DNA of 64,000 nucleotides. Source: Spirochaetaceae bacterium (GTDB lineage: Bacteria; Spirochaetota; Spirochaetia; Treponematales; Breznakiellaceae). The position numbers were made by a program, and so were the translations under genes. The notes under the pieces were generated by a model. The model ran no database searches, was not told the DNA's origin, and saw only the letters and a program-made list of their open reading frames with translations. Positions 1 to 64,000 of the stretch are shown one piece after another. Location: contig JAITKV010000048.1 of NCBI GenBank assembly GCA_031278215.1, positions 1 through 64,000 of the forward strand, read 5' to 3'. Each line of letters begins with the position of its first letter. Position 1 is the first letter of the stretch.

Positions 1-155
1 CGTATAACAAGTCTGTTTACGCTTCGCCGCATTAGCGGCTCGGACTACGGTTTTGCTAGGTCGGTCGGACTGCGGACTCACTCCCACGCAAAACCTCCGG
101 CACATTTTGTCCGCCCTGCAAAAACGCCGCCGACAGCCGAAACGTTATGCGGCAT
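1..155 (+). repeat. attC-like recombination site (candidate)
   Basis: Starts with GTATAACAAG and ends with CCGAAACGTTATGCGG, an inverted core-site pair (..ATAAC / GTTAT..) bounding ~150 bp of GC-rich dyad-containing DNA, directly before a toxin-antitoxin-like gene. Core match to RYYYAAC/GTTRRRY is imperfect. Confidence 0.35.
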
Positions 156-214
156 TGGTCCAAAATATGATAAAAAACGCTTGACAATATATATTATAAT
201 GCATATTATAAATT

Positions 215-545
215 ATGTGGGAAATATATGCGACAGATGAGTATTTAGAATGGTTTTCTCTATTGTCAGAACATGACAAAGAAGTCATTCTTATAAAGAT
301 TCATTTATTGGTTGAATTTGGACCAGGATTATCAAGGCCTTATGCCGATACATTACACGGTTCAAAAATAAGTAATATGAAAGAATTAAGGGCAAGAACA
401 AATGAACATAATTATAGGATAACATATTATTTTAACAACAAACGCCGGGAATATTATTGAATGGAGGAGATAAAAATGGTAAGGATAAAAAACTGTTTTA
501 CAGGGATTTAATTAGAAAGGCAGAAAATCTTGTATAAAAATATAA
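215..545 (+). pseudogene. HigB/RelE-like toxin, apparently frameshifted
   Basis: ORF 215-460 reads ...LVEFGPGLSRPYADTLHGSKISNMKELRARTNEHNYRITYYFNNKRR (HigB-like phage Gp49 family); the expected C-terminus ILLNGGDKNGKDKKLFYRDLIRKAENL continues in another frame from ~452, then YKNIK in a third frame. Confidence 0.6.
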
Positions 546-569
546 AGATTATGAGTGGAGGAAATAAAA

Positions 570-722
570 TGGCTAAAAAAATAAAAAGTGACGTTGATGA
601 AATGGAGGCAATGATGCCGCCCGTATCTGTACAAAAAGCTCGAATAAAGGCCGAGCACGAAATATTGGCCATAAATCTCGGTCAATTAAGGGAAAAGCGG
701 GGTCTAAAGCAAAATGAAATAG
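570..722 (+). pseudogene. HigA-like XRE antitoxin, 3'-truncated
   Basis: MAKKIKSDVDEMEAMMPPVSVQKARIKAEHEILAINLGQLREKRGLKQNEI is the start of an HTH_XRE antitoxin; homology stops abruptly about 720, followed by sequence that is the antisense of a HepT-like gene. Confidence 0.6.
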
Positions 723-842
723 ATCATTTAATTCATACAGTTCTTCCGGAGAATTTATTTCATCAGTATATTTTTGTATCTTCCCAATATATTCCAATAT
801 GTTTAATAAGTACATTAAATCATTTTTTATATTAGCTAACAT
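722..842 (-). pseudogene. HepT/DUF86 (HEPN) N-terminal fragment
   Basis: MLANIKNDLMYLLNILEYIGKIQKYTDEINSPEELYELND resembles the N-terminus of DUF86/HepT proteins; overlaps the mntA-like stop codon; truncated at the junction with the HigA fragment. Confidence 0.6.
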
Positions 843-1155
843 ATTTCATATCCTTTTGTGCCCTATGCAAAATTATTGGGTTCGCATATTTTTTTATCAT
901 TATATCTACGGATTTCTGGGATATTTTTTCAAGATCATTTTTTAACGCGATTAATTTTTTTAAATCATATGTTTCTAAATCTATATAAAAATCTATATCA
1001 TTTGCTGTTTCACCTCGTGCAAAAGAACCAAAAATTCCGATCTTTTCAAGTTTATATTTTTCGAGAATATTTTCGTTTTTTATTGCCTTTTCCAAGGCTT
1101 CAAATGTTTCTACACTCATATTTTGTATTTTACACCATATTTTTAATTTTTCCAA
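832..1155 (-). CDS. MntA-like minimal nucleotidyltransferase antitoxin
   Basis: IGIFGSFARGETANDIDFYIDLE matches the GSxxxG...DxDxxxD MNT nucleotidyltransferase motif. Confidence 0.75.
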   Translation of the reverse strand: MEKLKIWCKIQNMSVETFEALEKAIKNENILEKYKLEKIGIFGSFARGETANDIDFYIDLETYDLKKLIALKNDLEKISQKSVDIMIKKYANPIILHRAQKDMKYVS

Positions 1156-1335
1156 GTATTAGCATGTGTATAATATTTTATACATTTAATTTTAGGGTAT
1201 TTCGCATACCGTTCCGGCTGTAGCGAACCTGCGGCTTGCCCCCGTTCCAGCCGCCCATAAAGCAATACGCGGCATTACTGCGCCGCAGCGCGGCGGGCCG
1301 GAATGGGGGCAAAGGATCCGTGGAAGGCGCAGCCG

Positions 1336-1408
1336 GCCTAACGAAACGGAATCCCGGCGGAACCCCAAGCCGCCGCCAGGCGGTGAAACAGTTACAGTCC
1401 TGTTAGGC
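1336..1408 (+). repeat. attC-like recombination site (candidate)
   Basis: GCCTAAC at 1336-1342 and GTTAGGC at 1402-1408 are a perfect inverted RYYYAAC/GTTRRRY pair 73 bp end to end, with an internal CGGCGG...CCGCCG dyad. Confidence 0.4.
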
Positions 1409-1425
1409 GAAGCGGTAGCGTAGAC

Positions 1426-1968
1426 CTATTTCCTTTTTAACTGCATGGAGCTTTCTCCCTCGGGTGTAAGCGTTAACGTTAAGCCGGATACCTTGTATTC
1501 AAGCTCGCCAAAGTCAATAATAAACAATTTATTTTTATCTGCCGCCCATTTGAAATCTTCTCCATCCACATTGCCTCTCCCGTCTTTAGCAAGTTCTAAA
1601 TTTTCAAAGAACCCTTCTTCTGTGGGAACCCATTCGCCGACCAGTACCGATGGCCCACCCGGTTTCAAACAAACGTACGTTTCACCATCTTCACCGGTTA
1701 AAGTAAGTTTTGAATCTGCCAGTTGGTAATCAAACGACATCGCCACCTGAGGAGTGCTAATATATAGACGATTTTTTTCAACCTTCCAGGTTATTGCACT
1801 TCCGTCTGCAATTCCGGTTCCGTCGTTTAAAAGCTCGGCGCTGTCGAAACCGCTTCCCTCTACCAACAACCATCTGCCAACCAATGCCGATCTCCCGCCG
1901 CCGCAGGAAGCTAAAAACAAGCCCAGTACCACCAGGCACGTCAACAAAACAGATATTCTTCTTTTCAT
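1426..1968 (-). CDS. Lipoprotein with two tandem repeat domains
   Basis: Start at MKRRISVLLTCLVVLGLFLASC (lipobox LASC); two similar halves LVGRWLLVEGSGFDSAELLNDG... and LVGEWVPTEEGFFENLELAKDG.... Confidence 0.75.
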   Translation of the reverse strand: MKRRISVLLTCLVVLGLFLASCGGGRSALVGRWLLVEGSGFDSAELLNDGTGIADGSAITWKVEKNRLYISTPQVAMSFDYQLADSKLTLTGEDGETYVCLKPGGPSVLVGEWVPTEEGFFENLELAKDGRGNVDGEDFKWAADKNKLFIIDFGELEYKVSGLTLTLTPEGESSMQLKRK

Positions 1969-2121
1969 TTCACAAGGCCATCCCTTTAAAGTATTTATGG
2001 AACATATATTCCATGTTCCCAATATAGTATCGGTATGCTTTTTATTTGTCAATATGGAGGCTTTCCCAAAACTTCAGTAAAAACCGCATTTTCGCAGCCC
2101 GTAGGCGAGACAATGTAGCGT

Positions 2122-2169
2122 CTGTCCCTAAAGCCGCAAACGTAGTTTGCGCACCGGCTTTATGGACAG
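2122..2169. repeat. Long intergenic stem-loop
   Basis: CTGTCCcTAAAGCCGCAAACgtaGTTTGCgcacCGGCTTTAtGGACAG. Confidence 0.6.
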
Positions 2170-2175
2170 CCATTC

Positions 2176-2283
2176 TATTCCCTGACAATTTCAAATTGTC
2201 AGGGAAATCCGATTGTAATTGTTTGTCAGGCAAAGAATTAGCTAATTCCTTGCCTGACAAACCAAAATCTATTGTGTATAAAA
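2176..2283. repeat. Dispersed two-palindrome repeat, copy 1
   Basis: TATTCCCTGACAATTTCAAATTGTCAGGG...TTTGTCAGGCAAAGAATTAGCTAATTCCTTGCCTGACAAACCAAAATCTATTGTGTATAAAA; aligned without gaps to 59114-59221. Confidence 0.9.
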
Positions 2284-2293
2284 CTGCCGAATT

Positions 2294-2640
2294 TCATATT
2301 TTCGCGGGGGACAATCCGATTTCACTTGCCCAAAACAAATGTCCGCCGTGAAGATCAGGGTACATTTGATAATTATAATTTCCCGAAAAATTGACCCCGG
2401 CTTTTAATGTGTGCCCGTTGTTTTGAAGAACAGGCATTTGCCAGGAAATAGTTACCGGGGAAACGCTTATCTTATATTCTGTCATTTCATGGCCCAGGCT
2501 ATACCGAAGGCCAGATTGGGCTGATACGTTAATTCCGATTCTCCGATTTTCCAGGTAATGCCGTATACATATTTTAATTGCATGCCGTTAAACACCATGC
2601 CGATGGGGATACTATGAGTAATAAATTTTTTTGTCAATAC
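2294..2640 (-). pseudogene. Possible outer-membrane beta-barrel gene remnant
   Basis: Minus strand reads ...SIPIGMVFNGMQLKYVYGITWKIGESELTYQPNLAFGIAWAMK* then MTEYKISVSP...GHTLKAGVNFSGNYNYQMYPDLHGGHLFW; short beta-strand-like pieces without a normal start. Confidence 0.3.
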
Positions 2641-2723
2641 AGCAAGAATAATTTTATAACATTTATTCGCGGCGCGGTTTATTTTGCAGGAAAATGGCGC
2701 CGACGCGATACCAATTCCGCTTT

Positions 2724-3593
2724 TTAAACTTTTACCCGCCCTTTAATAAAAGTTGACAAAAGTTCGATCCCCAGGGCAAAGACAAAGACGATCAATACCG
2801 CCAGTCCCGCCCGGCCAAAATGATATGCGTTCATGGCGGCCATGATGGTGTATCCCACTCCGCCGGCTCCCACCATGCCAAGGATTGCCGCCTCCTGGTA
2901 ATTGGTTTCAAAGCGCAGGGCCGTCCAGACGATGATTCCGGAAAGGGAAGAGGGAAGAACCGCGGCGAAAAAAACCTGCGCCCGGTTTGCCCCGGCGGCT
3001 CGAACCGCCTCGATAGCCTCGTCGGGGACCTCCTCAAAAAGCTGGGCAAAGACCATGCCAAAAAACGCGGTGGCATGAAAACCCAAACCCATGATACCCG
3101 AAGCCATGCCAAAACCCATAGAGGCCAGCACCAAAAGCACCCACACCGGCGTGGGTACCGCCCGGATAAAGGCGAGGAAACTTTTGATAAGGGGGGACAA
3201 GGGCTTCCAGGGGCTAATGTTCTCCGCCGCCAAAGCCCCCAGGAAAAGGCCAAAAACCAGACTGTAGATCAAGGCCAGCGCGGCTACGGTAACGGTTTCT
3301 GTAAAAGTTAACAGGGTAAGAGAAAAGCGTTCGGTGGAAAGATGGGCCATATCGAGAAACACCTTTCCCAGCCGGGGAAAACGCTGGAAGAGCTTATGCC
3401 AATCCGCGTTCAGCAGGGCCAGGGACGCCGCCGTTAAGATTCCAAAGAAAATTAAAAATACATAAACCGGCATATCCCGTTTTAAATTTCCTACGGGAAT
3501 TCTCGGCGGCTTGATATTTTGCCCATACCGTGCCTGGATTAGACTCTGTTCCAGCATCAAATTAAAATTATGGCCTTCAAAGAACATGATCAC
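2724..3593 (-). CDS. phnE: Phosphonate-type ABC transporter permease PhnE (second)
   Basis: PhnE-like permease: RAVPTPVWVLLVLASMGFGMASGIMGLGFHATAFFGMVFAQLFEEVPDEAIEAVRAAGA...AAILGMVGAGGVGYTI; adjacent to phnC and phnD. Confidence 0.9.
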   Translation of the reverse strand: MIMFFEGHNFNLMLEQSLIQARYGQNIKPPRIPVGNLKRDMPVYVFLIFFGILTAASLALLNADWHKLFQRFPRLGKVFLDMAHLSTERFSLTLLTFTETVTVAALALIYSLVFGLFLGALAAENISPWKPLSPLIKSFLAFIRAVPTPVWVLLVLASMGFGMASGIMGLGFHATAFFGMVFAQLFEEVPDEAIEAVRAAGANRAQVFFAAVLPSSLSGIIVWTALRFETNYQEAAILGMVGAGGVGYTIMAAMNAYHFGRAGLAVLIVFVFALGIELLSTFIKGRVKV

Positions 3594-3604
3594 CTCTTTT
3601 GGTC

Positions 3605-4462
3605 TTACCGCATAATTTGTTTGCGAAGATAATTGGTTAGCAAATTAACCCCGATGATAATTACGGCCACGGCGAAAATCGAAGTGGAAGCCGCCGCATA
3701 GTTAAACTGTTTGATGTACCCCATAAGCAAAAGGCCGATGCCGCCGGCCCCCACCATGCCGAGGATTGTGGAGGCCCGGATGTTGAGTTCCACACAGTAG
3801 AGGATCCAGGCGATAAAACCCGGCATGGATTCAGGCAGAAGGGCCTGGCTGACTATCGAGGGCATGGCGGCCCCGGCGGCCATAAGGGGTTCCATGGTTT
3901 CGTCCGCCGCCTCATCAAGGATTTCGATAAAAAACCGGGTAAGGTATCCGGTGGTGCCGACAATCAGGGAAAGGACCCCCACCACGGTTCCGATGCCGAA
4001 GGCCGCCACCAGAATAAAGGCCCACACCAGGGGAGGAATGTTCCGCAGGATGGACGCAAAGGTCCGGATGCAGGCGTTGAGCGCCGGAGACCGGGTTATG
4101 GCGGAGCTTCCTAAAAAACTTAAAAAAAGAGCCAGGACCGTGGAAATTCCCGTAGCCCCCAGAGCCATGTAAAGAGTCTGCATTACCGCCAGAAACAGGG
4201 ATCCCAGTCTTCCCATAGAGGGGGGAACAAAGTCGGTAAAGATAAAATCCCAGAATTCCCCCTGGGAAAGCAGGGCTCCAATAGGATTAAACCGGGTAAA
4301 GCCCGTGGAGCCGATAAAAAAAACAATAAGGATGATCAAAAAAACGATCGACGCCTTTAGGCTTTCCCGGGATACAATGCGGATCTTGTCCTCAAAATTC
4401 CGTGTTCCCCCGGCGGGCCCCGGAGTTTTTAACGGGCCCCGGGCCCCCTGTTTATTTATCAT
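3605..4462 (-). CDS. phnE: Phosphonate-type ABC transporter permease PhnE (first)
   Basis: ILRNIPPLVWAFILVAAFGIGTVVGVLSLIVGTTGYLTRFFIEILDEAADETMEPLMAAGA...STILGMVGAGGIGLLLMGYIKQFNY. Confidence 0.9.
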   Translation of the reverse strand: MINKQGARGPLKTPGPAGGTRNFEDKIRIVSRESLKASIVFLIILIVFFIGSTGFTRFNPIGALLSQGEFWDFIFTDFVPPSMGRLGSLFLAVMQTLYMALGATGISTVLALFLSFLGSSAITRSPALNACIRTFASILRNIPPLVWAFILVAAFGIGTVVGVLSLIVGTTGYLTRFFIEILDEAADETMEPLMAAGAAMPSIVSQALLPESMPGFIAWILYCVELNIRASTILGMVGAGGIGLLLMGYIKQFNYAAASTSIFAVAVIIIGVNLLTNYLRKQIMR

Positions 4463-5254
4463 TTAAGCCGCCCCCGGCCCTTCGCCGCTAATCATAAGCT
4501 GTTCCATGGGCTTCCCGTAGATTTTTTCAATCATCGGCTTGGTAAGTTCTGCGGTGGGCCCATCGTATACGATTTCTCCTTCAAACATGCCGACGATCCG
4601 GTCCGAGTATTTAAGGGCCGCGTCAACCTGGTGAAGGTTCACCACGCAGGCAATGCTGTGGCGGCGGCACATGTCCCGGATTAGTTCCATCACCACCTGG
4701 GCGCTGGCAGGGTCCAATGACGCGATGGGTTCATCGCAGAGCAGAACCGCGGGCCGCTGCATCAAGGCCCGGACGATCCCCACCCGCTGGCGCTGGCCGC
4801 CGGAAAGTTCCCCGGCCCGGTGGTAAAGGAAATCCCCCAGCCCGGTTTGTGTAAGGATCTCCACCGCCTGCAATTTGTCTTCCTCTGTATACCGGCCCAA
4901 AATACCGTCCAGGGTATTCATGTAGCCCAGCCGGCCGTGCATTACATTCTGCATCACCGTAAGCCGGCTTACCAAATTGTGATGCTGAAAAACCATGCCT
5001 ACCCGCCGGCGAAGATTCCTAATCCCGGCGGCGGACGCGCCGGTAATTTCTTTTCCTTCGATAAAAATATGCCCCGCCGTGGGGATAACCAGATGGTTAA
5101 TGCAGCGCAGGAGGGTGGACTTTCCCGCCCCCGAAGGGCCGATAATTCCGATCATCTCCCCCTCCTGTACCGCCATATCCAGATTCCGAACCGCCGGCTT
5201 GTCTAAACCCCGGTATATTTTTTGTAAACCCCATACCTTAATAACCGGTTCCAT
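4463..5254 (-). CDS. phnC: Phosphonate-type ABC transporter ATP-binding protein PhnC
   Basis: Walker A GPSGAGKST, signature LSGGQRQRVGIVRALMQRP, Walker B LLCDEP. Confidence 0.92.
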   Translation of the reverse strand: MEPVIKVWGLQKIYRGLDKPAVRNLDMAVQEGEMIGIIGPSGAGKSTLLRCINHLVIPTAGHIFIEGKEITGASAAGIRNLRRRVGMVFQHHNLVSRLTVMQNVMHGRLGYMNTLDGILGRYTEEDKLQAVEILTQTGLGDFLYHRAGELSGGQRQRVGIVRALMQRPAVLLCDEPIASLDPASAQVVMELIRDMCRRHSIACVVNLHQVDAALKYSDRIVGMFEGEIVYDGPTAELTKPMIEKIYGKPMEQLMISGEGPGAA

Positions 5255-5270
5255 GATGCGGCGATAACCT

Positions 5271-6203
5271 TTACTGGGGAATTACTTTCGCCATAAGGTC
5301 CCGGACATAGTCGTAGTCGCTGTCGAAGGCTTCTACAAATTCAGGCCTTTGTTCCGGAGCCATGCCAAACATGTACTGGAAATAGTTGGTGTCTTTGTAA
5401 CCTAAAAGAAACTGCTTAACTTTTTCCCTTAGTTCTTGCGGAAGATCCTTCCTGATGGCTACGGGGGAAGAAGGAATTCTAGGGGATTCGTGGATCACCA
5501 CAAAGTCGCCTTCCTTGGCCCGGCCCGCGGCGATTTCCGCGGCCAGAATATCCGAGGCCACCGGTGCGGCGTCAATGTCTCCGTTAATTACCCCCTGGAG
5601 TCCGTTTTGGTGTTTTCCGGAAAAAGTTACCGAAGCAAAAAATTTGCCGTTGGTGTGGAAGTCTTCGTTGGTCGTGCCGGGAAAGGTGTTCATCAGTTCC
5701 AGGGTCGGCACATAGTTACCCGAAGTGGAAGCGGGGTCCACAAAGGCAAAGGTTTTGCCCTGCAGATCCTGAAGGGTCTTGATGGAACTTCCCGCCTTGA
5801 CGATGATCTTCGACGTATACCCGGCCTGGCTTTTGTCTCCGAAAATCGCAGGGGTAACCATTGCTTCCGCCCCCGCCCGTTCTGCGGCCTGCACATACGA
5901 AACAGGCCCGTAGTAAACAATGTCCGCATGCTTAGTCCGCATGGCTTCTACCACGGCGTTGTAATCCGCCGCGTTAATCTCCCGGACCTTGATGCCCAGG
6001 GCGGCGCTCATGTCCCCCTGCAGGGCGCTGCGGTACTCCGCCAATTCCTCGCTGGCTTCATTAGGAAGGTAACACATCACCAGTTCTTCCGGGTCAGCTT
6101 CGGCGGAGGCGCCCTCCGTATTCGTCCTGGCACAGTTTGTAACGCCGGCAAAAAGTATAATCCCCGTCATCAGGATAAAGCCGGCCTTTCTTAAAAAATT
6201 CAT
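5271..6203 (-). CDS. phnD: Phosphonate-type substrate-binding lipoprotein PhnD
   Basis: Lipobox GVTNC; PhnD-like YYGPVSYVQAAERAGAEAMVTPAIFGDKSQAGYTSKIIVKAGSSIKTLQDLQGKTFAFVDPASTSGNYVP. Confidence 0.9.
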   Translation of the reverse strand: MNFLRKAGFILMTGIILFAGVTNCARTNTEGASAEADPEELVMCYLPNEASEELAEYRSALQGDMSAALGIKVREINAADYNAVVEAMRTKHADIVYYGPVSYVQAAERAGAEAMVTPAIFGDKSQAGYTSKIIVKAGSSIKTLQDLQGKTFAFVDPASTSGNYVPTLELMNTFPGTTNEDFHTNGKFFASVTFSGKHQNGLQGVINGDIDAAPVASDILAAEIAAGRAKEGDFVVIHESPRIPSSPVAIRKDLPQELREKVKQFLLGYKDTNYFQYMFGMAPEQRPEFVEAFDSDYDYVRDLMAKVIPQ

Positions 6204-6357
6204 AATAGTCTCCTTGCCTTATAAGCTGTTGAAGGTCCGTCCAATACCGCGGACCCTTATGCGGTCCATTGATAAGGGGCTATCGTTAATGTTTTGTTAC
6301 AATCGTATAAAAAAGAGATAAAAAGACCGGGAGAAAGGGCGGCGCAAACCCGGCGGT

Positions 6358-8940
6358 TTATTCAGGGACGTTTGACAAAAGATCTTTTTGCAGGGCCATG
6401 CGTATGGCGTCGGCCCGGTTTGCCGCCCCCAGTTTGGCATAAAGGCTTCTAACGGCGCTTTTAATCATATTAATGGAAACATTCATGGTCCCGGCAATTT
6501 TTTCGCTGGTATAGCCCTGGGAAAGGTGGTTAAGTATTTCCAGTTCCCAGGCTGAAAAATCCGGGGAGGCCGCCGTGTCCTGATCCGTGTACGCGGCCGC
6601 TACCAGCGCGCGTTTTTTTGCAAAGACCGAAGATTTTTTTCGTATGACTTGCAGCCAGTCTTTGGGTATTCCCCCTTCGCCGGGATCGCGGGCCTCTTCT
6701 TCCTGGAATTTAAGAAAGGCGTTAACAAAGACCACCATGTGTTCCCCCAATTCGATAAACGGCATATCCAGGGAATTAGGAAGCGCCGCATCATAGGCCT
6801 GCCGAAAAACCGTGAACGCGCCCTCTTTGTCTCCAAGCTGGTGGCGGATTATCATTTCCAGGGCGCTTATTTCCAGGAATCCAAAAATAAAATCTTTTAG
6901 ATTGCTTTTTGCTTTTTCTTCTTCCAGGGCCTTTAACGCCGCCGAATAGTTCTTTTCACAGACTAAACAACGGATTTTTACCAAGGTGTCAAAACCGCGA
7001 AGGCGAATGCCGGATTCCCCCTCTCTGTCTTCGTTCCTAAGCCAGGGGGCGACTTTTTCGACTAAGCCGATCCGGGCATAAAAACGGCCGCTAAGAATAT
7101 CATGGATGGTATAGCGGTTAAGGTATTCGGAGATTTCCAGCTGGGACTCAAGCTGCCGTTCGATCTTCCGGATCGCCGCAGCGTCTCCCTTGTGAACGCC
7201 GATTCGCATAAGGTAAAAAAGACCGCGGTTTTCCACCTCGTACTGTTTTTTTTCCCTGCCCTGGTAAACCGTCTTGAGGGCAAATTGTTCCGCTTTAACA
7301 AGGTCCCCCTGGTAGTAGGCCAGCTCGGCCCGGGCCAGGGAATCGGCCCCGTAAAGGGAACCGGACCGGAAAACGGAAACATAGGGTACCGCCCGGGAGA
7401 TGGCGTCTATAAAAACGTCAATTTCGCCCGGTTTCGCGGGAACCCCCGTAGGGACCATATACGAACCTATATTGGTTTGACTCATCTGCCCCCGAATGGG
7501 CTGGGGGTCTTCCATGTAAGACTGGTAGGCCTTTTCAAACCAGCGGCCAAAATCATAGTTATGGGTATCCCGGGAAGAAAGCATGCCCAGAATTCCCAGG
7601 TTATTGTATACCGCGGTAAGAAGACGGGGGCGCTGGGGGCCGGGGGCTTCGAAATACGCGATGGCCTTACGGCATTCTTCAAAGGCTTCATCATAGCGGC
7701 CCAAAAAGGTCAAAAGCCGGGGCCGGATAACAAAATGCAAAGACAGAAAATTGTCGTCTTCCCCGTCATCCGGGTTCTGCTCTATCAGCCGTTCCACCGT
7801 TTTAAGAAAAAAGACCGCCCTGGGCTTGGGCATAATACGGGGCAGAGATTCGATAAGCCGGCAAAGCCCCCCATAATCCCGGACCCGTTCGTAGTTCAGC
7901 GCGGCGTCGGTGGGAAGGTTGTTTTCTATGTTCCACTGGGCGCCCTTGCGGCAAACCTCCTGAATCTCTTCGCGGGACAGGCGGTTTTGTTTTTCCCGCA
8001 GAAAATCCAGAAAGAGGTTATGAATCCTAAAGCCGTGGAGGTATACATCAAAACGGATAACGGAACTGAACTTTTCCATCGCCACAATGTTTTTTCCCGG
8101 AAGCTCAAGGCGTTCCAGAAGGTCCTGGGGCCAGCGTTCAATAAGGGAAAGCTTAATAAGAAATTTCTGAAGCTCCTCTTCCATGGTGGAAAAAATATCT
8201 TCTTCCATTTTTCGCACAGGCTGCATCACCCTGTCCCAGTGGCGTCCGCCGGCTTTTTCCGCTTTTATTTCCTGGAGGATAAGTCCCAGCGCCAAAGCCC
8301 AGCCTTCGGTTTCGTAGAAGATCCGGGCAAGTTCTTCTTCCTCCAGGGTAACATTACGAAGACGGAAATAGGCGTCTATCTCTTCTTTGGTAAAACGAAG
8401 ATCCTCCACCGCAACCTGGGCAAGGCGCCCCTTGGCCAAAAGGTTAAGGGTGTTTATTGCCGGATGAGTCCGGGAAATAAGAACGATGGTGTTTTTTGAA
8501 ACCGGAACAGACAAAGCCAGTTCCAGATTGCGCAGTATCGTAAGATTGGTAAGGAAGTGAAAATCGTCAAAAACAAGCACATACCGCTCTTTGCTTATGA
8601 CTTCATCTTTTATTAAGTTTAAATACCGGTTAAATTGCCGGCCCGATTCGGGGAAGCCCATATCAGAAAAAAGTTTCGCGGCCTCCGGATTAATCCGGGC
8701 TACCTCGCTGGTATAGTTTTCCCAAAACCGCCAGCCCAGGTTGTCCCGCTCCGAAAGCTGCACCCAGATGGTGTTCCGTTTTTTCTCCTGAAGAAAAGAG
8801 TTTACCGCATAGGTTTTGCCGTAGCCCTCTCCGGCTACTACCGTAACCACATGGCTTTGCAGAGCCTTTTCCAGAATTCGATCTACCCTGGGCCGCTTTA
8901 AAAAGACGTTTGACCCGGTTAAAAGCCCGTTTTCACCCAT
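6358..8940 (-). CDS. LuxR-family MalT-like transcriptional regulator
   Basis: N-terminal LKRPRVDRILEKAL...VVAGEGYGKTYAVNSFL (MalT/STAND-type P-loop) and C-terminal HTH_LuxR ELEILNHLSQGYTSEKIAGTMNVSINMIKSAVRSLYAKLGAANRADAI. ORF extends to 9030; start at 8940 preferred. Confidence 0.85.
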   Translation of the reverse strand: MGENGLLTGSNVFLKRPRVDRILEKALQSHVVTVVAGEGYGKTYAVNSFLQEKKRNTIWVQLSERDNLGWRFWENYTSEVARINPEAAKLFSDMGFPESGRQFNRYLNLIKDEVISKERYVLVFDDFHFLTNLTILRNLELALSVPVSKNTIVLISRTHPAINTLNLLAKGRLAQVAVEDLRFTKEEIDAYFRLRNVTLEEEELARIFYETEGWALALGLILQEIKAEKAGGRHWDRVMQPVRKMEEDIFSTMEEELQKFLIKLSLIERWPQDLLERLELPGKNIVAMEKFSSVIRFDVYLHGFRIHNLFLDFLREKQNRLSREEIQEVCRKGAQWNIENNLPTDAALNYERVRDYGGLCRLIESLPRIMPKPRAVFFLKTVERLIEQNPDDGEDDNFLSLHFVIRPRLLTFLGRYDEAFEECRKAIAYFEAPGPQRPRLLTAVYNNLGILGMLSSRDTHNYDFGRWFEKAYQSYMEDPQPIRGQMSQTNIGSYMVPTGVPAKPGEIDVFIDAISRAVPYVSVFRSGSLYGADSLARAELAYYQGDLVKAEQFALKTVYQGREKKQYEVENRGLFYLMRIGVHKGDAAAIRKIERQLESQLEISEYLNRYTIHDILSGRFYARIGLVEKVAPWLRNEDREGESGIRLRGFDTLVKIRCLVCEKNYSAALKALEEEKAKSNLKDFIFGFLEISALEMIIRHQLGDKEGAFTVFRQAYDAALPNSLDMPFIELGEHMVVFVNAFLKFQEEEARDPGEGGIPKDWLQVIRKKSSVFAKKRALVAAAYTDQDTAASPDFSAWELEILNHLSQGYTSEKIAGTMNVSINMIKSAVRSLYAKLGAANRADAIRMALQKDLLSNVPE

Positions 8941-9092
8941 AGGAAAACTATACGTCTCATTTTTGCAGAGGTCAACAGGAAACTTACAGGGTCCGGACCC
9001 TAATTGACCTGATTTTAACAATCTTCTCATATCCGCTTAACAGGGCGCCGGTAGGGTATGACTATCTTTTTTTTATTGCAAGGAGTGCTGCG

Positions 9093-9899
9093 ATGAAACG
9101 ATTCTCTATGGTCTTTCTGTTAATCCTGGGGGTCCTGGGCTCCCTTTTTGCCCAGCGGCGGCAAGACGCCTATACCGTTACGGTGGCGGGTTCTACTTCG
9201 GTAAGCCCCTTGATGGAACTGCTGACGGCTGAATACGCCAAGGTGCGTCCCAATGTCAAATTCAACATCAGCGCCACCGGTTCCGGAGACGGCATTAAGG
9301 CGGTCCCGGCGGAAACCGCGGAACTTGGCATGTCCAGCCGGGAGCTGAGTCCCGCGGAACTTGCTTCGGGCATTGAGGTACATCTTATCGCCATTGACGG
9401 CATTGCGGTAATCGTAAACGCCCGGAACCCTGTTGCCAACCTGACCATCGACCAGATCCGGGATATTTATACCGGCGCGGTTACCAACTGGAATCAGGTA
9501 GGGGGCCGGAGCGGCAGAATTGCCGTGGTTTCACGGGAAAGCGGTTCGGGAACCAGAAGCGCATTTGAAGAAATTGTCAAATTCCAGGACAAGCTGGTCC
9601 GGGGCGCGATAGAGTTTGACGGCACCGGCGCGGTGAAGGCGGAAATTTCCCGGAACATCGACGCCATCGGGTACATTTCCCTTGGGTCGGTGGACAATTC
9701 CGTCAAGCCCCTGAATGTGGACGGCGTTGCCGCGTCCACCGCCAATGTGGTAAACCGCAGTTACAAGATTGCCCGGCCCTTCCTGCTTCTAACCAAAAAG
9801 GGCCGAAGGCTTAATCAGGAAACCAGAAATTTTCTTGCCTGGGTTTTAACTCCCGCGGGGCAGACTATTGTTAAAACAAGCTGGATTGCCGTAAAGTAA
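9093..9899 (+). CDS. pstS: Phosphate ABC transporter substrate-binding protein PstS
   Basis: Signal peptide then VAGSTSVSPLMELLTAEYAKVRPNVKFNISATGSGDGIKA...SRESGSGTRSAFEE; typical of PstS family. Confidence 0.88.
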   Translation: MKRFSMVFLLILGVLGSLFAQRRQDAYTVTVAGSTSVSPLMELLTAEYAKVRPNVKFNISATGSGDGIKAVPAETAELGMSSRELSPAELASGIEVHLIAIDGIAVIVNARNPVANLTIDQIRDIYTGAVTNWNQVGGRSGRIAVVSRESGSGTRSAFEEIVKFQDKLVRGAIEFDGTGAVKAEISRNIDAIGYISLGSVDNSVKPLNVDGVAASTANVVNRSYKIARPFLLLTKKGRRLNQETRNFLAWVLTPAGQTIVKTSWIAVK

Positions 9900-9941
9900 G
9901 CGGAACTATTGGACCTGTTAGTAAGCCTGCGGGGCTGCCCC

Positions 9942-9988
9942 GGGGCCGTCCGGAAAGTAACAAACTTCCCGGGCGGCCCCTGTTTTTT
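9942..9988 (+). terminator. Rho-independent terminator after pstS
   Basis: GGGGCCGTCCGGAAAGTAACAAACTTCCCGGGCGGCCCC followed by TGTTTTTT. Confidence 0.8.
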
Positions 9989-10083
9989 AAGGGGATAGTT
10001 TAACCCGCAGTTACGGGTGGTTCGTATTTCTCAAAAAGCCTAAAGGACCGGCCGCCGGGGGTTTGTAAAAATCACGGGCCCGG

Positions 10084-11184
10084 CTATTCATAGCGGAAGG
10101 GCGCCGGGTTTTTACAGGCTGCACAGTAATAGGGCCGGGTGCCCATAAGCCCCCGGGTGTCTATGCGGTACCCGCCGCGCTTTACCAGAACCGCTCCGCA
10201 GGCCGGACAGACCGTGTCCCGGAATTCCGGCGGGGCGGCGGCGTTTCCTATGTAAACATACCGAAGCTCCTTCCGGCGCTCCCGGGCCCTGCGGGCAATG
10301 CCGGCTAACGCGGCGGAACCGGTGGGCGGGGCGTTCCATTTCCAGTCCGGGTGATAGGCGGATAAATGCCAGGGTACAACCCGGTCCGGGACCCCGGCCA
10401 GATCCGCTATAAAGTCCGCCAGGGCGTCCAGTTCCTCCTGACGATCGTTCAGCCCCGGGACTATCAATGTGGTAATTTCCGTATGCACTCCCAGTTCCAG
10501 GGCGGTGGAAATAAAATCCAACACCCTCCGCAGATCCCCCCCTAGAACTTCCCCGTAGGTTTTTTTTGAAAAACATTTTAAGTCTATGTTGGCCGCATCG
10601 GTAAGTTTTAGGATTTCCCGCGCCGGTTCCGCATTGGCGCAGCCATTGGTAACCAGCACATTGGCCATGCCCCGGCTTCGGGCGATCTCCATGGCCTCCA
10701 CAAGAAATTCGGCATGCACCAGGGGCTCCGAGTAGGTGTAGGCAATGGCCGAAGAAGCGCCGGCCTCTGCGGCGGCAACTAGTTCTTCAGGGGCCGTGCG
10801 CCGGCCCGCGCCGGCCCCGCCGCGGGCATCCGGCGCTTCATGCCCAAGCTGAGAAATATGCCAATTTTGGCAGAAGGGACAGTGAAGATTACATCCCGCA
10901 AAACCCGCGGACGCGATAAGGGAACCGGGCCGCCAATGGTACAGGGGCTTTTTTTCAACCGGATCATGGGCCAGGGCGGTAACAAGGCCGTAGTAGGGAA
11001 GTTCCGGGCCCCCGGCCGCAGGCCCCTGTACCGGGGTCCGGGAATCTTCGGCGGGAAAGACCGTTTCGGCGGGCCCCCGCCGGACCCCGCACAGGCCGGC
11101 CTTGCCCGGCAACAGGCGGCAGCGGTGGGGGCAGAGGGTACAGCGAAGCGCCGCGCCCCCCATGCAAAAACGGCCCCTGGTCAA
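10084..11184 (-). CDS. amrS: AmmeMemoRadiSam-system radical SAM enzyme
   Basis: CxxxCxxC in FAGCNLHCPFCQNWHIS; C-terminal YIGNAAAPPEFRDTVCPACGAVLVKRGGYRIDTRGL. Confidence 0.85.
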   Translation of the reverse strand: MTRGRFCMGGAALRCTLCPHRCRLLPGKAGLCGVRRGPAETVFPAEDSRTPVQGPAAGGPELPYYGLVTALAHDPVEKKPLYHWRPGSLIASAGFAGCNLHCPFCQNWHISQLGHEAPDARGGAGAGRRTAPEELVAAAEAGASSAIAYTYSEPLVHAEFLVEAMEIARSRGMANVLVTNGCANAEPAREILKLTDAANIDLKCFSKKTYGEVLGGDLRRVLDFISTALELGVHTEITTLIVPGLNDRQEELDALADFIADLAGVPDRVVPWHLSAYHPDWKWNAPPTGSAALAGIARRARERRKELRYVYIGNAAAPPEFRDTVCPACGAVLVKRGGYRIDTRGLMGTRPYYCAACKNPAPFRYE

Positions 11185-11187
11185 TCC

Positions 11188-11571
11188 CTATTCCGCCGCC
11201 CCGGATTCCAACTGCAGCCGGCCATAGGCGTCCCTGGTCTTATTAATAAATTGAATCGGATCGTCTACTTCAAAGGGCTCTAAAAGCACCCCCCGGGCGC
11301 CCCGGCGGACCCAGATCTTTACCAGGGGTATCCCCTCCCCCGATTCCGTAACAGCCTGGGGAATTTCTTCCACGTACAGAATATCTTCTACTTGGAATTC
11401 CATCAGTACGGGATTAAGCCCCAGGGGATCGTACACCAAAAGAAGCTTATTCTTTTCCGAAGGCAGGGATCGCGGATAGCCCGTAAAGGGCACGGCGTTT
11501 TTCGGAGGAATCCCCGAAGTCTTTTCAATCTTATTCAAAGGCAGGGTTTCCAGGTATTTTTCGGGTTCCAT
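11188..11571 (-). CDS. Conserved hypothetical protein
   Basis: 127-aa ORF with coding-like composition directly upstream of and abutting amrS. Confidence 0.65.
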   Translation of the reverse strand: MEPEKYLETLPLNKIEKTSGIPPKNAVPFTGYPRSLPSEKNKLLLVYDPLGLNPVLMEFQVEDILYVEEIPQAVTESGEGIPLVKIWVRRGARGVLLEPFEVDDPIQFINKTRDAYGRLQLESGAAE

Positions 11572-11653
11572 AGTTCTTTTTATCCCCCATAGTATTTTTT
11601 CTTATTATTATTTTATTGCTATAAACGTCTCCGTTATGGCTGCAGACCCGTAT

Positions 11654-11794
11654 TTACTGATACTTTGTTGATTTCTTACTTGTTCTGCATCGTTTAGCGC
11701 CAATGTCGTTGATACTATTTTGGGGTATTGGTTTTACAGAGGCACACCCGTTTAATAGAGCAAGGCCCATTACTAAAAATACCCCTGCTTTCAT
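11654..11794 (-). CDS. Small putative lipoprotein (46 aa)
   Basis: MKAGVFLVMGLALLNGCASVKPIPQNSINDIGAKRC...; lipobox LNGC. The longer upstream extension (to 12214) looks spurious. Confidence 0.45.
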   Translation of the reverse strand: MKAGVFLVMGLALLNGCASVKPIPQNSINDIGAKRCRTSKKSTKYQ

Positions 11795-12010
11795 AAGTCT
11801 CTCCAAATCTATATCTATTCCCGGATAGTATAAGGTCTTTACTAGATAAAATTCAATATGCCCCATTGCCTTATGTAAAACATAAGGGGCCCTCTGGAAA
11901 GCCGGCGGGGGGGCCTCCGGCCTGTCCCCGGACACGGAGGGCCCGGGGATAGGCGGGACTTTGCTGTACGGAGGGCTAACCAAAACAGCTAAGATCTGGT
12001 ACAGTATAGT

Positions 12011-12892
12011 ATGAAATTTCTTAGCGGGGCCCTGCTGGCCCTTATTGTATTTGCCGCCTGCGCCCATTCGGAGGGGGATTCGGCCCCGCCAAGGCTTACG
12101 GAACGGCCTCCCCAAAGGGTTTACCGCTACTATCTTGATGTATCTTCCGATATTGTGGGCTTTAATCTTCTGGTAAACGGCACAGAGCTGCTTGTGGTGG
12201 AAGGGAAAAACCACTCATCCCGGGTGGATATCAACGACTGGATGGTTTCGGGGGACAACGAGCTTGTCATAAGCATCACTTGGCCCGAGGGGGTAAAATT
12301 TGCCCCGGGTACTTCCTCCGCTTCATTTAAGCTTTTTGCCAATGATACGCTCCTGCGGGAATACCGGTGGCCCGCCGCCGGGGCCGCCGATGCGGCCGCC
12401 TCTTACCCCTATACTATCTCCGAAACCTTTAAACCCGTGGCTTTTCCCCGGATATTAGTAGAAAAGGCAGAGAAGGTTATCTCTTCCGCCGGAACCCTGT
12501 CCCAGGCAGATCAGGAAGAAATCGCCGCCCTGGCGGAAGACCTGCGAAGGGCCTTTACCGGCAAAAATCTTGCCGAAATTAACAGCCTTTTTGGGATTAA
12601 ATACGCCGACCTTGCCGCGGCCCGGTTTACTACAACTACAGCCATTAGGACAGAAACGGCCGCGTTATACGGGGAGCTTATGGAAAAAGAAGCCTATACC
12701 GTCCGGCCTTTTTACGGGCGTTACGGTTATTTTTCCACCGCCGATGACAGGCTGGTAAAGGTGGTCCAAGGCCGTATAGGGTTTCCCGAACCGGCCCTGG
12801 TAATTACCTACCGGGAGGGACGAAGGACCCTGCGCTACGATTTAGACCTGTATTTTGCAAAAATCGACGGTAGATGGGTAATCCTTAGGTAG
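12011..12892 (+). CDS. Hypothetical lipoprotein
   Basis: MKFLSGALLALIVFAACAHSEG signal/lipobox, 293 aa. Confidence 0.7.
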   Translation: MKFLSGALLALIVFAACAHSEGDSAPPRLTERPPQRVYRYYLDVSSDIVGFNLLVNGTELLVVEGKNHSSRVDINDWMVSGDNELVISITWPEGVKFAPGTSSASFKLFANDTLLREYRWPAAGAADAAASYPYTISETFKPVAFPRILVEKAEKVISSAGTLSQADQEEIAALAEDLRRAFTGKNLAEINSLFGIKYADLAAARFTTTTAIRTETAALYGELMEKEAYTVRPFYGRYGYFSTADDRLVKVVQGRIGFPEPALVITYREGRRTLRYDLDLYFAKIDGRWVILR

Positions 12893-12896
12893 TTAT

Positions 12897-13730
12897 ATGA
12901 GCGTGATCGAAGCGATTTTTCTAGGAATAGTTCAGGGACTAACGGAATTCCTTCCCATAAGCAGTTCCGGACATTTGGTGCTGGTTCAAAAAATTCTAAA
13001 GATATCCACCCCGGCCCTGTTTTTTGACACCCTGCTTCACGGGGGAACCCTCCTGGCGGTGATAGCGGTGCTGCGCCGGGAACTGTGGAGCCTTATCCGC
13101 CGGCCCTTTCAGCGGCTTAGCGCCCTGCTTATAATGGCCACGGCAGTTACCGTGGCCATAGCCCTTATCTTTAAGGACCAAATAGAAGCAAGTTTTGCTT
13201 CCGGCCGCTGGCTGGGGCAGGCTTTCCTTGCAACCGCCCTGGCCCTGTTTGTTTCGGAATACCTTTCCCGCCGTCCCGGAAATCTTAGGAACGATGCGGA
13301 AATGGATTGGTTTGACGCGGTGTTTATAGGGGGCCTCCAGGGCATTGCCATTATACCGGGAATATCCCGGGCCGGGTTTACCATTTCCGGCGCCCTTTCC
13401 CGAAAGCTGGACCGGGGCCTGGCAGCCCGCTTTTCTTTTCTTCTTTCAATTCCGGCAATTCTGGGGGCCCTGGCGCTTCAATTAAAGGAACTGTACGAGA
13501 TTTCTCATTTTGAAAGCGTTAACCCTTCGGTTTCCAACGCACTTATCCGGGGGTTTAGCCCCGCAGCCCTTATTGCGGGAACCTTGGCGGCGGCCCTTGT
13601 TGGTTTTGGCGCAATAACGCTGATGCTCCGGATTATAAAAGAGCGTTCATTAGTGGGGTTTGCCGTTTATACCGCCGTACTGGGACTGTTGATTCTGCTG
13701 GATCAAAACTTTACCCGCATCGTATTTTAA
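12897..13730 (+). CDS. uppP: Undecaprenyl-diphosphatase UppP/BacA
   Basis: GIVQGLTEFLPISSSGHLVL and GIAIIPGISRAGFTIS motifs. Confidence 0.95.
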   Translation: MSVIEAIFLGIVQGLTEFLPISSSGHLVLVQKILKISTPALFFDTLLHGGTLLAVIAVLRRELWSLIRRPFQRLSALLIMATAVTVAIALIFKDQIEASFASGRWLGQAFLATALALFVSEYLSRRPGNLRNDAEMDWFDAVFIGGLQGIAIIPGISRAGFTISGALSRKLDRGLAARFSFLLSIPAILGALALQLKELYEISHFESVNPSVSNALIRGFSPAALIAGTLAAALVGFGAITLMLRIIKERSLVGFAVYTAVLGLLILLDQNFTRIVF

Positions 13731-13741
13731 CCCCGGCGGAT

Positions 13742-14854
13742 CTATTCGGCCATCTCGGAAAGGGGTATGGGTTTGGGCGAATTGTTTTCTCCCTCTATAC
13801 GGGAAAACTCTTCCAAAAGTTCCCGGCCCCGTTTCGAAAGGCGGGCGGGAACCTGAACCATCAGCTTAATCCACAGGGAGCCCCGGCGTCCGCCCGAGGG
13901 AACCCCCTCGTCGCGGATCCGCAGCAGTTTGCCGTTAGCCGTCCCGGGGGGTATTTTAACCTTAAGGGTTTTTCCTTCCAGGGTATTAACATGGATATCT
14001 GCCCCCAAGCTTGCCTGGGTAATCGAAATGGGCACGGCGCAGTACAAATCCAAATCCTGCCGTTCAAAAAATTCGTGGGCCTTTATCCGAATAAAGACAT
14101 AAAGATCCCCCGGGGGGCCGCCGCCGGGACCGGTGTCGCCCTGCCGCGGTATAACCACCCGTTTGCCGTTTTCCACCCCCGGCGGAATGGTAACCATGAT
14201 TTTCTGCCGCTTGCGCTGGGTTCCGCTTCCTCCGCAGTCCCGGCAGGGTTTTTCGATAATGTACCCTTCCCCGTGGCAGTTGTGGCAGGTGGAGGCTACG
14301 GAAAAAAAGCCCTGGCTGTGCCGCACCTGCCCTGAACCCTGGCAGACGGGGCAAACCTTCTTTCCCGATCCGCCCTCGGCGCCGGTACCCCTGCAACTGG
14401 GGCAGGCGTCGTTTTTTGTATATTGAATTTCGACCTTGGTGCCAAAGACGGCGTCTTTAAAGGGAATTTCAATATCGTAGCGAAGATTCGAGCCCTGGCG
14501 AACCCCGCCGGCGCCGGAAGACCGGCGGCCCCCGGCGCCAAAAAAGGTGTCGAAGATACCGGAAAAATCGCCAAAGATATCTTCAAAGCCCCGGAAGGTT
14601 TGCGAAAAATCCCCTTGACCGGCCATACCGTCAACCCCGGCAAACCCAAACTGATCATACGCGGCCTTTTTCTGGTCGTCGCCAAGGATCTCATAGGCCT
14701 CCGTTGCTTCCTTAAACTTTTCTTCCGCTTCCCGGTTCCCCGGATTTTTATCGGGATGATATTGAATAGCCAGCTTACGGTACGCTTTTTTTATTTCATC
14801 CTTGGAGGCGTTTTTTTGTACACCCAATACTTCATAGTAATCACGTTTTGCCAT
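13742..14854 (-). CDS. dnaJ: Chaperone DnaJ
   Basis: J-domain with HPD, G/F region, four CxxCxGxG zinc motifs. Confidence 0.97.
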
Positions 14855-14906
14855 TTAATAATCCTTAACCTGAGCCTGTTCCAAAACTAATTGACTGCGC
14901 GCTAAA

Positions 14907-14952
14907 CGAGGAATGTCCGGAAAGTAACAAACTTTAAGGACATCCCCCCTCG
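14907..14952. repeat. Intergenic stem-loop sharing a 20-mer with the pstS terminator
   Basis: CGAGG.ATGTCCGGAAAGTAACAAACTTTAAGGACAT...CCTCG; GTCCGGAAAGTAACAAACTT identical to 9948-9967. Confidence 0.7.
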
Positions 14953-14975
14953 CCTGACAAGCTCGAAGCTGCGGG

Positions 14976-15012
14976 AAAACTCCGAAGCCCCGTAAGGGCT
15001 TCCGGAGTTTTT
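14976..15012 (-). terminator. Rho-independent terminator after dnaK
   Basis: AAAACTCCGAAGCCCCGTAAGGGCTTCCGGAGTTTTT between dnaK stop and dnaJ start. Confidence 0.75.
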
Positions 15013-15047
15013 GGCCAAGGGCGCCACAGAAAATCGCACCGCGGAAT

Positions 15048-16967
15048 TTACTTATCGTCCACGACCTCGTAGTCGGCGTCTTCGGCGCTTTTGGTATTGC
15101 CCCCCATATCGGGGCCCGCTCCGCCCATGCCGGGATCCCCCCCGGAAGGCTTCTGACCCGCCGCGGCTTGCTGTTTGTAGATCTCCTCGGCAATTTTGTA
15201 CGACGCCTGCTTAAGCGATTCGGTTTTTTCTTTTATGGTCTGGATATCCCCCCCCTCCAGGGCTTTCTTTAAATCCGCCAGGGCCTCTTCGGTCTTTGCC
15301 TTGTCCGCAGCGTTAACCTTGTCCCCCAGATCCTTAAGGTTCTTTTCGGTACCGTAGATCATGGAGTCCGCTTCGTTGTGAACCTCCGCCCGCTCCCGTT
15401 CCCGCTTGTCTTCTTCTGCATGAAGTTCCGCTTCCTTCACCATCCTATCTATGTCGGAATCCGAAAGACCCGAAGAACTTTCTATGCGGATCTTCTGTTC
15501 CTTCCCCGTACCCAGGTCCTTGGCGGAAACATGGACAATGCCGTTGGCGTCTATGTCGAAGGTTACCTCGATCTGCGGAACCCCCCGGGGAGCGGGAGGT
15601 ATGCCCACCAGATCAAACCGGCCCAGAACCCGGTTTTGATTTGCCATTTCCCGTTCACCCTGCAGTACCTGGATAGAAACCGCGGTCTGTCCGTCCGCCG
15701 CGGTAGAAAAGATCTGGCTTTTCCGGGTGGGGATGGTAGTATTCCGGGGAATAAGCCGGGTCATTACCCCGCCCAAAGTTTCGATCCCCAAAGAAAGGGG
15801 CGTAACATCCAAAAGCAGCACGTCCTTTACGTCTCCTGCGAGGATGCTTCCCTGAATGGCCGCCCCTATGGCGACCGCTTCATCGGGATTTACCCCCTTG
15901 TTGGGTTCGTGCTTAAACAGTTCCTTCACAATTTGCTGAACGGCGGGAATCCGGGTAGAGCCTCCCACCAGAATTATCTCGTGGATGTCATCGGCGGTAA
16001 GCCCCGCGTCGGCCAGGGCTTTTTTACAGGGTTCCTTGGACCGTTCCAGAAGATCCGCCACCATCTGTTCAAATTTTGCCCTGGTAAGGGATTTTTGCAG
16101 ATGCTTGGGCCCGCTTTGGTCGGCGGTAACGAAGGGCAGGTTAATCTCCGTGGTCTGCATGGCCGAAAGTTCTATCTTGGCTTTTTCCGCCGCCTCTCGC
16201 AGGCGTTGCAGGGCCATCCGGTCCTGGGAAAGGTCTATTCCCGTATCGTTTTTAAACTCCGCAATAAGCCATTCCTGGATCCGGCGGTCAAAATCATCGC
16301 CCCCCAGGTGGGTGTCGCCGTTGGTAGATTTTACTTCAAAGACCCCTTCCCCCAGTTCCAGGATCGAAATATCAAAGGTGCCGCCCCCCAGGTCGTAGAC
16401 GGCAATCATCCTGTCCTGCTTCATTTCCTTGTTAAATCCAAAGGCCAGGGACGCCGCGGTGGGCTCGTTGATAATCCGCTTTACTTCCAGACCGGCGATC
16501 TTTCCCGCATCTTTAGTGGCCTGGCGCTGGGCGTCGTTAAAGTAGGCCGGCACGGTAATAACCGCTTCGGTTACCGGCTCTCCCAGGTAGTCTTCGGCGG
16601 TCTTTTTCATTTTTTGTAAAACAAAGGCGGAAATTTCCTGGGGGGAATATTTTTTCCCCTCAATGTCTACCCTGACATCGTCCCCCTGTTCGGCTACCTT
16701 ATAGGGGACCAGCTTCATTTCGTTACCCACCTCGGAATAACGCCGGCCCATAAAACGCTTGATCGAATAGACTGTGTTTTCCGGATTAGTAATCATCTGG
16801 TTTTTGGCGGGCTGTCCTATTACCCGTTCGCCCTTACTGGTAAAACCTACGATAGACGGGGTAGTACGGCCTCCCTCGGAATTTTGGATCACCACCGGTT
16901 CTCCGCCTTCCAGGACCGCGACGCAGGAATTGGTAGTTCCCAGGTCAATGCCAATTATCTTTCCCAT
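15048..16967 (-). CDS. dnaK: Chaperone DnaK
   Basis: [23 protein letters not shown]...; C-terminus YEVVDDK. Confidence 0.98.
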
Positions 16968-17000
16968 GATATGTTCTCCCTTATTAGTGTGTAAAATTAT

Positions 17001-17705
17001 CTATTCCGGCATAACGACCTTTACTTTTGCAGGCCGTATAACCCTATCTTTTAAGATATATCCTTTAATGAACTCTTCGGTTACCGCCGGTTCTTGGATC
17101 TCCGCAGACTTTTCCATCATAATGGCTTCGTGGCGGTTTGGATCAAAGCCTTCTCCGGCAGAATCAAAACGCTTAAGGCCCCATTTATTTTCGAGCAGGG
17201 TAACCAGGTTTTTTTCGATCATCCCGATTCCCTCGAGAAGGCCAAGATAACCGGCGGCGATCCGTTCGCCGTCATTCCCGGCCTCTTCCCGCTGAGTTTC
17301 GGCGGCCTTAATGGCCCGCTCAAAGTCGTCGATTACCGAAATTAAATCCAAAAGCAGGCTTTGGTTTGCAAAATCAATGGCATTCTGCTTTTCCTGGTTC
17401 ATCCGCTTGCGAAAATTCTCGAACTCCGCAGCCTTTCGCAGGTACTGATCGGTGGCCGCGGCCAACTTCGCTTTTAGCTCCGCGTTTTCTTCCTCCAGGG
17501 TCCGGGGCCCCCCGCCGGAAGTTTCTTCTCCGGAGCTGTCTTTTGCCGGCCCCTGTGGTCCCAAAGAAGGCTCCGCCCCCTCTTTTCCCTCCGGATCCTG
17601 AAAACCTTGACCGCCTTCCGCCTTTTCTGCGGCAGCTTCGCCGGCTTCGGGTGGATTTTCCGTGGTTTCCAGCTCCTGCTCTTCAATCTTCTGGTGTTTT
17701 GACAT
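17001..17705 (-). CDS. grpE: Nucleotide exchange factor GrpE
   Basis: YLRKAAEFENFRKRMNQEK... and P..HEAIMM motifs; adjacent to dnaK. Confidence 0.93.
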   Translation of the reverse strand: MSKHQKIEEQELETTENPPEAGEAAAEKAEGGQGFQDPEGKEGAEPSLGPQGPAKDSSGEETSGGGPRTLEEENAELKAKLAAATDQYLRKAAEFENFRKRMNQEKQNAIDFANQSLLLDLISVIDDFERAIKAAETQREEAGNDGERIAAGYLGLLEGIGMIEKNLVTLLENKWGLKRFDSAGEGFDPNRHEAIMMEKSAEIQEPAVTEEFIKGYILKDRVIRPAKVKVVMPE

Positions 17706-17949
17706 GGATCTGCTTCTCTCCACCATTGAAAATAACTATTCTTGCCATGCTAGTCAAGTTATTCTTAAACATTTTGCGGATCTTCACGCTGCGAATGCCG
17801 GGCGGCGCCGCTTATCCTTACCGTTTAAAACCGCCGGGCCTGCACAAGCCCGAATTCCGGCTCCAATTATGTGCAAGCCCGGGTCTGCGGCGTATAAAAG
17901 CGCTTTCATGGGGGGCGAAACCGGCGTTTTGCTTAGCCCGCCATAGCCC

Positions 17950-18846
17950 CTAAGAAAAGACCGCGGTGTACTTTCGGACAAAGCCGCAGGGCCGGTAGGT
18001 CATTTTAGCCTGCCGGAGCCCCTCGTTCCCCAGGTCCTGTTCCCTGTTAATATGAATATAGTATTTAGGAAGGGAAGATGCAAAATGTTGATTGACAAAC
18101 TGGTATATGCCCTTAAATTCGTCCAGGGCTTTTTCAAAATGGACGGCAAACATCCGGCCCCGGGCAAGGCGCTCCCCCAAACACCAGGCCGCAGGCTTTC
18201 CTTCTACCCAGTATACTTTACCCTGAAGAAAAAGCCCCCTAAAGTGCTCCAGGGATTCCGAAGCGGCTGCAAAATCGCCGTCAAAACCCTTTTGATCCCG
18301 CCATTCTTCCAGGATCTTCATCGCCACAGGAAACAATTCCGCGCTCAGGGGTTTGGCCTCCCAGGATTTGTAGCTATTCCGGAATTGACTTACCAGGTTC
18401 CTTTTTTTATGGTATTTTTTTCCTGCCAATTCCGCCAGATCGCTGCGCAGGTACAGGTAATCAAAGTTATCCCTGTCTTCGGAAAATTCAATGCCCCACT
18501 CTTCCATGTGGCGCCGGCTGGAAGTAAGAAGGGAATCGGAAATCCCCTTCCAGAAATCATGGGTCCTAAAGAGTTCTTCCAGAACCCCCCTGCCGGGAAC
18601 CGCACAGGGGGTACAGAAAAATTTCCGTTCTTTTTCCCCTTCGAGATGGGCAGGCTGTACTCCCGATAAAATAAAGGTTTTTTCCTGGACCCGGGAAACC
18701 TGATACCGGTACCGTCTTCTAAACAGGAACAGATTCGCAAAGGTATATTCCGATACCCCGTCTGCGGTCATGGGCAGTTGGGGATGCATTTCGGTACGTA
18801 GTTTATAGGTAAGCGGTACGAAGTCAGGAAATTCCGGTATCAGCAT
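17950..18846 (-). CDS. DUF2156 / phosphatidylglycerol lysyltransferase-like domain protein
   Basis: EYTFANLFLFRRRYRYQVSR...KKYHKKRNLVSQFRNSY...INREQDLGNEGLRQAKMTYRP. Confidence 0.75.
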   Translation of the reverse strand: MLIPEFPDFVPLTYKLRTEMHPQLPMTADGVSEYTFANLFLFRRRYRYQVSRVQEKTFILSGVQPAHLEGEKERKFFCTPCAVPGRGVLEELFRTHDFWKGISDSLLTSSRRHMEEWGIEFSEDRDNFDYLYLRSDLAELAGKKYHKKRNLVSQFRNSYKSWEAKPLSAELFPVAMKILEEWRDQKGFDGDFAAASESLEHFRGLFLQGKVYWVEGKPAAWCLGERLARGRMFAVHFEKALDEFKGIYQFVNQHFASSLPKYYIHINREQDLGNEGLRQAKMTYRPCGFVRKYTAVFS

Positions 18847-18894
18847 GTGGTTTTAGTATATTTTAAAACCCCCTTTAGTGCTATAGTTGGAGCC

Positions 18895-20268
18895 ATGAAA
18901 ACCACCGCCGATTCACTGCTTGACCGTTTTCTTCGGTACGTGCGGATATGCACCACCAGCGACAAACATGTGGAGGCAACCCCTTCCAGTCCCGGCCAAT
19001 GGGAACTGGCCCGGCTGTTAGCGGAGGAGTTAGGGGATCTGGGGATTAGCGATGTGGAATTAACCGAACACTGCTACGTGATCGCCCGGCTGCCCGCCAG
19101 TTCCGGGTACGAGTCAACGCCGGCCATTGGTTTTATGGCCCACCTGGATACCGCCCAGGATGCGCCGGGCCGGGATGTAAAACCCGTGGTGGTGGAACGG
19201 TATGACGGGGAAAAGATTGTTCTGGGCGGCGGCGCGGGCGGCGGCGCGGGCGGCGGCGCGGGCGGCGGCGCGGGCGGCGGCGCGAGCGGCGGCGCGGGCT
19301 TCGGTTCAGAACCAGCGCCGTCCGGGGCCCGTTCCCGGCCGCCCCCTGAGCCCCTTATTCTGGACCCGGCGGCGGATCCCGGTCTGGCCGCCCAAAAGGG
19401 AAAGACGATAGTCCATACCGGCGGAACCACCCTGCTGGGGGCCGACGATAAGGCGGGCATTGCGGAGATCATCACCGCCGCCGGGCGCCTTATGGCCCGC
19501 CGGGAACTAAAGCACGGTCCGGTGGTTTTTATCTTTTCTCCCGACGAAGAGACCGGCAAGGGGCTTCCCTTTTTTCCCCAGGAAAAGCTTAAGGACCTTA
19601 GGGCCTGTTACACCATGGACGGCGGCGCCCTGGGAGAAGTAGAATCGGAATGTTTTAACGCGTACATGGCCAGGGTTTATTTTTCCGGCAAGGTGATACA
19701 CCTGGGACAAGCCCGGGGGGAACTTGCCAACGCCTGCCTTATGGCCGCCGCCTTTGCAACGATGCTTCCCCGGTCGGAAAGCCCCGAGGCCACCGACGGC
19801 TATTACGGCTACTACTGCCCCACAGAAATTTCCGGGGGCCTTGAAGCCGCGGAACTGGAACTGTATATCCGGGACTTTGACCTTAACCGGGCCAAAGAGC
19901 GCGTGGCGGCCCTGGAGCTGTTTGCCCGGGCCGTGGAGGCCCAGTTTCCCGGCGGAAGGGTCAGGGTAGAGGCAAAGGCCCAGTACTACAACATGAAGGA
20001 ACAAATAAGCCGCCGCCCGGAGGTCCTTGCCAAACTGGAAGAAGCGGCCCGCCGCCTGGGGATTAGCCTTTTTCGCAAACCTATCCGGGGGGGCACCGAC
20101 GGTTCCCGGCTTACCGAATTGGGGGTCCCCACCCCCAATATCTTTGCGGGGGGCCGGAACTTCCACAGCGTTAAAGAATGGGTTTCGGCGCCGGATATGG
20201 AAGCCGCCTGCGATTTGATAGTAGAACTGGTTACAACATGGGCGCAGTCAGAGAAGTCCAATTGTTGA
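18895..20268 (+). CDS. pepT: Peptidase T with low-complexity insertion
   Basis: PepT motifs GFMAHLDTAQDAPG, GTTLLGADDKAGIAEI, FSPDEETGKG, CYTMDGGALGEVESE, PIRGGTDGSRLTELGVPTPNIFAGGRNFHS. Confidence 0.93.
   Translation: MKTTADSLLDRFLRYVRICTTSDKHVEATPSSPGQWELARLLAEELGDLGISDVELTEHCYVIARLPASSGYESTPAIGFMAHLDTAQDAPGRDVKPVVVERYDGEKIVLGGGAGGGAGGGAGGGAGGGASGGAGFGSEPAPSGARSRPPPEPLILDPAADPGLAAQKGKTIVHTGGTTLLGADDKAGIAEIITAAGRLMARRELKHGPVVFIFSPDEETGKGLPFFPQEKLKDLRACYTMDGGALGEVESECFNAYMARVYFSGKVIHLGQARGELANACLMAAAFATMLPRSESPEATDGYYGYYCPTEISGGLEAAELELYIRDFDLNRAKERVAALELFARAVEAQFPGGRVRVEAKAQYYNMKEQISRRPEVLAKLEEAARRLGISLFRKPIRGGTDGSRLTELGVPTPNIFAGGRNFHSVKEWVSAPDMEAACDLIVELVTTWAQSEKSNC
19225..19296 (+). repeat. 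12-bp tandem repeat (GGCGGCGGCGCG), about 6 units, within pepT
   Basis: Encodes (GGGA)n between KIVL and the conserved TTLLGADDKAG block. Confidence 0.95.
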
Positions 20269-20299
20269 AAAAAGGCAAAAAAATACATATACTGGATAT

Positions 20300-21253
20300 A
20301 TGGACACCCTGACAACCACATTCCCCGAGATCATTAAAGAGGCGGTGGCCCTTTCAAATGCCGCTTCAAAAGTTACCGAGGGTAATGTATATCAAACCGG
20401 GAATAGCCGGATCCGGCCCCTGCTCGATAAAATGGTAGACACCCTGGTCCTTCCCGGTTCGGGGATCGGCGGCATGGAAAATATTCGTAAACTCTACGGG
20501 CTTTTAAAAGAGGGGCATTCCTGTCTTTTACTTTTGGAACATTACAGTAATATGGACCTTTCCCTTTTTGACAGCCTTCTTCGCAAAGAAGAAGGGGGAG
20601 GGCCCATCGCCGACACCCTGGTGGCCATTGCGGGGATGAAGCTTACAGAAGACAGCCCCGTGGTGGCGGCCTTTGCCAGCGCCTATACCAGGCTGGTAAT
20701 CAGCCCCAGCCGTTTGCTCCAAAGCCTGGATCCGGAAAAGGATAAAGAAGAGTTAATTCGCAGCGCCCACATCAACCGGGCCGCGACCCGGGCCCTAATC
20801 CGCATTAAGGAAGGGGAAGGGCTGGTACTGGTTTTTCCTTCCGGCACCCGCTACCGTCCTTGGGATCCGTCCTCTAAACGGGGGGTCCGGGAAATAGATT
20901 CCTACATACGGCTCTTTGAATATATGTGCCCCGTGGCTATCAACGGCGAAGTCCTTCATGTCCGCCAGGGGGATATGATGGAAGATTCCGTAAGCCGGGA
21001 TCTGGTCCGCCTTACCGCGGGTCCCGTCATATCCTGTTCCGCTTTTCGGGAAGATATCCGGATCAAGGCGGAAAAGGCCGGGGTGGAAGATAAAAAGCAG
21101 GCGGTGGTAGACGCCATCATGGATCTGCTGGAAGAAATGCACACCGCCGCGGAGGCCCTACGGCAGGAGCTTTTAAAGGGCGCCCCCGGAAACCCCGCGG
21201 CGAATGAACCTCTCCGCCCCAAGGGGCGGGGTAGTAGACCCCACTGCGACTAA
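20300..21253 (+). CDS. PlsC/PlsB-like acyltransferase
   Basis: H-x4-D motif LLEHYSNMDLSLF and VFPSGTRYRPWDPSSKRGV. Confidence 0.7.
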   Translation: MDTLTTTFPEIIKEAVALSNAASKVTEGNVYQTGNSRIRPLLDKMVDTLVLPGSGIGGMENIRKLYGLLKEGHSCLLLLEHYSNMDLSLFDSLLRKEEGGGPIADTLVAIAGMKLTEDSPVVAAFASAYTRLVISPSRLLQSLDPEKDKEELIRSAHINRAATRALIRIKEGEGLVLVFPSGTRYRPWDPSSKRGVREIDSYIRLFEYMCPVAINGEVLHVRQGDMMEDSVSRDLVRLTAGPVISCSAFREDIRIKAEKAGVEDKKQAVVDAIMDLLEEMHTAAEALRQELLKGAPGNPAANEPLRPKGRGSRPHCD

Positions 21254-21362
21254 ATCAGCGCTTTCGTAGATTCTCCAAAAGACCGCGGCCGCACACTTGC
21301 CGTAAATTGTCCGGGGCGGAGGCGCCGGGCGGCTGTTGTCAGCGGCTGTTATTCGCGGCGCC

Positions 21363-22124
21363 CTAGTTTGAGGAAGCCCCTCCCCACAGTCCCCGTTTTT
21401 CTTTCCGGGCTTCCTGTTCCATGCGGCGAAATTCTTCCATAAAGTGAAAGCTGTACCGGGTATAGGCATGGCCAAAACCCTGCCTGATTATCTGGGCGTT
21501 GTGGCAGCGCCGGTCCTGGGTGTACACGTACGCCAAAAGCCTGCCATACCGGTCCCGAAGCTCCCAGTCAAAGGCCAGGTATACGGTTGTGCCCAAAAGC
21601 CTGGATTTGGTAAAATCGCTGGCTTCCTTTCCAAAGGCTTCCAGACCCCGCCGGGGATGCACCGTTTCCGGGGTATCCACCCCAATAAGCCGTACCGTTT
21701 CAAGGGTCCGCAGTTCTTCCGGCGGACTGGGGATCTGCACCCGGATGGTGTCTCCGTCTATATGCCCCACCACTTCTGCCCGGACCAGGCGGGCAAATTC
21801 CACCCCCTCGCAGTTAATCGGATTTTCCCGGTTAACCCGGTAAATGCCCGGACGGCCCGGGGCCCGGGATATAAGGACCGGAGGATCGCAGATAAGGCAG
21901 GGCTCATACCCGGACTGAACCGCATCCCTTAGGGTAACCGGAACCCGGGATCGTCTAAGGGATGAGCAGTCTTCCCGGTGGTACCGTCTTCCCGAATTGG
22001 TAATATAAACGACAACCGGGTCTTCGCCCCCCGCGGGCAATATTGCCGCGGCGCTAAGCCACAGAAAAAAAAGGTTCCGCCGCCATGCCGCTCCGGAATT
22101 ACCGGCATTACGAAGCAGATGCAT
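21363..22124 (-). CDS. Thermonuclease (SNase)-family secreted nuclease
   Basis: HIDGDTIRVQI...VRLIGVDTPETVHPRRGLEAFGKEAS...DRYGRLLAYVY. Confidence 0.9.
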   Translation of the reverse strand: MHLLRNAGNSGAAWRRNLFFLWLSAAAILPAGGEDPVVVYITNSGRRYHREDCSSLRRSRVPVTLRDAVQSGYEPCLICDPPVLISRAPGRPGIYRVNRENPINCEGVEFARLVRAEVVGHIDGDTIRVQIPSPPEELRTLETVRLIGVDTPETVHPRRGLEAFGKEASDFTKSRLLGTTVYLAFDWELRDRYGRLLAYVYTQDRRCHNAQIIRQGFGHAYTRYSFHFMEEFRRMEQEARKEKRGLWGGASSN

Positions 22125-23566
22125 TACGAAGCAGATGCGGGGGACAGCAAAAAATCCCGCAGCGCGGACAGGTCCGCGGGAATGGTTAAAGCCCGGGCTG
22201 TTCTATCCAGGGCTTTTTGTATTGATCCGGGAACAGGAACGGGTCCCGTTAAGGGTTCCACGGTTTCTGAAAATTTTGCCGGATGGGCGGTGGCCAGCAC
22301 TGCCACAGGACCCACAGGACCCACAGGACCCACAGGGGCCGCAGGGGCCGCGGCAGCCTCCGCGGCGCCCTGCCGCAGTTTCTGTACGGCGGTCCAGGCT
22401 ACGGCGCCATGGGGGTCGAGGTAATACCCATGGTCCTGATAAACCGTTCCGATGGTTCTGCGGGTTTCGTCGTCCGTAACCCAGACGCCGCGGATCATGC
22501 GGCTTAGGTCCCGGTAGGTCCAGTGGGCGCTCATCCGTTCAAAGTTGCTTGGGGCGCCCACATCCATGGCATTGGAAATAGTCGGCCGGGAAAGCCGGGT
22601 TTGGTATTCACCGCTCTCCAAATAATCCGGTACGGTTTTATTGATATTGGTGGCGGCAATAAATCCCGCAATGGGCGCCCCCATGGACATGGCATAGAGC
22701 CCCGCGGTAAGGTTTCCAAAATTCCCGCTGGGAACGCAGAAGATCGCCCCCGCCGCCGTACCGGTTCCACCGCCGGGGCGGAACCGGGGGGGGCCGGAAA
22801 AACCGGCGCCCCGATTCCGGGGGGTGGCTTCGCCATCGCCGTCAATGCGGCCCCCCAGGGCTTTTCCCGCGGCGGCGGCGTAGTACACCGCCTGGGGAAG
22901 AAGCCGGGAAATGTTAATGGAGTTGGCCGAAGACAGGACCAGTTTTTTCCGCAGCGCCGGATCCCCAAAGGCGGCTTTAACCAGGGCCTGGCAATCGTCA
23001 AAGCTGCCCTCTACCGCCAGGGCAGAAATATTGCCCCCCAGACCGGCAATCTGTTTTTCCTGGAGTTCCGATACCCGGCCCTTTGGATACAGGATCGTTA
23101 CAAAAATACCCTCCACCCCAAAAAAGCCGTCCGCCACAGCCCCGCCGGTATCTCCGGAGGTTGCCGTCAGGATCCGCAGGGGCCGGTCCTCGCCCCGGCG
23201 AAGGTAGGAAAAAATCCGGGCCATAAAGCGGGCCCCAAAATCTTTAAAAGCGGCGGTGGGGCCGTGGAAAAGTTCCAGCACCAGGGGCCCTTCAAAAATT
23301 ACCGGGACCAGGGGGGCGGGAAACGAAAAAGCCCCGGCGGATATTTCTTCCAGCACCGAAGGCGGCACGTCGCCCTCCACATAGGGTAGTATGGTTTGGA
23401 AGGCCGTGTCCTGGAAGGACATGGAATCCAGCGAATGTTTTACCGCCTTCCGGTATTCGGGAATTTCTTCGGGTATAAAAAGCCCCCCCTCCGGCGCCAG
23501 GCCGCTTAAGGCGGCCTCTCTAAACGAAACAGGACGGGTTCTATCTCTTGTACTGTAATAATGCAT
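22124..23566 (-). CDS. thrC: Threonine synthase with low-complexity insertions
   Basis: FHGPTAAFKDFGARFMARI (PLP lysine region), TATSGDTGGAVADGF, VPSGNFGNLTAGLYA, SNFERM. Confidence 0.93.
   Translation of the reverse strand: MHYYSTRDRTRPVSFREAALSGLAPEGGLFIPEEIPEYRKAVKHSLDSMSFQDTAFQTILPYVEGDVPPSVLEEISAGAFSFPAPLVPVIFEGPLVLELFHGPTAAFKDFGARFMARIFSYLRRGEDRPLRILTATSGDTGGAVADGFFGVEGIFVTILYPKGRVSELQEKQIAGLGGNISALAVEGSFDDCQALVKAAFGDPALRKKLVLSSANSINISRLLPQAVYYAAAAGKALGGRIDGDGEATPRNRGAGFSGPPRFRPGGGTGTAAGAIFCVPSGNFGNLTAGLYAMSMGAPIAGFIAATNINKTVPDYLESGEYQTRLSRPTISNAMDVGAPSNFERMSAHWTYRDLSRMIRGVWVTDDETRRTIGTVYQDHGYYLDPHGAVAWTAVQKLRQGAAEAAAAPAAPVGPVGPVGPVAVLATAHPAKFSETVEPLTGPVPVPGSIQKALDRTARALTIPADLSALRDFLLSPASAS
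22303..22350 (-). repeat. 9-bp tandem repeat (ACAGGACCC-type) within thrC
   Basis: Encodes AAAPAAPVGPVGPVGPV near the C-terminus. Confidence 0.9.
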
Positions 23567-23611
23567 ACGGGCCTTGCAACAACATTGTCAAACATAGTAT
23601 ACTGTTTATCT

Positions 23612-24007
23612 ATGGTAGAAACAAGCGGGAAAAAAGTAATCCTGGCGGTGGATGATATGGCGGTAAGCCTAACCACGATCCGTACTATTCTTTACCCGGA
23701 ATATGATGTCCGGCTTGCAAAATCCGCTTCCCTGGCGCTGGAAATGCTAAAGCAGATCAGGGTGGATCTTATTCTGCTGGATATTGAGATGCCCGAAATT
23801 TCCGGCCTGGAATTTCTGGGGCTCCTTAAACGAAACCCCGACTTAAAGGACATCCCGGTAATCTTTGTTACCAGCCACGCCAACCCCCAGTTTATCGATC
23901 AAGCCATGGCATTCGAGGCCGAGGGCTATATTGTAAAACCCTTTATCCCCGCGGCCTTAATAAAGCGGGTAAAATCCGTATTAAACGACGAAAAAAACAG
24001 CGCCTAA
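23612..24007 (+). CDS. Single-domain CheY-like response regulator
   Basis: VILAVDDMAVSL...LILLDIEMPEISGLEFL...VIFVTSHA...GYIVKPF. Confidence 0.88.
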   Translation: MVETSGKKVILAVDDMAVSLTTIRTILYPEYDVRLAKSASLALEMLKQIRVDLILLDIEMPEISGLEFLGLLKRNPDLKDIPVIFVTSHANPQFIDQAMAFEAEGYIVKPFIPAALIKRVKSVLNDEKNSA

Positions 24008-24114
24008 GCTTTTTACCCTCTTGAGTCAGCGGGGAACGAAAGAAGCCGCCCTCTTATCCAACAAACAGGGGCCGTTGGAATTCGGGCTTCTGCAAGTCCG
24101 GCAATCTTAAATCG

Positions 24115-25140
24115 TCAGGGGCCGGCAAGCCTGCGTTTGTTCCGGCGGTTTTCTTTTCTGTTTTTTTCTTTGCCGCTCTCTTCCGCGGGGGAAGGATACA
24201 CCCGAACCGGTTCTTTATCCGGAAGCCGGGAGGCAATAAACAGCCAAACCAGGGCCAGCACAATCATGGCAAAACTAAACACCTGTCCGGTAGAAAAATT
24301 AAAGGGCGAGGTAAAAAGCGCGGGGGGAACCTTTGTTTTAACCAGGGTAATCCGGTATCCTAAATCCGCATCCGGTTCCCTAAAGTATTCTATCATGAAG
24401 CGAAAAAATCCGTATCCCGCAAGGTAGATGCCGATAAGAAATCCTTTAAAGGGTTTTTTATTCCGCAAAAACCAGATAATGGCCCACAGGACCAGGCCCT
24501 CAAAGAGGGCTTCGTAAAGCTGCGAAGGATGCCGGGGCAGGTTGACAAAGCCCCCCATGGCCGGAATGTCCATCTCTGCCGCCAGATCCCTAACCCACTG
24601 TTCCCGGACGGAAAGCTCCGCCCCGGGAAAGATCATTCCCAGGGGCCCCGTAGTAACCCGGCCGTACAGTTCGCCGTTAATAAAATTGCCCAGCCTGCCG
24701 GCGGTATAGCCCAGGGGGATGCTGGCGGCGAACATGTCTCCAATTTCCCGGTAGTCAAACCGGCGCCGGGCGGAATAGATCAGAATCGCCAGCATGCCGC
24801 CGATAACCCCGCCATGGTAGCTCATTCCCGAAAGGCCGGTAAACCTGCCGTTCTGGAAGGGCCAAAAGATAAGCCAGGGCTCCCGGGAATAAACGGGGCT
24901 GGTTTCGTACACCAGGGCGGACAAAATTCTGGCCCCCAGTATCAGGGACAGAATACCCCAGAAGAAAAGGCCCGAAAGCTGCTCTTCGGTTATAGGGAAA
25001 TTCCGTTCCCGTACCTGCCGCCGGTAAAGCAGCCAGGCGATGCCAAAAGCCACCAGGTACATAAGCCCATACCAGCGAAATGGAAGCCCCGGGATAATCT
25101 CTGGCTTTAGCCAGGAGGGAAATTGAACTGCCAATATCAT
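24115..25140 (-). CDS. lgt: Prolipoprotein diacylglyceryl transferase Lgt
   Basis: GRLGNFINGELYGR, HPSQLYEALFEGL. Confidence 0.95.
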   Translation of the reverse strand: MILAVQFPSWLKPEIIPGLPFRWYGLMYLVAFGIAWLLYRRQVRERNFPITEEQLSGLFFWGILSLILGARILSALVYETSPVYSREPWLIFWPFQNGRFTGLSGMSYHGGVIGGMLAILIYSARRRFDYREIGDMFAASIPLGYTAGRLGNFINGELYGRVTTGPLGMIFPGAELSVREQWVRDLAAEMDIPAMGGFVNLPRHPSQLYEALFEGLVLWAIIWFLRNKKPFKGFLIGIYLAGYGFFRFMIEYFREPDADLGYRITLVKTKVPPALFTSPFNFSTGQVFSFAMIVLALVWLFIASRLPDKEPVRVYPSPAEESGKEKNRKENRRNKRRLAGP

Positions 25141-27995
25141 TATAGCCTCTTTTCCATGATGCGTCCGGTTTCCTTATTAAAACAAAAAACAACGTTCTGT
25201 CTTTTTTCGGTGATCTCATAATACCTGCCATGGCTTTCCATGACCACCCCCGGATGGATAATCCCTTTAACGGCTATTTCCGATTCATGGTGTTCTTCGA
25301 ATTTTTCCCGGAGGGTAAAAATTTTAAGCGCATACTGTTCCTGCAGTTTAAGCAGCCGAACCTTTTCTGTCCGGGCCGCTTCCAACTGCGGGGAATTCGG
25401 GGCCCCCTTTATGGCTCCTTCGATTTTTATGACGGCGCCGCGGATCTTTTCTATTTCCCGCTCCGCGGTTTCAATTTGATCCTGGATTAGATAATCCTGG
25501 CCAAAAGAAATTTCCGTGCCGCCCTTTTTTTCGGCGCCCAGTTCGGCGGCCCTGATCCCCCGGCGGGCCCGGCAAATTCCCCCCGCCAGCCAGCCGTTTT
25601 CTCCGGTAAGCAGCACCCGGCCGTTGGTTTTTACATGGCATGATATACAGCGGCTTACCAGCCGTATGTCTTCCACCGCCAGCAGCGTCGCGGCTTCGGC
25701 GAAGGCTGTATCTATGGTGGTCCGGGCCCGGATTACCCCCCGGCCGCCGCCGTTGATCCCCTGGACTATTACCACCTTGCCTCCGGACGAAATAAGGGCC
25801 CCCTCGACGCCGCCCCCGATAAAAAGATCCTTCCCGCTCATAACGCTGTATCCGGCATGCACCCTGCCGGTGATCCGCACTTCGCCGGGGAAGTTCACGT
25901 TTCCCGTGGGGGCCCCCGCGTCCCCCTTAATTTCCTTAAGGGTATTAACAGACAGTCCGGCGCCGTCAAAGACGAGTTCCCCGTCCCGGAGCGCCGTAAG
26001 GATCCGCAGGTCGCCCCCCCTCGCGGCCTGCACCGTGTGATCCCAGCTAAGGCCCCGGCTTTCTTCCGCCTGTAATTCTTTTCCCCGTACATCAAAGCCC
26101 GTCTTGCCCTGGGCGGATTCGTGCAGCTCCGCCAGGACCATCCCGGCCTTAACGGGAATTCTACTCTGCAAAGCCCGCGCCGGTATGCGCCAGCTTACTT
26201 CAAGACCCCCGGCAGCGACCGGGGCTTCCCCTCTGGCCAGCACCTGGTTTGCCCTTCCCTTTAGGGCCGCAAGTTTGCAGGCAGTCTCCACCGCTTCTTT
26301 ATCGATTCCTCTGCTTACCCCTGCTTCTGCCAGGGCCCGGTACACCCACTCTTCTGTCAGGGGCCGGCCCGGGCCCAGTTCGCTAATTAGTTCTACAGAG
26401 GCTTCCATGCCGTCTGCCGTTATCTGCACCGTAACCTGGGCGTCCCGGTAATCGATAATGGTTCCCCAAAAAACCTTGCCCCCCCCTTTGACCAAAAGCA
26501 GTCCGCTTATATCGGCCACAATATGCGCGTCCCGCTGGGAAAGGCCCCTAAAAAGTTTTAACTCCGGATCGTTACCGGGAAGCCCCGGAATAAGACCGCC
26601 GTATACATCCCGGCCCTGCTCGCCCTGGGGGGGGCGGCTTATCTGCGCCAGGACGGCTCCTTTTTCCACCAGGCAGAACTGTTCCGCTTCGGAGGCGGGA
26701 AAACCCTGGCGGGGATCGGGAACGGTTTGCAGTTTTTCCAGCCTGGCAAGCAGGGCGGTTTTAAGTTCCGCTTCCAGGGGTTTTGCCAAAAGGCTCAGTT
26801 CCTTATCCGCCCCCCGGGTTGCTTCTTTACCTTCCGCCAGAACATGCCGCAGCGTAAGGGCCCCTCCGTCCATAAAAGTATGGATAAGCTTTTTTAAGGC
26901 CTCCGCATCAAAACCCTGAACCCGGGAATCCTTAATGGCCCGGGATATGCGGCCCATTTCCAGGGGCCCGCCGCCGGCAGTGCCCTTGCGAAGAAAAAGT
27001 TCCGCCCCTTGAAGGTCCGAAGAAACCTCCACCCGGGCCTCGGCATCCAGGGTAATAAAAAGGGGAAAGGCCAACAATTCTTTTCCGGTCTTCATTGAAT
27101 GGGCTATGGCCAGATCTATTTCTCCGGGCTCCACAAGGATATCCTCCGGGGCGCCCTTTTTTAGGGCTTCTTCCAGAATCCTTTTCGCTTCGGGCAGGGG
27201 AAACCGGGAATCTCCGGGATAAAAATTAAGGAACAGGGTAAGCCCGTCGGATCCAAGCTTAAGTTCCCAGTCCGGTTTTTCCAAGGGCACAAGATCCGCC
27301 CAGTTTTCTCCGATGCGGAGAAACCCGGAATAATCGGACCACAGTTCGTTTTTTTCTTTCCTGATCCCGGCCCCCAGGTAGAAAAGGCTGTCCTCCGGCG
27401 CCGGTGGAACTATGGGCCGGCCGTAAATATTTTTTCCCGGTTTTCCCGGCTTTGACGCGGCCAGGATCCCGATTTTTTTGTTCCGCCCGGCGTAACGAAG
27501 GTCCTTTACCTTCGGGTCCACATGGAGGGGTTCTTTAATTTCCTGCTTTTCCCAAATCGCCACAACTTCTTCCCGGGGCTTTAGGAACGGAAATTTTCCC
27601 GGTTTTTTAACCAGGGTGTTTCTCTTTACTTTTTCGCTCCGGGTACGAAACAGACTTGGCGCCCCGGCCTTGGCAAGGACGGCTTCTTTAAAAGGCTCGA
27701 TCTCCCGAGGAATGGCCAGGGTTTCCCAGCTTACGGTTTCCGGCGCCGCCGGCGCCGGGGCTTCGCCGGCGGCCATTCTGGTTTCCATGGGCGCCTTGGC
27801 CCGGGCCGCCTTTTGTATAAATTTTTCTAAATCCCCCGGATCCGGAAGGGGGCTAAGATTTTTCTCCCGGGCAAGTTTTAGTACCGCGTCGGTATCCCAG
27901 CCCAATCCGTCTGCGGCGGGGGTAAAAAGGAGTTTTGCTTCTGTTTCATCCTGGTTTATGATAAGTTCCGCAATACCCTTCGCGATAACGGCCAT
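25140..27995 (-). CDS. FapA-like (DUF342) polymerising-domain protein, 951 aa
   Basis: GKNIYGRPIVPP, GRDVYGGLIPG and G.DVRGKEL motifs plus FapA-type beta-solenoid (GEVRITGRVHAGYSVMSGKDLFIGGGVEGALISSGGKVVIVQGINGGGRGVIRA). Confidence 0.85.
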   Translation of the reverse strand: MAVIAKGIAELIINQDETEAKLLFTPAADGLGWDTDAVLKLAREKNLSPLPDPGDLEKFIQKAARAKAPMETRMAAGEAPAPAAPETVSWETLAIPREIEPFKEAVLAKAGAPSLFRTRSEKVKRNTLVKKPGKFPFLKPREEVVAIWEKQEIKEPLHVDPKVKDLRYAGRNKKIGILAASKPGKPGKNIYGRPIVPPAPEDSLFYLGAGIRKEKNELWSDYSGFLRIGENWADLVPLEKPDWELKLGSDGLTLFLNFYPGDSRFPLPEAKRILEEALKKGAPEDILVEPGEIDLAIAHSMKTGKELLAFPLFITLDAEARVEVSSDLQGAELFLRKGTAGGGPLEMGRISRAIKDSRVQGFDAEALKKLIHTFMDGGALTLRHVLAEGKEATRGADKELSLLAKPLEAELKTALLARLEKLQTVPDPRQGFPASEAEQFCLVEKGAVLAQISRPPQGEQGRDVYGGLIPGLPGNDPELKLFRGLSQRDAHIVADISGLLLVKGGGKVFWGTIIDYRDAQVTVQITADGMEASVELISELGPGRPLTEEWVYRALAEAGVSRGIDKEAVETACKLAALKGRANQVLARGEAPVAAGGLEVSWRIPARALQSRIPVKAGMVLAELHESAQGKTGFDVRGKELQAEESRGLSWDHTVQAARGGDLRILTALRDGELVFDGAGLSVNTLKEIKGDAGAPTGNVNFPGEVRITGRVHAGYSVMSGKDLFIGGGVEGALISSGGKVVIVQGINGGGRGVIRARTTIDTAFAEAATLLAVEDIRLVSRCISCHVKTNGRVLLTGENGWLAGGICRARRGIRAAELGAEKKGGTEISFGQDYLIQDQIETAEREIEKIRGAVIKIEGAIKGAPNSPQLEAARTEKVRLLKLQEQYALKIFTLREKFEEHHESEIAVKGIIHPGVVMESHGRYYEITEKRQNVVFCFNKETGRIMEKRL

Positions 27996-28008
27996 GATCT
28001 ATCCCGGT

Positions 28009-29142
28009 TTACGTTTTGGTTCCCTTGGAAATTTTGTATTTTAAAAAATTGTTTTCTTTTTTAAGCTTAGTTATTTCAAGCTGCTGGGATTTTACGGTTT
28101 CCAGAAGGTCCCCCTGGGTAAGAGCTCCGGTATGGAGCAGTTCTTCCACGTATTCCATTTTATTTTCAAAGTCAATTTCCGCCTCCAGGCTGGCTTCCTG
28201 AAAACTGTCGTCAATGTGTTCATCGGTTAAGGTAAATTCATCGTCCTCCGATTCCCGGATCTTGTCGGCGATCCGGTAAATGGCCTGGGCAATAACCGAC
28301 TGGGGTTTGTAAAGCACCACCGGCAGCCGCGAAGCCAGGGCAATATCCTGAATTGAATCCCGGTACATTACCCCCAGATGTTCCACCTTAATATCCAGAT
28401 ATTCTTCGCAGGACCGGCGGATTTTCATGGCCACATCCGCATCCTTGGGGTCTTCGATCATGTTCATAATAAGCCGGGGGTTAAAATGGGCCGCCGCATC
28501 GGCATATTTTTTGTAGGACCCCGGATCGATTTTGTCAACTTCTTCCAGCAGATTGGGAACGTAGAGGTGCTGTCTTCCGGAACTGTCCTTGCGCACCGTT
28601 TCCAGGTAATTATAAGCTTCGGTTCCCTTTTTAAATATCGTGTACATAAGGCGGAATACGGTGTTCTTTAAAAAAACATAGGCATTAAGGGTCGCGGTTA
28701 CCGCGGGGGAGCTAACTACTATGCCCTTGCCGGAAAGAAGAAAAAAATCCAGAATGGACTGATGGGTCCCCGCCCCCAGATCCAGGATAAGGATATCCGT
28801 ATCCGGCAGGGAAAGGAGCCGGCGCACCAGAGCATTCCGCTGGTACGATTTAAGGTTTGCCATGCCCGGTATTTCCTGATCCCCCGGAATAAAGCGCAGT
28901 CCCCGTACATCGGTCTTTGAAATTACCTGGGAAAAATCCAGCTTGGCGTTGTTAATCAATGTCCCGATTCCCTTGGCCGGAGATTGATACCCCAGCACTA
29001 AATGCAGATTCGAGGCCCCCAGATCCAGATCCGCCAGAACCACCCTCTGGCCCGCCTGGGCCAAGGCCACCGCCAAATTGGCGGCCACCAGGGATTTTCC
29101 CACCCCGCCCTTTCCGCTGGCAATGGGGATAACGCGCATCAT
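28009..29142 (-). CDS. MinD/ParA-family ATPase (FlhG-like)
   Basis: Deviant Walker A ASGKGGVGKSLVAANLA, VVLADLDLGASNLHLVLG. Confidence 0.88.
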   Translation of the reverse strand: MMRVIPIASGKGGVGKSLVAANLAVALAQAGQRVVLADLDLGASNLHLVLGYQSPAKGIGTLINNAKLDFSQVISKTDVRGLRFIPGDQEIPGMANLKSYQRNALVRRLLSLPDTDILILDLGAGTHQSILDFFLLSGKGIVVSSPAVTATLNAYVFLKNTVFRLMYTIFKKGTEAYNYLETVRKDSSGRQHLYVPNLLEEVDKIDPGSYKKYADAAAHFNPRLIMNMIEDPKDADVAMKIRRSCEEYLDIKVEHLGVMYRDSIQDIALASRLPVVLYKPQSVIAQAIYRIADKIRESEDDEFTLTDEHIDDSFQEASLEAEIDFENKMEYVEELLHTGALTQGDLLETVKSQQLEITKLKKENNFLKYKISKGTKT

Positions 29143-29642
29143 GGGCCCTCCTTCTCCGGAACCGCAAGGGACGGCGGCGCTTCCGGGAACGGGACGGCCG
29201 CCGGAAAGGCGTCCTTCGGGGGCATGTTGATTTGCAGCAGGATCATCGCCAAGACGGTTCCCAGGTCCACAATGCCCATAAGAAAGATCCACGCCATGCG
29301 GCGTGCACTGTCCTGGTCCATCAGTTCCAAAAATCCCGAAGATCCGGCCTGGGAAAAAAGAAAAAACAGCCGGAGCAGTATGGAAAGCAGGCCCAGGGTT
29401 TTTCCGCTTATATAAAGGGGCAGATAGGGCCTGGAAATCTCAAAGCGAAAAAGCAGAAAAAAAGACATCAAGGGAAAAAGCGCATTGGGGGCCGCCAGCG
29501 CCATGTAGGGAAAGGCCTGGTCAAAGCCCTGAAACATTCCCAGGGGACCCGAAAGAGCGCCGACAAGGATCAATAAAAAAAAGAGGCGAAAACTGTCATA
29601 GATAAAAACAGCCGCCCGAACCATACGGAAGGATCTTTCCAT
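29139..29642 (-). CDS. Hypothetical membrane protein
   Basis: Several hydrophobic segments; translationally overlaps the minD-like gene. Confidence 0.65.
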   Translation of the reverse strand: MERSFRMVRAAVFIYDSFRLFFLLILVGALSGPLGMFQGFDQAFPYMALAAPNALFPLMSFFLLFRFEISRPYLPLYISGKTLGLLSILLRLFFLFSQAGSSGFLELMDQDSARRMAWIFLMGIVDLGTVLAMILLQINMPPKDAFPAAVPFPEAPPSLAVPEKEGP

Positions 29643-29657
29643 TTCTTAAGATTATAG

Positions 29658-29700
29658 CGGCTTTTTATAAGCCGAAACAAGGGGCCGAAGAAGCCCCTGT
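29658..29700. terminator. Two adjacent stem-loops upstream of thyX
   Basis: CGGCTTtttatAAGCCG and ACAAGGGGCcgaagaaGCCCCTGT. Confidence 0.55.
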
Positions 29701-29819
29701 TAATCCGCGGGGGGCTAAACTTTTTTTTATGAATATATTATGCTTGTACTGCGTTTTTCCAAAAACCCCGGTTTCCGGGGAGATCCGGGTTTGCAAAAAT
29801 TCTGTCTTTTGAGGTACCC

Positions 29820-30692
29820 ATGGCCCATTGTACGGTCCGCGATGCAGAGGCTGTCCTTGACAAGGAATATCCTGTTCTGGACAAGGGTTTTGTCCGGCTG
29901 GTAGATTACCTGGGGGGGGATGAACGGGTTGTCCAGGCGGCCAGGGTCTCCTACGGAGAAGGAACTAAAAGCTACCGGGAAGACGCGGGCCTTATCGACT
30001 ACCTTCTACGCAACCGGCACACCAGCCCCTTTGAACAGGTGGTACTGACTTTCCACATAAAACTGCCGGTCTTTGTGGCCCGCCAATGGATACGGCACCG
30101 AACCGCCCGGGTAAACGAGGTTTCCGGCCGCTATTCGGTAATGGAAGATGCGTTTTATGTTCCCGCGCCGGAAGATCTGGCCCTTCAAAGTACGGATAAC
30201 AAGCAGGGCCGTTCCCAAACAGCCCTGGATCCGGAAGAAGCGGAAAAGATCCGTTTTGGCCTTAGGGAAAATCAGCACAGGGCCTATGAAGCGTATACGG
30301 AACTTATCCGGGGGGGCCTTGCCAGAGAGCTTGCGCGGATCAACCTTCCCCTTTCTCTGTACACCGAATGGTACTGGCAGATAGATCTGCATAACCTGTT
30401 TCATTTTTTAGAGCTCCGGCTCGACGCCCATGCGCAGAAAGAAATCCGGCTTTACGCCCGGGTTATTTTTGAAATAACAAAAAAAGTCGCCCCCCGGTGC
30501 TGCGGGTCCTTCCAGGAACATGTGCTGGGATCCGTTGCTTTTTCCGCGGCCGAGTTTGCGGAATTACAGCACAGGCTTGGGCTTGCAGAAAAAACCGGTT
30601 CCGCCGAAGCGGGGCATCCGAAAAAAGAATTAACCGGCAAGAGTTTGGAACGGTTTGAAGAAAAACTTACCCGGGGAGGCAAAAGTGAATAA
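29820..30692 (+). CDS. thyX: Flavin-dependent thymidylate synthase ThyX
   Basis: RHRTARVNEVSGRYS matches the ThyX RHR...S...S.R motif. Confidence 0.95.
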   Translation: MAHCTVRDAEAVLDKEYPVLDKGFVRLVDYLGGDERVVQAARVSYGEGTKSYREDAGLIDYLLRNRHTSPFEQVVLTFHIKLPVFVARQWIRHRTARVNEVSGRYSVMEDAFYVPAPEDLALQSTDNKQGRSQTALDPEEAEKIRFGLRENQHRAYEAYTELIRGGLARELARINLPLSLYTEWYWQIDLHNLFHFLELRLDAHAQKEIRLYARVIFEITKKVAPRCCGSFQEHVLGSVAFSAAEFAELQHRLGLAEKTGSAEAGHPKKELTGKSLERFEEKLTRGGKSE

Positions 30693-31602
30693 ACCGATCA
30701 TTGTGGTGCTGGCGGCAGGCATGGGAAGCCGGTACGGCGGCCTTAAACAAATGGACAAAATCGGAAAAAACGGCGAAGTGCTTTTGGACTATTCGGTGTA
30801 CGATGCCAAGCGTTCGGGCTTTGGCAAGGCGGTGTTTATTATCCGCCGTGATATTGAAGAGGATTTTAAAGAAATAGTGCTTTCCCGAATCGCCGGCAAC
30901 TTTCCCTGCGAACTGGCATTTCAGGAAATGGACAGTCTTATTCCCCCGGACATTCTTGCCAAATCCCGGGAAATTAACCGTACCAAGCCCTGGGGCACAA
31001 CCCACGCCCTGCTCTGCGCAGAGAAGAACATTGACGCGCCCTTTACGGTGATCAACGCCGATGATTTTTATGGTCCGGAAGCTTTTAGCGCCATGGGAAA
31101 ATATCTTGCCCCGGACCCTGTTACCGAGGGGGCCATTGTTCCCTACCGGCTGGAAAAAACCCTGAGCCCCCAGGGAACGGTTACCCGGGGGATCTGCGAG
31201 GTACAAAACGGCCGCCTTGTTTCGGTGAACGAGCTTACCGCCATTGCCCGGGAAGGGGACGGTAAAATCTACAATACCGGTTCCGGCCCTTCCAAGCAGT
31301 ACTTGGATGATGCAACGCCGGTGTCTATGAATTTCTGGGGCTTTCCCCCCTCGATCTTTAACGGCCTTAGGCGCTACTTTGACGATTTTCTTAGCGGCCC
31401 CGGCGGAACCCAGCCCAAGGCGGAATGTTACCTTCCCATGGCGGCGGATTGGCTTATTAAAAACAAACTCCTTACCATACGGGTACTGGACGCAGACGCT
31501 TCCTGGTTCGGAGTTACCTATAAAGAAGACCGGGAAGCGGCGATAAGGAAGCTGGAGGACCTTACCCGGACCGGGGTATATCCCCAGGCGCTCTGGAAAT
31601 AA
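30685..31602 (+). CDS. Sugar-phosphate nucleotidyltransferase
   Basis: IIVVLAAGMGSRYGGLKQMDKIG...; GTG start overlapping the thyX stop. Confidence 0.82.
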   Translation: MNKPIIVVLAAGMGSRYGGLKQMDKIGKNGEVLLDYSVYDAKRSGFGKAVFIIRRDIEEDFKEIVLSRIAGNFPCELAFQEMDSLIPPDILAKSREINRTKPWGTTHALLCAEKNIDAPFTVINADDFYGPEAFSAMGKYLAPDPVTEGAIVPYRLEKTLSPQGTVTRGICEVQNGRLVSVNELTAIAREGDGKIYNTGSGPSKQYLDDATPVSMNFWGFPPSIFNGLRRYFDDFLSGPGGTQPKAECYLPMAADWLIKNKLLTIRVLDADASWFGVTYKEDREAAIRKLEDLTRTGVYPQALWK

Positions 31603-31623
31603 ACCTCCCCGGGCCGCACCGCT

Positions 31624-32268
31624 TTAAAAGCCCAGATCCGCTCCGATAAGTACCACCTTAATTCGTCCCGCGGGTTTACAAAGCCGGGTAACCAGGATCT
31701 GACAGCAGATCGATTCGACGCCCTTACAGTCGCCGCAGGCGCCGTTTATGTTACAGGGTGTTTTTGCCGGAGGAAACCGCTGTACATTAAGGGGCGCCGC
31801 GATATTCCGCGCCCGGGCAATGGCGTCGTCCAGAGTTTTTACCACCTTGTTCATCCCCGCGACGATAATTACCTGTCTTGGGCCATAACAAAGGGCGGCC
31901 ACCCGGTTGCCGTTTCCGTCGATATTTACCAGGAACCCATCTTCGCTTATCGCGTTGGTCCCCATAAGATAGGTGTCGCAAAGCAGGGATCGCCGCAGCA
32001 GTTCTATCCTTTCTTCGGAACCCTGAGCCTTGTCCCTGTCGATAAGCGTGTACCCCTCCGCCGCGGCCCGCTGGTAAAGACCCAGGGCCTGGGCGGTCAT
32101 GGATCCCCCCCAGGAAATAACATGTTCCCTGGGGATAAGGTTAAAAACCGCATCCGCGGCCTGGGCCCTGTTATCAACATACAGGGCGTCAAAATGCCGG
32201 GCTTCCAGGGCCTTTACCACTCGGGGACCCAATTTTGAATTTCGCAGTTCATAAAATGACAAGTCCAT
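31624..32268 (-). CDS. LUD-domain (lactate-utilisation/DUF162) protein
   Basis: ISWGGSMTAQALGLY...LLCDTYLMGTNAISEDGFLVNIDGNGNRVAALCYGPRQVIIVAGMNKVV. Confidence 0.85.
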   Translation of the reverse strand: MDLSFYELRNSKLGPRVVKALEARHFDALYVDNRAQAADAVFNLIPREHVISWGGSMTAQALGLYQRAAAEGYTLIDRDKAQGSEERIELLRRSLLCDTYLMGTNAISEDGFLVNIDGNGNRVAALCYGPRQVIIVAGMNKVVKTLDDAIARARNIAAPLNVQRFPPAKTPCNINGACGDCKGVESICCQILVTRLCKPAGRIKVVLIGADLGF

Positions 32269-32413
32269 AACACGCCTCCGTAAAATTTTTCTGTATAAGG
32301 GTGTTTTCCCAAAACCATGGCCAAAAATTTTATACCCCGCGGACGCGGGTTTGTCCGATAAATGCCTTAGCCGTATACTATACGAAAAAATCTTTTTTAG
32401 ATACCATGTACTC

Positions 32414-33370
32414 ATGCCCGAAAATCTAACGCTCCAAAGGACGCCAAATTCCCGGTGGAAAAACGCCGTCCTTGCTAATGTTGTCTGCGTTCTTTTTTGG
32501 GGCTTCTCTTTTATTTCGATTAAAATTGCCGTGCCGGTTTTTCCGCCCATGACCCTGGGGGCCGTCCGCTTTGCCATTGCCATTGTCCTTCTTTTTATTA
32601 TGTACCTGTTTTATCCCCGGACAAAACTTAACCCTGCGGACCTGCCCTATTTAATTTCTTCGGGCCTGGCGGGGGTTACCTTTTATTTTTTCTGCGAGAA
32701 TAACGGCGTAGCCCTGGTTACCGCTTCCGAAGCTTCCATTATTGTAGCGTCCATTCCCGTCCTAACCATGAGCTGCGAATGGCTTACGGCAAAACTCCGG
32801 CGGACCGGGGCCTTCCGGCTTGGATGGCGTCACTGGCTGGGGGCCCTGGTCTCCATGGCGGGGGTTGTTATGGTGGCCAGGGTTTCCTTTGCCCTGTCGG
32901 GAAGCATCACCGGCTATGTCTTTATGGCGGGGGCGGCCCTGTGCTGGGTGATCTACGGCTTTTTAACCAAGCCCCTTTTTAACCGGGGCCGATCCCAAAT
33001 CTACATTGTTTTTTGGCAGAATTTTTTTGGCTTTTTGGGGTTTTTGCCCTTTACCGTTTGGGAATATAAAAACTGGGGAACGCCGAATCTTTCCGTATTG
33101 TTTCACGTGCTGTTCCTGGCGGTCTGCTGTTCCGCCCTGGGGTACTGGCTCTACGCCCATGCCTTAGACGTCTTGGGAATTTCGGTTTCATCGGTGTTTA
33201 TTAATCTTATTCCGGTGGTAACGGTTGTGGCGGGCTTCTTTATCCTGGGGGACAGACTGACATGGCTACAGTGGATTGGGGCGGCCCTGGCGCTGGCGGG
33301 GGTATATTTAACGACCCTGCCCAAAAGGACCGCGGGCCGGCGGGGCCCTTCGGGACTGTCCCGGAAATAA
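32414..33370 (+). CDS. EamA/DMT-family transporter
   Basis: Ten hydrophobic segments; C-terminal WLQWIGAALALAGVYLTTL typical of EamA proteins. Confidence 0.88.
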   Translation: MPENLTLQRTPNSRWKNAVLANVVCVLFWGFSFISIKIAVPVFPPMTLGAVRFAIAIVLLFIMYLFYPRTKLNPADLPYLISSGLAGVTFYFFCENNGVALVTASEASIIVASIPVLTMSCEWLTAKLRRTGAFRLGWRHWLGALVSMAGVVMVARVSFALSGSITGYVFMAGAALCWVIYGFLTKPLFNRGRSQIYIVFWQNFFGFLGFLPFTVWEYKNWGTPNLSVLFHVLFLAVCCSALGYWLYAHALDVLGISVSSVFINLIPVVTVVAGFFILGDRLTWLQWIGAALALAGVYLTTLPKRTAGRRGPSGLSRK

Positions 33371-33484
33371 GGAACCGTGGGGCCCCGAAAACCCCGCGGG
33401 GTTCCGGAATTTTCGGCCCAGGGCCGCGGTGTTCCGGCCGTTCCCCGGCTTTACCTAAAACATCCTAGAGGGTACAGTGGTTTT

Positions 33485-34762
33485 ATGAGTCAGTACCTTA
33501 TTACCGGGGGCGTTCCTATCAGCGGGAAGATCAAAGCCAGTGGGAACAAAAACGCCGCCCTGCCCTGCATTGCCGCGGCGATTTTAAGCAGCAAACCGGT
33601 AATACTGCGAAACATTCCGGATATAGAGGACGTCCAGGTTATGCTGGACGTGTACCGGTCCTTTGGGGGTTCGGTGGAGCGCCTGGAACCCAACGGGTAC
33701 CGCCTTTCCCTGGGGGACATTAAAAGTTCCCGGGTCCCCGCAGAGGCGGCTAGAAAGATCCGGGCTTCCATACTGTTTGCCGGGCCCCTTATTGCCAGGA
33801 CCGGAAAGGCGGTACTGCCCCCGCCGGGGGGGGATGTAATTGGCCGACGGCGACTGGACACCCATTTTTTGGCCCTGACGGAACTGGGGGCGGCGGTAAC
33901 TACCAAGCGGGCCTTTACCTTTACCGCGAAAAAACTTAAGGGCGCCGACATTTTTTTAGACGAAGCTTCCGTAACCGCCACGGAAAACGCGGTGATGGCC
34001 GCGGTCCTGGCGGACGGAAAAACAATCATCACCAACGCCGCCAGCGAACCCCATGTGCAGGATCTGTGCCGGATGCTGCGAAGCATGGGGGCGATTATCG
34101 AAGGAATTGGATCCAATATCCTTACGATTACGGGCGTAAAAAACCTGGGCCCCTGCGATTATTCCATTGGGGCCGATTATATGGAAGTGGGCTCCTTTAT
34201 CGGCTTGGCCGCGGCCACCAGGGGGGAAATGGAAATTACCGGCCCCAGGCCCAGCGATCTTAGACCCGCCAAGATAGCCTTTGGCAAACTGGGGATAGTT
34301 TGGGAACACGAGGGCGCCGTACTACGGGTTCCGAAAAACCAAACCCTAAAAATAAACCACGATCTGGGGGGAATGATCCCCAAAATTGACGACGCCCCCT
34401 GGCCGGGATTTCCGCCGGATTTAACCAGTATTATTATTGTCGTAGCCACCCAGGTGGAGGGGACCGTCCTGGTACATGAAAAAATGTTTGAGTCCCGGAT
34501 GTTTTTTGTGGATAAGCTTATCGGCATGGGGGCCCGGATCGTACTGTGCGATCCTCACCGGGCGGTAATTTCCGGCCCCTCGCGGCTTGCCGGGTCGGAG
34601 TTGACCAGCCCCGATGTGCGGGCCGGTATGGCGATGGTAATTGCCGCCATGACCGCCGAAGGTTCCAGCGTAATCCGCAATGTATACCAGATCGAGCGGG
34701 GCTATGAAAACCTGGTAAGCCGCCTTTCTGCCCTGGGGGCAAAAATAGAACGGCAGGGATAG
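33485..34762 (+). CDS. murA: UDP-N-acetylglucosamine 1-carboxyvinyltransferase
   Basis: [36 protein letters not shown]-type core, [19 protein letters not shown]. Confidence 0.93.
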
Positions 34763-34765
34763 CGG

Positions 34766-35539
34766 TTACCGTTTGCGGGTAATAATCTCTCTGGTGATAA
34801 TTCTGTAGGCGTTCCGGATCCTAATAAATGATTCGCCTAATTTTTCCTTCTCCTCGTCGCTTAGACCGATTTGGTTATCCGGGTGAAACATCAAGGCAAG
34901 CCGGCGAAAGGCGCTTTTTACCTCGCCATAGGAAGCCCCCTTGGAAATTTCCAGCACCGTCCAGGGATCGTCTTCCGGTTCTTTCAGCGGCGAAGGCTGG
35001 TAAGCGGGGTCCAGAAACTGCCGTATGTAAAGCGCCTCCTGCCGGGCTTCTCTGCCCAGGGCCATAGAGGCAAGCTCGGCTCCTATGGAAGACAGATCCC
35101 CCGCGCCGTGACGGCGGGCAGCCAGGCTTTCGCTTAAAAGATCCGGGTTCAGCATAGAAACCCGGGTAAAGGCCAGGCGGCACAGGGATTCCGCCAGGGC
35201 GCCGATTTTTTTACCCTGGGAAAAACTCGACACCGCTCCTCCCGCCACCCGGGCGGAGGCGGCTTCGTTTTCCAGCGTCCTGGGAGAAGCCTTGGACATG
35301 ATATAGACCCCCAGGGCGCAGAACGCCGCGAGCCCCGGCTCGCCTTCGTCAAACGAAGAGGGGCCGGGGTTTTCAAAATACCTAAGCGCCGCCTTGTCGC
35401 TTTGCAGTTGAAGCAGCAGGCTTCCTACAAAATAACCCAGCACAAGGCCTATTATTAATCCGGGAATTCCCAAAAACCAGCCGCCGCCGCCGAAGAGGGC
35501 CATAAAAAGTAAAATACACATGCGGGATCTGCCGGACAT
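34766..35539 (-). CDS. TerB/DjlA-like J-domain membrane protein
   Basis: N-terminal TM; C-terminal J domain DDPWTVLEISKGASYGEVKSAFRRLALMFHPDNQ (HPD present). Confidence 0.8.
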   Translation of the reverse strand: MSGRSRMCILLFMALFGGGGWFLGIPGLIIGLVLGYFVGSLLLQLQSDKAALRYFENPGPSSFDEGEPGLAAFCALGVYIMSKASPRTLENEAASARVAGGAVSSFSQGKKIGALAESLCRLAFTRVSMLNPDLLSESLAARRHGAGDLSSIGAELASMALGREARQEALYIRQFLDPAYQPSPLKEPEDDPWTVLEISKGASYGEVKSAFRRLALMFHPDNQIGLSDEEKEKLGESFIRIRNAYRIITREIITRKR

Positions 35540-35548
35540 GATCTTTTC

Positions 35549-37363
35549 CTATCCATGCTGGGCCGCAAGTACGACCAGGGACAAAATAAAGCATACCACG
35601 GATCCGGCGATTAAGAAAATCATGACGGCGGAAAAGCTAAAATTAAGGGAAAGCCAGATGGAAAGGTTATTTAGTATACCGCGGTAAAACAACAGGGCCC
35701 CGTAAAAAATTACCGGCAGGATCCCCAGCATGGGGACATACACATACCGGGGTTTTTTCTGGGCCCGGTAACGCCAGCCAATAGTTAAAATTAGCACCGT
35801 AACGGGAAGAAAGAAAAGCGGATCCGCCAAGCGGCGCAGAATCTCCGCCCTAAAGGCGTCGCTGGCGTATCCATAGGCCCCGAATGTTTTCTCTGCCGTA
35901 TACAGTTCCTGTAAATTAAGGCCCCCCAGGCCCTGTCCTATTTTTGAAAGCAGAATAAAATCGTCGTAGCTTAGATCAAGCAAAAGCTGGGAGGATCCCA
36001 CAACCGGATCAAAATTTTCCGCCGGCGGCCCTTCCACCCATACCGGATCCCAGCGCCGATCCTTGTTGGTCCGGTCCAGGGCCCGGAATAAGAGAACCAC
36101 CCTATCCGAAAGGCTGCCTTCGCCATCCCTGGACGCCACGGGCATAAGCTTGGCATAATCGGCGCTAACCCGGAACCGGAAATTACCTTCCCTGTCGGCG
36201 GCCACCAGTTCCGGCCCCCAGGCATAGGCATAGTCGGGCAGGGAAGCCAGGGACGCGAAGCGCAGGGCAAAGCGTCCGTTCCCCGCCGGATCCGGCAGAG
36301 AAAAAACAGGCCCCGTCTGGACATTGCCAATGGCCAGATCCATCTCGTCTATAAAAAAAGCCGCCTGGGCTATGCCGTTTCTGCTGTCTTCCAGGTATTT
36401 TGTTACATCCGGATCGTCCGGGGTAAGGGAGGCCAGATCCTGGAAGGTATAAAAGGCCGCGATCCAGTCCCCGGCTACCATGGCTTCGTACGCGTCCCGC
36501 TTCATCCGGTACAGGGAATAGCGTTCCGCCTCCTGGACGGTGGGCTCCAGGGCGGCAATTTTTTCCCAGGCCCGGGCGGCCAGGGTAAGGGCCGCGTTAA
36601 TTTCCGCACTCCCCGCCCTGGCCAGCCGCTGGGCCAGGGTCGCCAGCCAGTGGGCATCGTAGTACCGTTCCTTCTCAAAGGCCGCTTCGGCAAGCCTTAG
36701 GGCGTCTGCAGAATTAACGGGATTCCCCGGTATACCCATCCAAATTGGAACGGGCCCCTGATCATCCGCCGAAGTTTCTTTTTCCAAAGATTGGCGGTAC
36801 GCGGCCAGGGCGTTGGCAACGGTTGTCTTTAACCTGTCTATTTCTTCGCTGCCCGGCCAGATCCGGTCGCAGATGCTGATAAACCGGGAAGCCTCTTCCC
36901 ATTCCTGGTCCGAAATTTTTGCCTCTGCCCGGGCCCGGGCCCGGTGGTACAGTTCGCCCCGGTCCGTCATGGACGCCCTGGCATTCATGGTCAAGGGCAG
37001 GGCCAGGAAGAAAAGAACGGCATATACCGCCGCGGACAGGGAGGCCGTAATAACCGGCCAGGAAAAATACTTTAAAAACAGGGGAGAAAAACTTTTATCC
37101 CCCACATAGGTGGTTCCCGCATAGCCCCCTTCGGTATGCTCGTTTAGGCCAAAGGGTATTACCAGCGCGGAAAATGCCAGCGCCGGAAAAATCTTGATAA
37201 AGGTGATAATTCCGCCGGAAAAGCTCCAGCCAAGTTTAAAGGCCTGCAGGGGTTCTTTCTGTCCGGGAAAAATAAAAGAGAAAGCGCAGATGCCCGCAAA
37301 AGCGGCCAGCAAGTACAAGAAAAAAACCTTTACAGGAGAAGTATACCGATCCCCTTTAGCCAT
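35549..37363 (-). CDS. Uncharacterised multi-pass membrane protein with TPR-like middle region
   Basis: TMs at both ends; alpha-helical repeat region AYRQSLEKE...AEAAFEKERYYDAHWLATLAQRLARAGSAEINAALTLAARAWEKI. Confidence 0.75.
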   Translation of the reverse strand: MAKGDRYTSPVKVFFLYLLAAFAGICAFSFIFPGQKEPLQAFKLGWSFSGGIITFIKIFPALAFSALVIPFGLNEHTEGGYAGTTYVGDKSFSPLFLKYFSWPVITASLSAAVYAVLFFLALPLTMNARASMTDRGELYHRARARAEAKISDQEWEEASRFISICDRIWPGSEEIDRLKTTVANALAAYRQSLEKETSADDQGPVPIWMGIPGNPVNSADALRLAEAAFEKERYYDAHWLATLAQRLARAGSAEINAALTLAARAWEKIAALEPTVQEAERYSLYRMKRDAYEAMVAGDWIAAFYTFQDLASLTPDDPDVTKYLEDSRNGIAQAAFFIDEMDLAIGNVQTGPVFSLPDPAGNGRFALRFASLASLPDYAYAWGPELVAADREGNFRFRVSADYAKLMPVASRDGEGSLSDRVVLLFRALDRTNKDRRWDPVWVEGPPAENFDPVVGSSQLLLDLSYDDFILLSKIGQGLGGLNLQELYTAEKTFGAYGYASDAFRAEILRRLADPLFFLPVTVLILTIGWRYRAQKKPRYVYVPMLGILPVIFYGALLFYRGILNNLSIWLSLNFSFSAVMIFLIAGSVVCFILSLVVLAAQHG

Positions 37364-38282
37364 TGGATATCCTTCCCCGGGCAAGGTAAACCAGAGCCGA
37401 ATAAAGCAGTATCAGCGCCCCCAGGGCGCTAAAGATGATAGGATTAACCAGGGATTCATGGACTATATTTTGGGCAAAGGACGATAAAAGTTCGTGGATA
37501 TGGGGCTGGTTAAGAAAGGCATCCAGCATCAAAGCGCCCCGAAAGGCCAGGATCCCCAAAAACAGATTTGCCAACGACCAATAGCTGATATTGACCAAGC
37601 AGCCCAGGGAGAGCAGAAACAGCGCCAGGGAACCGGCGTATACTCCATAGGGCAAAAGGCCGGTTTCAAACCAGGCGGCAAGGTACTGGGCGCTTCGCAG
37701 AAAATCTTCGGTAATGCTTCCTAAAAAGCGGCTTTTTTCTTCCGGAAAGGGCAGCCGCACGGGGTATATGGCGGGACCGTTGCCCTGATAAAAAAACGAT
37801 CCCCGCGAAACAGCCCTGGCCGCCCCCGTCTTATAGGGATCCTCAAGAAAAATAAGCTTGTCCGGGGGCCCCGGAATTATGCTTGAACCGGTGGTAAAGA
37901 TAAACCCCGGCTCAACCATCTTTGCCGGCGCCTGTTCCATGGTGATTCGAAGCCCCCCCAGGCGTTGCAGGCTTTCCAGTCCCGTAAACGCCGCGGCGCT
38001 TAAACCCAGGGCGCAGACAAATATAACCGCAAATGCCGCGGGGTAAGCCATGCGCCGCCGGGTAGAATAATTTAACCCCAGCAGGATCGAGCCGTAAAAG
38101 GCCGCCGGCAGGGCCATACGCGTAACCAAATTGCCGGGGAAAAAGCCCGTACCCCTCCCCGGGGGGGGGAATATCAGGGCCGCATCGGTCCATTTTTGAA
38201 GCAAATCAAGAAAACCCGCTAAAAAAAAGAGGGCCATGAAGCTGAGGCTGAAAAAGAGCACCAATTTGGCGATATTCTTCAC
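37356..38282 (-). CDS. Uncharacterised membrane protein
   Basis: Hydrophobic segments at N- and C-termini; overlaps the next gene by a few bases. Confidence 0.72.
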   Translation of the reverse strand: MKNIAKLVLFFSLSFMALFFLAGFLDLLQKWTDAALIFPPPGRGTGFFPGNLVTRMALPAAFYGSILLGLNYSTRRRMAYPAAFAVIFVCALGLSAAAFTGLESLQRLGGLRITMEQAPAKMVEPGFIFTTGSSIIPGPPDKLIFLEDPYKTGAARAVSRGSFFYQGNGPAIYPVRLPFPEEKSRFLGSITEDFLRSAQYLAAWFETGLLPYGVYAGSLALFLLSLGCLVNISYWSLANLFLGILAFRGALMLDAFLNQPHIHELLSSFAQNIVHESLVNPIIFSALGALILLYSALVYLARGRISNG

Positions 38283-38468
38283 ATCTTTAGCTTACCACGC
38301 CGGGGCTTAATTCGCAAGGGATGCCCAGTGAACAGAATATCCACAAGATTTCCACAGAAAAAGATTAAAACCTCCGCCGGCGCGGCATAAAACATAAATA
38401 CACCGTTCCGGTTCTACCGCCTAAAAACCAAATATTCGTAAAAAAAAGCGATCTACTTGCTTATGGGG

Positions 38469-38500
38469 AGTTCCGAAAGCCCCGGCGGGGTTTCCGGAGC
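38469..38500. repeat. GC-rich hairpin, family CTCCGGAAGCCCCGGCGGGGCTTCCGGAG
   Basis: AGTTCCGAAAGCCCCGGCGGGGTTTCCGGAGC; similar at 14976-15012 and 59223-59252. Confidence 0.75.
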
Positions 38501-38568
38501 TTCTTCGGAGAAAATTGCTAATTCCTTGTACTGTAAACAATTACGATAAAGCAATTTTCTTCAAAGGG

Positions 38569-38610
38569 TACGGGAACCGTTAAAAACTTAAATTTTTAAC
38601 GGTTCCCGTA
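38569..38610. repeat. 42-bp inverted repeat with 18-bp perfect arms
   Basis: TACGGGAACCGTTAAAAA-CTTAAA-TTTTTAACGGTTCCCGTA. Confidence 0.95.
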
Positions 38611-38800
38611 TATCACAAAGAATTACAGTATTTTGAAAAACCCGGACCCCGCTGCGGTCTTCGGGGTGTATAAAAACAGATACAACCGGACAAAAACGGG
38701 TGGATTTTTCAACAACTTTTCCACAACCAAAAATACCAAGCCCCTTCCATCGAACCGGAGCTTCGCGTAGCGCCCCCTATACCGGGGCCGTTTAGCGTAC

Positions 38801-38840
38801 AGGGAATTCCGATTGTAATTACAAAATCTAGTGTGTATAT
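38801..38840. repeat. Dispersed repeat, short copy lacking the central palindrome
   Basis: AGGGAATTCCGATTGTAATTACAAAATCTAGTGTGTATA compared with copy 1 AGGGAAATCCGATTGTAATT[42 bp palindrome]AAAATCTATTGTGTATA. Confidence 0.75.
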
Positions 38841-39036
38841 TTTAAGGCGTTTTCTTTTGTTTCCGGCAGGGCTTTTATTTTTCCTTTTAACCCCGCCGAA
38901 AGATCCTCCGGTTTCTTTAAAGCTTCGGCCCGGGCCTCCGCCCGCTTTGCCTGGGCAATAATAAGGTTTTTGGGCGTCTCCTATTTTGCCTTGAAGCCGA
39001 TAAGGTATTACTCTATTTTGTTATTCGCCATGCCCG

Positions 39037-39588
39037 CTAACCAAGAAAAACCTGACCAGCAGTGTCTATGGCAAGAATTGTTTTACATTCAGAGCACCGG
39101 AAACGGCCCGGCTTAAGGGCCTTAAGTTTCTTTGAGCAAATTGGGCAGGAAAATACCTTGGGAAACAGGGATACGGCCTCGGCGGTGGACCCGCTCCTAA
39201 AGAAGTTAATAGAATCGTCCAAATTGTCCTTGATATTAAAAAACTGGGAAAATCCAAGGAGTTGGAAGACCTCGTATACCTTGGGCTGGATTTCCAGCAG
39301 CACCAAATCCCCTCCCCGGGGTTTTACGGACTTTAAAAAGGCCGTAAAAGAACCAATCCCGGTGGACGAAACGTAATTTAAACCGCCGCACTGAAATACA
39401 AGGCGGATAAACCCCGTTTCTATGGCCTTAGTAACCCGTTTCTGAAAATAGTTGGAGTTATAGGTATCTATATACCCGGTAAGATATAAAATCAGACAAC
39501 CCTCGACTTCATTAACCTTTTGAAGTTTTATTTTGAGGCTTTCATCTTTTTCATCATCAAAACCATTGACGACGTCGTTGTTTGTCAT
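39037..39588 (-). CDS. STAS-domain anti-sigma-factor-antagonist-like protein with C-terminal zinc ribbon
   Basis: CLILYLTGYIDTYNSNYFQKRV...CGGLNYVSSTGIGSF; C-terminal CPICSKKL...GRFRCSECKTI. Confidence 0.85.
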   Translation of the reverse strand: MTNNDVVNGFDDEKDESLKIKLQKVNEVEGCLILYLTGYIDTYNSNYFQKRVTKAIETGFIRLVFQCGGLNYVSSTGIGSFTAFLKSVKPRGGDLVLLEIQPKVYEVFQLLGFSQFFNIKDNLDDSINFFRSGSTAEAVSLFPKVFSCPICSKKLKALKPGRFRCSECKTILAIDTAGQVFLG

Positions 39589-39701
39589 GGCGCTTCCTTC
39601 CACTCAAAATATCCGTTTTTTAATGATCGGGTGGTTTTAAACCCGTTCTTCAGTACATTATCGGTATCTTAATTAAATAATATAACTAATTAAACATTTT
39701 G

Positions 39702-40448
39702 TCAAACCCATAGGCCCCTGTCAACGGGAATTACCGAACCGTTAAACGCCGGGTTTTCCAAGATCCCTACGGCGGCCAAGGCTATTTCTTCGGGCGCCAT
39801 GGCGCTTCCGCCGGGGCTCCGCTCCCGGTTATACTTCCGCTCCTGGGCAGTGGAATATTCCGTATCGGTAAGCCCCGGACAGATAACATTGCAGCTTACC
39901 CCCTTCTCCCCGGCGTTTCGGGCCACCGATTTAGCCAAGGTTCCCAGGGCCGTTTTAGCCGCGGAATACGCCGCCGTGGTGGTAAAGCCCCGGACTTCGG
40001 CGGTATTGGAGCCTCCAAACAGCAAAATTCGGCCCCATCCCCTATTAATCATATCGTGAATTGCCAAAGAAACCATGATCCCGGGGAAAATTAAGTTGTG
40101 TTCGGCCAAAAAGCGCCACTGCGCCGCCGTAGTATCTTGCACCGTGCATCTTTTAAATGGCCCGTAGGCAAGAATTAAAATGTCCGGGGAACCGTTTATT
40201 TTTGCGGTCCGTTCCAGAATTGAAGCCGCCGCATCTTCCACCGGGGCCTGTACGGGGTGCAAAAACCCGGTTACGGCCCCCCCCCCGGCAAGCCGGGCCT
40301 GTTCAATCGCCCGGCCAAGCCGTTCCGCGGAATTTCCCCCATGGATGGTCAGCGCGGCCCCCCGGGACGCCAGGGCAAGGGCCGTGGCCAGCCCTATACC
40401 TCCGGTCCCCCCCACCACCAAAGCCCGCTTTCCATGAAAGATCCCCAT
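39702..40448 (-). CDS. SDR-family oxidoreductase
   Basis: ALVVGGTGGIGLATALALASRGA and YSAAKTALGTLAKSVA; start at 40448 preferred over the 40886 ORF start. Confidence 0.88.
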   Translation of the reverse strand: MGIFHGKRALVVGGTGGIGLATALALASRGAALTIHGGNSAERLGRAIEQARLAGGGAVTGFLHPVQAPVEDAAASILERTAKINGSPDILILAYGPFKRCTVQDTTAAQWRFLAEHNLIFPGIMVSLAIHDMINRGWGRILLFGGSNTAEVRGFTTTAAYSAAKTALGTLAKSVARNAGEKGVSCNVICPGLTDTEYSTAQERKYNRERSPGGSAMAPEEIALAAVGILENPAFNGSVIPVDRGLWV

Positions 40449-40485
40449 GGCTGAACTGTAATGTAATATGGGGTACAATAACAAT

Positions 40486-41319
40486 ATGCGTCTGGATGAT
40501 ATTACGATAGTTCTAAGCCGGCCTTCGGAGCCCGGCAATGCCGGGGCGGTTTGCCGGGGAATGAAAAACATGGGCCTGCGGCGGCTGCGGACCGTCGCGG
40601 CGGAACTGGACTTGCAGGAGGGGGGCCGGGAAACACTTCTGGCCCGGGCTATCCACGCCGCGGATGTTTGGGAGCAGGCGGAACATTTTGCCACCCTGGA
40701 AGCCGCCCTGGCGGACTGTGCCATTTCCGTGGGTACCACCAGGCGCCGGGGACGCCGCCGGAAGTTAAGCACCCTAAGCCCCCGGGAATTGGCGGAATTT
40801 CTTAAAGCCCGAACGGGCCGGGCGGCGCTGGTATTCGGCAACGAGCGGACCGGCCTAAACGGGGAAGAATTAGCCCTGTGTAACATGGCTTCTCATATTT
40901 CCGTAAGCCGGGAATGTCCGTCAATTAATCTTTCCCATGCGGTTCAAATCTACACCTACGAACTGTACCGGGCTATGGCGGAAACAGGGGCGCCCAGGGG
41001 GGTGGATATGTCCGGAGGCCTTGGCGGGAAAACCGGCCCCCTGGAGGTTCCCGGCCAATGGGTTCCCATGGCAAAAAACGAAATAGACATCCTGGTTACC
41101 GGCATAAGTACCGCGCTGGCTTCCATCGGCTTTTACCGGCGCCCCGGCCGGACAAGGCAGGAACGGTTTTTGCGGGATCTTATCGCCAGGGCGGGCCTAA
41201 GCCTTAACGAGGGCCGTTATCTAAAAACCATTATTGTAAAGGCAGGAAGGCTGGGGGCCTTGCAGCCCGGCATTTACCCGGACCCTAAAGAAAACCCCGC
41301 CGGCGCTTTTCTTACGTAA
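40486..41319 (+). CDS. TrmJ/TrmH-family SPOUT RNA methyltransferase
   Basis: IVLSRPSEPGNAGAVCRGMKNMGL, LVFGNERTGLNGEEL, CPSINLSHAVQIYTYELYR. Confidence 0.88.
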   Translation: MRLDDITIVLSRPSEPGNAGAVCRGMKNMGLRRLRTVAAELDLQEGGRETLLARAIHAADVWEQAEHFATLEAALADCAISVGTTRRRGRRRKLSTLSPRELAEFLKARTGRAALVFGNERTGLNGEELALCNMASHISVSRECPSINLSHAVQIYTYELYRAMAETGAPRGVDMSGGLGGKTGPLEVPGQWVPMAKNEIDILVTGISTALASIGFYRRPGRTRQERFLRDLIARAGLSLNEGRYLKTIIVKAGRLGALQPGIYPDPKENPAGAFLT

Positions 41320-42079
41320 GCTTAAACACTTTATACAGGCAGAGCAGGAGTTTGTAATAAAAATACGGAAAGATCCGAAGGATCTTCCAGGGTTTTTGGA
41401 AACAAAACCCTACCCACTCAAAGCCCCGTTCAAAGACCTTTCGGGAGGGGCGGCGCTTCCGTTCCGCAAAAACATCGAACAAATCGCTGCACCACAGCCG
41501 GAACCCGGTGCTTAAAAGGCCGTCGTTCCGGGCCAGCCACCGTTCACCGCCCTTAACGCCCTTTCCGATTAAGAGCAGGGACGGGGCGGCTTTTCTAATG
41601 GCCTGAAGTATGGTGGCCTCTTCCTGGTGCTTAAAATTCCCCGCATACCGGCCCACAATGCGCAGCCGGGGAAAGGTCTGGCGGATGTTTTTTTCTGCCC
41701 GTTTAAGGCTCCGTATTTTACCCCCCAGCAGGTACACGGAAAATTCCCGTTTTTCCAAAATCGAAAGAAGGTTGATCACAAAACCAAAGGGCATGTACCG
41801 GTACACTTTCTTTTTTTTAAGGAACCGGGCGCCTCCTACCAGACTTTTAGAGATAGGAATTACCATGGTGGCGCGCTGCACAAAGGGCCGGTATTCGTAA
41901 TTGTTCCGGGCCCGCAGTAGGTCCCACAGGGAAAGAAGGACTATATTTTGCCCCTTTTTTGTTTTGAGGAGTTCATACACGGCGTCCTCAAGCCGTTCCG
42001 GGGCTACAATATCCAGGGGAACCCGTACAAGGCTTATCCGCTCTATTCCTACTTTGGCTCTTGTTTCATCATCCACCAC
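41312..42079 (-). CDS. WecG/TagA/CpsF-family glycosyltransferase
   Basis: GFVINLLSILEKREFSVYLLGGKIRSLKRAEKNIRQTFPRLRIVGRYAG and LLLIGKGVKGGERWLARN. Confidence 0.82.
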   Translation of the reverse strand: MVDDETRAKVGIERISLVRVPLDIVAPERLEDAVYELLKTKKGQNIVLLSLWDLLRARNNYEYRPFVQRATMVIPISKSLVGGARFLKKKKVYRYMPFGFVINLLSILEKREFSVYLLGGKIRSLKRAEKNIRQTFPRLRIVGRYAGNFKHQEEATILQAIRKAAPSLLLIGKGVKGGERWLARNDGLLSTGFRLWCSDLFDVFAERKRRPSRKVFERGFEWVGFCFQKPWKILRIFPYFYYKLLLCLYKVFKLT

Positions 42080-42918
42080 TGCTTCTCCAGTAATAGTATT
42101 CTAACCGCCGCCGCGCCGTAGAGGGCGGCGGTTTCGCTTCGCAGGACCGTATTGCCCATCCACAGGGGCTTAAACCCTGCGCCCACAAAGCGCCTAAGCT
42201 CGGCCCCGGTAAAGCCCCCCTCGGGACCTACCGCCAAAACCGTTAAAGAGGGGCTAGTACTAAGATAATAGTGAAAACTACCCTGTTCAAGGGGCGCAGG
42301 CCCGGCTTTTTCCCGCGCCGCGGTTTCTTTGTCCGGCGCCGGAACTTCGTGCAGCACGATCCCCAGGGCCGCAGGCGCCCGATCCTGTAGTTCCTTCCAG
42401 TACACAAACAGTTCTTCTTCGGACAGGGGGGAATGCAGCCGGGTGTTGACGGGGGAACCGCTTTGCTGCCGGGCCTCTTTAATGATACGCCGCCACCGTT
42501 CTTCCCGGCCCCGGACTTTTTGGGGAATAGAATGTTCCGCCGCAAAGGGAACCACTTCGGTTACGGCCCCCTCCGCGGCCTGCCTGACGATTAGGTCCAT
42601 TTTGGCCCCCCGCGGAAGGGCCTGGAACAGGTAAATAGGCGGAACCCCCGGCAGCGGGGAACCCCCGAATTCGGGGGCTTCCGCTTCGGGGGCGCCTTTC
42701 TCTTGCCGCCGGACCCCGGGAGGCTCTACTTCGCCTTCCAGAATATGGTTGTGGATGCTGCAAACCCGTACCGTCACCGTTTCCGGCCCCGGAAGCAGGG
42801 CCGTAAAGGCGCTTCCGGGCTTGAGCCTGCGGACATGTACCAGGTAGTGATAATCCCCGTCCTGAAGCCTAATGCGGCCGGCACTGTCCGGCGCTTTATT
42901 TAAAATAAATTGCTTCAT
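42049..42918 (-). CDS. rsmE: 16S rRNA (uracil1498-N3)-methyltransferase
   Basis: YLFQALPRGAKMDLIVRQAAEGAV, AVGPEGGFTGAELRRFVGAGFKPLWMGNTVLRSETAAL. Confidence 0.92.
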   Translation of the reverse strand: MKQFILNKAPDSAGRIRLQDGDYHYLVHVRRLKPGSAFTALLPGPETVTVRVCSIHNHILEGEVEPPGVRRQEKGAPEAEAPEFGGSPLPGVPPIYLFQALPRGAKMDLIVRQAAEGAVTEVVPFAAEHSIPQKVRGREERWRRIIKEARQQSGSPVNTRLHSPLSEEELFVYWKELQDRAPAALGIVLHEVPAPDKETAAREKAGPAPLEQGSFHYYLSTSPSLTVLAVGPEGGFTGAELRRFVGAGFKPLWMGNTVLRSETAALYGAAAVRILLLEKQWWMMKQEPK

Positions 42919-42922
42919 CCCC

Positions 42923-44404
42923 CTATGATACCAAAGGAAGCGGATCCTCCGCCTCTTCCTGCAGCACCTTAAGGGTTTTGCTGGTCTTCATCAGTTGGGT
43001 ATAGTTGCCGCTGCGAAGGATATTCACCGCCTCTTGAAGCTGTACATCGTATTCCAGGTCATATACCGGGGCAATAACCGTGCGGTTTTGTTCGTTCCTA
43101 ACCAGGCGGCGAAGCAAAGAAGGCTCCAGGCCATAGCGGACATGGATTTCTTCCACAAAGGCATTTACCTGGGCGGCGGACGCCTGGGGGTTTTCCTTTA
43201 CAAAAACGGGAATAACATTGGCCGCGATAACTTCGTTAAGCTTTTCGGTATCCCCGGCGGAAAATTCCGGGAAAAGCACTTCCCGGTCCGGCGGTATCCC
43301 TATTTTGTCAATGTTTACGTCGCTGGGTGTAAAATACCGGGCGGTGGTAAGCCGGAACCCCGCATTTTCCCCCACCGGAAAGATCTTCTGTACCGATCCC
43401 TTGCCAAAGGACTTTTCTCCTACCAGATATGCCCTGCCCCGGTCTTTTAGGGCCCCGGCCACAATCTCGGAAGCGGAGGCGGAACCCCGGTTAATAAGAA
43501 CTATCACCGGCATGTCCTGGGGGACCACCGAACGATGCCCCGCGTTATACACATAATTTTCCGCATCGATTCGGGACTTGGTGGAAACCACCACGCCGCC
43601 ATCCAGAAAGAGCCCGCAAACCCCCACGGCGGCATCCAGGAGCCCCCCGGGGTTGTTCCGCAAATCTACGATTAGGCTTGTACAACCGGCAGTGTTAAAT
43701 TTTTCCAGGGCCTCCCGGGCCCGGGCAACGGTCATGGGGGTAAAAGAAATAATCCGCATATACCCTATGCCGCCTATGGGCTCGTATTTAATTACCGGTA
43801 CTTCGATTATCGCCCTGGTAAGAACCACGGGAAATTCAAGGCCGCCCCCCCGGCGGATTAGAAGATTTACAGTGGTCCCCGGAACCCCCCGCAGCCGGGA
43901 GAGTACCGCATCCATAGAAAGAACATCCGTGGGCTCTCCGTTTATTTCGATAATCAGATCCCCGGGATTAATTCCCGCCCGCCATCCGGGGGTGTCTTCA
44001 ATGGGAGACGCCACCTCCACAAAGGGCGGGGTTCCGTCGGGATTAGTTTCCTGGGGTTTGCTGATATAAAGCCCCACCCCGCCAAAACGGCCGGAGGTGG
44101 TGTCCCGCAGATCGTCCATTTCGCTTTGGGGAAGAAACGAAGAATGAGGATCCCCCAGGGACTCGAACATTCCATCCATGGCCCCCTTAAAAAGCACCTG
44201 GGGGTCTATTTCGTCCACATAGTTTCGCTGGATAAAATCAAATACATTCTGGATAATTGAAACATAGGGGCGCTGACCCTGTGTCCCCGGCAGGTTCTGG
44301 GCCGAGGCCTTGGGAATTGACGCCACAATAAAGGCTATTCCCAAAACCAGCGAAGAAAAAATCCACAGCAGGGACCTTATTTTTTTCTCTGAAAGTTTAT
44401 TCAT
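42923..44404 (-). CDS. S41-family C-terminal processing peptidase (PDZ)
   Basis: GVGLYISKP, PDZ region, VIVLINRGSASASEIVAGALKDRGRAYLVGEKSFGKGSVQ catalytic Ser/Lys block. Confidence 0.93.
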   Translation of the reverse strand: MNKLSEKKIRSLLWIFSSLVLGIAFIVASIPKASAQNLPGTQGQRPYVSIIQNVFDFIQRNYVDEIDPQVLFKGAMDGMFESLGDPHSSFLPQSEMDDLRDTTSGRFGGVGLYISKPQETNPDGTPPFVEVASPIEDTPGWRAGINPGDLIIEINGEPTDVLSMDAVLSRLRGVPGTTVNLLIRRGGGLEFPVVLTRAIIEVPVIKYEPIGGIGYMRIISFTPMTVARAREALEKFNTAGCTSLIVDLRNNPGGLLDAAVGVCGLFLDGGVVVSTKSRIDAENYVYNAGHRSVVPQDMPVIVLINRGSASASEIVAGALKDRGRAYLVGEKSFGKGSVQKIFPVGENAGFRLTTARYFTPSDVNIDKIGIPPDREVLFPEFSAGDTEKLNEVIAANVIPVFVKENPQASAAQVNAFVEEIHVRYGLEPSLLRRLVRNEQNRTVIAPVYDLEYDVQLQEAVNILRSGNYTQLMKTSKTLKVLQEEAEDPLPLVS

Positions 44405-44509
44405 GAATTCTTTAATCTCCCTTTTATAGTATAGCCGTATTCAAGGGCCCGTTAAACATATTTTTAATTTTTCCGGGCGATTCCTTTTTTTCGGGCAATT
44501 CTTTGCGGT

Positions 44510-45823
44510 TTAGCAGTTTGGGCTGCTTAACCGTGCCGCGGTTTGTTCATTGCTCCGTACCAAGCGCCTGGCCAGAAGTTTTGAAAGAAATATACCATAA
44601 TGGGGGTATTCCCGAATTACGGAGACAAATGCCTTTTGGGTAAGAAGGATAAGTTTTCCCGAACTGGTTGCCTTGATGGTGGCGGACCGGCGCTGGTTAA
44701 GGAGGAAGGACATCTCTCCCAAAAAAATATCCTGGGGGGAAAGGACTCCCACGGGTTTATCGTTCAAGTACACCTCGTAGGTTCCCGAGGAAATATAGTA
44801 CAGGTAATCGCCGGGCTCCCCCTCCCTTAGCACCGTTTGGCCTTTTTTAATCAGTACGGTCTGTTCCTTGGAAAAGCCTATGGGAATTTCATGTTCCACC
44901 GACATCTCGTGCTTAATGATCAAGGCAACCCGATTTCCCTTGCTGTTGTACTTGATTTCATGGGCAATGCCTGCGGCCATCCGTATGCCCCGGCCATGAA
45001 GGCTGTATTCATCCTGTTTGGCTAATTTGTCCAGGTGGGCCTTTACGTTAAAGCCCTGGCCCTCGTCGTGGATGATAAAAATAGTATGATCCGCCTTGAT
45101 TTCCCACAAAAACGACACCTTTTTAGCCCGGACTGCGGGGTCCTTGCACTTTTCGGCGATTAAATCAACGGGAGAAACCCCCTGTTCCAGGGCCCTGGTT
45201 TTTTCGTCATAAGAAATGCCGCAGCTTCCGTGCTCTATGGCGTTTACGATAAGTTCCGCCAGGGCCAGCTGGAGGTGCATCTTGCGGTCGGGGCTTATAA
45301 GCCCCCGCTGCGCCATAATCGTGGCGCCGATACCGGCAAACAGGGGAACTCCTAAAAGATCGTTTTCGATGGTAAAACTGCCGGAGACTCCGTTTAAAAG
45401 GTTCTTGGTAAATTCCCGCTGAAAGATAAGCTGGTAGTTCTGCTCGATAATCTGGACATTTTTTACCAAGTGGCTGCGGATCCGAAAATTATCCAGCAAG
45501 GTTAGGACATTAATGGTCTTGTACTTTCTAAGAAGATACTCTTCCTTGTGCTTCTTATGGGAAAAAAGACCGATAATTCCGAAGTTAAGGATCCACTTGT
45601 CGTTCTGAATATGATCGACAATCTCGTCTATGTCGATGGCGGGATCCGAAAAATTCATTACCACCAGCTCGGGAAGCGCATAATTTAAAAATTCCAGAAT
45701 CTCTTCTTTTTGGGTTAAAAAAAGAAGATCATAGGTATGGTCAGAGATCTGCCCAAAAGCATATTCCACCCGTTCCTTAATTTCCGGATCCGAGTTGATA
45801 ATACCCATTGTACTCATCATCAC
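44510..45823 (-). CDS. REC-like / HATPase_c / cyclic-nucleotide-binding three-domain protein
   Basis: HATPase motifs LALAELIVNAIEHGS, IFIIHDEGQGFN, LHGRGIRMAAGIAHEIKYNSKGNRVAL; cNMP-binding LIKKGQTVLREGEPGDYLYYISSGTYEVYLNDKPVGVLSPQDIFLGEMSFLLNQRRSATIKA. Confidence 0.83.
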   Translation of the reverse strand: MMMSTMGIINSDPEIKERVEYAFGQISDHTYDLLFLTQKEEILEFLNYALPELVVMNFSDPAIDIDEIVDHIQNDKWILNFGIIGLFSHKKHKEEYLLRKYKTINVLTLLDNFRIRSHLVKNVQIIEQNYQLIFQREFTKNLLNGVSGSFTIENDLLGVPLFAGIGATIMAQRGLISPDRKMHLQLALAELIVNAIEHGSCGISYDEKTRALEQGVSPVDLIAEKCKDPAVRAKKVSFLWEIKADHTIFIIHDEGQGFNVKAHLDKLAKQDEYSLHGRGIRMAAGIAHEIKYNSKGNRVALIIKHEMSVEHEIPIGFSKEQTVLIKKGQTVLREGEPGDYLYYISSGTYEVYLNDKPVGVLSPQDIFLGEMSFLLNQRRSATIKATSSGKLILLTQKAFVSVIREYPHYGIFLSKLLARRLVRSNEQTAARLSSPNC

Positions 45824-45992
45824 CCCCTTACAGGGCTAATTATACGCCATAAACGCGGAGTTTGCCAATAAGTTTGCCAATATATAGAGACACTAAAAAA
45901 CTGAAGTTTTTAAGCGCCTTCCGCTAAAAAAGAGGGGCCGTCCAATACGCACCCGGGTTATTGAACAGTCCCATATTACCCATCGCAAGCTC

Positions 45993-48905
45993 TTAATTAC
46001 CGGCCATTTCGGGCAGGAGTATCAGTTCCACGGGTCCCCGGCTTAACAGTTCCTTTATCCTTGCCCGGACCTGCCCGGCCATGACGGCCCGGTACAGGGC
46101 CGGCCTTTGAGCCAGGCGGGAAAGCGGCGTATCCGCAAGCAGCGTAAAATGAGCCAAACCGTTGGCCACAAAGGAATTATTTTCCATGGACCGTTCAAAG
46201 GCCCGTACCAGCGCCTCTTTTGATCTGGTAAAGGTTTCCTCGTCCAGGGTTTCAACCAGGGAACCAATGCATTCCCGTACCGCCTGCCGTAGTTCCGCTT
46301 CCCGTTTTGGATCGCAGACAAAGTAAACCGCCAGGGACAGCTCTTCCTGGTAGGGGCTAAGGGACGCCCGGGCCGAAATTGAATAGACCCCGCCCAGGGC
46401 TTCCCGAATCTTATCGTTTAAAATAATGTCCAGGTATTCATTTAACACCAGGACGGCGGCGTTGTCTTCTTCGGTCCAGGGTTTGGAGGCAAACCAGCCC
46501 ATGTAAACAAGGCTCCGTTCTTCCCTGCCCCTGCGGATAAACTTTTCGGCCTTTCCGGGCCGCTGGATTTTTGGATCTACCCAGGCGTCCCACGACTGGT
46601 CCCGGGCGGGGATCGAGGCAAGCCAAAGCTCCACCAGGTTCCGCAGTTTTTCCCGGTCCCCCAGGGCGCCGGCAAAAACCAGCGTATAATCCGCAGGATT
46701 AAGGGCCCCGGCAAAGAAGGCTTCCAGTTCGGGAATTTTTATCCCCCCCAGGTCTTCGATTTCCAGGGGCCGGAATAGGGGGTGGTTTTCGCATACGGTA
46801 CGGGCTAATTCCTTAAAAAAGACCGCGTCGGGATTATCCGCCTCCTGAATAAGGCTGGTCCGGTACTGGTCCAACACCAGCGCCAGGCCGGTTTCTGTTA
46901 TCCGAAGCTGGGTATAGTACACGTAGAGCATTTGGAACAGACTTTCCATGTCCTTTACCGTGGCGGAACCATAGAAGCCCCTGGTAAAGGGGCCGGTCCA
47001 GAACGACAGGGACGCCTGCTTATCCGAAAGGAAGCTTATCAACCCGGATCGGGAAAGGGGCCCCAGGCCCGATGCGCTCTGTACTTCCGCCGCCAACTCC
47101 GCAGAAAACCGGGCCCCGGGGGAACCGTCCTGGTTCCAGGGACCGCCGGTAACACCGCCCTTGGCAAGGGCATAGAGGGCAAGCTCGTTATTTTTATTGG
47201 CCGTTTCCAGTAGGATTATCCGCATGCCGTTGCTTAATTCCCAGACATCCGCCCCCGATTCATCCCGGCGCTGCGAAACAATCTTTCCCGGGGCCGGCGT
47301 ATCCTCTACCAGCGCCAGGACCCCGGTCTGTTCCGCCGGGGGCGCCACTTTAGCGGTCCGGCTTTGACGAGCCATGTCATATATGAGTTCCTCGCCGGGA
47401 AGAAGCGGTTTTTCAGCCTCCGGCGCCGCAATAAGGATTAAAAGATCCTCCTGGGCAAAATATTCTTTAACGGCGCCGTTAACCGTCCCTAGGCTGATAA
47501 AGGGAAGCAGGGCCGATACGGCCTTTTTTTCCCACTCCAAATCCAGGACAACCTGGGTGTTAAGAAAATCTTCGGTTAATTGGGTTACATAGATATCCGA
47601 TTCCCGCCGGTCCTTTTCCGACTCCATCTGTTCCAGGCCCGAAAGCAGGGCCGCTTTAGCCTGGTCCAGTTCCGTTTGGGTAAAGCCATAGCGGATAAGC
47701 CGTTCTTTTTCAAGAAGCAGATGCTGCAGGGTGTCCGTGGTTTTACCGTCCTTGGACTGCGCGGCTATAGCATAGAAACGGGAATGTTCACCGTGCCGGA
47801 TAATCCCGTACCCGGCGCCCATAAAGGGGGTCTCTTCCTGGGAAACCGCTTCTTCGCTGCGAAAATCGGTCATTATTTCTATTAAATTGGCCACAAGCTC
47901 TTCCCGGTAGGCCCGGAGGGTCCGCGTTAGACCCTGGGGAGCAAGTTTGTAATAGAGGTAAACCATAGAAACGGGCAGTTCGGGATCGGTAACCACCGCG
48001 GCTCGTAAAGAACCCCTTTGGGGATCCGGCAGTTCGTAGTAGGGCCGGGTAAAGGGGCCCGCCGCCGCGGGAGCGGTAAAATGCGCGGCCAGTTCCTGTT
48101 CCAGGACCGCTCCGTCAAAATCCCCCACCAGAATAACAGCCATGTTATCCGGGCGGTACCAGGTTTGATAAAACTGTTTTAGCTTATCCGGCTGAACGGT
48201 TTGGATAATTTCGGGACGCCCGATGGGCAGCCGGTTGGCATACCGGGATCCATGGAGCACCACGGGCAGAAGCTGCCGCATTACCCGTTCCATGGCCCCG
48301 GATCTGGTACGATTTTCTTCCAATATTATGGCCCGTTCCTTTTCCACATCTTCGGGCTTAAAAGCTACCGTCCATGTCCAGTCATCAAGGATCGCCAGGG
48401 CCCTTTCGGGAATACGCTTGATTCCCCCGGCGTCCCGTTCCACAGGAACTTCGATACCGTAAACTGTTTCGTCATAGGAGGTATAGGCATTTACCTCGGG
48501 GCCAAAGCGCATCCCCAAGGATCGCAGGTAGTTAACCAGTTCCGCTCCGGAAAAACGCCGGGTTCCGCAAAAGGCCAGGTGTTCGACAAAATGGGCCAGA
48601 CCTTGTTCATCATCTTCTTCCAGAACCGACCCGGCGTTAACCGCCAGGGTTAAATAGGCCCGGTCCGCGGGAAGGGAATTTTCCAAGATATAGTACCGCA
48701 GGCCGTTGGGAAGGGTTCCCTGCCGCAGGGCCGCCATCGGCGGAAGCGGATCGCCGGGGGCGCCCAGGCCTCCGTAAAGGGCCCCCGGAAAGGGGGCAAA
48801 AACCGGCGCCGGATCGGGACTAAGAAGGGCTGCGGAAAAAAAGATAAAAACCGGGAGTAAAACCAGCGAAAATTTGGTAAAAAAGCTTTGTTTAATAATT
48901 CTCAT
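45993..48905 (-). CDS. M16-family zinc metallopeptidase
   Basis: Inverted zinc motif HFVEHLAF with downstream Glu region; pitrilysin-like duplication; signal-anchor N-terminus. Confidence 0.9.
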   Translation of the reverse strand: MRIIKQSFFTKFSLVLLPVFIFFSAALLSPDPAPVFAPFPGALYGGLGAPGDPLPPMAALRQGTLPNGLRYYILENSLPADRAYLTLAVNAGSVLEEDDEQGLAHFVEHLAFCGTRRFSGAELVNYLRSLGMRFGPEVNAYTSYDETVYGIEVPVERDAGGIKRIPERALAILDDWTWTVAFKPEDVEKERAIILEENRTRSGAMERVMRQLLPVVLHGSRYANRLPIGRPEIIQTVQPDKLKQFYQTWYRPDNMAVILVGDFDGAVLEQELAAHFTAPAAAGPFTRPYYELPDPQRGSLRAAVVTDPELPVSMVYLYYKLAPQGLTRTLRAYREELVANLIEIMTDFRSEEAVSQEETPFMGAGYGIIRHGEHSRFYAIAAQSKDGKTTDTLQHLLLEKERLIRYGFTQTELDQAKAALLSGLEQMESEKDRRESDIYVTQLTEDFLNTQVVLDLEWEKKAVSALLPFISLGTVNGAVKEYFAQEDLLILIAAPEAEKPLLPGEELIYDMARQSRTAKVAPPAEQTGVLALVEDTPAPGKIVSQRRDESGADVWELSNGMRIILLETANKNNELALYALAKGGVTGGPWNQDGSPGARFSAELAAEVQSASGLGPLSRSGLISFLSDKQASLSFWTGPFTRGFYGSATVKDMESLFQMLYVYYTQLRITETGLALVLDQYRTSLIQEADNPDAVFFKELARTVCENHPLFRPLEIEDLGGIKIPELEAFFAGALNPADYTLVFAGALGDREKLRNLVELWLASIPARDQSWDAWVDPKIQRPGKAEKFIRRGREERSLVYMGWFASKPWTEEDNAAVLVLNEYLDIILNDKIREALGGVYSISARASLSPYQEELSLAVYFVCDPKREAELRQAVRECIGSLVETLDEETFTRSKEALVRAFERSMENNSFVANGLAHFTLLADTPLSRLAQRPALYRAVMAGQVRARIKELLSRGPVELILLPEMAGN

Positions 48906-48961
48906 AAGTATAGTATACTTAAAAATACGCTCTAATGTTATACTGGTGCAGGAGGAAAATA

Positions 48962-49867
48962 ATGAGACTTTTAACCCGGTCTGATTTTGACGGCCTCGCC
49001 TGCGGGGCCCTGTTAGAGTATCTGGGGCTGATTGATGAATATAAATTTGTACATCCAAAAGACATTCAGGACGGATTGGTAGAAGCCACTTCTAACGATA
49101 TTTTGGCGAATATCCCGTACATTAAGGGCTGCAAACTCTGGTTTGACCATCATTATAGCGAAACAGAACGGCTGGGAAAGGACGTGTATTTTGACGGAGT
49201 CTCCCGGCCCGCCCCCAGCTGCGCCCGGGTTATCTACGATTATTACGGCGGGGAAGAAAAGCTGGGCTGCTTTAGTAACATGCTTACATTTGTGGACAAA
49301 ATGGACTCCGGGGACCTAAGCGCCGAAGAAATACTCCACCCCACGGGCTGGATACTTTTGGGCTTTATCATGGATCCCCGGACAGGGCTGGGGCGGTTTA
49401 GGAATTTTGGCATTAGCAACTATGACCTAATGATTATGCTGGCCAAAGCCTGCATTGATAAATCGATTGAAGAAATTTTGGCCATGAAAGATGTTAAGGA
49501 ACGGGTGGACCTTTATATGGAACAAGAAGGGGCCTTCCAAGAAATGATTCAAAAGCATGCCAAAATAGAAGGAAACGCCGTTATGGTGGATCTTCGGGGA
49601 ATGGAGACCATTAACGTGGGGAACCGCTTTATAGTTTACACCCTGTTTCCCAAGCAGAATATTTCTTTGTGGGTCATCGATGGCCGGAATAAACAAAATG
49701 CCGTTATTACCGTGGGCTACAGTATTATCAACCGCAGTTCCACCGTTAATGTGGGAAGCCTTCTGCTTAAATATGGCGGCGGCGGTCATGTTCAGGTAGG
49801 TACATGCCAGGTGGAATATGATACCGCAGACAGGATCCTAAAAGAAATTATCGCCGCGGTAAAGTGA
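48962..49867 (+). CDS. DHH-family phosphoesterase
   Basis: TRSDFDGLACGALL, LWFDHHYSE, C-terminal YGGGGHVQVGTCQV. Confidence 0.85.
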   Translation: MRLLTRSDFDGLACGALLEYLGLIDEYKFVHPKDIQDGLVEATSNDILANIPYIKGCKLWFDHHYSETERLGKDVYFDGVSRPAPSCARVIYDYYGGEEKLGCFSNMLTFVDKMDSGDLSAEEILHPTGWILLGFIMDPRTGLGRFRNFGISNYDLMIMLAKACIDKSIEEILAMKDVKERVDLYMEQEGAFQEMIQKHAKIEGNAVMVDLRGMETINVGNRFIVYTLFPKQNISLWVIDGRNKQNAVITVGYSIINRSSTVNVGSLLLKYGGGGHVQVGTCQVEYDTADRILKEIIAAVK

Positions 49868-49880
49868 GCCCCTGCAGGCC

Positions 49881-52800
49881 TTAGCCGCCTTCTTCCTGTT
49901 GTACCGGAGGCGGCGCAGCCTCCTGCGGGGGCGCAGCTTCCGGGGACGGCGCAACATCCGGCGGAGGCGGCGCAGCGTCCGGCGGGGACATGGCCTCCGG
50001 GGGCGGCGCAGCGTCCGGCGGCGCAGCCTCCTGCGGGGGCGGGGCCTCCGGGGACGGCGCAACGTCCGGGGACGGCGCAGCTTCCTCCGGGGGCGGGGCT
50101 TCCGGGGGCGGCGCAGCGTCCGGCGGCGCAGCTTCCGGGGGTGGCGCAACGTCTGGGGGTGGCGCAACGTCCGGGGACGGCGCAGCTTCCGGGGGCGGCG
50201 TAGCGTCCGGCAGGGACATGGCCTCCGGGGGCGGCGCAACATCCGGCGGGGGCGGCGCAGCTTCCTGCGGGGACATGGCCTCCGGGGGCGGCGCAGCGTC
50301 CGGCGGGGACGGCGCAGCTTCCTGCGGGGGCGGGGCTTCCGGGGGCGGCGCTTCCGGCGGGGACGGCGCAACATCCGGCGGGGGCGGGGCTTCCGGGGGC
50401 GGCGCAGCTTCCTGCGGCGCAGCTTCCGGGGGTGGCGCAACATCCGGCGGGGGCGGCGCAGCGTCCGGCGGGGGCGGGGCTTCCGGGGGCGGCGCAACAT
50501 CCGGCGGCGGGGCAACTGTGGACGCGGGGCTTTTCTTTTTTTTCTTCCCCTTCAAATTTTTAGCCGCCCAGGCGCTTAAGATGGTTTTAAGTCCCTGGTC
50601 GGTAAGTTTTAAGGTCTTCCCGCAATCCGGACAGGTAAGGCGGCCCGACTCGTCCAGGGCTTCCTTGCGGCAGCCAACGCAGTAGGTTTTGCCGCAATCC
50701 GGGCAGGTTCCGGCGGGCATGTCGTCCGGGGGCATGGCATAGAGCCGCAGGGGGGGCGACGGCGGAGGATTCCGTTCCACCATCCATTCTCTCCCACAAG
50801 AGGCGCAGTGTATGGTACGGTACAGGGCTTCTTCCATCCACGCTTCAAGCTGATCCCGGCCCGCGGCGGCTTCTTCGCCAAGGTCCAATTCATCCAGATG
50901 GATTAGAATTGTCTTTACCTCGTCCCAGCGGCGGCCAAAGGCATAGGTCCAACCCAGCTGAAGCAGGGACGGAACATGATCGGGATCAATGCTTAGGGCC
51001 GCCCGGACGGCGGCTTCGGCTCGTGTATACTCCCCCTTTTTAACCGCGACAAACGCAATTAGTTCCAGCATCTCGGGGTTTGATTCGGGAGAAAAATCGC
51101 GGTCCCCCGCGGTAAGTACCAGGTCCGCTTCGCCGTACCGGCCCAACTCGATTAAACAAGAGGCCCTGTTATAGCGGTACTGCAGGTTGCCGGGGGCCGC
51201 CGCAAGGGCCCGGCGGTAATACGGATCCGCTTCTTCAAAACGGCGGGAACGGACCAAAAGATTCCCGGCGCAGTTCGCCAGGATCCCTTCGGGATCTTCT
51301 TTCGGGGTCGATTCCAATACTTTTAAGGCCCGGTCTTCATGGTTCTTCAGGTAGAGCGAAACCGCCCGGTTTACCCGGACCGCGGGGACCTCTCCCAGGA
51401 TAGCGGCGGCGGTGTCAAGATACGCGGCGGCCTTATCCACGTCGCCCCGGCTTAGGGCCACATGGGCGGCAAAATTGCGGATCCATCCAAAGGTTTCCGG
51501 ATCATCGTCTTCTTTAAACGCCAAAATTGTTTCCAGTTCCGGCTCCAGGGCGGGGTCCCCGGGATCCTGACTAAGAAGAAAGCGGTTTTCCAGCAGCCGG
51601 AAACGGAAGAGGGGATAGTCCGGGGCGTACTTTACCGCCCGTTCCAGCAGGGGCAGCGCCTCTTTGCGTTTTCCGTCCCGGATTAAAAGGAGCCCTTGAA
51701 GAAAATACAGCGCCGGATCCGGCGTTCCCCGCTTTTCTTTGCGGAGTTCCTCGGCCTGCGCCAGTTTTTCCCCGGCGCTTTTCCAATCTTCTATGCCAAA
51801 GGCCCATTTGCCGGTAAGGGCGCAGGCTTCCCAGTCGGATTCACCCAGAAGGCGGAACTTTGGAACCAGGAGCCCCAATTCTTCGTACCGGGTATCGGCC
51901 AAAAAAATCCGGCCCGCCTTAAGGTAGCGGTTTAGAGCCTTGCCGGTCTCTCCCAAAAGCTCATAGACCGCGGCGGCGTTTTTTGCAGTTAGGCCGTTCT
52001 TGTCGTCAAGGTCAAAGGCCCTGTCGTAGACCGCCGCGGCTTTCCGGTATTCCCCGGTGTTAAAGTACCCGTGACCCAGCAGATTAAGCAGCGCCGGAGG
52101 ATCGGCGAAGGTTCCGTAAAGAACGGCATCGTTACCGGTTCCGCCGGCCATATCGCCGCACAGTTCCTCCAGCCACCGGATCAGGTCCCGGTACCGCCCC
52201 CGGGAATACAGGAAGGCCGCTTTCATACTGTGCCCTTCCCGGATCTGTTCCTCGCCCGCCTCTTTCGTGGCAAGGAGGGTCTCGATATACTCTTCCACTT
52301 CGTCCCACAATTCCAGGGCCATGGCAAGTTTTATTCCCAGCAGCAGTTCCCGGGGTTTTTTGAACGCCGGCTCCGCATCCCCGGAATACAGGGCCGCCAG
52401 CATTACCGCGTCCTTTGCCCCGGCCAGTTCGGCGGACAAGGCCTGCGCCAGGGCCTCCCGCCCTTCCCAAGCCTTCCGGAGTTGTACCAATGCGGGGTTT
52501 ACCTGTCCCAGGGCGGTAAAAGTTTCTGCCAGCCGGATGCGGTTTCCGGGGGCCGCGGAATTTTCCAGGGTACTGTAACGCCTTCCCGTTTCCCCGATCC
52601 GGGAATCAAGGCTAAACGAAAGAAGCTCCGCGTGGGCGGTAAAATCCCGGGAAACAGCCGGGACCGTGCCGTCCTCCGGGAGACCGGGTTCCGATTCGGA
52701 GTTTTGCTCTTCATAACTGGCGCCGGCAAAGCCAATGCGCCCTTCGGAAATGGAAGCATCGTTCCAGCTTCCCGCCCATTGTCCGTTAACCGCCACAAGG

Positions 52801-53305
52801 ATCCTGCTGCCGTAGGCTGCAATTTCCAAATCAAATTCCAGCGGTTCCCGGGAAGCAAGAATGCCCGGCGCTTCGGTCCAGCCCGCCAGGGCCAGGGGGG
52901 TGTTGTTTCGGACCAGATCCAGCCGAAAGTAACCCCGGTTTGACACCAGAACCATATAATAGGTTCTATCGTCCACCATGCGAAAAATAAAGCCCGCCGC
53001 GGCATAAGCCCCCCGGGGGTCAAGCCGGATCCGGCCCTTTATGTTCAAGTCCCGGTACCTAAAAATCATGTCTTCGGTCCAGGCGATACAGTTGGTTTTC
53101 TTAATCCCCAGGCACAGGGCGTTATTATACAGATAGGCATGATACAAATTTTCTGATGTAATGGAAAAACGGACACGGAACGTCTTACGAAAGATGTCTT
53201 CCCGGGTAAAATCGGCAAGCCATTGTTCTTCGATAATTTTATCCGGATCAATTTCCTGATTTTTAGGCGCGCCAAAGCCGAAGATTTTTTTCCAGAAATT
53301 GAACA
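49881..53305 (-). CDS. Large TPR protein with zinc-ribbon and Pro/Ala/Glu/Asp repeat C-terminus
   Basis: Repeated TPR-like helices; CASCGREW...CPDCGKTYCVGCRKE...CPDCGKTL; then (PPPEA/PPPDVA)n; start at MFNFWKKIFGFG preferred. Confidence 0.82.
49905..50520 (-). repeat. ~600-bp degenerate tandem repeat encoding PPPEAAPPPDVA-type units
   Basis: 15-21 bp GC-rich units (e.g. GGCGCAGCxTCCGGGGGC on + strand) repeated dozens of times. Confidence 0.93.
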
Positions 53306-53348
53306 TAGGATTACTGTACCCTAAAAGGGCGGGCAAGTCGAGGTTAAT

Positions 53349-54752
53349 ATGGACATGGAAACGGTAAAAGGGGCTATAAAGCAGGTTATAAAAAACACCG
53401 GGGCGAATTTTCTTGCGCTGACGGCGGCGCTGTCGCGCGTGCTGCGGAGCCTTCCGGGCCGGATAAGGCCGCCCAAGGCCCTGCCGGAACCGGTAAAAGA
53501 ATTCTTTGGCCGGATCCGCAAAATTTCCGCCGACAAGGCGCTGTGGATATGGGCGGTGGTAATACTGGGAGGGGGGCTGCTTTTTAGGCTTATCAACGGG
53601 AATCTGCTGGGGACGCACACGACCCTGGTTTTTGCCCAATGGTGGGAAGATGAACTGGGCAACCAGGCCTTAGTAAACCTGGCCGCGGAATTCGAGGCGC
53701 AAAATCCGGGGATCACCGTTAAGCTTGAAAAGATGACATGGCCGGAAATACGGGCGCTGTTTGAAGTCGCGGAGGACGCTAAAAAAAAGAAGCCCGATAT
53801 ATTCAGCGTTGATCCCTACGCCGTTTCGGACCTGGAAGCGTATATCCAGCCGGCGGACTCCCCAATCGGCGGGGTGCAGCCGGTGGTTTCGTTTATTAAC
53901 GTTCTCTTCTATAATATTGATCTATTCAAGACCGTGGGCTTTGATCGGCCCCCGAAAAATCAGACCGAATTCCTTTCTTATGTACGGCGGATAGGCCAGG
54001 AAAACGGCGGTGTATACGGAGCGGGCCTGGCCCTGGGGGATAATAATCCCCACAGCGTAAACCGCCACTTTTTATCCTGGATATGGTCGGCCCTGGGAAA
54101 CCCCAGCGCCGAATCGTTTAGCTTTAATTCCCCGCAGGTAATTTCGGTATTAAACTTTCTTAACCAGCTTAAGCAGAATCTGTATTCCGACCCTTTTTCC
54201 CTGACGGAAGAAGAACTGGTCAATGCCTTTCGGGAAGGCAAAGTGGGCATGATGATAGGTCCGGTGGCAAATATCCGGGATCTAAAAACAACCATGACCA
54301 AGGCTTTTGGGATTACTACCATACCGGGGATTGAATCCTATGTACGAAAGCCGGTTTTTCCCCTTACCGTATGGTACGCCGGCGTTAACCAGCAGAGCGA
54401 ACACCGGGAAGAGGCCTTGAGTTTTCTTTCCTTCTTACAGGAAAAGGACGGCATCATTGCCGCCGAAGCCTATGCGGTGCCGGGAAACGGCCGCCGTAAT
54501 CCGGATCTTTCAAAGGGCGATCTCCTCTATGCAAAGGCCTTTGACATGTACGAAGCCGGCGAAATAGTCCGGGAGCTCTACGATCCCAAAGAAGCGGCGG
54601 AATTAAACAGCCTTATTCTTAGGCAAATTAAACTGATGTTTCTGGACGCCCTAACACCGGAACAATGCGCCGAAGCCATACAGCGGGACTGGGAAAAGAT
54701 CGCCGAAAACACAGCTTCCCAGGATCGACCGGGCCATGCGAGCGCTGATTAG
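53349..54752 (+). CDS. Family-1 extracellular solute-binding-like protein with N-terminal membrane anchor
   Basis: ~70-aa basic N-terminus then TM ALWIWAVVILGGGLLFRLI, then SBP_bac_1-like QWWEDELGNQALVNLAAEFEAQNPGITVKLEKMTWPE. Confidence 0.8.
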   Translation: MDMETVKGAIKQVIKNTGANFLALTAALSRVLRSLPGRIRPPKALPEPVKEFFGRIRKISADKALWIWAVVILGGGLLFRLINGNLLGTHTTLVFAQWWEDELGNQALVNLAAEFEAQNPGITVKLEKMTWPEIRALFEVAEDAKKKKPDIFSVDPYAVSDLEAYIQPADSPIGGVQPVVSFINVLFYNIDLFKTVGFDRPPKNQTEFLSYVRRIGQENGGVYGAGLALGDNNPHSVNRHFLSWIWSALGNPSAESFSFNSPQVISVLNFLNQLKQNLYSDPFSLTEEELVNAFREGKVGMMIGPVANIRDLKTTMTKAFGITTIPGIESYVRKPVFPLTVWYAGVNQQSEHREEALSFLSFLQEKDGIIAAEAYAVPGNGRRNPDLSKGDLLYAKAFDMYEAGEIVRELYDPKEAAELNSLILRQIKLMFLDALTPEQCAEAIQRDWEKIAENTASQDRPGHASAD

Positions 54753-56154
54753 CCCCCATACCTTCGGCGGTACAGTAACCGTGCCTGCTTCAAAATCACA
54801 CACCATACGGCGCCTGCTTATGGCGTCCCTGTGTAACGGAATCTCCCGCATCGAAAATCCCCTGGAGTCCTTAGATACCCAATCCTGCGCAGATGCCTGC
54901 CGCGTATTGGGGGCCGAAATTACCGAAGAAAGCGGCGATCCCCGCCGCTGGATTGTCCGGGGCCGCAAACCCGGCCCTGCGCCGGAACCCGCCGGGGCGG
55001 CGGAACCGGGCCCCGCGCCGGAACCGCGGCGCATAGACGTGGGGAATTCGGGAACCACCCTGTTCCTGGCCCTTGCCGCCGCGGCCCTGGGTACGGCGCC
55101 GCTTACTTTTACGGGGGACAAGCAGATAGCCCGCCGCAGCGCCGGCCCCCTGCTGGACGCCCTGGAAGCCCTGGGAATAAGGGTTGATTCAAACGGGGGG
55201 TGTACCCCCATCACCGTCCGGGGCCCCTGGCGGGGCGGCGGGGTCAGCATTTCCTGTCCCACCAGCCAGTACCTTTCGGCGCTTCTTATCGCCGCCCCCC
55301 TGGCCCCCCGGGGGGCGGTAAGCGCCATAGAAGTGCCCCTGCTTAACGAAAAACCCTATGTGGACATGACGCTTTTATACTTAAAAAAACAGGGCCTGCT
55401 CAACACAGGAAACGGTCCGGGAATTAGCTCCATGGAAGCGTATTCCCGGTTCCGCATCAATGGGGGGGCTGCATATACGCCCATAAACGGCCCCGTGCCG
55501 GGAGATTTTTCTTCCGCGGCCTTTCCCGCCGCCGGGGCGGTAATTTCCGGGGGAGAAATAAACCTGCAGGGCCTTGATCCGGAAGACCCCCAAGGGGACA
55601 AGGTTTTTTTTGATCACCTGGTTACCATGGGCTGCAAGGTAGAATGGGAAAAACCCGGCGGCCCCGGCGGCGGAAATTCCTGGCAGCTTAGGGTTTCGTG
55701 TCCCGGCCCGCTCCGGGGCGGAACCTTTGACCTTAACGGCGCCCCAGATCTGCTTCCGGTCATGGCCGTTTTGGCCGCCTCTGCAAAGGGGGAAACGGCC
55801 CTGGTTAATGTGGCCCATGCCCGGATCAAAGAAACGGACCGCATTGCCGCGATGGCCGCGGAACTGGGAAAACTGGGGGTTCACTGCCGGGAAAAGCCCG
55901 ACGGCCTGTTTATAAAGGGCGCCGCCTGGAAAGAAAAACACAACGCCGAAAGAAAAAAACCGCAGGCGGGGGCCCGGCAAACAAAGACCCCGCCGTCCCT
56001 GGACGGCCGGGGGGATCACCGTATTGTTATGGCCCTGGCCTGCGCCGCCCTGGGACTTCCCGCCCGCCAAATTACGGAAATTCACGGATCCGAGGCGGCG
56101 GATATAAGCTACCCGGGGTTTCTGGCACTTTTAAAGGCCCGGTGCTATACTTAA
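54736..56154 (+). CDS. aroA: 3-phosphoshikimate 1-carboxyvinyltransferase (EPSP synthase)
   Basis: VPASKSHTIRRLLMASL, DVGNSGTTLFL, RIKETDRIAAMAAELGKLGV, GDHRIVMALACAALG. Confidence 0.94.
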   Translation: MRALISPHTFGGTVTVPASKSHTIRRLLMASLCNGISRIENPLESLDTQSCADACRVLGAEITEESGDPRRWIVRGRKPGPAPEPAGAAEPGPAPEPRRIDVGNSGTTLFLALAAAALGTAPLTFTGDKQIARRSAGPLLDALEALGIRVDSNGGCTPITVRGPWRGGGVSISCPTSQYLSALLIAAPLAPRGAVSAIEVPLLNEKPYVDMTLLYLKKQGLLNTGNGPGISSMEAYSRFRINGGAAYTPINGPVPGDFSSAAFPAAGAVISGGEINLQGLDPEDPQGDKVFFDHLVTMGCKVEWEKPGGPGGGNSWQLRVSCPGPLRGGTFDLNGAPDLLPVMAVLAASAKGETALVNVAHARIKETDRIAAMAAELGKLGVHCREKPDGLFIKGAAWKEKHNAERKKPQAGARQTKTPPSLDGRGDHRIVMALACAALGLPARQITEIHGSEAADISYPGFLALLKARCYT

Positions 56155-56157
56155 ACT

Positions 56158-57648
56158 ATGCTTATAATTATTGTCGGCGCCGGACTTGTGGGAACTCAGC
56201 TGGCCCGTCAACTAACCGAAGAAAAACACGATATCGCCATTATCGAAGCAAATGAAGAACGGGCCCGGCACGTGTCGAACCAGCTTGACTGCATGGTGCT
56301 TCACGATGAAGGAAATTCCATCAACGCCCTGGAAGAAGCGGGAATTGCCAAGGCCAACGCCCTGGTCTGCGTAACCGATTCCGACGAAGTAAACATGATT
56401 ATCTGCGGCCTGGCTTCGCGGTATACCGGACTGCTTAAGATTGCCCGGGTGCGAAACGACGAATACGTGCGCAGAAATTTCCAAAACCAGATAGGGGGAG
56501 GAAAATCTGCCGCCATGGGGATAGATTTTTTTATCCACCCCGATGTGGAGGCCGCCCGGTCCGCTCTGGACGCGATTGAACACGGAGCCCTGGGGAACAT
56601 TCTTTCCTTTGCCGGAACCCCCTATGAGCTGGGAACCATTGATGTACTGGAAGCCTCTCCCTTTGACGGGCTTGTTCTAAAGGATTCTCGTACCCTTATC
56701 GACGGGGAATTTCTTGTAACCCTGGTGGAACGCCAGGGAAGCTGCATGCTCCCCACGGGGGCCACCAGGCTTCAGTCCGGGGACCGGATATACTTTCTTG
56801 CCAAAACCGATGATCTTACCAAGGGCTTTAAACTGGCGGGATGGCCGGAAAAACCGATCCGCAAGATAGGCATTGTAGGAGGCGGACGCCTGGGATCGCT
56901 GATTGCCGGCGGCCTTTTAAATAAAGAAAAGTACAGACCCGCCGAAATGACGCGGGATTTTAACGAACCCCGGGATCCGGCAGAGATGGTCCGGGGAAAA
57001 AATTCCCGGGGATTTTTTTCGTTCTTACACGCCCTGGTTCCCCGGCACCTTAAAAGGGTGATCATGGTAGAACAGGATTACGGCCTTTGTAAAGAATTGG
57101 CCGCAAAATTTCCGGAGGCGCTGATCCTTAACGAAGATATTTCTGACGAAAGTTTTATTACCGAAGAACGGATTGACGATTTAGATCTTATTGTTACCGC
57201 CACGGTCCACCAGGAACTTAATATTGTAACCGCGGTATACCTTAAATCCCGGGGAGTGGCCCGGGCGGTGGCCATGGTAAGCAGCACCGGATACGCCGCC
57301 ATAGCCCGGAAGCTTGGGGTAGATGTGGTAATTCCCATGAAGTCCGTGGTGGTTGATTCTATTCTGTCAAAGCTTATGGGGGGCGGTGTAAGGGGGGTAC
57401 ACCGGATAGGGGACGGGACCGTGAACATCCTCGAAATAGACATTAAGGCCGGTTCCCAGGCGGAAGGACAAGCGCTTAAGGATTTCCATTTACCCGCCGG
57501 CGCGCTGGTAATGCTGGTAAACCGGGAAACGGAAGACGATCTTATTCCCCGGGGGGACTATGTGTATACCCCAGGACACCGGATCCTGCTTATTGTCAAA
57601 AACGGAACCGAAATGGACATTGAAAAGATCTTTGGATCCCCCAAATGA
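56158..57648 (+). CDS. trkA: Trk potassium uptake regulator TrkA
   Basis: Two RCK_N/RCK_C halves: IIVGAGLVGTQLARQLTEEKHDIAIIE... and IGIVGGGRLGSLIA.... Confidence 0.93.
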   Translation: MLIIIVGAGLVGTQLARQLTEEKHDIAIIEANEERARHVSNQLDCMVLHDEGNSINALEEAGIAKANALVCVTDSDEVNMIICGLASRYTGLLKIARVRNDEYVRRNFQNQIGGGKSAAMGIDFFIHPDVEAARSALDAIEHGALGNILSFAGTPYELGTIDVLEASPFDGLVLKDSRTLIDGEFLVTLVERQGSCMLPTGATRLQSGDRIYFLAKTDDLTKGFKLAGWPEKPIRKIGIVGGGRLGSLIAGGLLNKEKYRPAEMTRDFNEPRDPAEMVRGKNSRGFFSFLHALVPRHLKRVIMVEQDYGLCKELAAKFPEALILNEDISDESFITEERIDDLDLIVTATVHQELNIVTAVYLKSRGVARAVAMVSSTGYAAIARKLGVDVVIPMKSVVVDSILSKLMGGGVRGVHRIGDGTVNILEIDIKAGSQAEGQALKDFHLPAGALVMLVNRETEDDLIPRGDYVYTPGHRILLIVKNGTEMDIEKIFGSPK

Positions 57649-59105
57649 AAAAACTGGTTATATGCCGTCTATTGATGCTTCTAGAGGTCCTGGCGGCCCT
57701 GTCCATGGGGGCGCCCCTGTCCATGGCCATATTTTACGGAGAAGCCGCCATGGCAAAATCCTTTGGCCTTACTATGGCGGCGGTGCTGCTTTTAACCATG
57801 CCGGTCCTTATCGCCACCCGGAAGCAGCCCATACGCTTTGCCGCTTCCGACGGCTTTTTGCTGGTATTCCTTGCCTGGGTGGGAACATGCCTGCTTGGGG
57901 CCATTCCCTATTATATATCGGGACACATCCCCGGACTGGCGGACGCGGTGTATGAAAGCGTTTCTGGGTTTACGACCACCGGGGCATCGATCATACAGGA
58001 TCTGGAAAGCATGCCCCGGTCGTTGATCTTCTGGCGGGCCCAGACCCATTGGCTTGGGGGCATGGGAATGGTGGTTCTTACGGTGGCCCTGCTTCCGCTT
58101 TTGGGAGTGGGAGGGTTCCAGCTTCTTAAGGCGGAAACCACCGGGCCCGACAAGGATCGGATAACCCCCAAGATAACCGAAACGGCAAAAATTCTTTGGC
58201 TCATATATATTATCCTTACCGCGGCGGAAACCCTGCTGCTTATGTTGGCGGGAATGGATTTATTTGATGCGGTGGTGCATGCCTTTTCCACCATGGCCAC
58301 CGGAGGCTTTAGCTCCCGGAACAACAGTATTGCCTATTATAATTCACCCCTCATCGAATGGATTATCATTATCTTTATGATCATCGCAGGATGCAACTTT
58401 TCCATGCTATACCGGCTGCTCCAAAGAAAATTTCGGGAAGTGTACTACAATAGCGAAATACGGGGGTATGTTCTTATCATCTTTGCCGCGGCGGCCGTTA
58501 TTGCCTTTTCTTTAATTTCAAACAGCCGCTTAGAAGAAGAAAACCTTTCCCCGGGTACCGGCATACGGCGGGCGTTTTTTTACACCGCCTCCATACTAAC
58601 CACCACGGGCTTTTCCGCCGCCGCCCATAATTTGTGGCCCCCCCTGGCTCAAGGGATATTGGTTATCCTGATGTTTATCGGCGGCTGTTCCGGTTCCACC
58701 GCGGGCGGCGTCAAGGTAATACGGTATGTGGTTCTTTTTAAACAGTCAAAAAACGAATTAAAAAAGATCATCTACCCCAGGGGGGTGTTTTCGGTCCGGC
58801 TTAACAACAAGGTGGGCCGCAAAGACGTGGTCTACGGCGTGGCAGGATTTATCTTTTTATACCTTAGTATGATAGCCCTGGGGTCCCTGGTGGCCGCCGG
58901 CGCCGGCGTGGATTTTTTTTCATCCCTTAATCTTTCCCTGCTTAGCCTTGGCAACATAGGGCTGGGTCTAGGCAGCCTGGAATCCCCCGCGGTTTTTCAA
59001 GCCCTTCCCGCTTATGTAAAATGGTTCTTTTCTTTTCTTATGATCGCCGGCAGGCTGGAACTGTGGGCGGCCTTTGTGTTCCTGTCCACCGATTATTGGC
59101 GTTAG
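57645..59105 (+). CDS. trkH: Trk potassium transporter subunit TrkH
   Basis: Filter-like ESVSGFTTTGASI, AFSTMATGGFS, LTTTGFSAA, GGCSGSTAGGVKVIR. Confidence 0.94.
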   Translation: MKKLVICRLLMLLEVLAALSMGAPLSMAIFYGEAAMAKSFGLTMAAVLLLTMPVLIATRKQPIRFAASDGFLLVFLAWVGTCLLGAIPYYISGHIPGLADAVYESVSGFTTTGASIIQDLESMPRSLIFWRAQTHWLGGMGMVVLTVALLPLLGVGGFQLLKAETTGPDKDRITPKITETAKILWLIYIILTAAETLLLMLAGMDLFDAVVHAFSTMATGGFSSRNNSIAYYNSPLIEWIIIIFMIIAGCNFSMLYRLLQRKFREVYYNSEIRGYVLIIFAAAAVIAFSLISNSRLEEENLSPGTGIRRAFFYTASILTTTGFSAAAHNLWPPLAQGILVILMFIGGCSGSTAGGVKVIRYVVLFKQSKNELKKIIYPRGVFSVRLNNKVGRKDVVYGVAGFIFLYLSMIALGSLVAAGAGVDFFSSLNLSLLSLGNIGLGLGSLESPAVFQALPAYVKWFFSFLMIAGRLELWAAFVFLSTDYWR

Positions 59106-59113
59106 GCGGATAT

Positions 59114-59221
59114 TATTCCCTGACAATTTAAAATTGTCAGGGCGCTCCGATTGTAATTGCTTGTTAGGCAAAGAATTAGCTAACCCCTTGCCTGACAAAC
59201 CAAAATCTATTGTGTATAAAA
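59114..59221. repeat. Dispersed two-palindrome repeat, copy 2
   Basis: Gap-free match to 2176-2283 with roughly eight substitutions by eye. Confidence 0.9.
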
Positions 59222-59222
59222 A

Positions 59223-59252
59223 ACTCCGGAAGCCCCGGCGGGGCCTCCGGAG
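59223..59252. terminator. GC-rich hairpin between convergent trkH and ABC permease genes
   Basis: ACTCCGGAAGCCCCGGCGGGGCCTCCGGAG. Confidence 0.6.
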
Positions 59253-59295
59253 AGGCCGGGAGAAGAACCTTCGCAACGAATCAATCCGCCGCCTA

Positions 59296-60495
59296 TCAAC
59301 CCAAGCCGGCTTTACGGCGGGTGTAGACATCGTAGTACACCGCAAAGAGCAGAATCAAGGCCTTAACGACGTACTGGTAATGGGTTCCCAGGTTCATCAA
59401 GAACATACCGTTGTTGATTGCCGACATTACCAGTCCGCCCACAATAACCCCGATAATCGAACCAATGCCGCCGGAGGCAGAAACGCCGCCGATATAACAG
59501 GCCGCAATGGCGTCCATTTCAAACATATTGCCGGCCTGGGGAAGGGCGCTGTTCATATACCCGGTGGAAACCACCGCCGCCAGGCCGCTTAAACTGCCCA
59601 TGATGCAAAATACAACAAAGACAATAAATTCGGAGTTAATGCCGGAAAGCTTGGCCGACCGTGCATTGCCCCCCACCGCATAGATGTACCTTCCCAACAC
59701 CGTGTTGTTCATAATAAAATGGAAAACGCTTATGGTTATTCCCAGCACTATTGCAATAATGGGAAGGCCCCGGTAACTTGCAAACCGGTCCGCCAAAACT
59801 ATGGCAACAATGCTGATAATACCAAGCTTTAGCGCAAAGAACACAAAGGGGGAAACCTCAAAATTATTGGCAATTTTTTTCTGCCGGCTTAAAAATTCCG
59901 AAGCCCAATAAACCACAAGCAGAATCAGCACCATTACAAAGGCCGCAGGATACCGGCCAAAAGCGATGGGCTCCAGGTGCAGGAGCTCGTCCACGGTGCC
60001 GGTAGAAAAATACGAATACCCGTCGTCTATAAAGCTTACGGGGTTTACGTCCGTCACAATATAGGTAAGGCCTCGAAATAACATCATCCCCGCCAAGGTA
60101 ACGATAAAGGCCGGTATTTTGGGATACGCAATAAACCATCCCTGGAAGGCCCCTATCCCAAGGCCCATCAGTAAAGCGCTTACCACCGTCAAGGGCATTC
60201 CTATTCCGGTGTTGTAAACAAAAGCGCTTAGGGCCCCCACAAAGGCGCAGACGGAACCTACGGAAAGGTCAATGCCCAAAATAATAATACATTGGACCAT
60301 CCCCGTGGCCAGGATAAGCACATAACTGTATTGGAAAAAAATGTTGGTAATATTCCGGCCGCTAAAATTTCGCCAGTTCGCCAGGGGGCCAAAGATCAAC
60401 ATAATAAGCCCCAGCATAATAAACATCGAATAATTCCGTATGTTATTTCTGATCAGCGTTCGAGAATTAACCGTATGAATAACTTTGCCGCTCAT
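59296..60495 (-). CDS. Sugar ABC transporter permease (GguB/XylH-like)
   Basis: BPD_transp_2-type permease: DLSVGSVCAFVGALSAFV, AACYIGGVSASGGIGSIIGVIVGGLVMSAINNGM. Confidence 0.9.
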   Translation of the reverse strand: MSGKVIHTVNSRTLIRNNIRNYSMFIMLGLIMLIFGPLANWRNFSGRNITNIFFQYSYVLILATGMVQCIIILGIDLSVGSVCAFVGALSAFVYNTGIGMPLTVVSALLMGLGIGAFQGWFIAYPKIPAFIVTLAGMMLFRGLTYIVTDVNPVSFIDDGYSYFSTGTVDELLHLEPIAFGRYPAAFVMVLILLVVYWASEFLSRQKKIANNFEVSPFVFFALKLGIISIVAIVLADRFASYRGLPIIAIVLGITISVFHFIMNNTVLGRYIYAVGGNARSAKLSGINSEFIVFVVFCIMGSLSGLAAVVSTGYMNSALPQAGNMFEMDAIAACYIGGVSASGGIGSIIGVIVGGLVMSAINNGMFLMNLGTHYQYVVKALILLFAVYYDVYTRRKAGLG

Positions 60496-60510
60496 AAGCT
60501 CTCCTTGTTT

Positions 60511-62034
60511 TTAGCCGACCAATGCCATGTGCATGATCTTTTCTTGGCTTGCCTCATCATGGGTCAGCACACCCTTAATTTTTCCTTCGTTCATAACATA
60601 GATCCGGTCTGCCATTCCCAGGGCCTCGGGCAGTTCGGAACTGACCATGATAACACTCTTTCCGGTGGCCACCAGATCGTTTAGGATGTTGTAGATTTCC
60701 GTCTTGGCCCCCACATCAATACCCCTGGTGGGTTCGTCTACTATAAAGATATCCGGGTTAACAGCCAGGGTCCGGCTTACCACCACCTTTTGCTGGTTCC
60801 CCCCGGAAAGGTTTCTGGCCGGCTGGTTAATCGACGGGGTTCTAATATTAAGGCCCTGGCGGTATTTTTCTGCCAGCATAATTTCTTTCCGGGTATTGAT
60901 AATCCCAAACCGGGAAACCTGTTCAAGGCTGGAATTAGAAATATTGGTCTTTATGTCCTGTATAAGAATAAGCCCCAGCCCTTTGCGGTCTTCGGAAATA
61001 TACCCCAGCCCCGACTTCATGGCCGCCTTGCTTGAGTTAAGTTCCACCCGCTTTCCCTTAATATAAAGTTCCCCTTCGCTGCGGTACCCGTAGGACTTGC
61101 CAAAAAGGCTCATCATTAGCTCCGTCCGTCCTGCGCCCATGGGGCCGCAGAAGGCAAGGATCTCCCCCTTTTTAAGGAAAAAGGACACGTCATCCACCAC
61201 CTTAATGGCATGGTATTCGGGGTGATATACCGACCAATTCTTAACCTCCATGATCGTATCTCCCGGTTTGTTTTTCCGTTCCGGAAAGCGGTGGGTAAGA
61301 TCCCGGCCCACCATATCGCGAATAATTCTAACTTCGGTAAGGTTTTCTTCTTTAACGTTATAACTGCAAATCGACCTGCCGTCCCGCAAAACCGTTACGG
61401 TATCCGCCACCTTTAGGATCTCGTTCAATTTATGGGAGATCATAACGCAGGTAATCCCCTGCTGTTTAAATTCTAGAATAAGCTTAAGAAGCTTTTCGCT
61501 TTCATCGTCATTAAGAGAAGAGGTGGGTTCGTCCAGAATCAGCAGGTCCACTTTCTTGGAAAGGGCTCTGGCAATTTCTACCAGTTGCTGCTTTCCAACC
61601 CCCAGTTTGCTTACCATGGTTTCCGGCGGCTCGTGCAGCCCCACCTGGTTAAGATATTTTTTTGACTCCGTAATATAATAATTCCAGTTGATGATGCCAA
61701 ATTTGGTCTCCATGTGGCCCAGAAAGATATTTTCATAGATAGAAAGATAGGGGCTTAGGGCCAGTTCCTGATGGATTATGGCAAGCCCTTCTTTTTCACT
61801 ATCCTTAACGCTATGGTAGTTTGTTTCCTTGCCCTTATAAAAAACCTTTCCCCGGTAATCCCCCTTGGGGTAAACGCCGGAGATAACGCTCATTAAGGTG
61901 GACTTCCCTGCGCCGTTTTCGCCGCATAAAGAATGGATTTTTCCCTTTTCTATCTTTAGCGAAATATCATCCAATGCCCGGACCCCGGGAAAATCTTTGG
62001 TTAAATTTTCAATTTCCAGTATGTAATTACTCAT
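60511..62034 (-). CDS. Sugar ABC transporter ATP-binding protein (GguA/XylG-like)
   Basis: Two ABC cassettes; GENGAGKSTLMSVISGVYP, LSGGNQQKVVVSRTLAVNPDIFIVDEPTRGIDVGAK. Confidence 0.93.
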   Translation of the reverse strand: MSNYILEIENLTKDFPGVRALDDISLKIEKGKIHSLCGENGAGKSTLMSVISGVYPKGDYRGKVFYKGKETNYHSVKDSEKEGLAIIHQELALSPYLSIYENIFLGHMETKFGIINWNYYITESKKYLNQVGLHEPPETMVSKLGVGKQQLVEIARALSKKVDLLILDEPTSSLNDDESEKLLKLILEFKQQGITCVMISHKLNEILKVADTVTVLRDGRSICSYNVKEENLTEVRIIRDMVGRDLTHRFPERKNKPGDTIMEVKNWSVYHPEYHAIKVVDDVSFFLKKGEILAFCGPMGAGRTELMMSLFGKSYGYRSEGELYIKGKRVELNSSKAAMKSGLGYISEDRKGLGLILIQDIKTNISNSSLEQVSRFGIINTRKEIMLAEKYRQGLNIRTPSINQPARNLSGGNQQKVVVSRTLAVNPDIFIVDEPTRGIDVGAKTEIYNILNDLVATGKSVIMVSSELPEALGMADRIYVMNEGKIKGVLTHDEASQEKIMHMALVG

Positions 62035-62079
62035 AACCCGCCCTTTTGCTATAAATACATTTTCCCGCCCCGCAGGCCC

Positions 62080-62116
62080 GCCCACGCGGACCCGCCACAC
62101 GCGGACCCGCCACCGC
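62080..62116. repeat. Short tandem repeat (CACGCGGACCCGCCA x2) upstream of ABC ATPase gene
   Basis: CCCACGCGGACCCGCCACACGCGGACCCGCCACCGCGGG. Confidence 0.8.
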
Positions 62117-62146
62117 GGGAAGCCGCAGGGCTTTCCCGCGTAAAGA

Positions 62147-62174
62147 AAAGGCGGGAGAAAGAACCCCCGCCTTA
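62147..62174 (-). terminator. Stem-loop after the sugar-binding protein gene
   Basis: AAGGCGGGagaaagaacCCCCGCCTT; on the minus strand followed by TTTCTTTA. Confidence 0.65.
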
Positions 62175-62184
62175 ATAAGAGATG

Positions 62185-63294
62185 TTACCTTGCCGTGATC
62201 CGTGCAGCCTGAGCAGCATCGTAGAAACCCGCGTTTACGGGAACCCGGATATTGCTCTTGGTAACCAAAATAGGATCGAGCAGATAGGTGTTAACCACCT
62301 TGCGGCCCGTGTCGCCGATTTTGGCAAGGTCTCCGGAGGCAAGCACCGCGCCGGGGATCCGGACGGGGCGGCCCTTAAGGACCTGATCGGCCAAAAGGAT
62401 GGCGGCTTCTGCCAGTTTAGTGGTGTCTTTGAATACCGTGCTGGTTTGTTCGCCGTTCTTAATGGAGATCATGGAATCAAATTCCGCATCCTGGCCGGTT
62501 ACTGCAGGAAGCTTTGTCCGGTATTTGGCATCGGCCTTGCAGGCTTCGATGATTGCCCGGGCCAGGGTGTCGTTGGGGGCCAGAACCGCATCCAGGGTTA
62601 CGGTCCGGGCGTCGTTGCTCAGCAGGTTTTCCATCCTGGTCTTGGCGATGGGGGCCTGCCAGTTTTCGGTGGCGATCCTCTGGAAATTGGCCCTGTCGGC
62701 GGAAGTCCGGGGATAGGGGCCCACTACTTTAAGAACGCCCTTGTCGATGTAGGGGTTAAGAACGCTCATGGCGCCATCGAAGAAGAAGAAGGCATTCCCA
62801 TCGGTGGGGGATCCGGCAAAGAGGGTAACGTATTTAGGAGCGGCGGCGGTGGCGGATTTAAGGTTCAGGGCGCTTTCAATACTCTGGCCCTGAAGCTGTC
62901 CAACCTTAAAGTTGTTAAAGGTGATAAAATAATCGTAATCCGCGGAGTTGGGAATAATCCGGTCATAGGCTATAACAATTACTTTGTCCCGGGCTGCTTC
63001 GGCGATAACCGAGCGGACACCGTCGTTAATGCACCCTACCACCAAGGCCTTGGCGCCCTGGGTTAGGAAGCTTTGGATTTGCTGGTTCTGCTGGGCCTGT
63101 TCGGCGTTGCCCCACTGGACCTCCGCCCGGTATCCCGCTTTTTCAGCAAAAGTCTTAAGAGAATTGCCGTCTTTTACCCAGCGCTGAACATGGGTTTCGG
63201 GCATGGCAATGCCGATTAAAGTCCTGTTCCGTTGGGCAAAACCGAAGCTTGCCGCAACGGCAAGGATCAGCAGTACAAGAGCAATCTTTTTCAT
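62185..63294 (-). CDS. Multiple-monosaccharide substrate-binding protein (ChvE-like)
   Basis: Signal MKKIALVLLILAVAASFGFA; IGIAMPETHVQRWVKDGNSLK..., LPAVTGQDAEFDSMISIKNGEQTSTVFKD. Confidence 0.92.
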   Translation of the reverse strand: MKKIALVLLILAVAASFGFAQRNRTLIGIAMPETHVQRWVKDGNSLKTFAEKAGYRAEVQWGNAEQAQQNQQIQSFLTQGAKALVVGCINDGVRSVIAEAARDKVIVIAYDRIIPNSADYDYFITFNNFKVGQLQGQSIESALNLKSATAAAPKYVTLFAGSPTDGNAFFFFDGAMSVLNPYIDKGVLKVVGPYPRTSADRANFQRIATENWQAPIAKTRMENLLSNDARTVTLDAVLAPNDTLARAIIEACKADAKYRTKLPAVTGQDAEFDSMISIKNGEQTSTVFKDTTKLAEAAILLADQVLKGRPVRIPGAVLASGDLAKIGDTGRKVVNTYLLDPILVTKSNIRVPVNAGFYDAAQAARITAR

Positions 63295-63462
63295 ATTTTC
63301 CTCCATAAAAAATAGAATAGGATAGATGCCCTACGGTATACCGCTTTCGTTCCTAAAGGAACCGTATTTTCTTTACAAAAATCTGGATTTTTTCTATGCT
63401 GCCCGTACCGCCCTGGGCAAAAGACGCCAAAGAGGAATTTTTTAACGTTAAGATTTTCCCCT

Positions 63463-64000
63463 TTATGGGGCGCCGATATTGCGGAATACGTCTTCCCGGG
63501 AATGAAAGCCGTCCCGGATTATTATGTCGATATTTTCTTTGTAAATAGCCGTAGATTTTTGCAAATAAGAAGGTATCATGGTCCCGCTTTGATTGTCCAT
63601 CATGATGTCCGGGGAAGGAATCTCCACCTGCTTTATTCCGCGGGATTTCTGGACCAGGGCTACCGCCAGACGGGCCGCCCTAACCCCCAGGCTTCCAATG
63701 GGTTTGTAGACCGTCATAAGCTGGGTGCCCTCCACAATGCGCTGACAGCCGCTTAGTTCCGCATCCTGGCCTACCACCGCAATTTTTCCCGCCAGGCGGC
63801 GTTCCGACAAAAGCCGGATAGCCGCGCCGGCAATGGCGTCGTTGGCGCAGACTATGGCGTCAAAATTTGTGGTTTCGTTAAATATAAGCCCGATTTTTTC
63901 CAGCGCTTCATCGGAACTCCACTCTTCCAGCCATATTTCCCGCTCTATCCGCACGGCGCCGGAATTAATAAGGGGAGTGATGATCTCGTAAAACCCGGCG
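63463..64000 (-). CDS. Second sugar-binding protein, XylF/ChvE-like domain, truncated at window edge
   Basis: AIVCANDAIAGAAIRLLSERRLAGKIAVVGQDAELSGCQRIVEGTQLMTVYKPI; frame stays open to the right edge (...AGFYEIITPLINSGAVRIERE). Confidence 0.8.
   Translation of the reverse strand, partial: AGFYEIITPLINSGAVRIEREIWLEEWSSDEALEKIGLIFNETTNFDAIVCANDAIAGAAIRLLSERRLAGKIAVVGQDAELSGCQRIVEGTQLMTVYKPIGSLGVRAARLAVALVQKSRGIKQVEIPSPDIMMDNQSGTMIPSYLQKSTAIYKENIDIIIRDGFHSREDVFRNIGAP

Follow-up and report, generated by a model that had tools for sequence, protein, structure and literature searches.

Among the described systems, the RUP element of pneumococcus is 107 bp long, has short inverted ends, duplicates a TA target, is present in about 100 intergenic copies and shows strong RNA folding, and its movement in trans by an IS630 transposase has been proposed (PMC2229807, PMC3049150). 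The Correia/NEMIS elements of Neisseria have TA termini, stem-loops, many intergenic copies and two length classes arising by internal deletion or insertion (PMC2229807). The GTAG/CGTC REPs and RAYT REPtrons are dispersed extragenic palindromes, and CGTC repeats have been reported in Spirochaetes (PMC3733652).

The dispersed repeat analysed here, from the genome of a Spirochaetaceae bacterium, resembles these three systems in the features listed and differs from each of them. Going by its published description, RUP has an insertion sequence with matching ends (IS630-Spn1), whereas none was found for the spirochaete element, which also has two large hairpins behind bipartite imperfect ends and entered one palindromic repeat repeatedly. 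Correia ends are 24-bp near-perfect inverted repeats, whereas the ends of the spirochaete element match at 17 of 29 positions, with a 5-bp tip motif and two separate internal hairpins. REPs are single hairpins of 20-40 bp with a GTAG or CGTC tag, the GTAG ones being tied to Y1 transposases, whereas the spirochaete element is ~101 bp long, has two hairpins and duplicates TA, and six of the seven carrier genomes searched lack a Y1 gene. Its short length (<200 bp), non-coding sequence, many copies, imperfect terminal inverted repeats and TA duplication at filled and empty sites make it very probable that the repeat is a MITE, i.e. a ~101-bp non-coding, non-autonomous DNA element that duplicates TA and is moved by a transposase encoded elsewhere.

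The repeat was found in the window (the whole stretch of 64,000 nucleotides analysed) as an ungapped pair at 2176-2283 and 59114-59221, 108 nt each, with 93% identity and 8 substitutions, a likeness far beyond chance. A previous sequence-only reading had delimited this pair correctly to within 2-3 bp (Table 1) and had described two palindromes per copy, which are indeed present: the arms of palindrome 1 are 15 bp long in the family consensus, of which 12 bp pair perfectly in copy 1 (CCCTGACAATTT-C-AAATTGTCAGGG), and palindrome 2 of copy 1 (TTTGTCAGGCAAaGAATTAGCTAATTCcTTGCCTGACAAA) has one mismatched pair in 40 bp. The neighbours of copy 1 are a small putative lipoprotein-like gene (1426-2052, minus strand; called so by eye only) and an ABC permease gene (2724-3593, minus strand). 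A TrkH-type gene (57645-59105, plus strand) ends with its stop codon 8 bp before copy 2, and on the other side an ABC permease gene (59296-60495, minus strand) turns its 3' end towards the copy.

Table 1 Positions in the window of the two copies of the repeat and of the features of copy 1.
Feature	Position	Strand	Remarks
Probable MITE copy 1 with both flanking TA	2176..2280	+	element proper 2178-2278; covariance-model match C25:2176-2281, 130.8 bits
Hairpin/palindrome 1, copy 1	2177..2207	+	arms 2177-2191 / 2193-2207; outermost pair mismatched in copy 1
Hairpin/palindrome 2, copy 1	2222..2261	+	40 bp, single mismatched pair
Left end, 29-bp imperfect terminal inverted repeat	2178..2206	+	17/29 in-register matches to the right end, other registers at most 11 (G000 consensus)
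Right end, 29-bp imperfect terminal inverted repeat	2250..2278	-	same G000-consensus end comparison
Putative TA target duplication, left copy	2176..2177	.	deduced from the clean empty site at another copy and from nested sites
Putative TA target duplication, right copy	2279..2280	.	deduced from the clean empty site at another copy and from nested sites
Outward promoter-like pair, copy 1 right end	2254..2282	+	CTGACA 2254-2259, 17 nt, TATAAA 2277-2282; read from sequence
Probable MITE copy 2 with flanking TA	59114..59218	+	element proper 59116-59216

Other repeats and small ORFs were also observed in the window. Positions 2109-2175, directly upstream of copy 1, are part of another dispersed repeat (GTCTGTCC..AAGCCGCAAACGTAGTTTGCGCACCGGCTTT.TGGACAG) that also adjoins the element at two further loci (L013, L019). 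Positions 9948-9980 and 14915-14947 hold a repeat (GTCCGGAAAGTAACAAACTT..., 82% alike), and a related sequence stands in for the left hairpin in two copies of the element (L126, L127). A tandem array with an 18-bp period, reported with 21 overlapping copies, occupies 49914-50545. A small ORF at 215-460 (plus strand) resembles a RelE/HigB-type toxin (by eye) and another at 832-1155 (minus strand) a minimal nucleotidyltransferase (Pfam Polbeta/NTP_transf_2); they are possibly parts of toxin-antitoxin pairs.

Copy number, length classes and distribution

G000, the genome to which the window belongs (2.10 Mb in 62 contigs; completeness 80%), holds at least 62 distinct sites of the element, counted from the listed BLAST and covariance-model matches: BLAST was run with either length class, the best 40 sites being listed each time, and a covariance model built from 45 copies gave 64 matches, corresponding to 62 distinct sites. 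The copies in this genome lie in both orientations, with a mean pairwise identity of 90% and 99% for the best pair. With the same model, 17 of the 60 genomes searched from its family gave matches, the own genome included (1-64 matches each); the highest number outside the own genome was 26, in the same-genus genome G002. Relatives were absent from all 39 genomes searched from other families of the order. The search of the genome and of related spirochaetes proposed by the sequence-only reading yields many copies and a patchy distribution within the family. Those relatives that bear names are Treponema and Spirochaetaceae genomes assembled from metagenomes, and the isolate names of the carriers suggest termite-gut organisms. 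No similar DNA was found in the phage or plasmid collections, and an origin from either was rejected; a 17-base end pattern occurred in 14 viral contigs, by our own estimate about the number expected by chance at the size of the collection.

The element measures ~101 bp plus the duplicated TA, is flanked by TA on both sides and contains no gene (the ~100-aa ORFs crossing copies in the ORF lists continue into the flanking DNA). In a ~95-bp class the 11-bp centre of hairpin 2 is missing, and the copy at L045 (91 bp) lacks slightly more. An end-pattern search of the own genome found 34-bp forms at eight loci (TATTCCCTGACAAACCAAAATCTATTGTGTATAA or variants close to it), precisely the remnant expected of a deletion between the two CCTGACAA direct repeats, and several solo left palindromes (L093 and L097 among them). 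Variants of ~150 bp, with ~40 bp extra inside hairpin 2, were observed at L195 (G007:C132) and L196 (G049:C97), one of them with a further palindrome.

Ends, TA target and empty sites

When copies were aligned with their flanks, the sequence was constant from TA-TTCCC to GTGTA-TA and showed weak preferences only beyond; the outer ends read TA-TTCCCTGACAATTTG... and ...CAAAATCTATTGTGTA-TA. The left TA is preceded by T in 28 of 38 copies and the right TA followed by A in 34 of 42, a T-TA-A bias indicating a target of the roughly symmetric kind expected of DDE enzymes that duplicate TA. In-register matches between the 29-bp ends were 17 in G000, 18 in G018, 17 in G016, 16 in G002, 18 in G036, 14 in G007 and 13 in G001, slid registers giving at most 12 (13 once, in the AT-rich G036), and the shuffle p-value of the end match ranged from ~1e-4 (G000, G018, G016) to 0.02 (G001). 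The parts common to both ends are a tip T-W-N-Y-C (TTCCC on the left, TACAC on the right; the 5-bp tip motif) and an ATTTG-like core, and in the G000-type copies TTGTCAGG is equidistant from both ends. This layout is the anatomy of a putative transposase-recognised end, though an imperfect one.

Empty orthologous sites, which the sequence-only reading had suggested looking for, provided one fully clean case: the locus reads ACCGAT-TA-ATATAATACCATGG in G001, a genome of the same genus, versus ACCGGT-TA[TTCCC...GTGTA]TA-ATATAGTATCATGG in G000, with the TA duplicated. At three other aligned loci the relative lacks the element and carries other, unrelated sequence; the junction in G001 is blurred at one locus flanked by a tRNA, and at the locus of the TrkH copy G002 has unrelated sequence without the element after the TrkH gene, in a different gene order. 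The orthologous intergenic sites of relatives were also observed to hold unrelated short repeats, as if they were insertion hot spots.

A second palindromic repeat in G000 is a repeated insertion target. Its empty copies (L081, L083) read ...GATTAAATGACGC... or the like, and its filled copies (L012, L020, L114, L118, L101) read ...GAT-TATTCCC...GTGTA-TAAATGRCGC... or the like, a difference indicating that TA was duplicated, and the presence of insertions at both arms and in both orientations argues for independent events. This family of ~40-bp palindromes (TAGGGAAACGCTGATTAAATGACGCYAATCAGCGTTTCCCTA) is a preferred insertion target of the element and may be a miniature TA element itself; its TA-flanked members occupy tens of sites in the own genome, among them L081:1501-1540, L083, L082 and L080. 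At L023, L107 and L128, copies of the element, some of them truncated, lie next to yet another palindromic repeat (GTTCGGAAACTGAGGTTTCCGAACAACTCTA or the like). Copy number, the clean empty site with its TA duplication, the nested insertions and the patchy family-wide distribution together support mobility, one of the two possibilities (mobile or selected) raised by the sequence-only reading.

Search for the mobilising enzyme

The element would be cut and pasted, or copied, into TA dinucleotides, preferentially in a T-TA-A context and with duplication of the TA, by a transposase acting in trans, most likely of the IS630/Tc1-mariner type, that would recognise the two imperfect ~29-bp ends. TA target duplication points to the IS630/Tc1-mariner class. 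By analogy with the pneumococcal RUP, an IS630/Tc1-mariner-type transposase in trans is the best inference; we claim a TA-DDE-like behaviour only, and not membership among the IS630/Tc1-mariner-derived elements.

The IS630 DDE domain (PF13358) had no match in the carriers G000, G007, G018, G058 and G036 (the last a single contig), and had matches in 23 of the 60 family genomes. The ends of 30 IS630 loci fetched from elsewhere in the family were scanned for a parent element, and none had the ends of the repeat, the candidate being rejected at these loci; the closest approach to the right end, with 5 mismatches at L157, falls outside the transposase unit and has the look of a stray copy. Insertion sequences present in many copies are poorly assembled from metagenomes, and since G000 is in addition fragmented and incomplete, the absence of the domain from it is weak evidence. 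Its absence from the single-contig G036 is stronger, and suggests that the mobiliser was lost or is a different one there.

Paired-arm changes, gene context and alternative readings

In the alignment of 45 sequences, 92% of the cells are paired in the two hairpins, and two-sided changes were found in 10 of the 31 base pairs (42 cells, against 11.8 expected from column shuffles in which relatedness is ignored); when the partner was slid by 1-3 columns, at most 10 two-sided cells remained. RNAalifold predicted a small third hairpin in the right tail, also with a two-sided change. In G036 the arm sequence is mostly different in most copies and both hairpins are kept, together with a TCCGATTGTAA-like linker and a GGAATTAG..AATTCC core. 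A-C mispairs outnumber G-T pairs (52 versus 19, the three outermost pairs of hairpin 1 being left out), and three copies (L007, L029, L045) are half-converted, with a GCAAGG left arm and a CCCGAC or CCTGAC right arm. Homogenisation of the arms of imperfect inverted repeats is an established mutational process (PMC7202029, PMC8604942). Because of this process, the excess of A-C over G-T and the half-converted copies, the covariation of the hairpins is not read as proof of a selected RNA.

It is about as likely as not that replication itself, through template switching (quasipalindrome correction) or arm-to-arm conversion, produced the paired-arm changes, and not selection on structure. The half-converted copies are the intermediates expected of such a process, which is established as noted above, and G-T intermediates are not in excess over A-C; the small third hairpin, changed on both sides (CAA...TTG to CCA...TGG) in some relatives, speaks against it, and with the present alignment it is inseparable from selection. 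Template switching concerns the covariation only and is compatible with the element being a MITE.

Mapped relative to genes, as the sequence-only reading had advised, the copies are mostly intergenic (crude ORF call), in both orientations and many within ~35 bp of a stop codon. These positions, together with the two-sided changes and with a promoter-like pair shortly before an ATG in one copy, would suit functional RNA or regulatory elements (processing hairpins, attenuators, terminators) selected at many 3' ends. We consider this improbable: copies point either way and also fall inside other repeats, same-genus genomes lack the element at orthologous places, a selected plus-strand RNA should show the reverse of the observed excess of A-C over G-T, and sites behind stop codons are also seen with tolerated mobile elements such as the pneumococcal RUP (PMC3049150). 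An intrinsic terminator was rejected, since there is no T run after the stem and the scan around copy 1 (1950-2750) returned 0 sites; with no U-tract after either hairpin and both orientations relative to genes, the earlier statement that the repeat is not a simple terminator holds. A known RNA family was likewise rejected, Rfam giving no match at the gathering score and only sub-threshold miRNA-type hairpin matches.

As for promoters, the right end of many copies reads CTGACA-17 nt-TATAA plus one flank base; in L045 this base is T, giving CTGACA-17-TATAAT (11 of 12 sigma-70 matches) just upstream of an ATG. The pair of copy 1 was omitted by the promoter scan of the window, which requires T at position 6. 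Correia elements have promoter sequences at their ends. A general promoter role is unlikely here, because the genes to the right mostly do not point away from the element.

Slightly less probable still is a palindromic element of the REP/BIME type, or one derived from IS200/IS605, which a Y1 (HUH) transposase or a RAYT would move in single-stranded form. Two strong hairpins whose arms co-change across genomes suit such an element, which would explain why structure was kept while sequence changed. However, Y1_Tnp (PF01797) had no match in six of the seven carrier genomes (G000, G001, G002, G007, G018, G058; one match in G036), on which grounds this candidate was rejected, the same profile matching in 5 of 14 control genomes; moreover, the consensus has neither a GTAG nor a CGTC tag at the hairpin foot, the left flank is no fixed tetra- or pentanucleotide, the two flanks look like a roughly symmetric TA target, and the ends are in-register inverted repeats. 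We give an equally small chance to the idea that hairpin structure, not sequence, is the conserved feature recognised in movement, by a structure-reading, TA-duplicating enzyme; it is suggested by G036, where the arms changed, the hairpins were kept and no IS630-type transposase was detected, and, if true, such an enzyme would be undescribed. An integron attC site was rejected by anatomy (two separate hairpins, dispersed copies, duplicated TA). Duplication of a larger block, which the sequence-only reading had named as fatal to its proposal, as it had a restriction of the repeat to the two copies, is suggested by their equal length and lack of gaps and is nevertheless virtually excluded: identity between them stops at the element boundaries, their flanks and genes differ, and the other sites in the own genome, at least 60, make the similarity that of a dispersed family.

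The MITE family appears to be an undescribed member of a known bacterial class, and in the literature searched we found no report of such a family for the spirochaete family of the termite-gut treponemes, to which it would add one. It would account for many of the short repeats that hamper the assembly and annotation of such genomes, and its filled and empty TA sites offer a concrete marker of recent insertion. Some copies may bring a promoter-like outward pair to a neighbouring gene, and the family lends itself to a test, set up by nature, of whether selection or template-switch repair lies behind the paired-arm changes of mobile palindromes.
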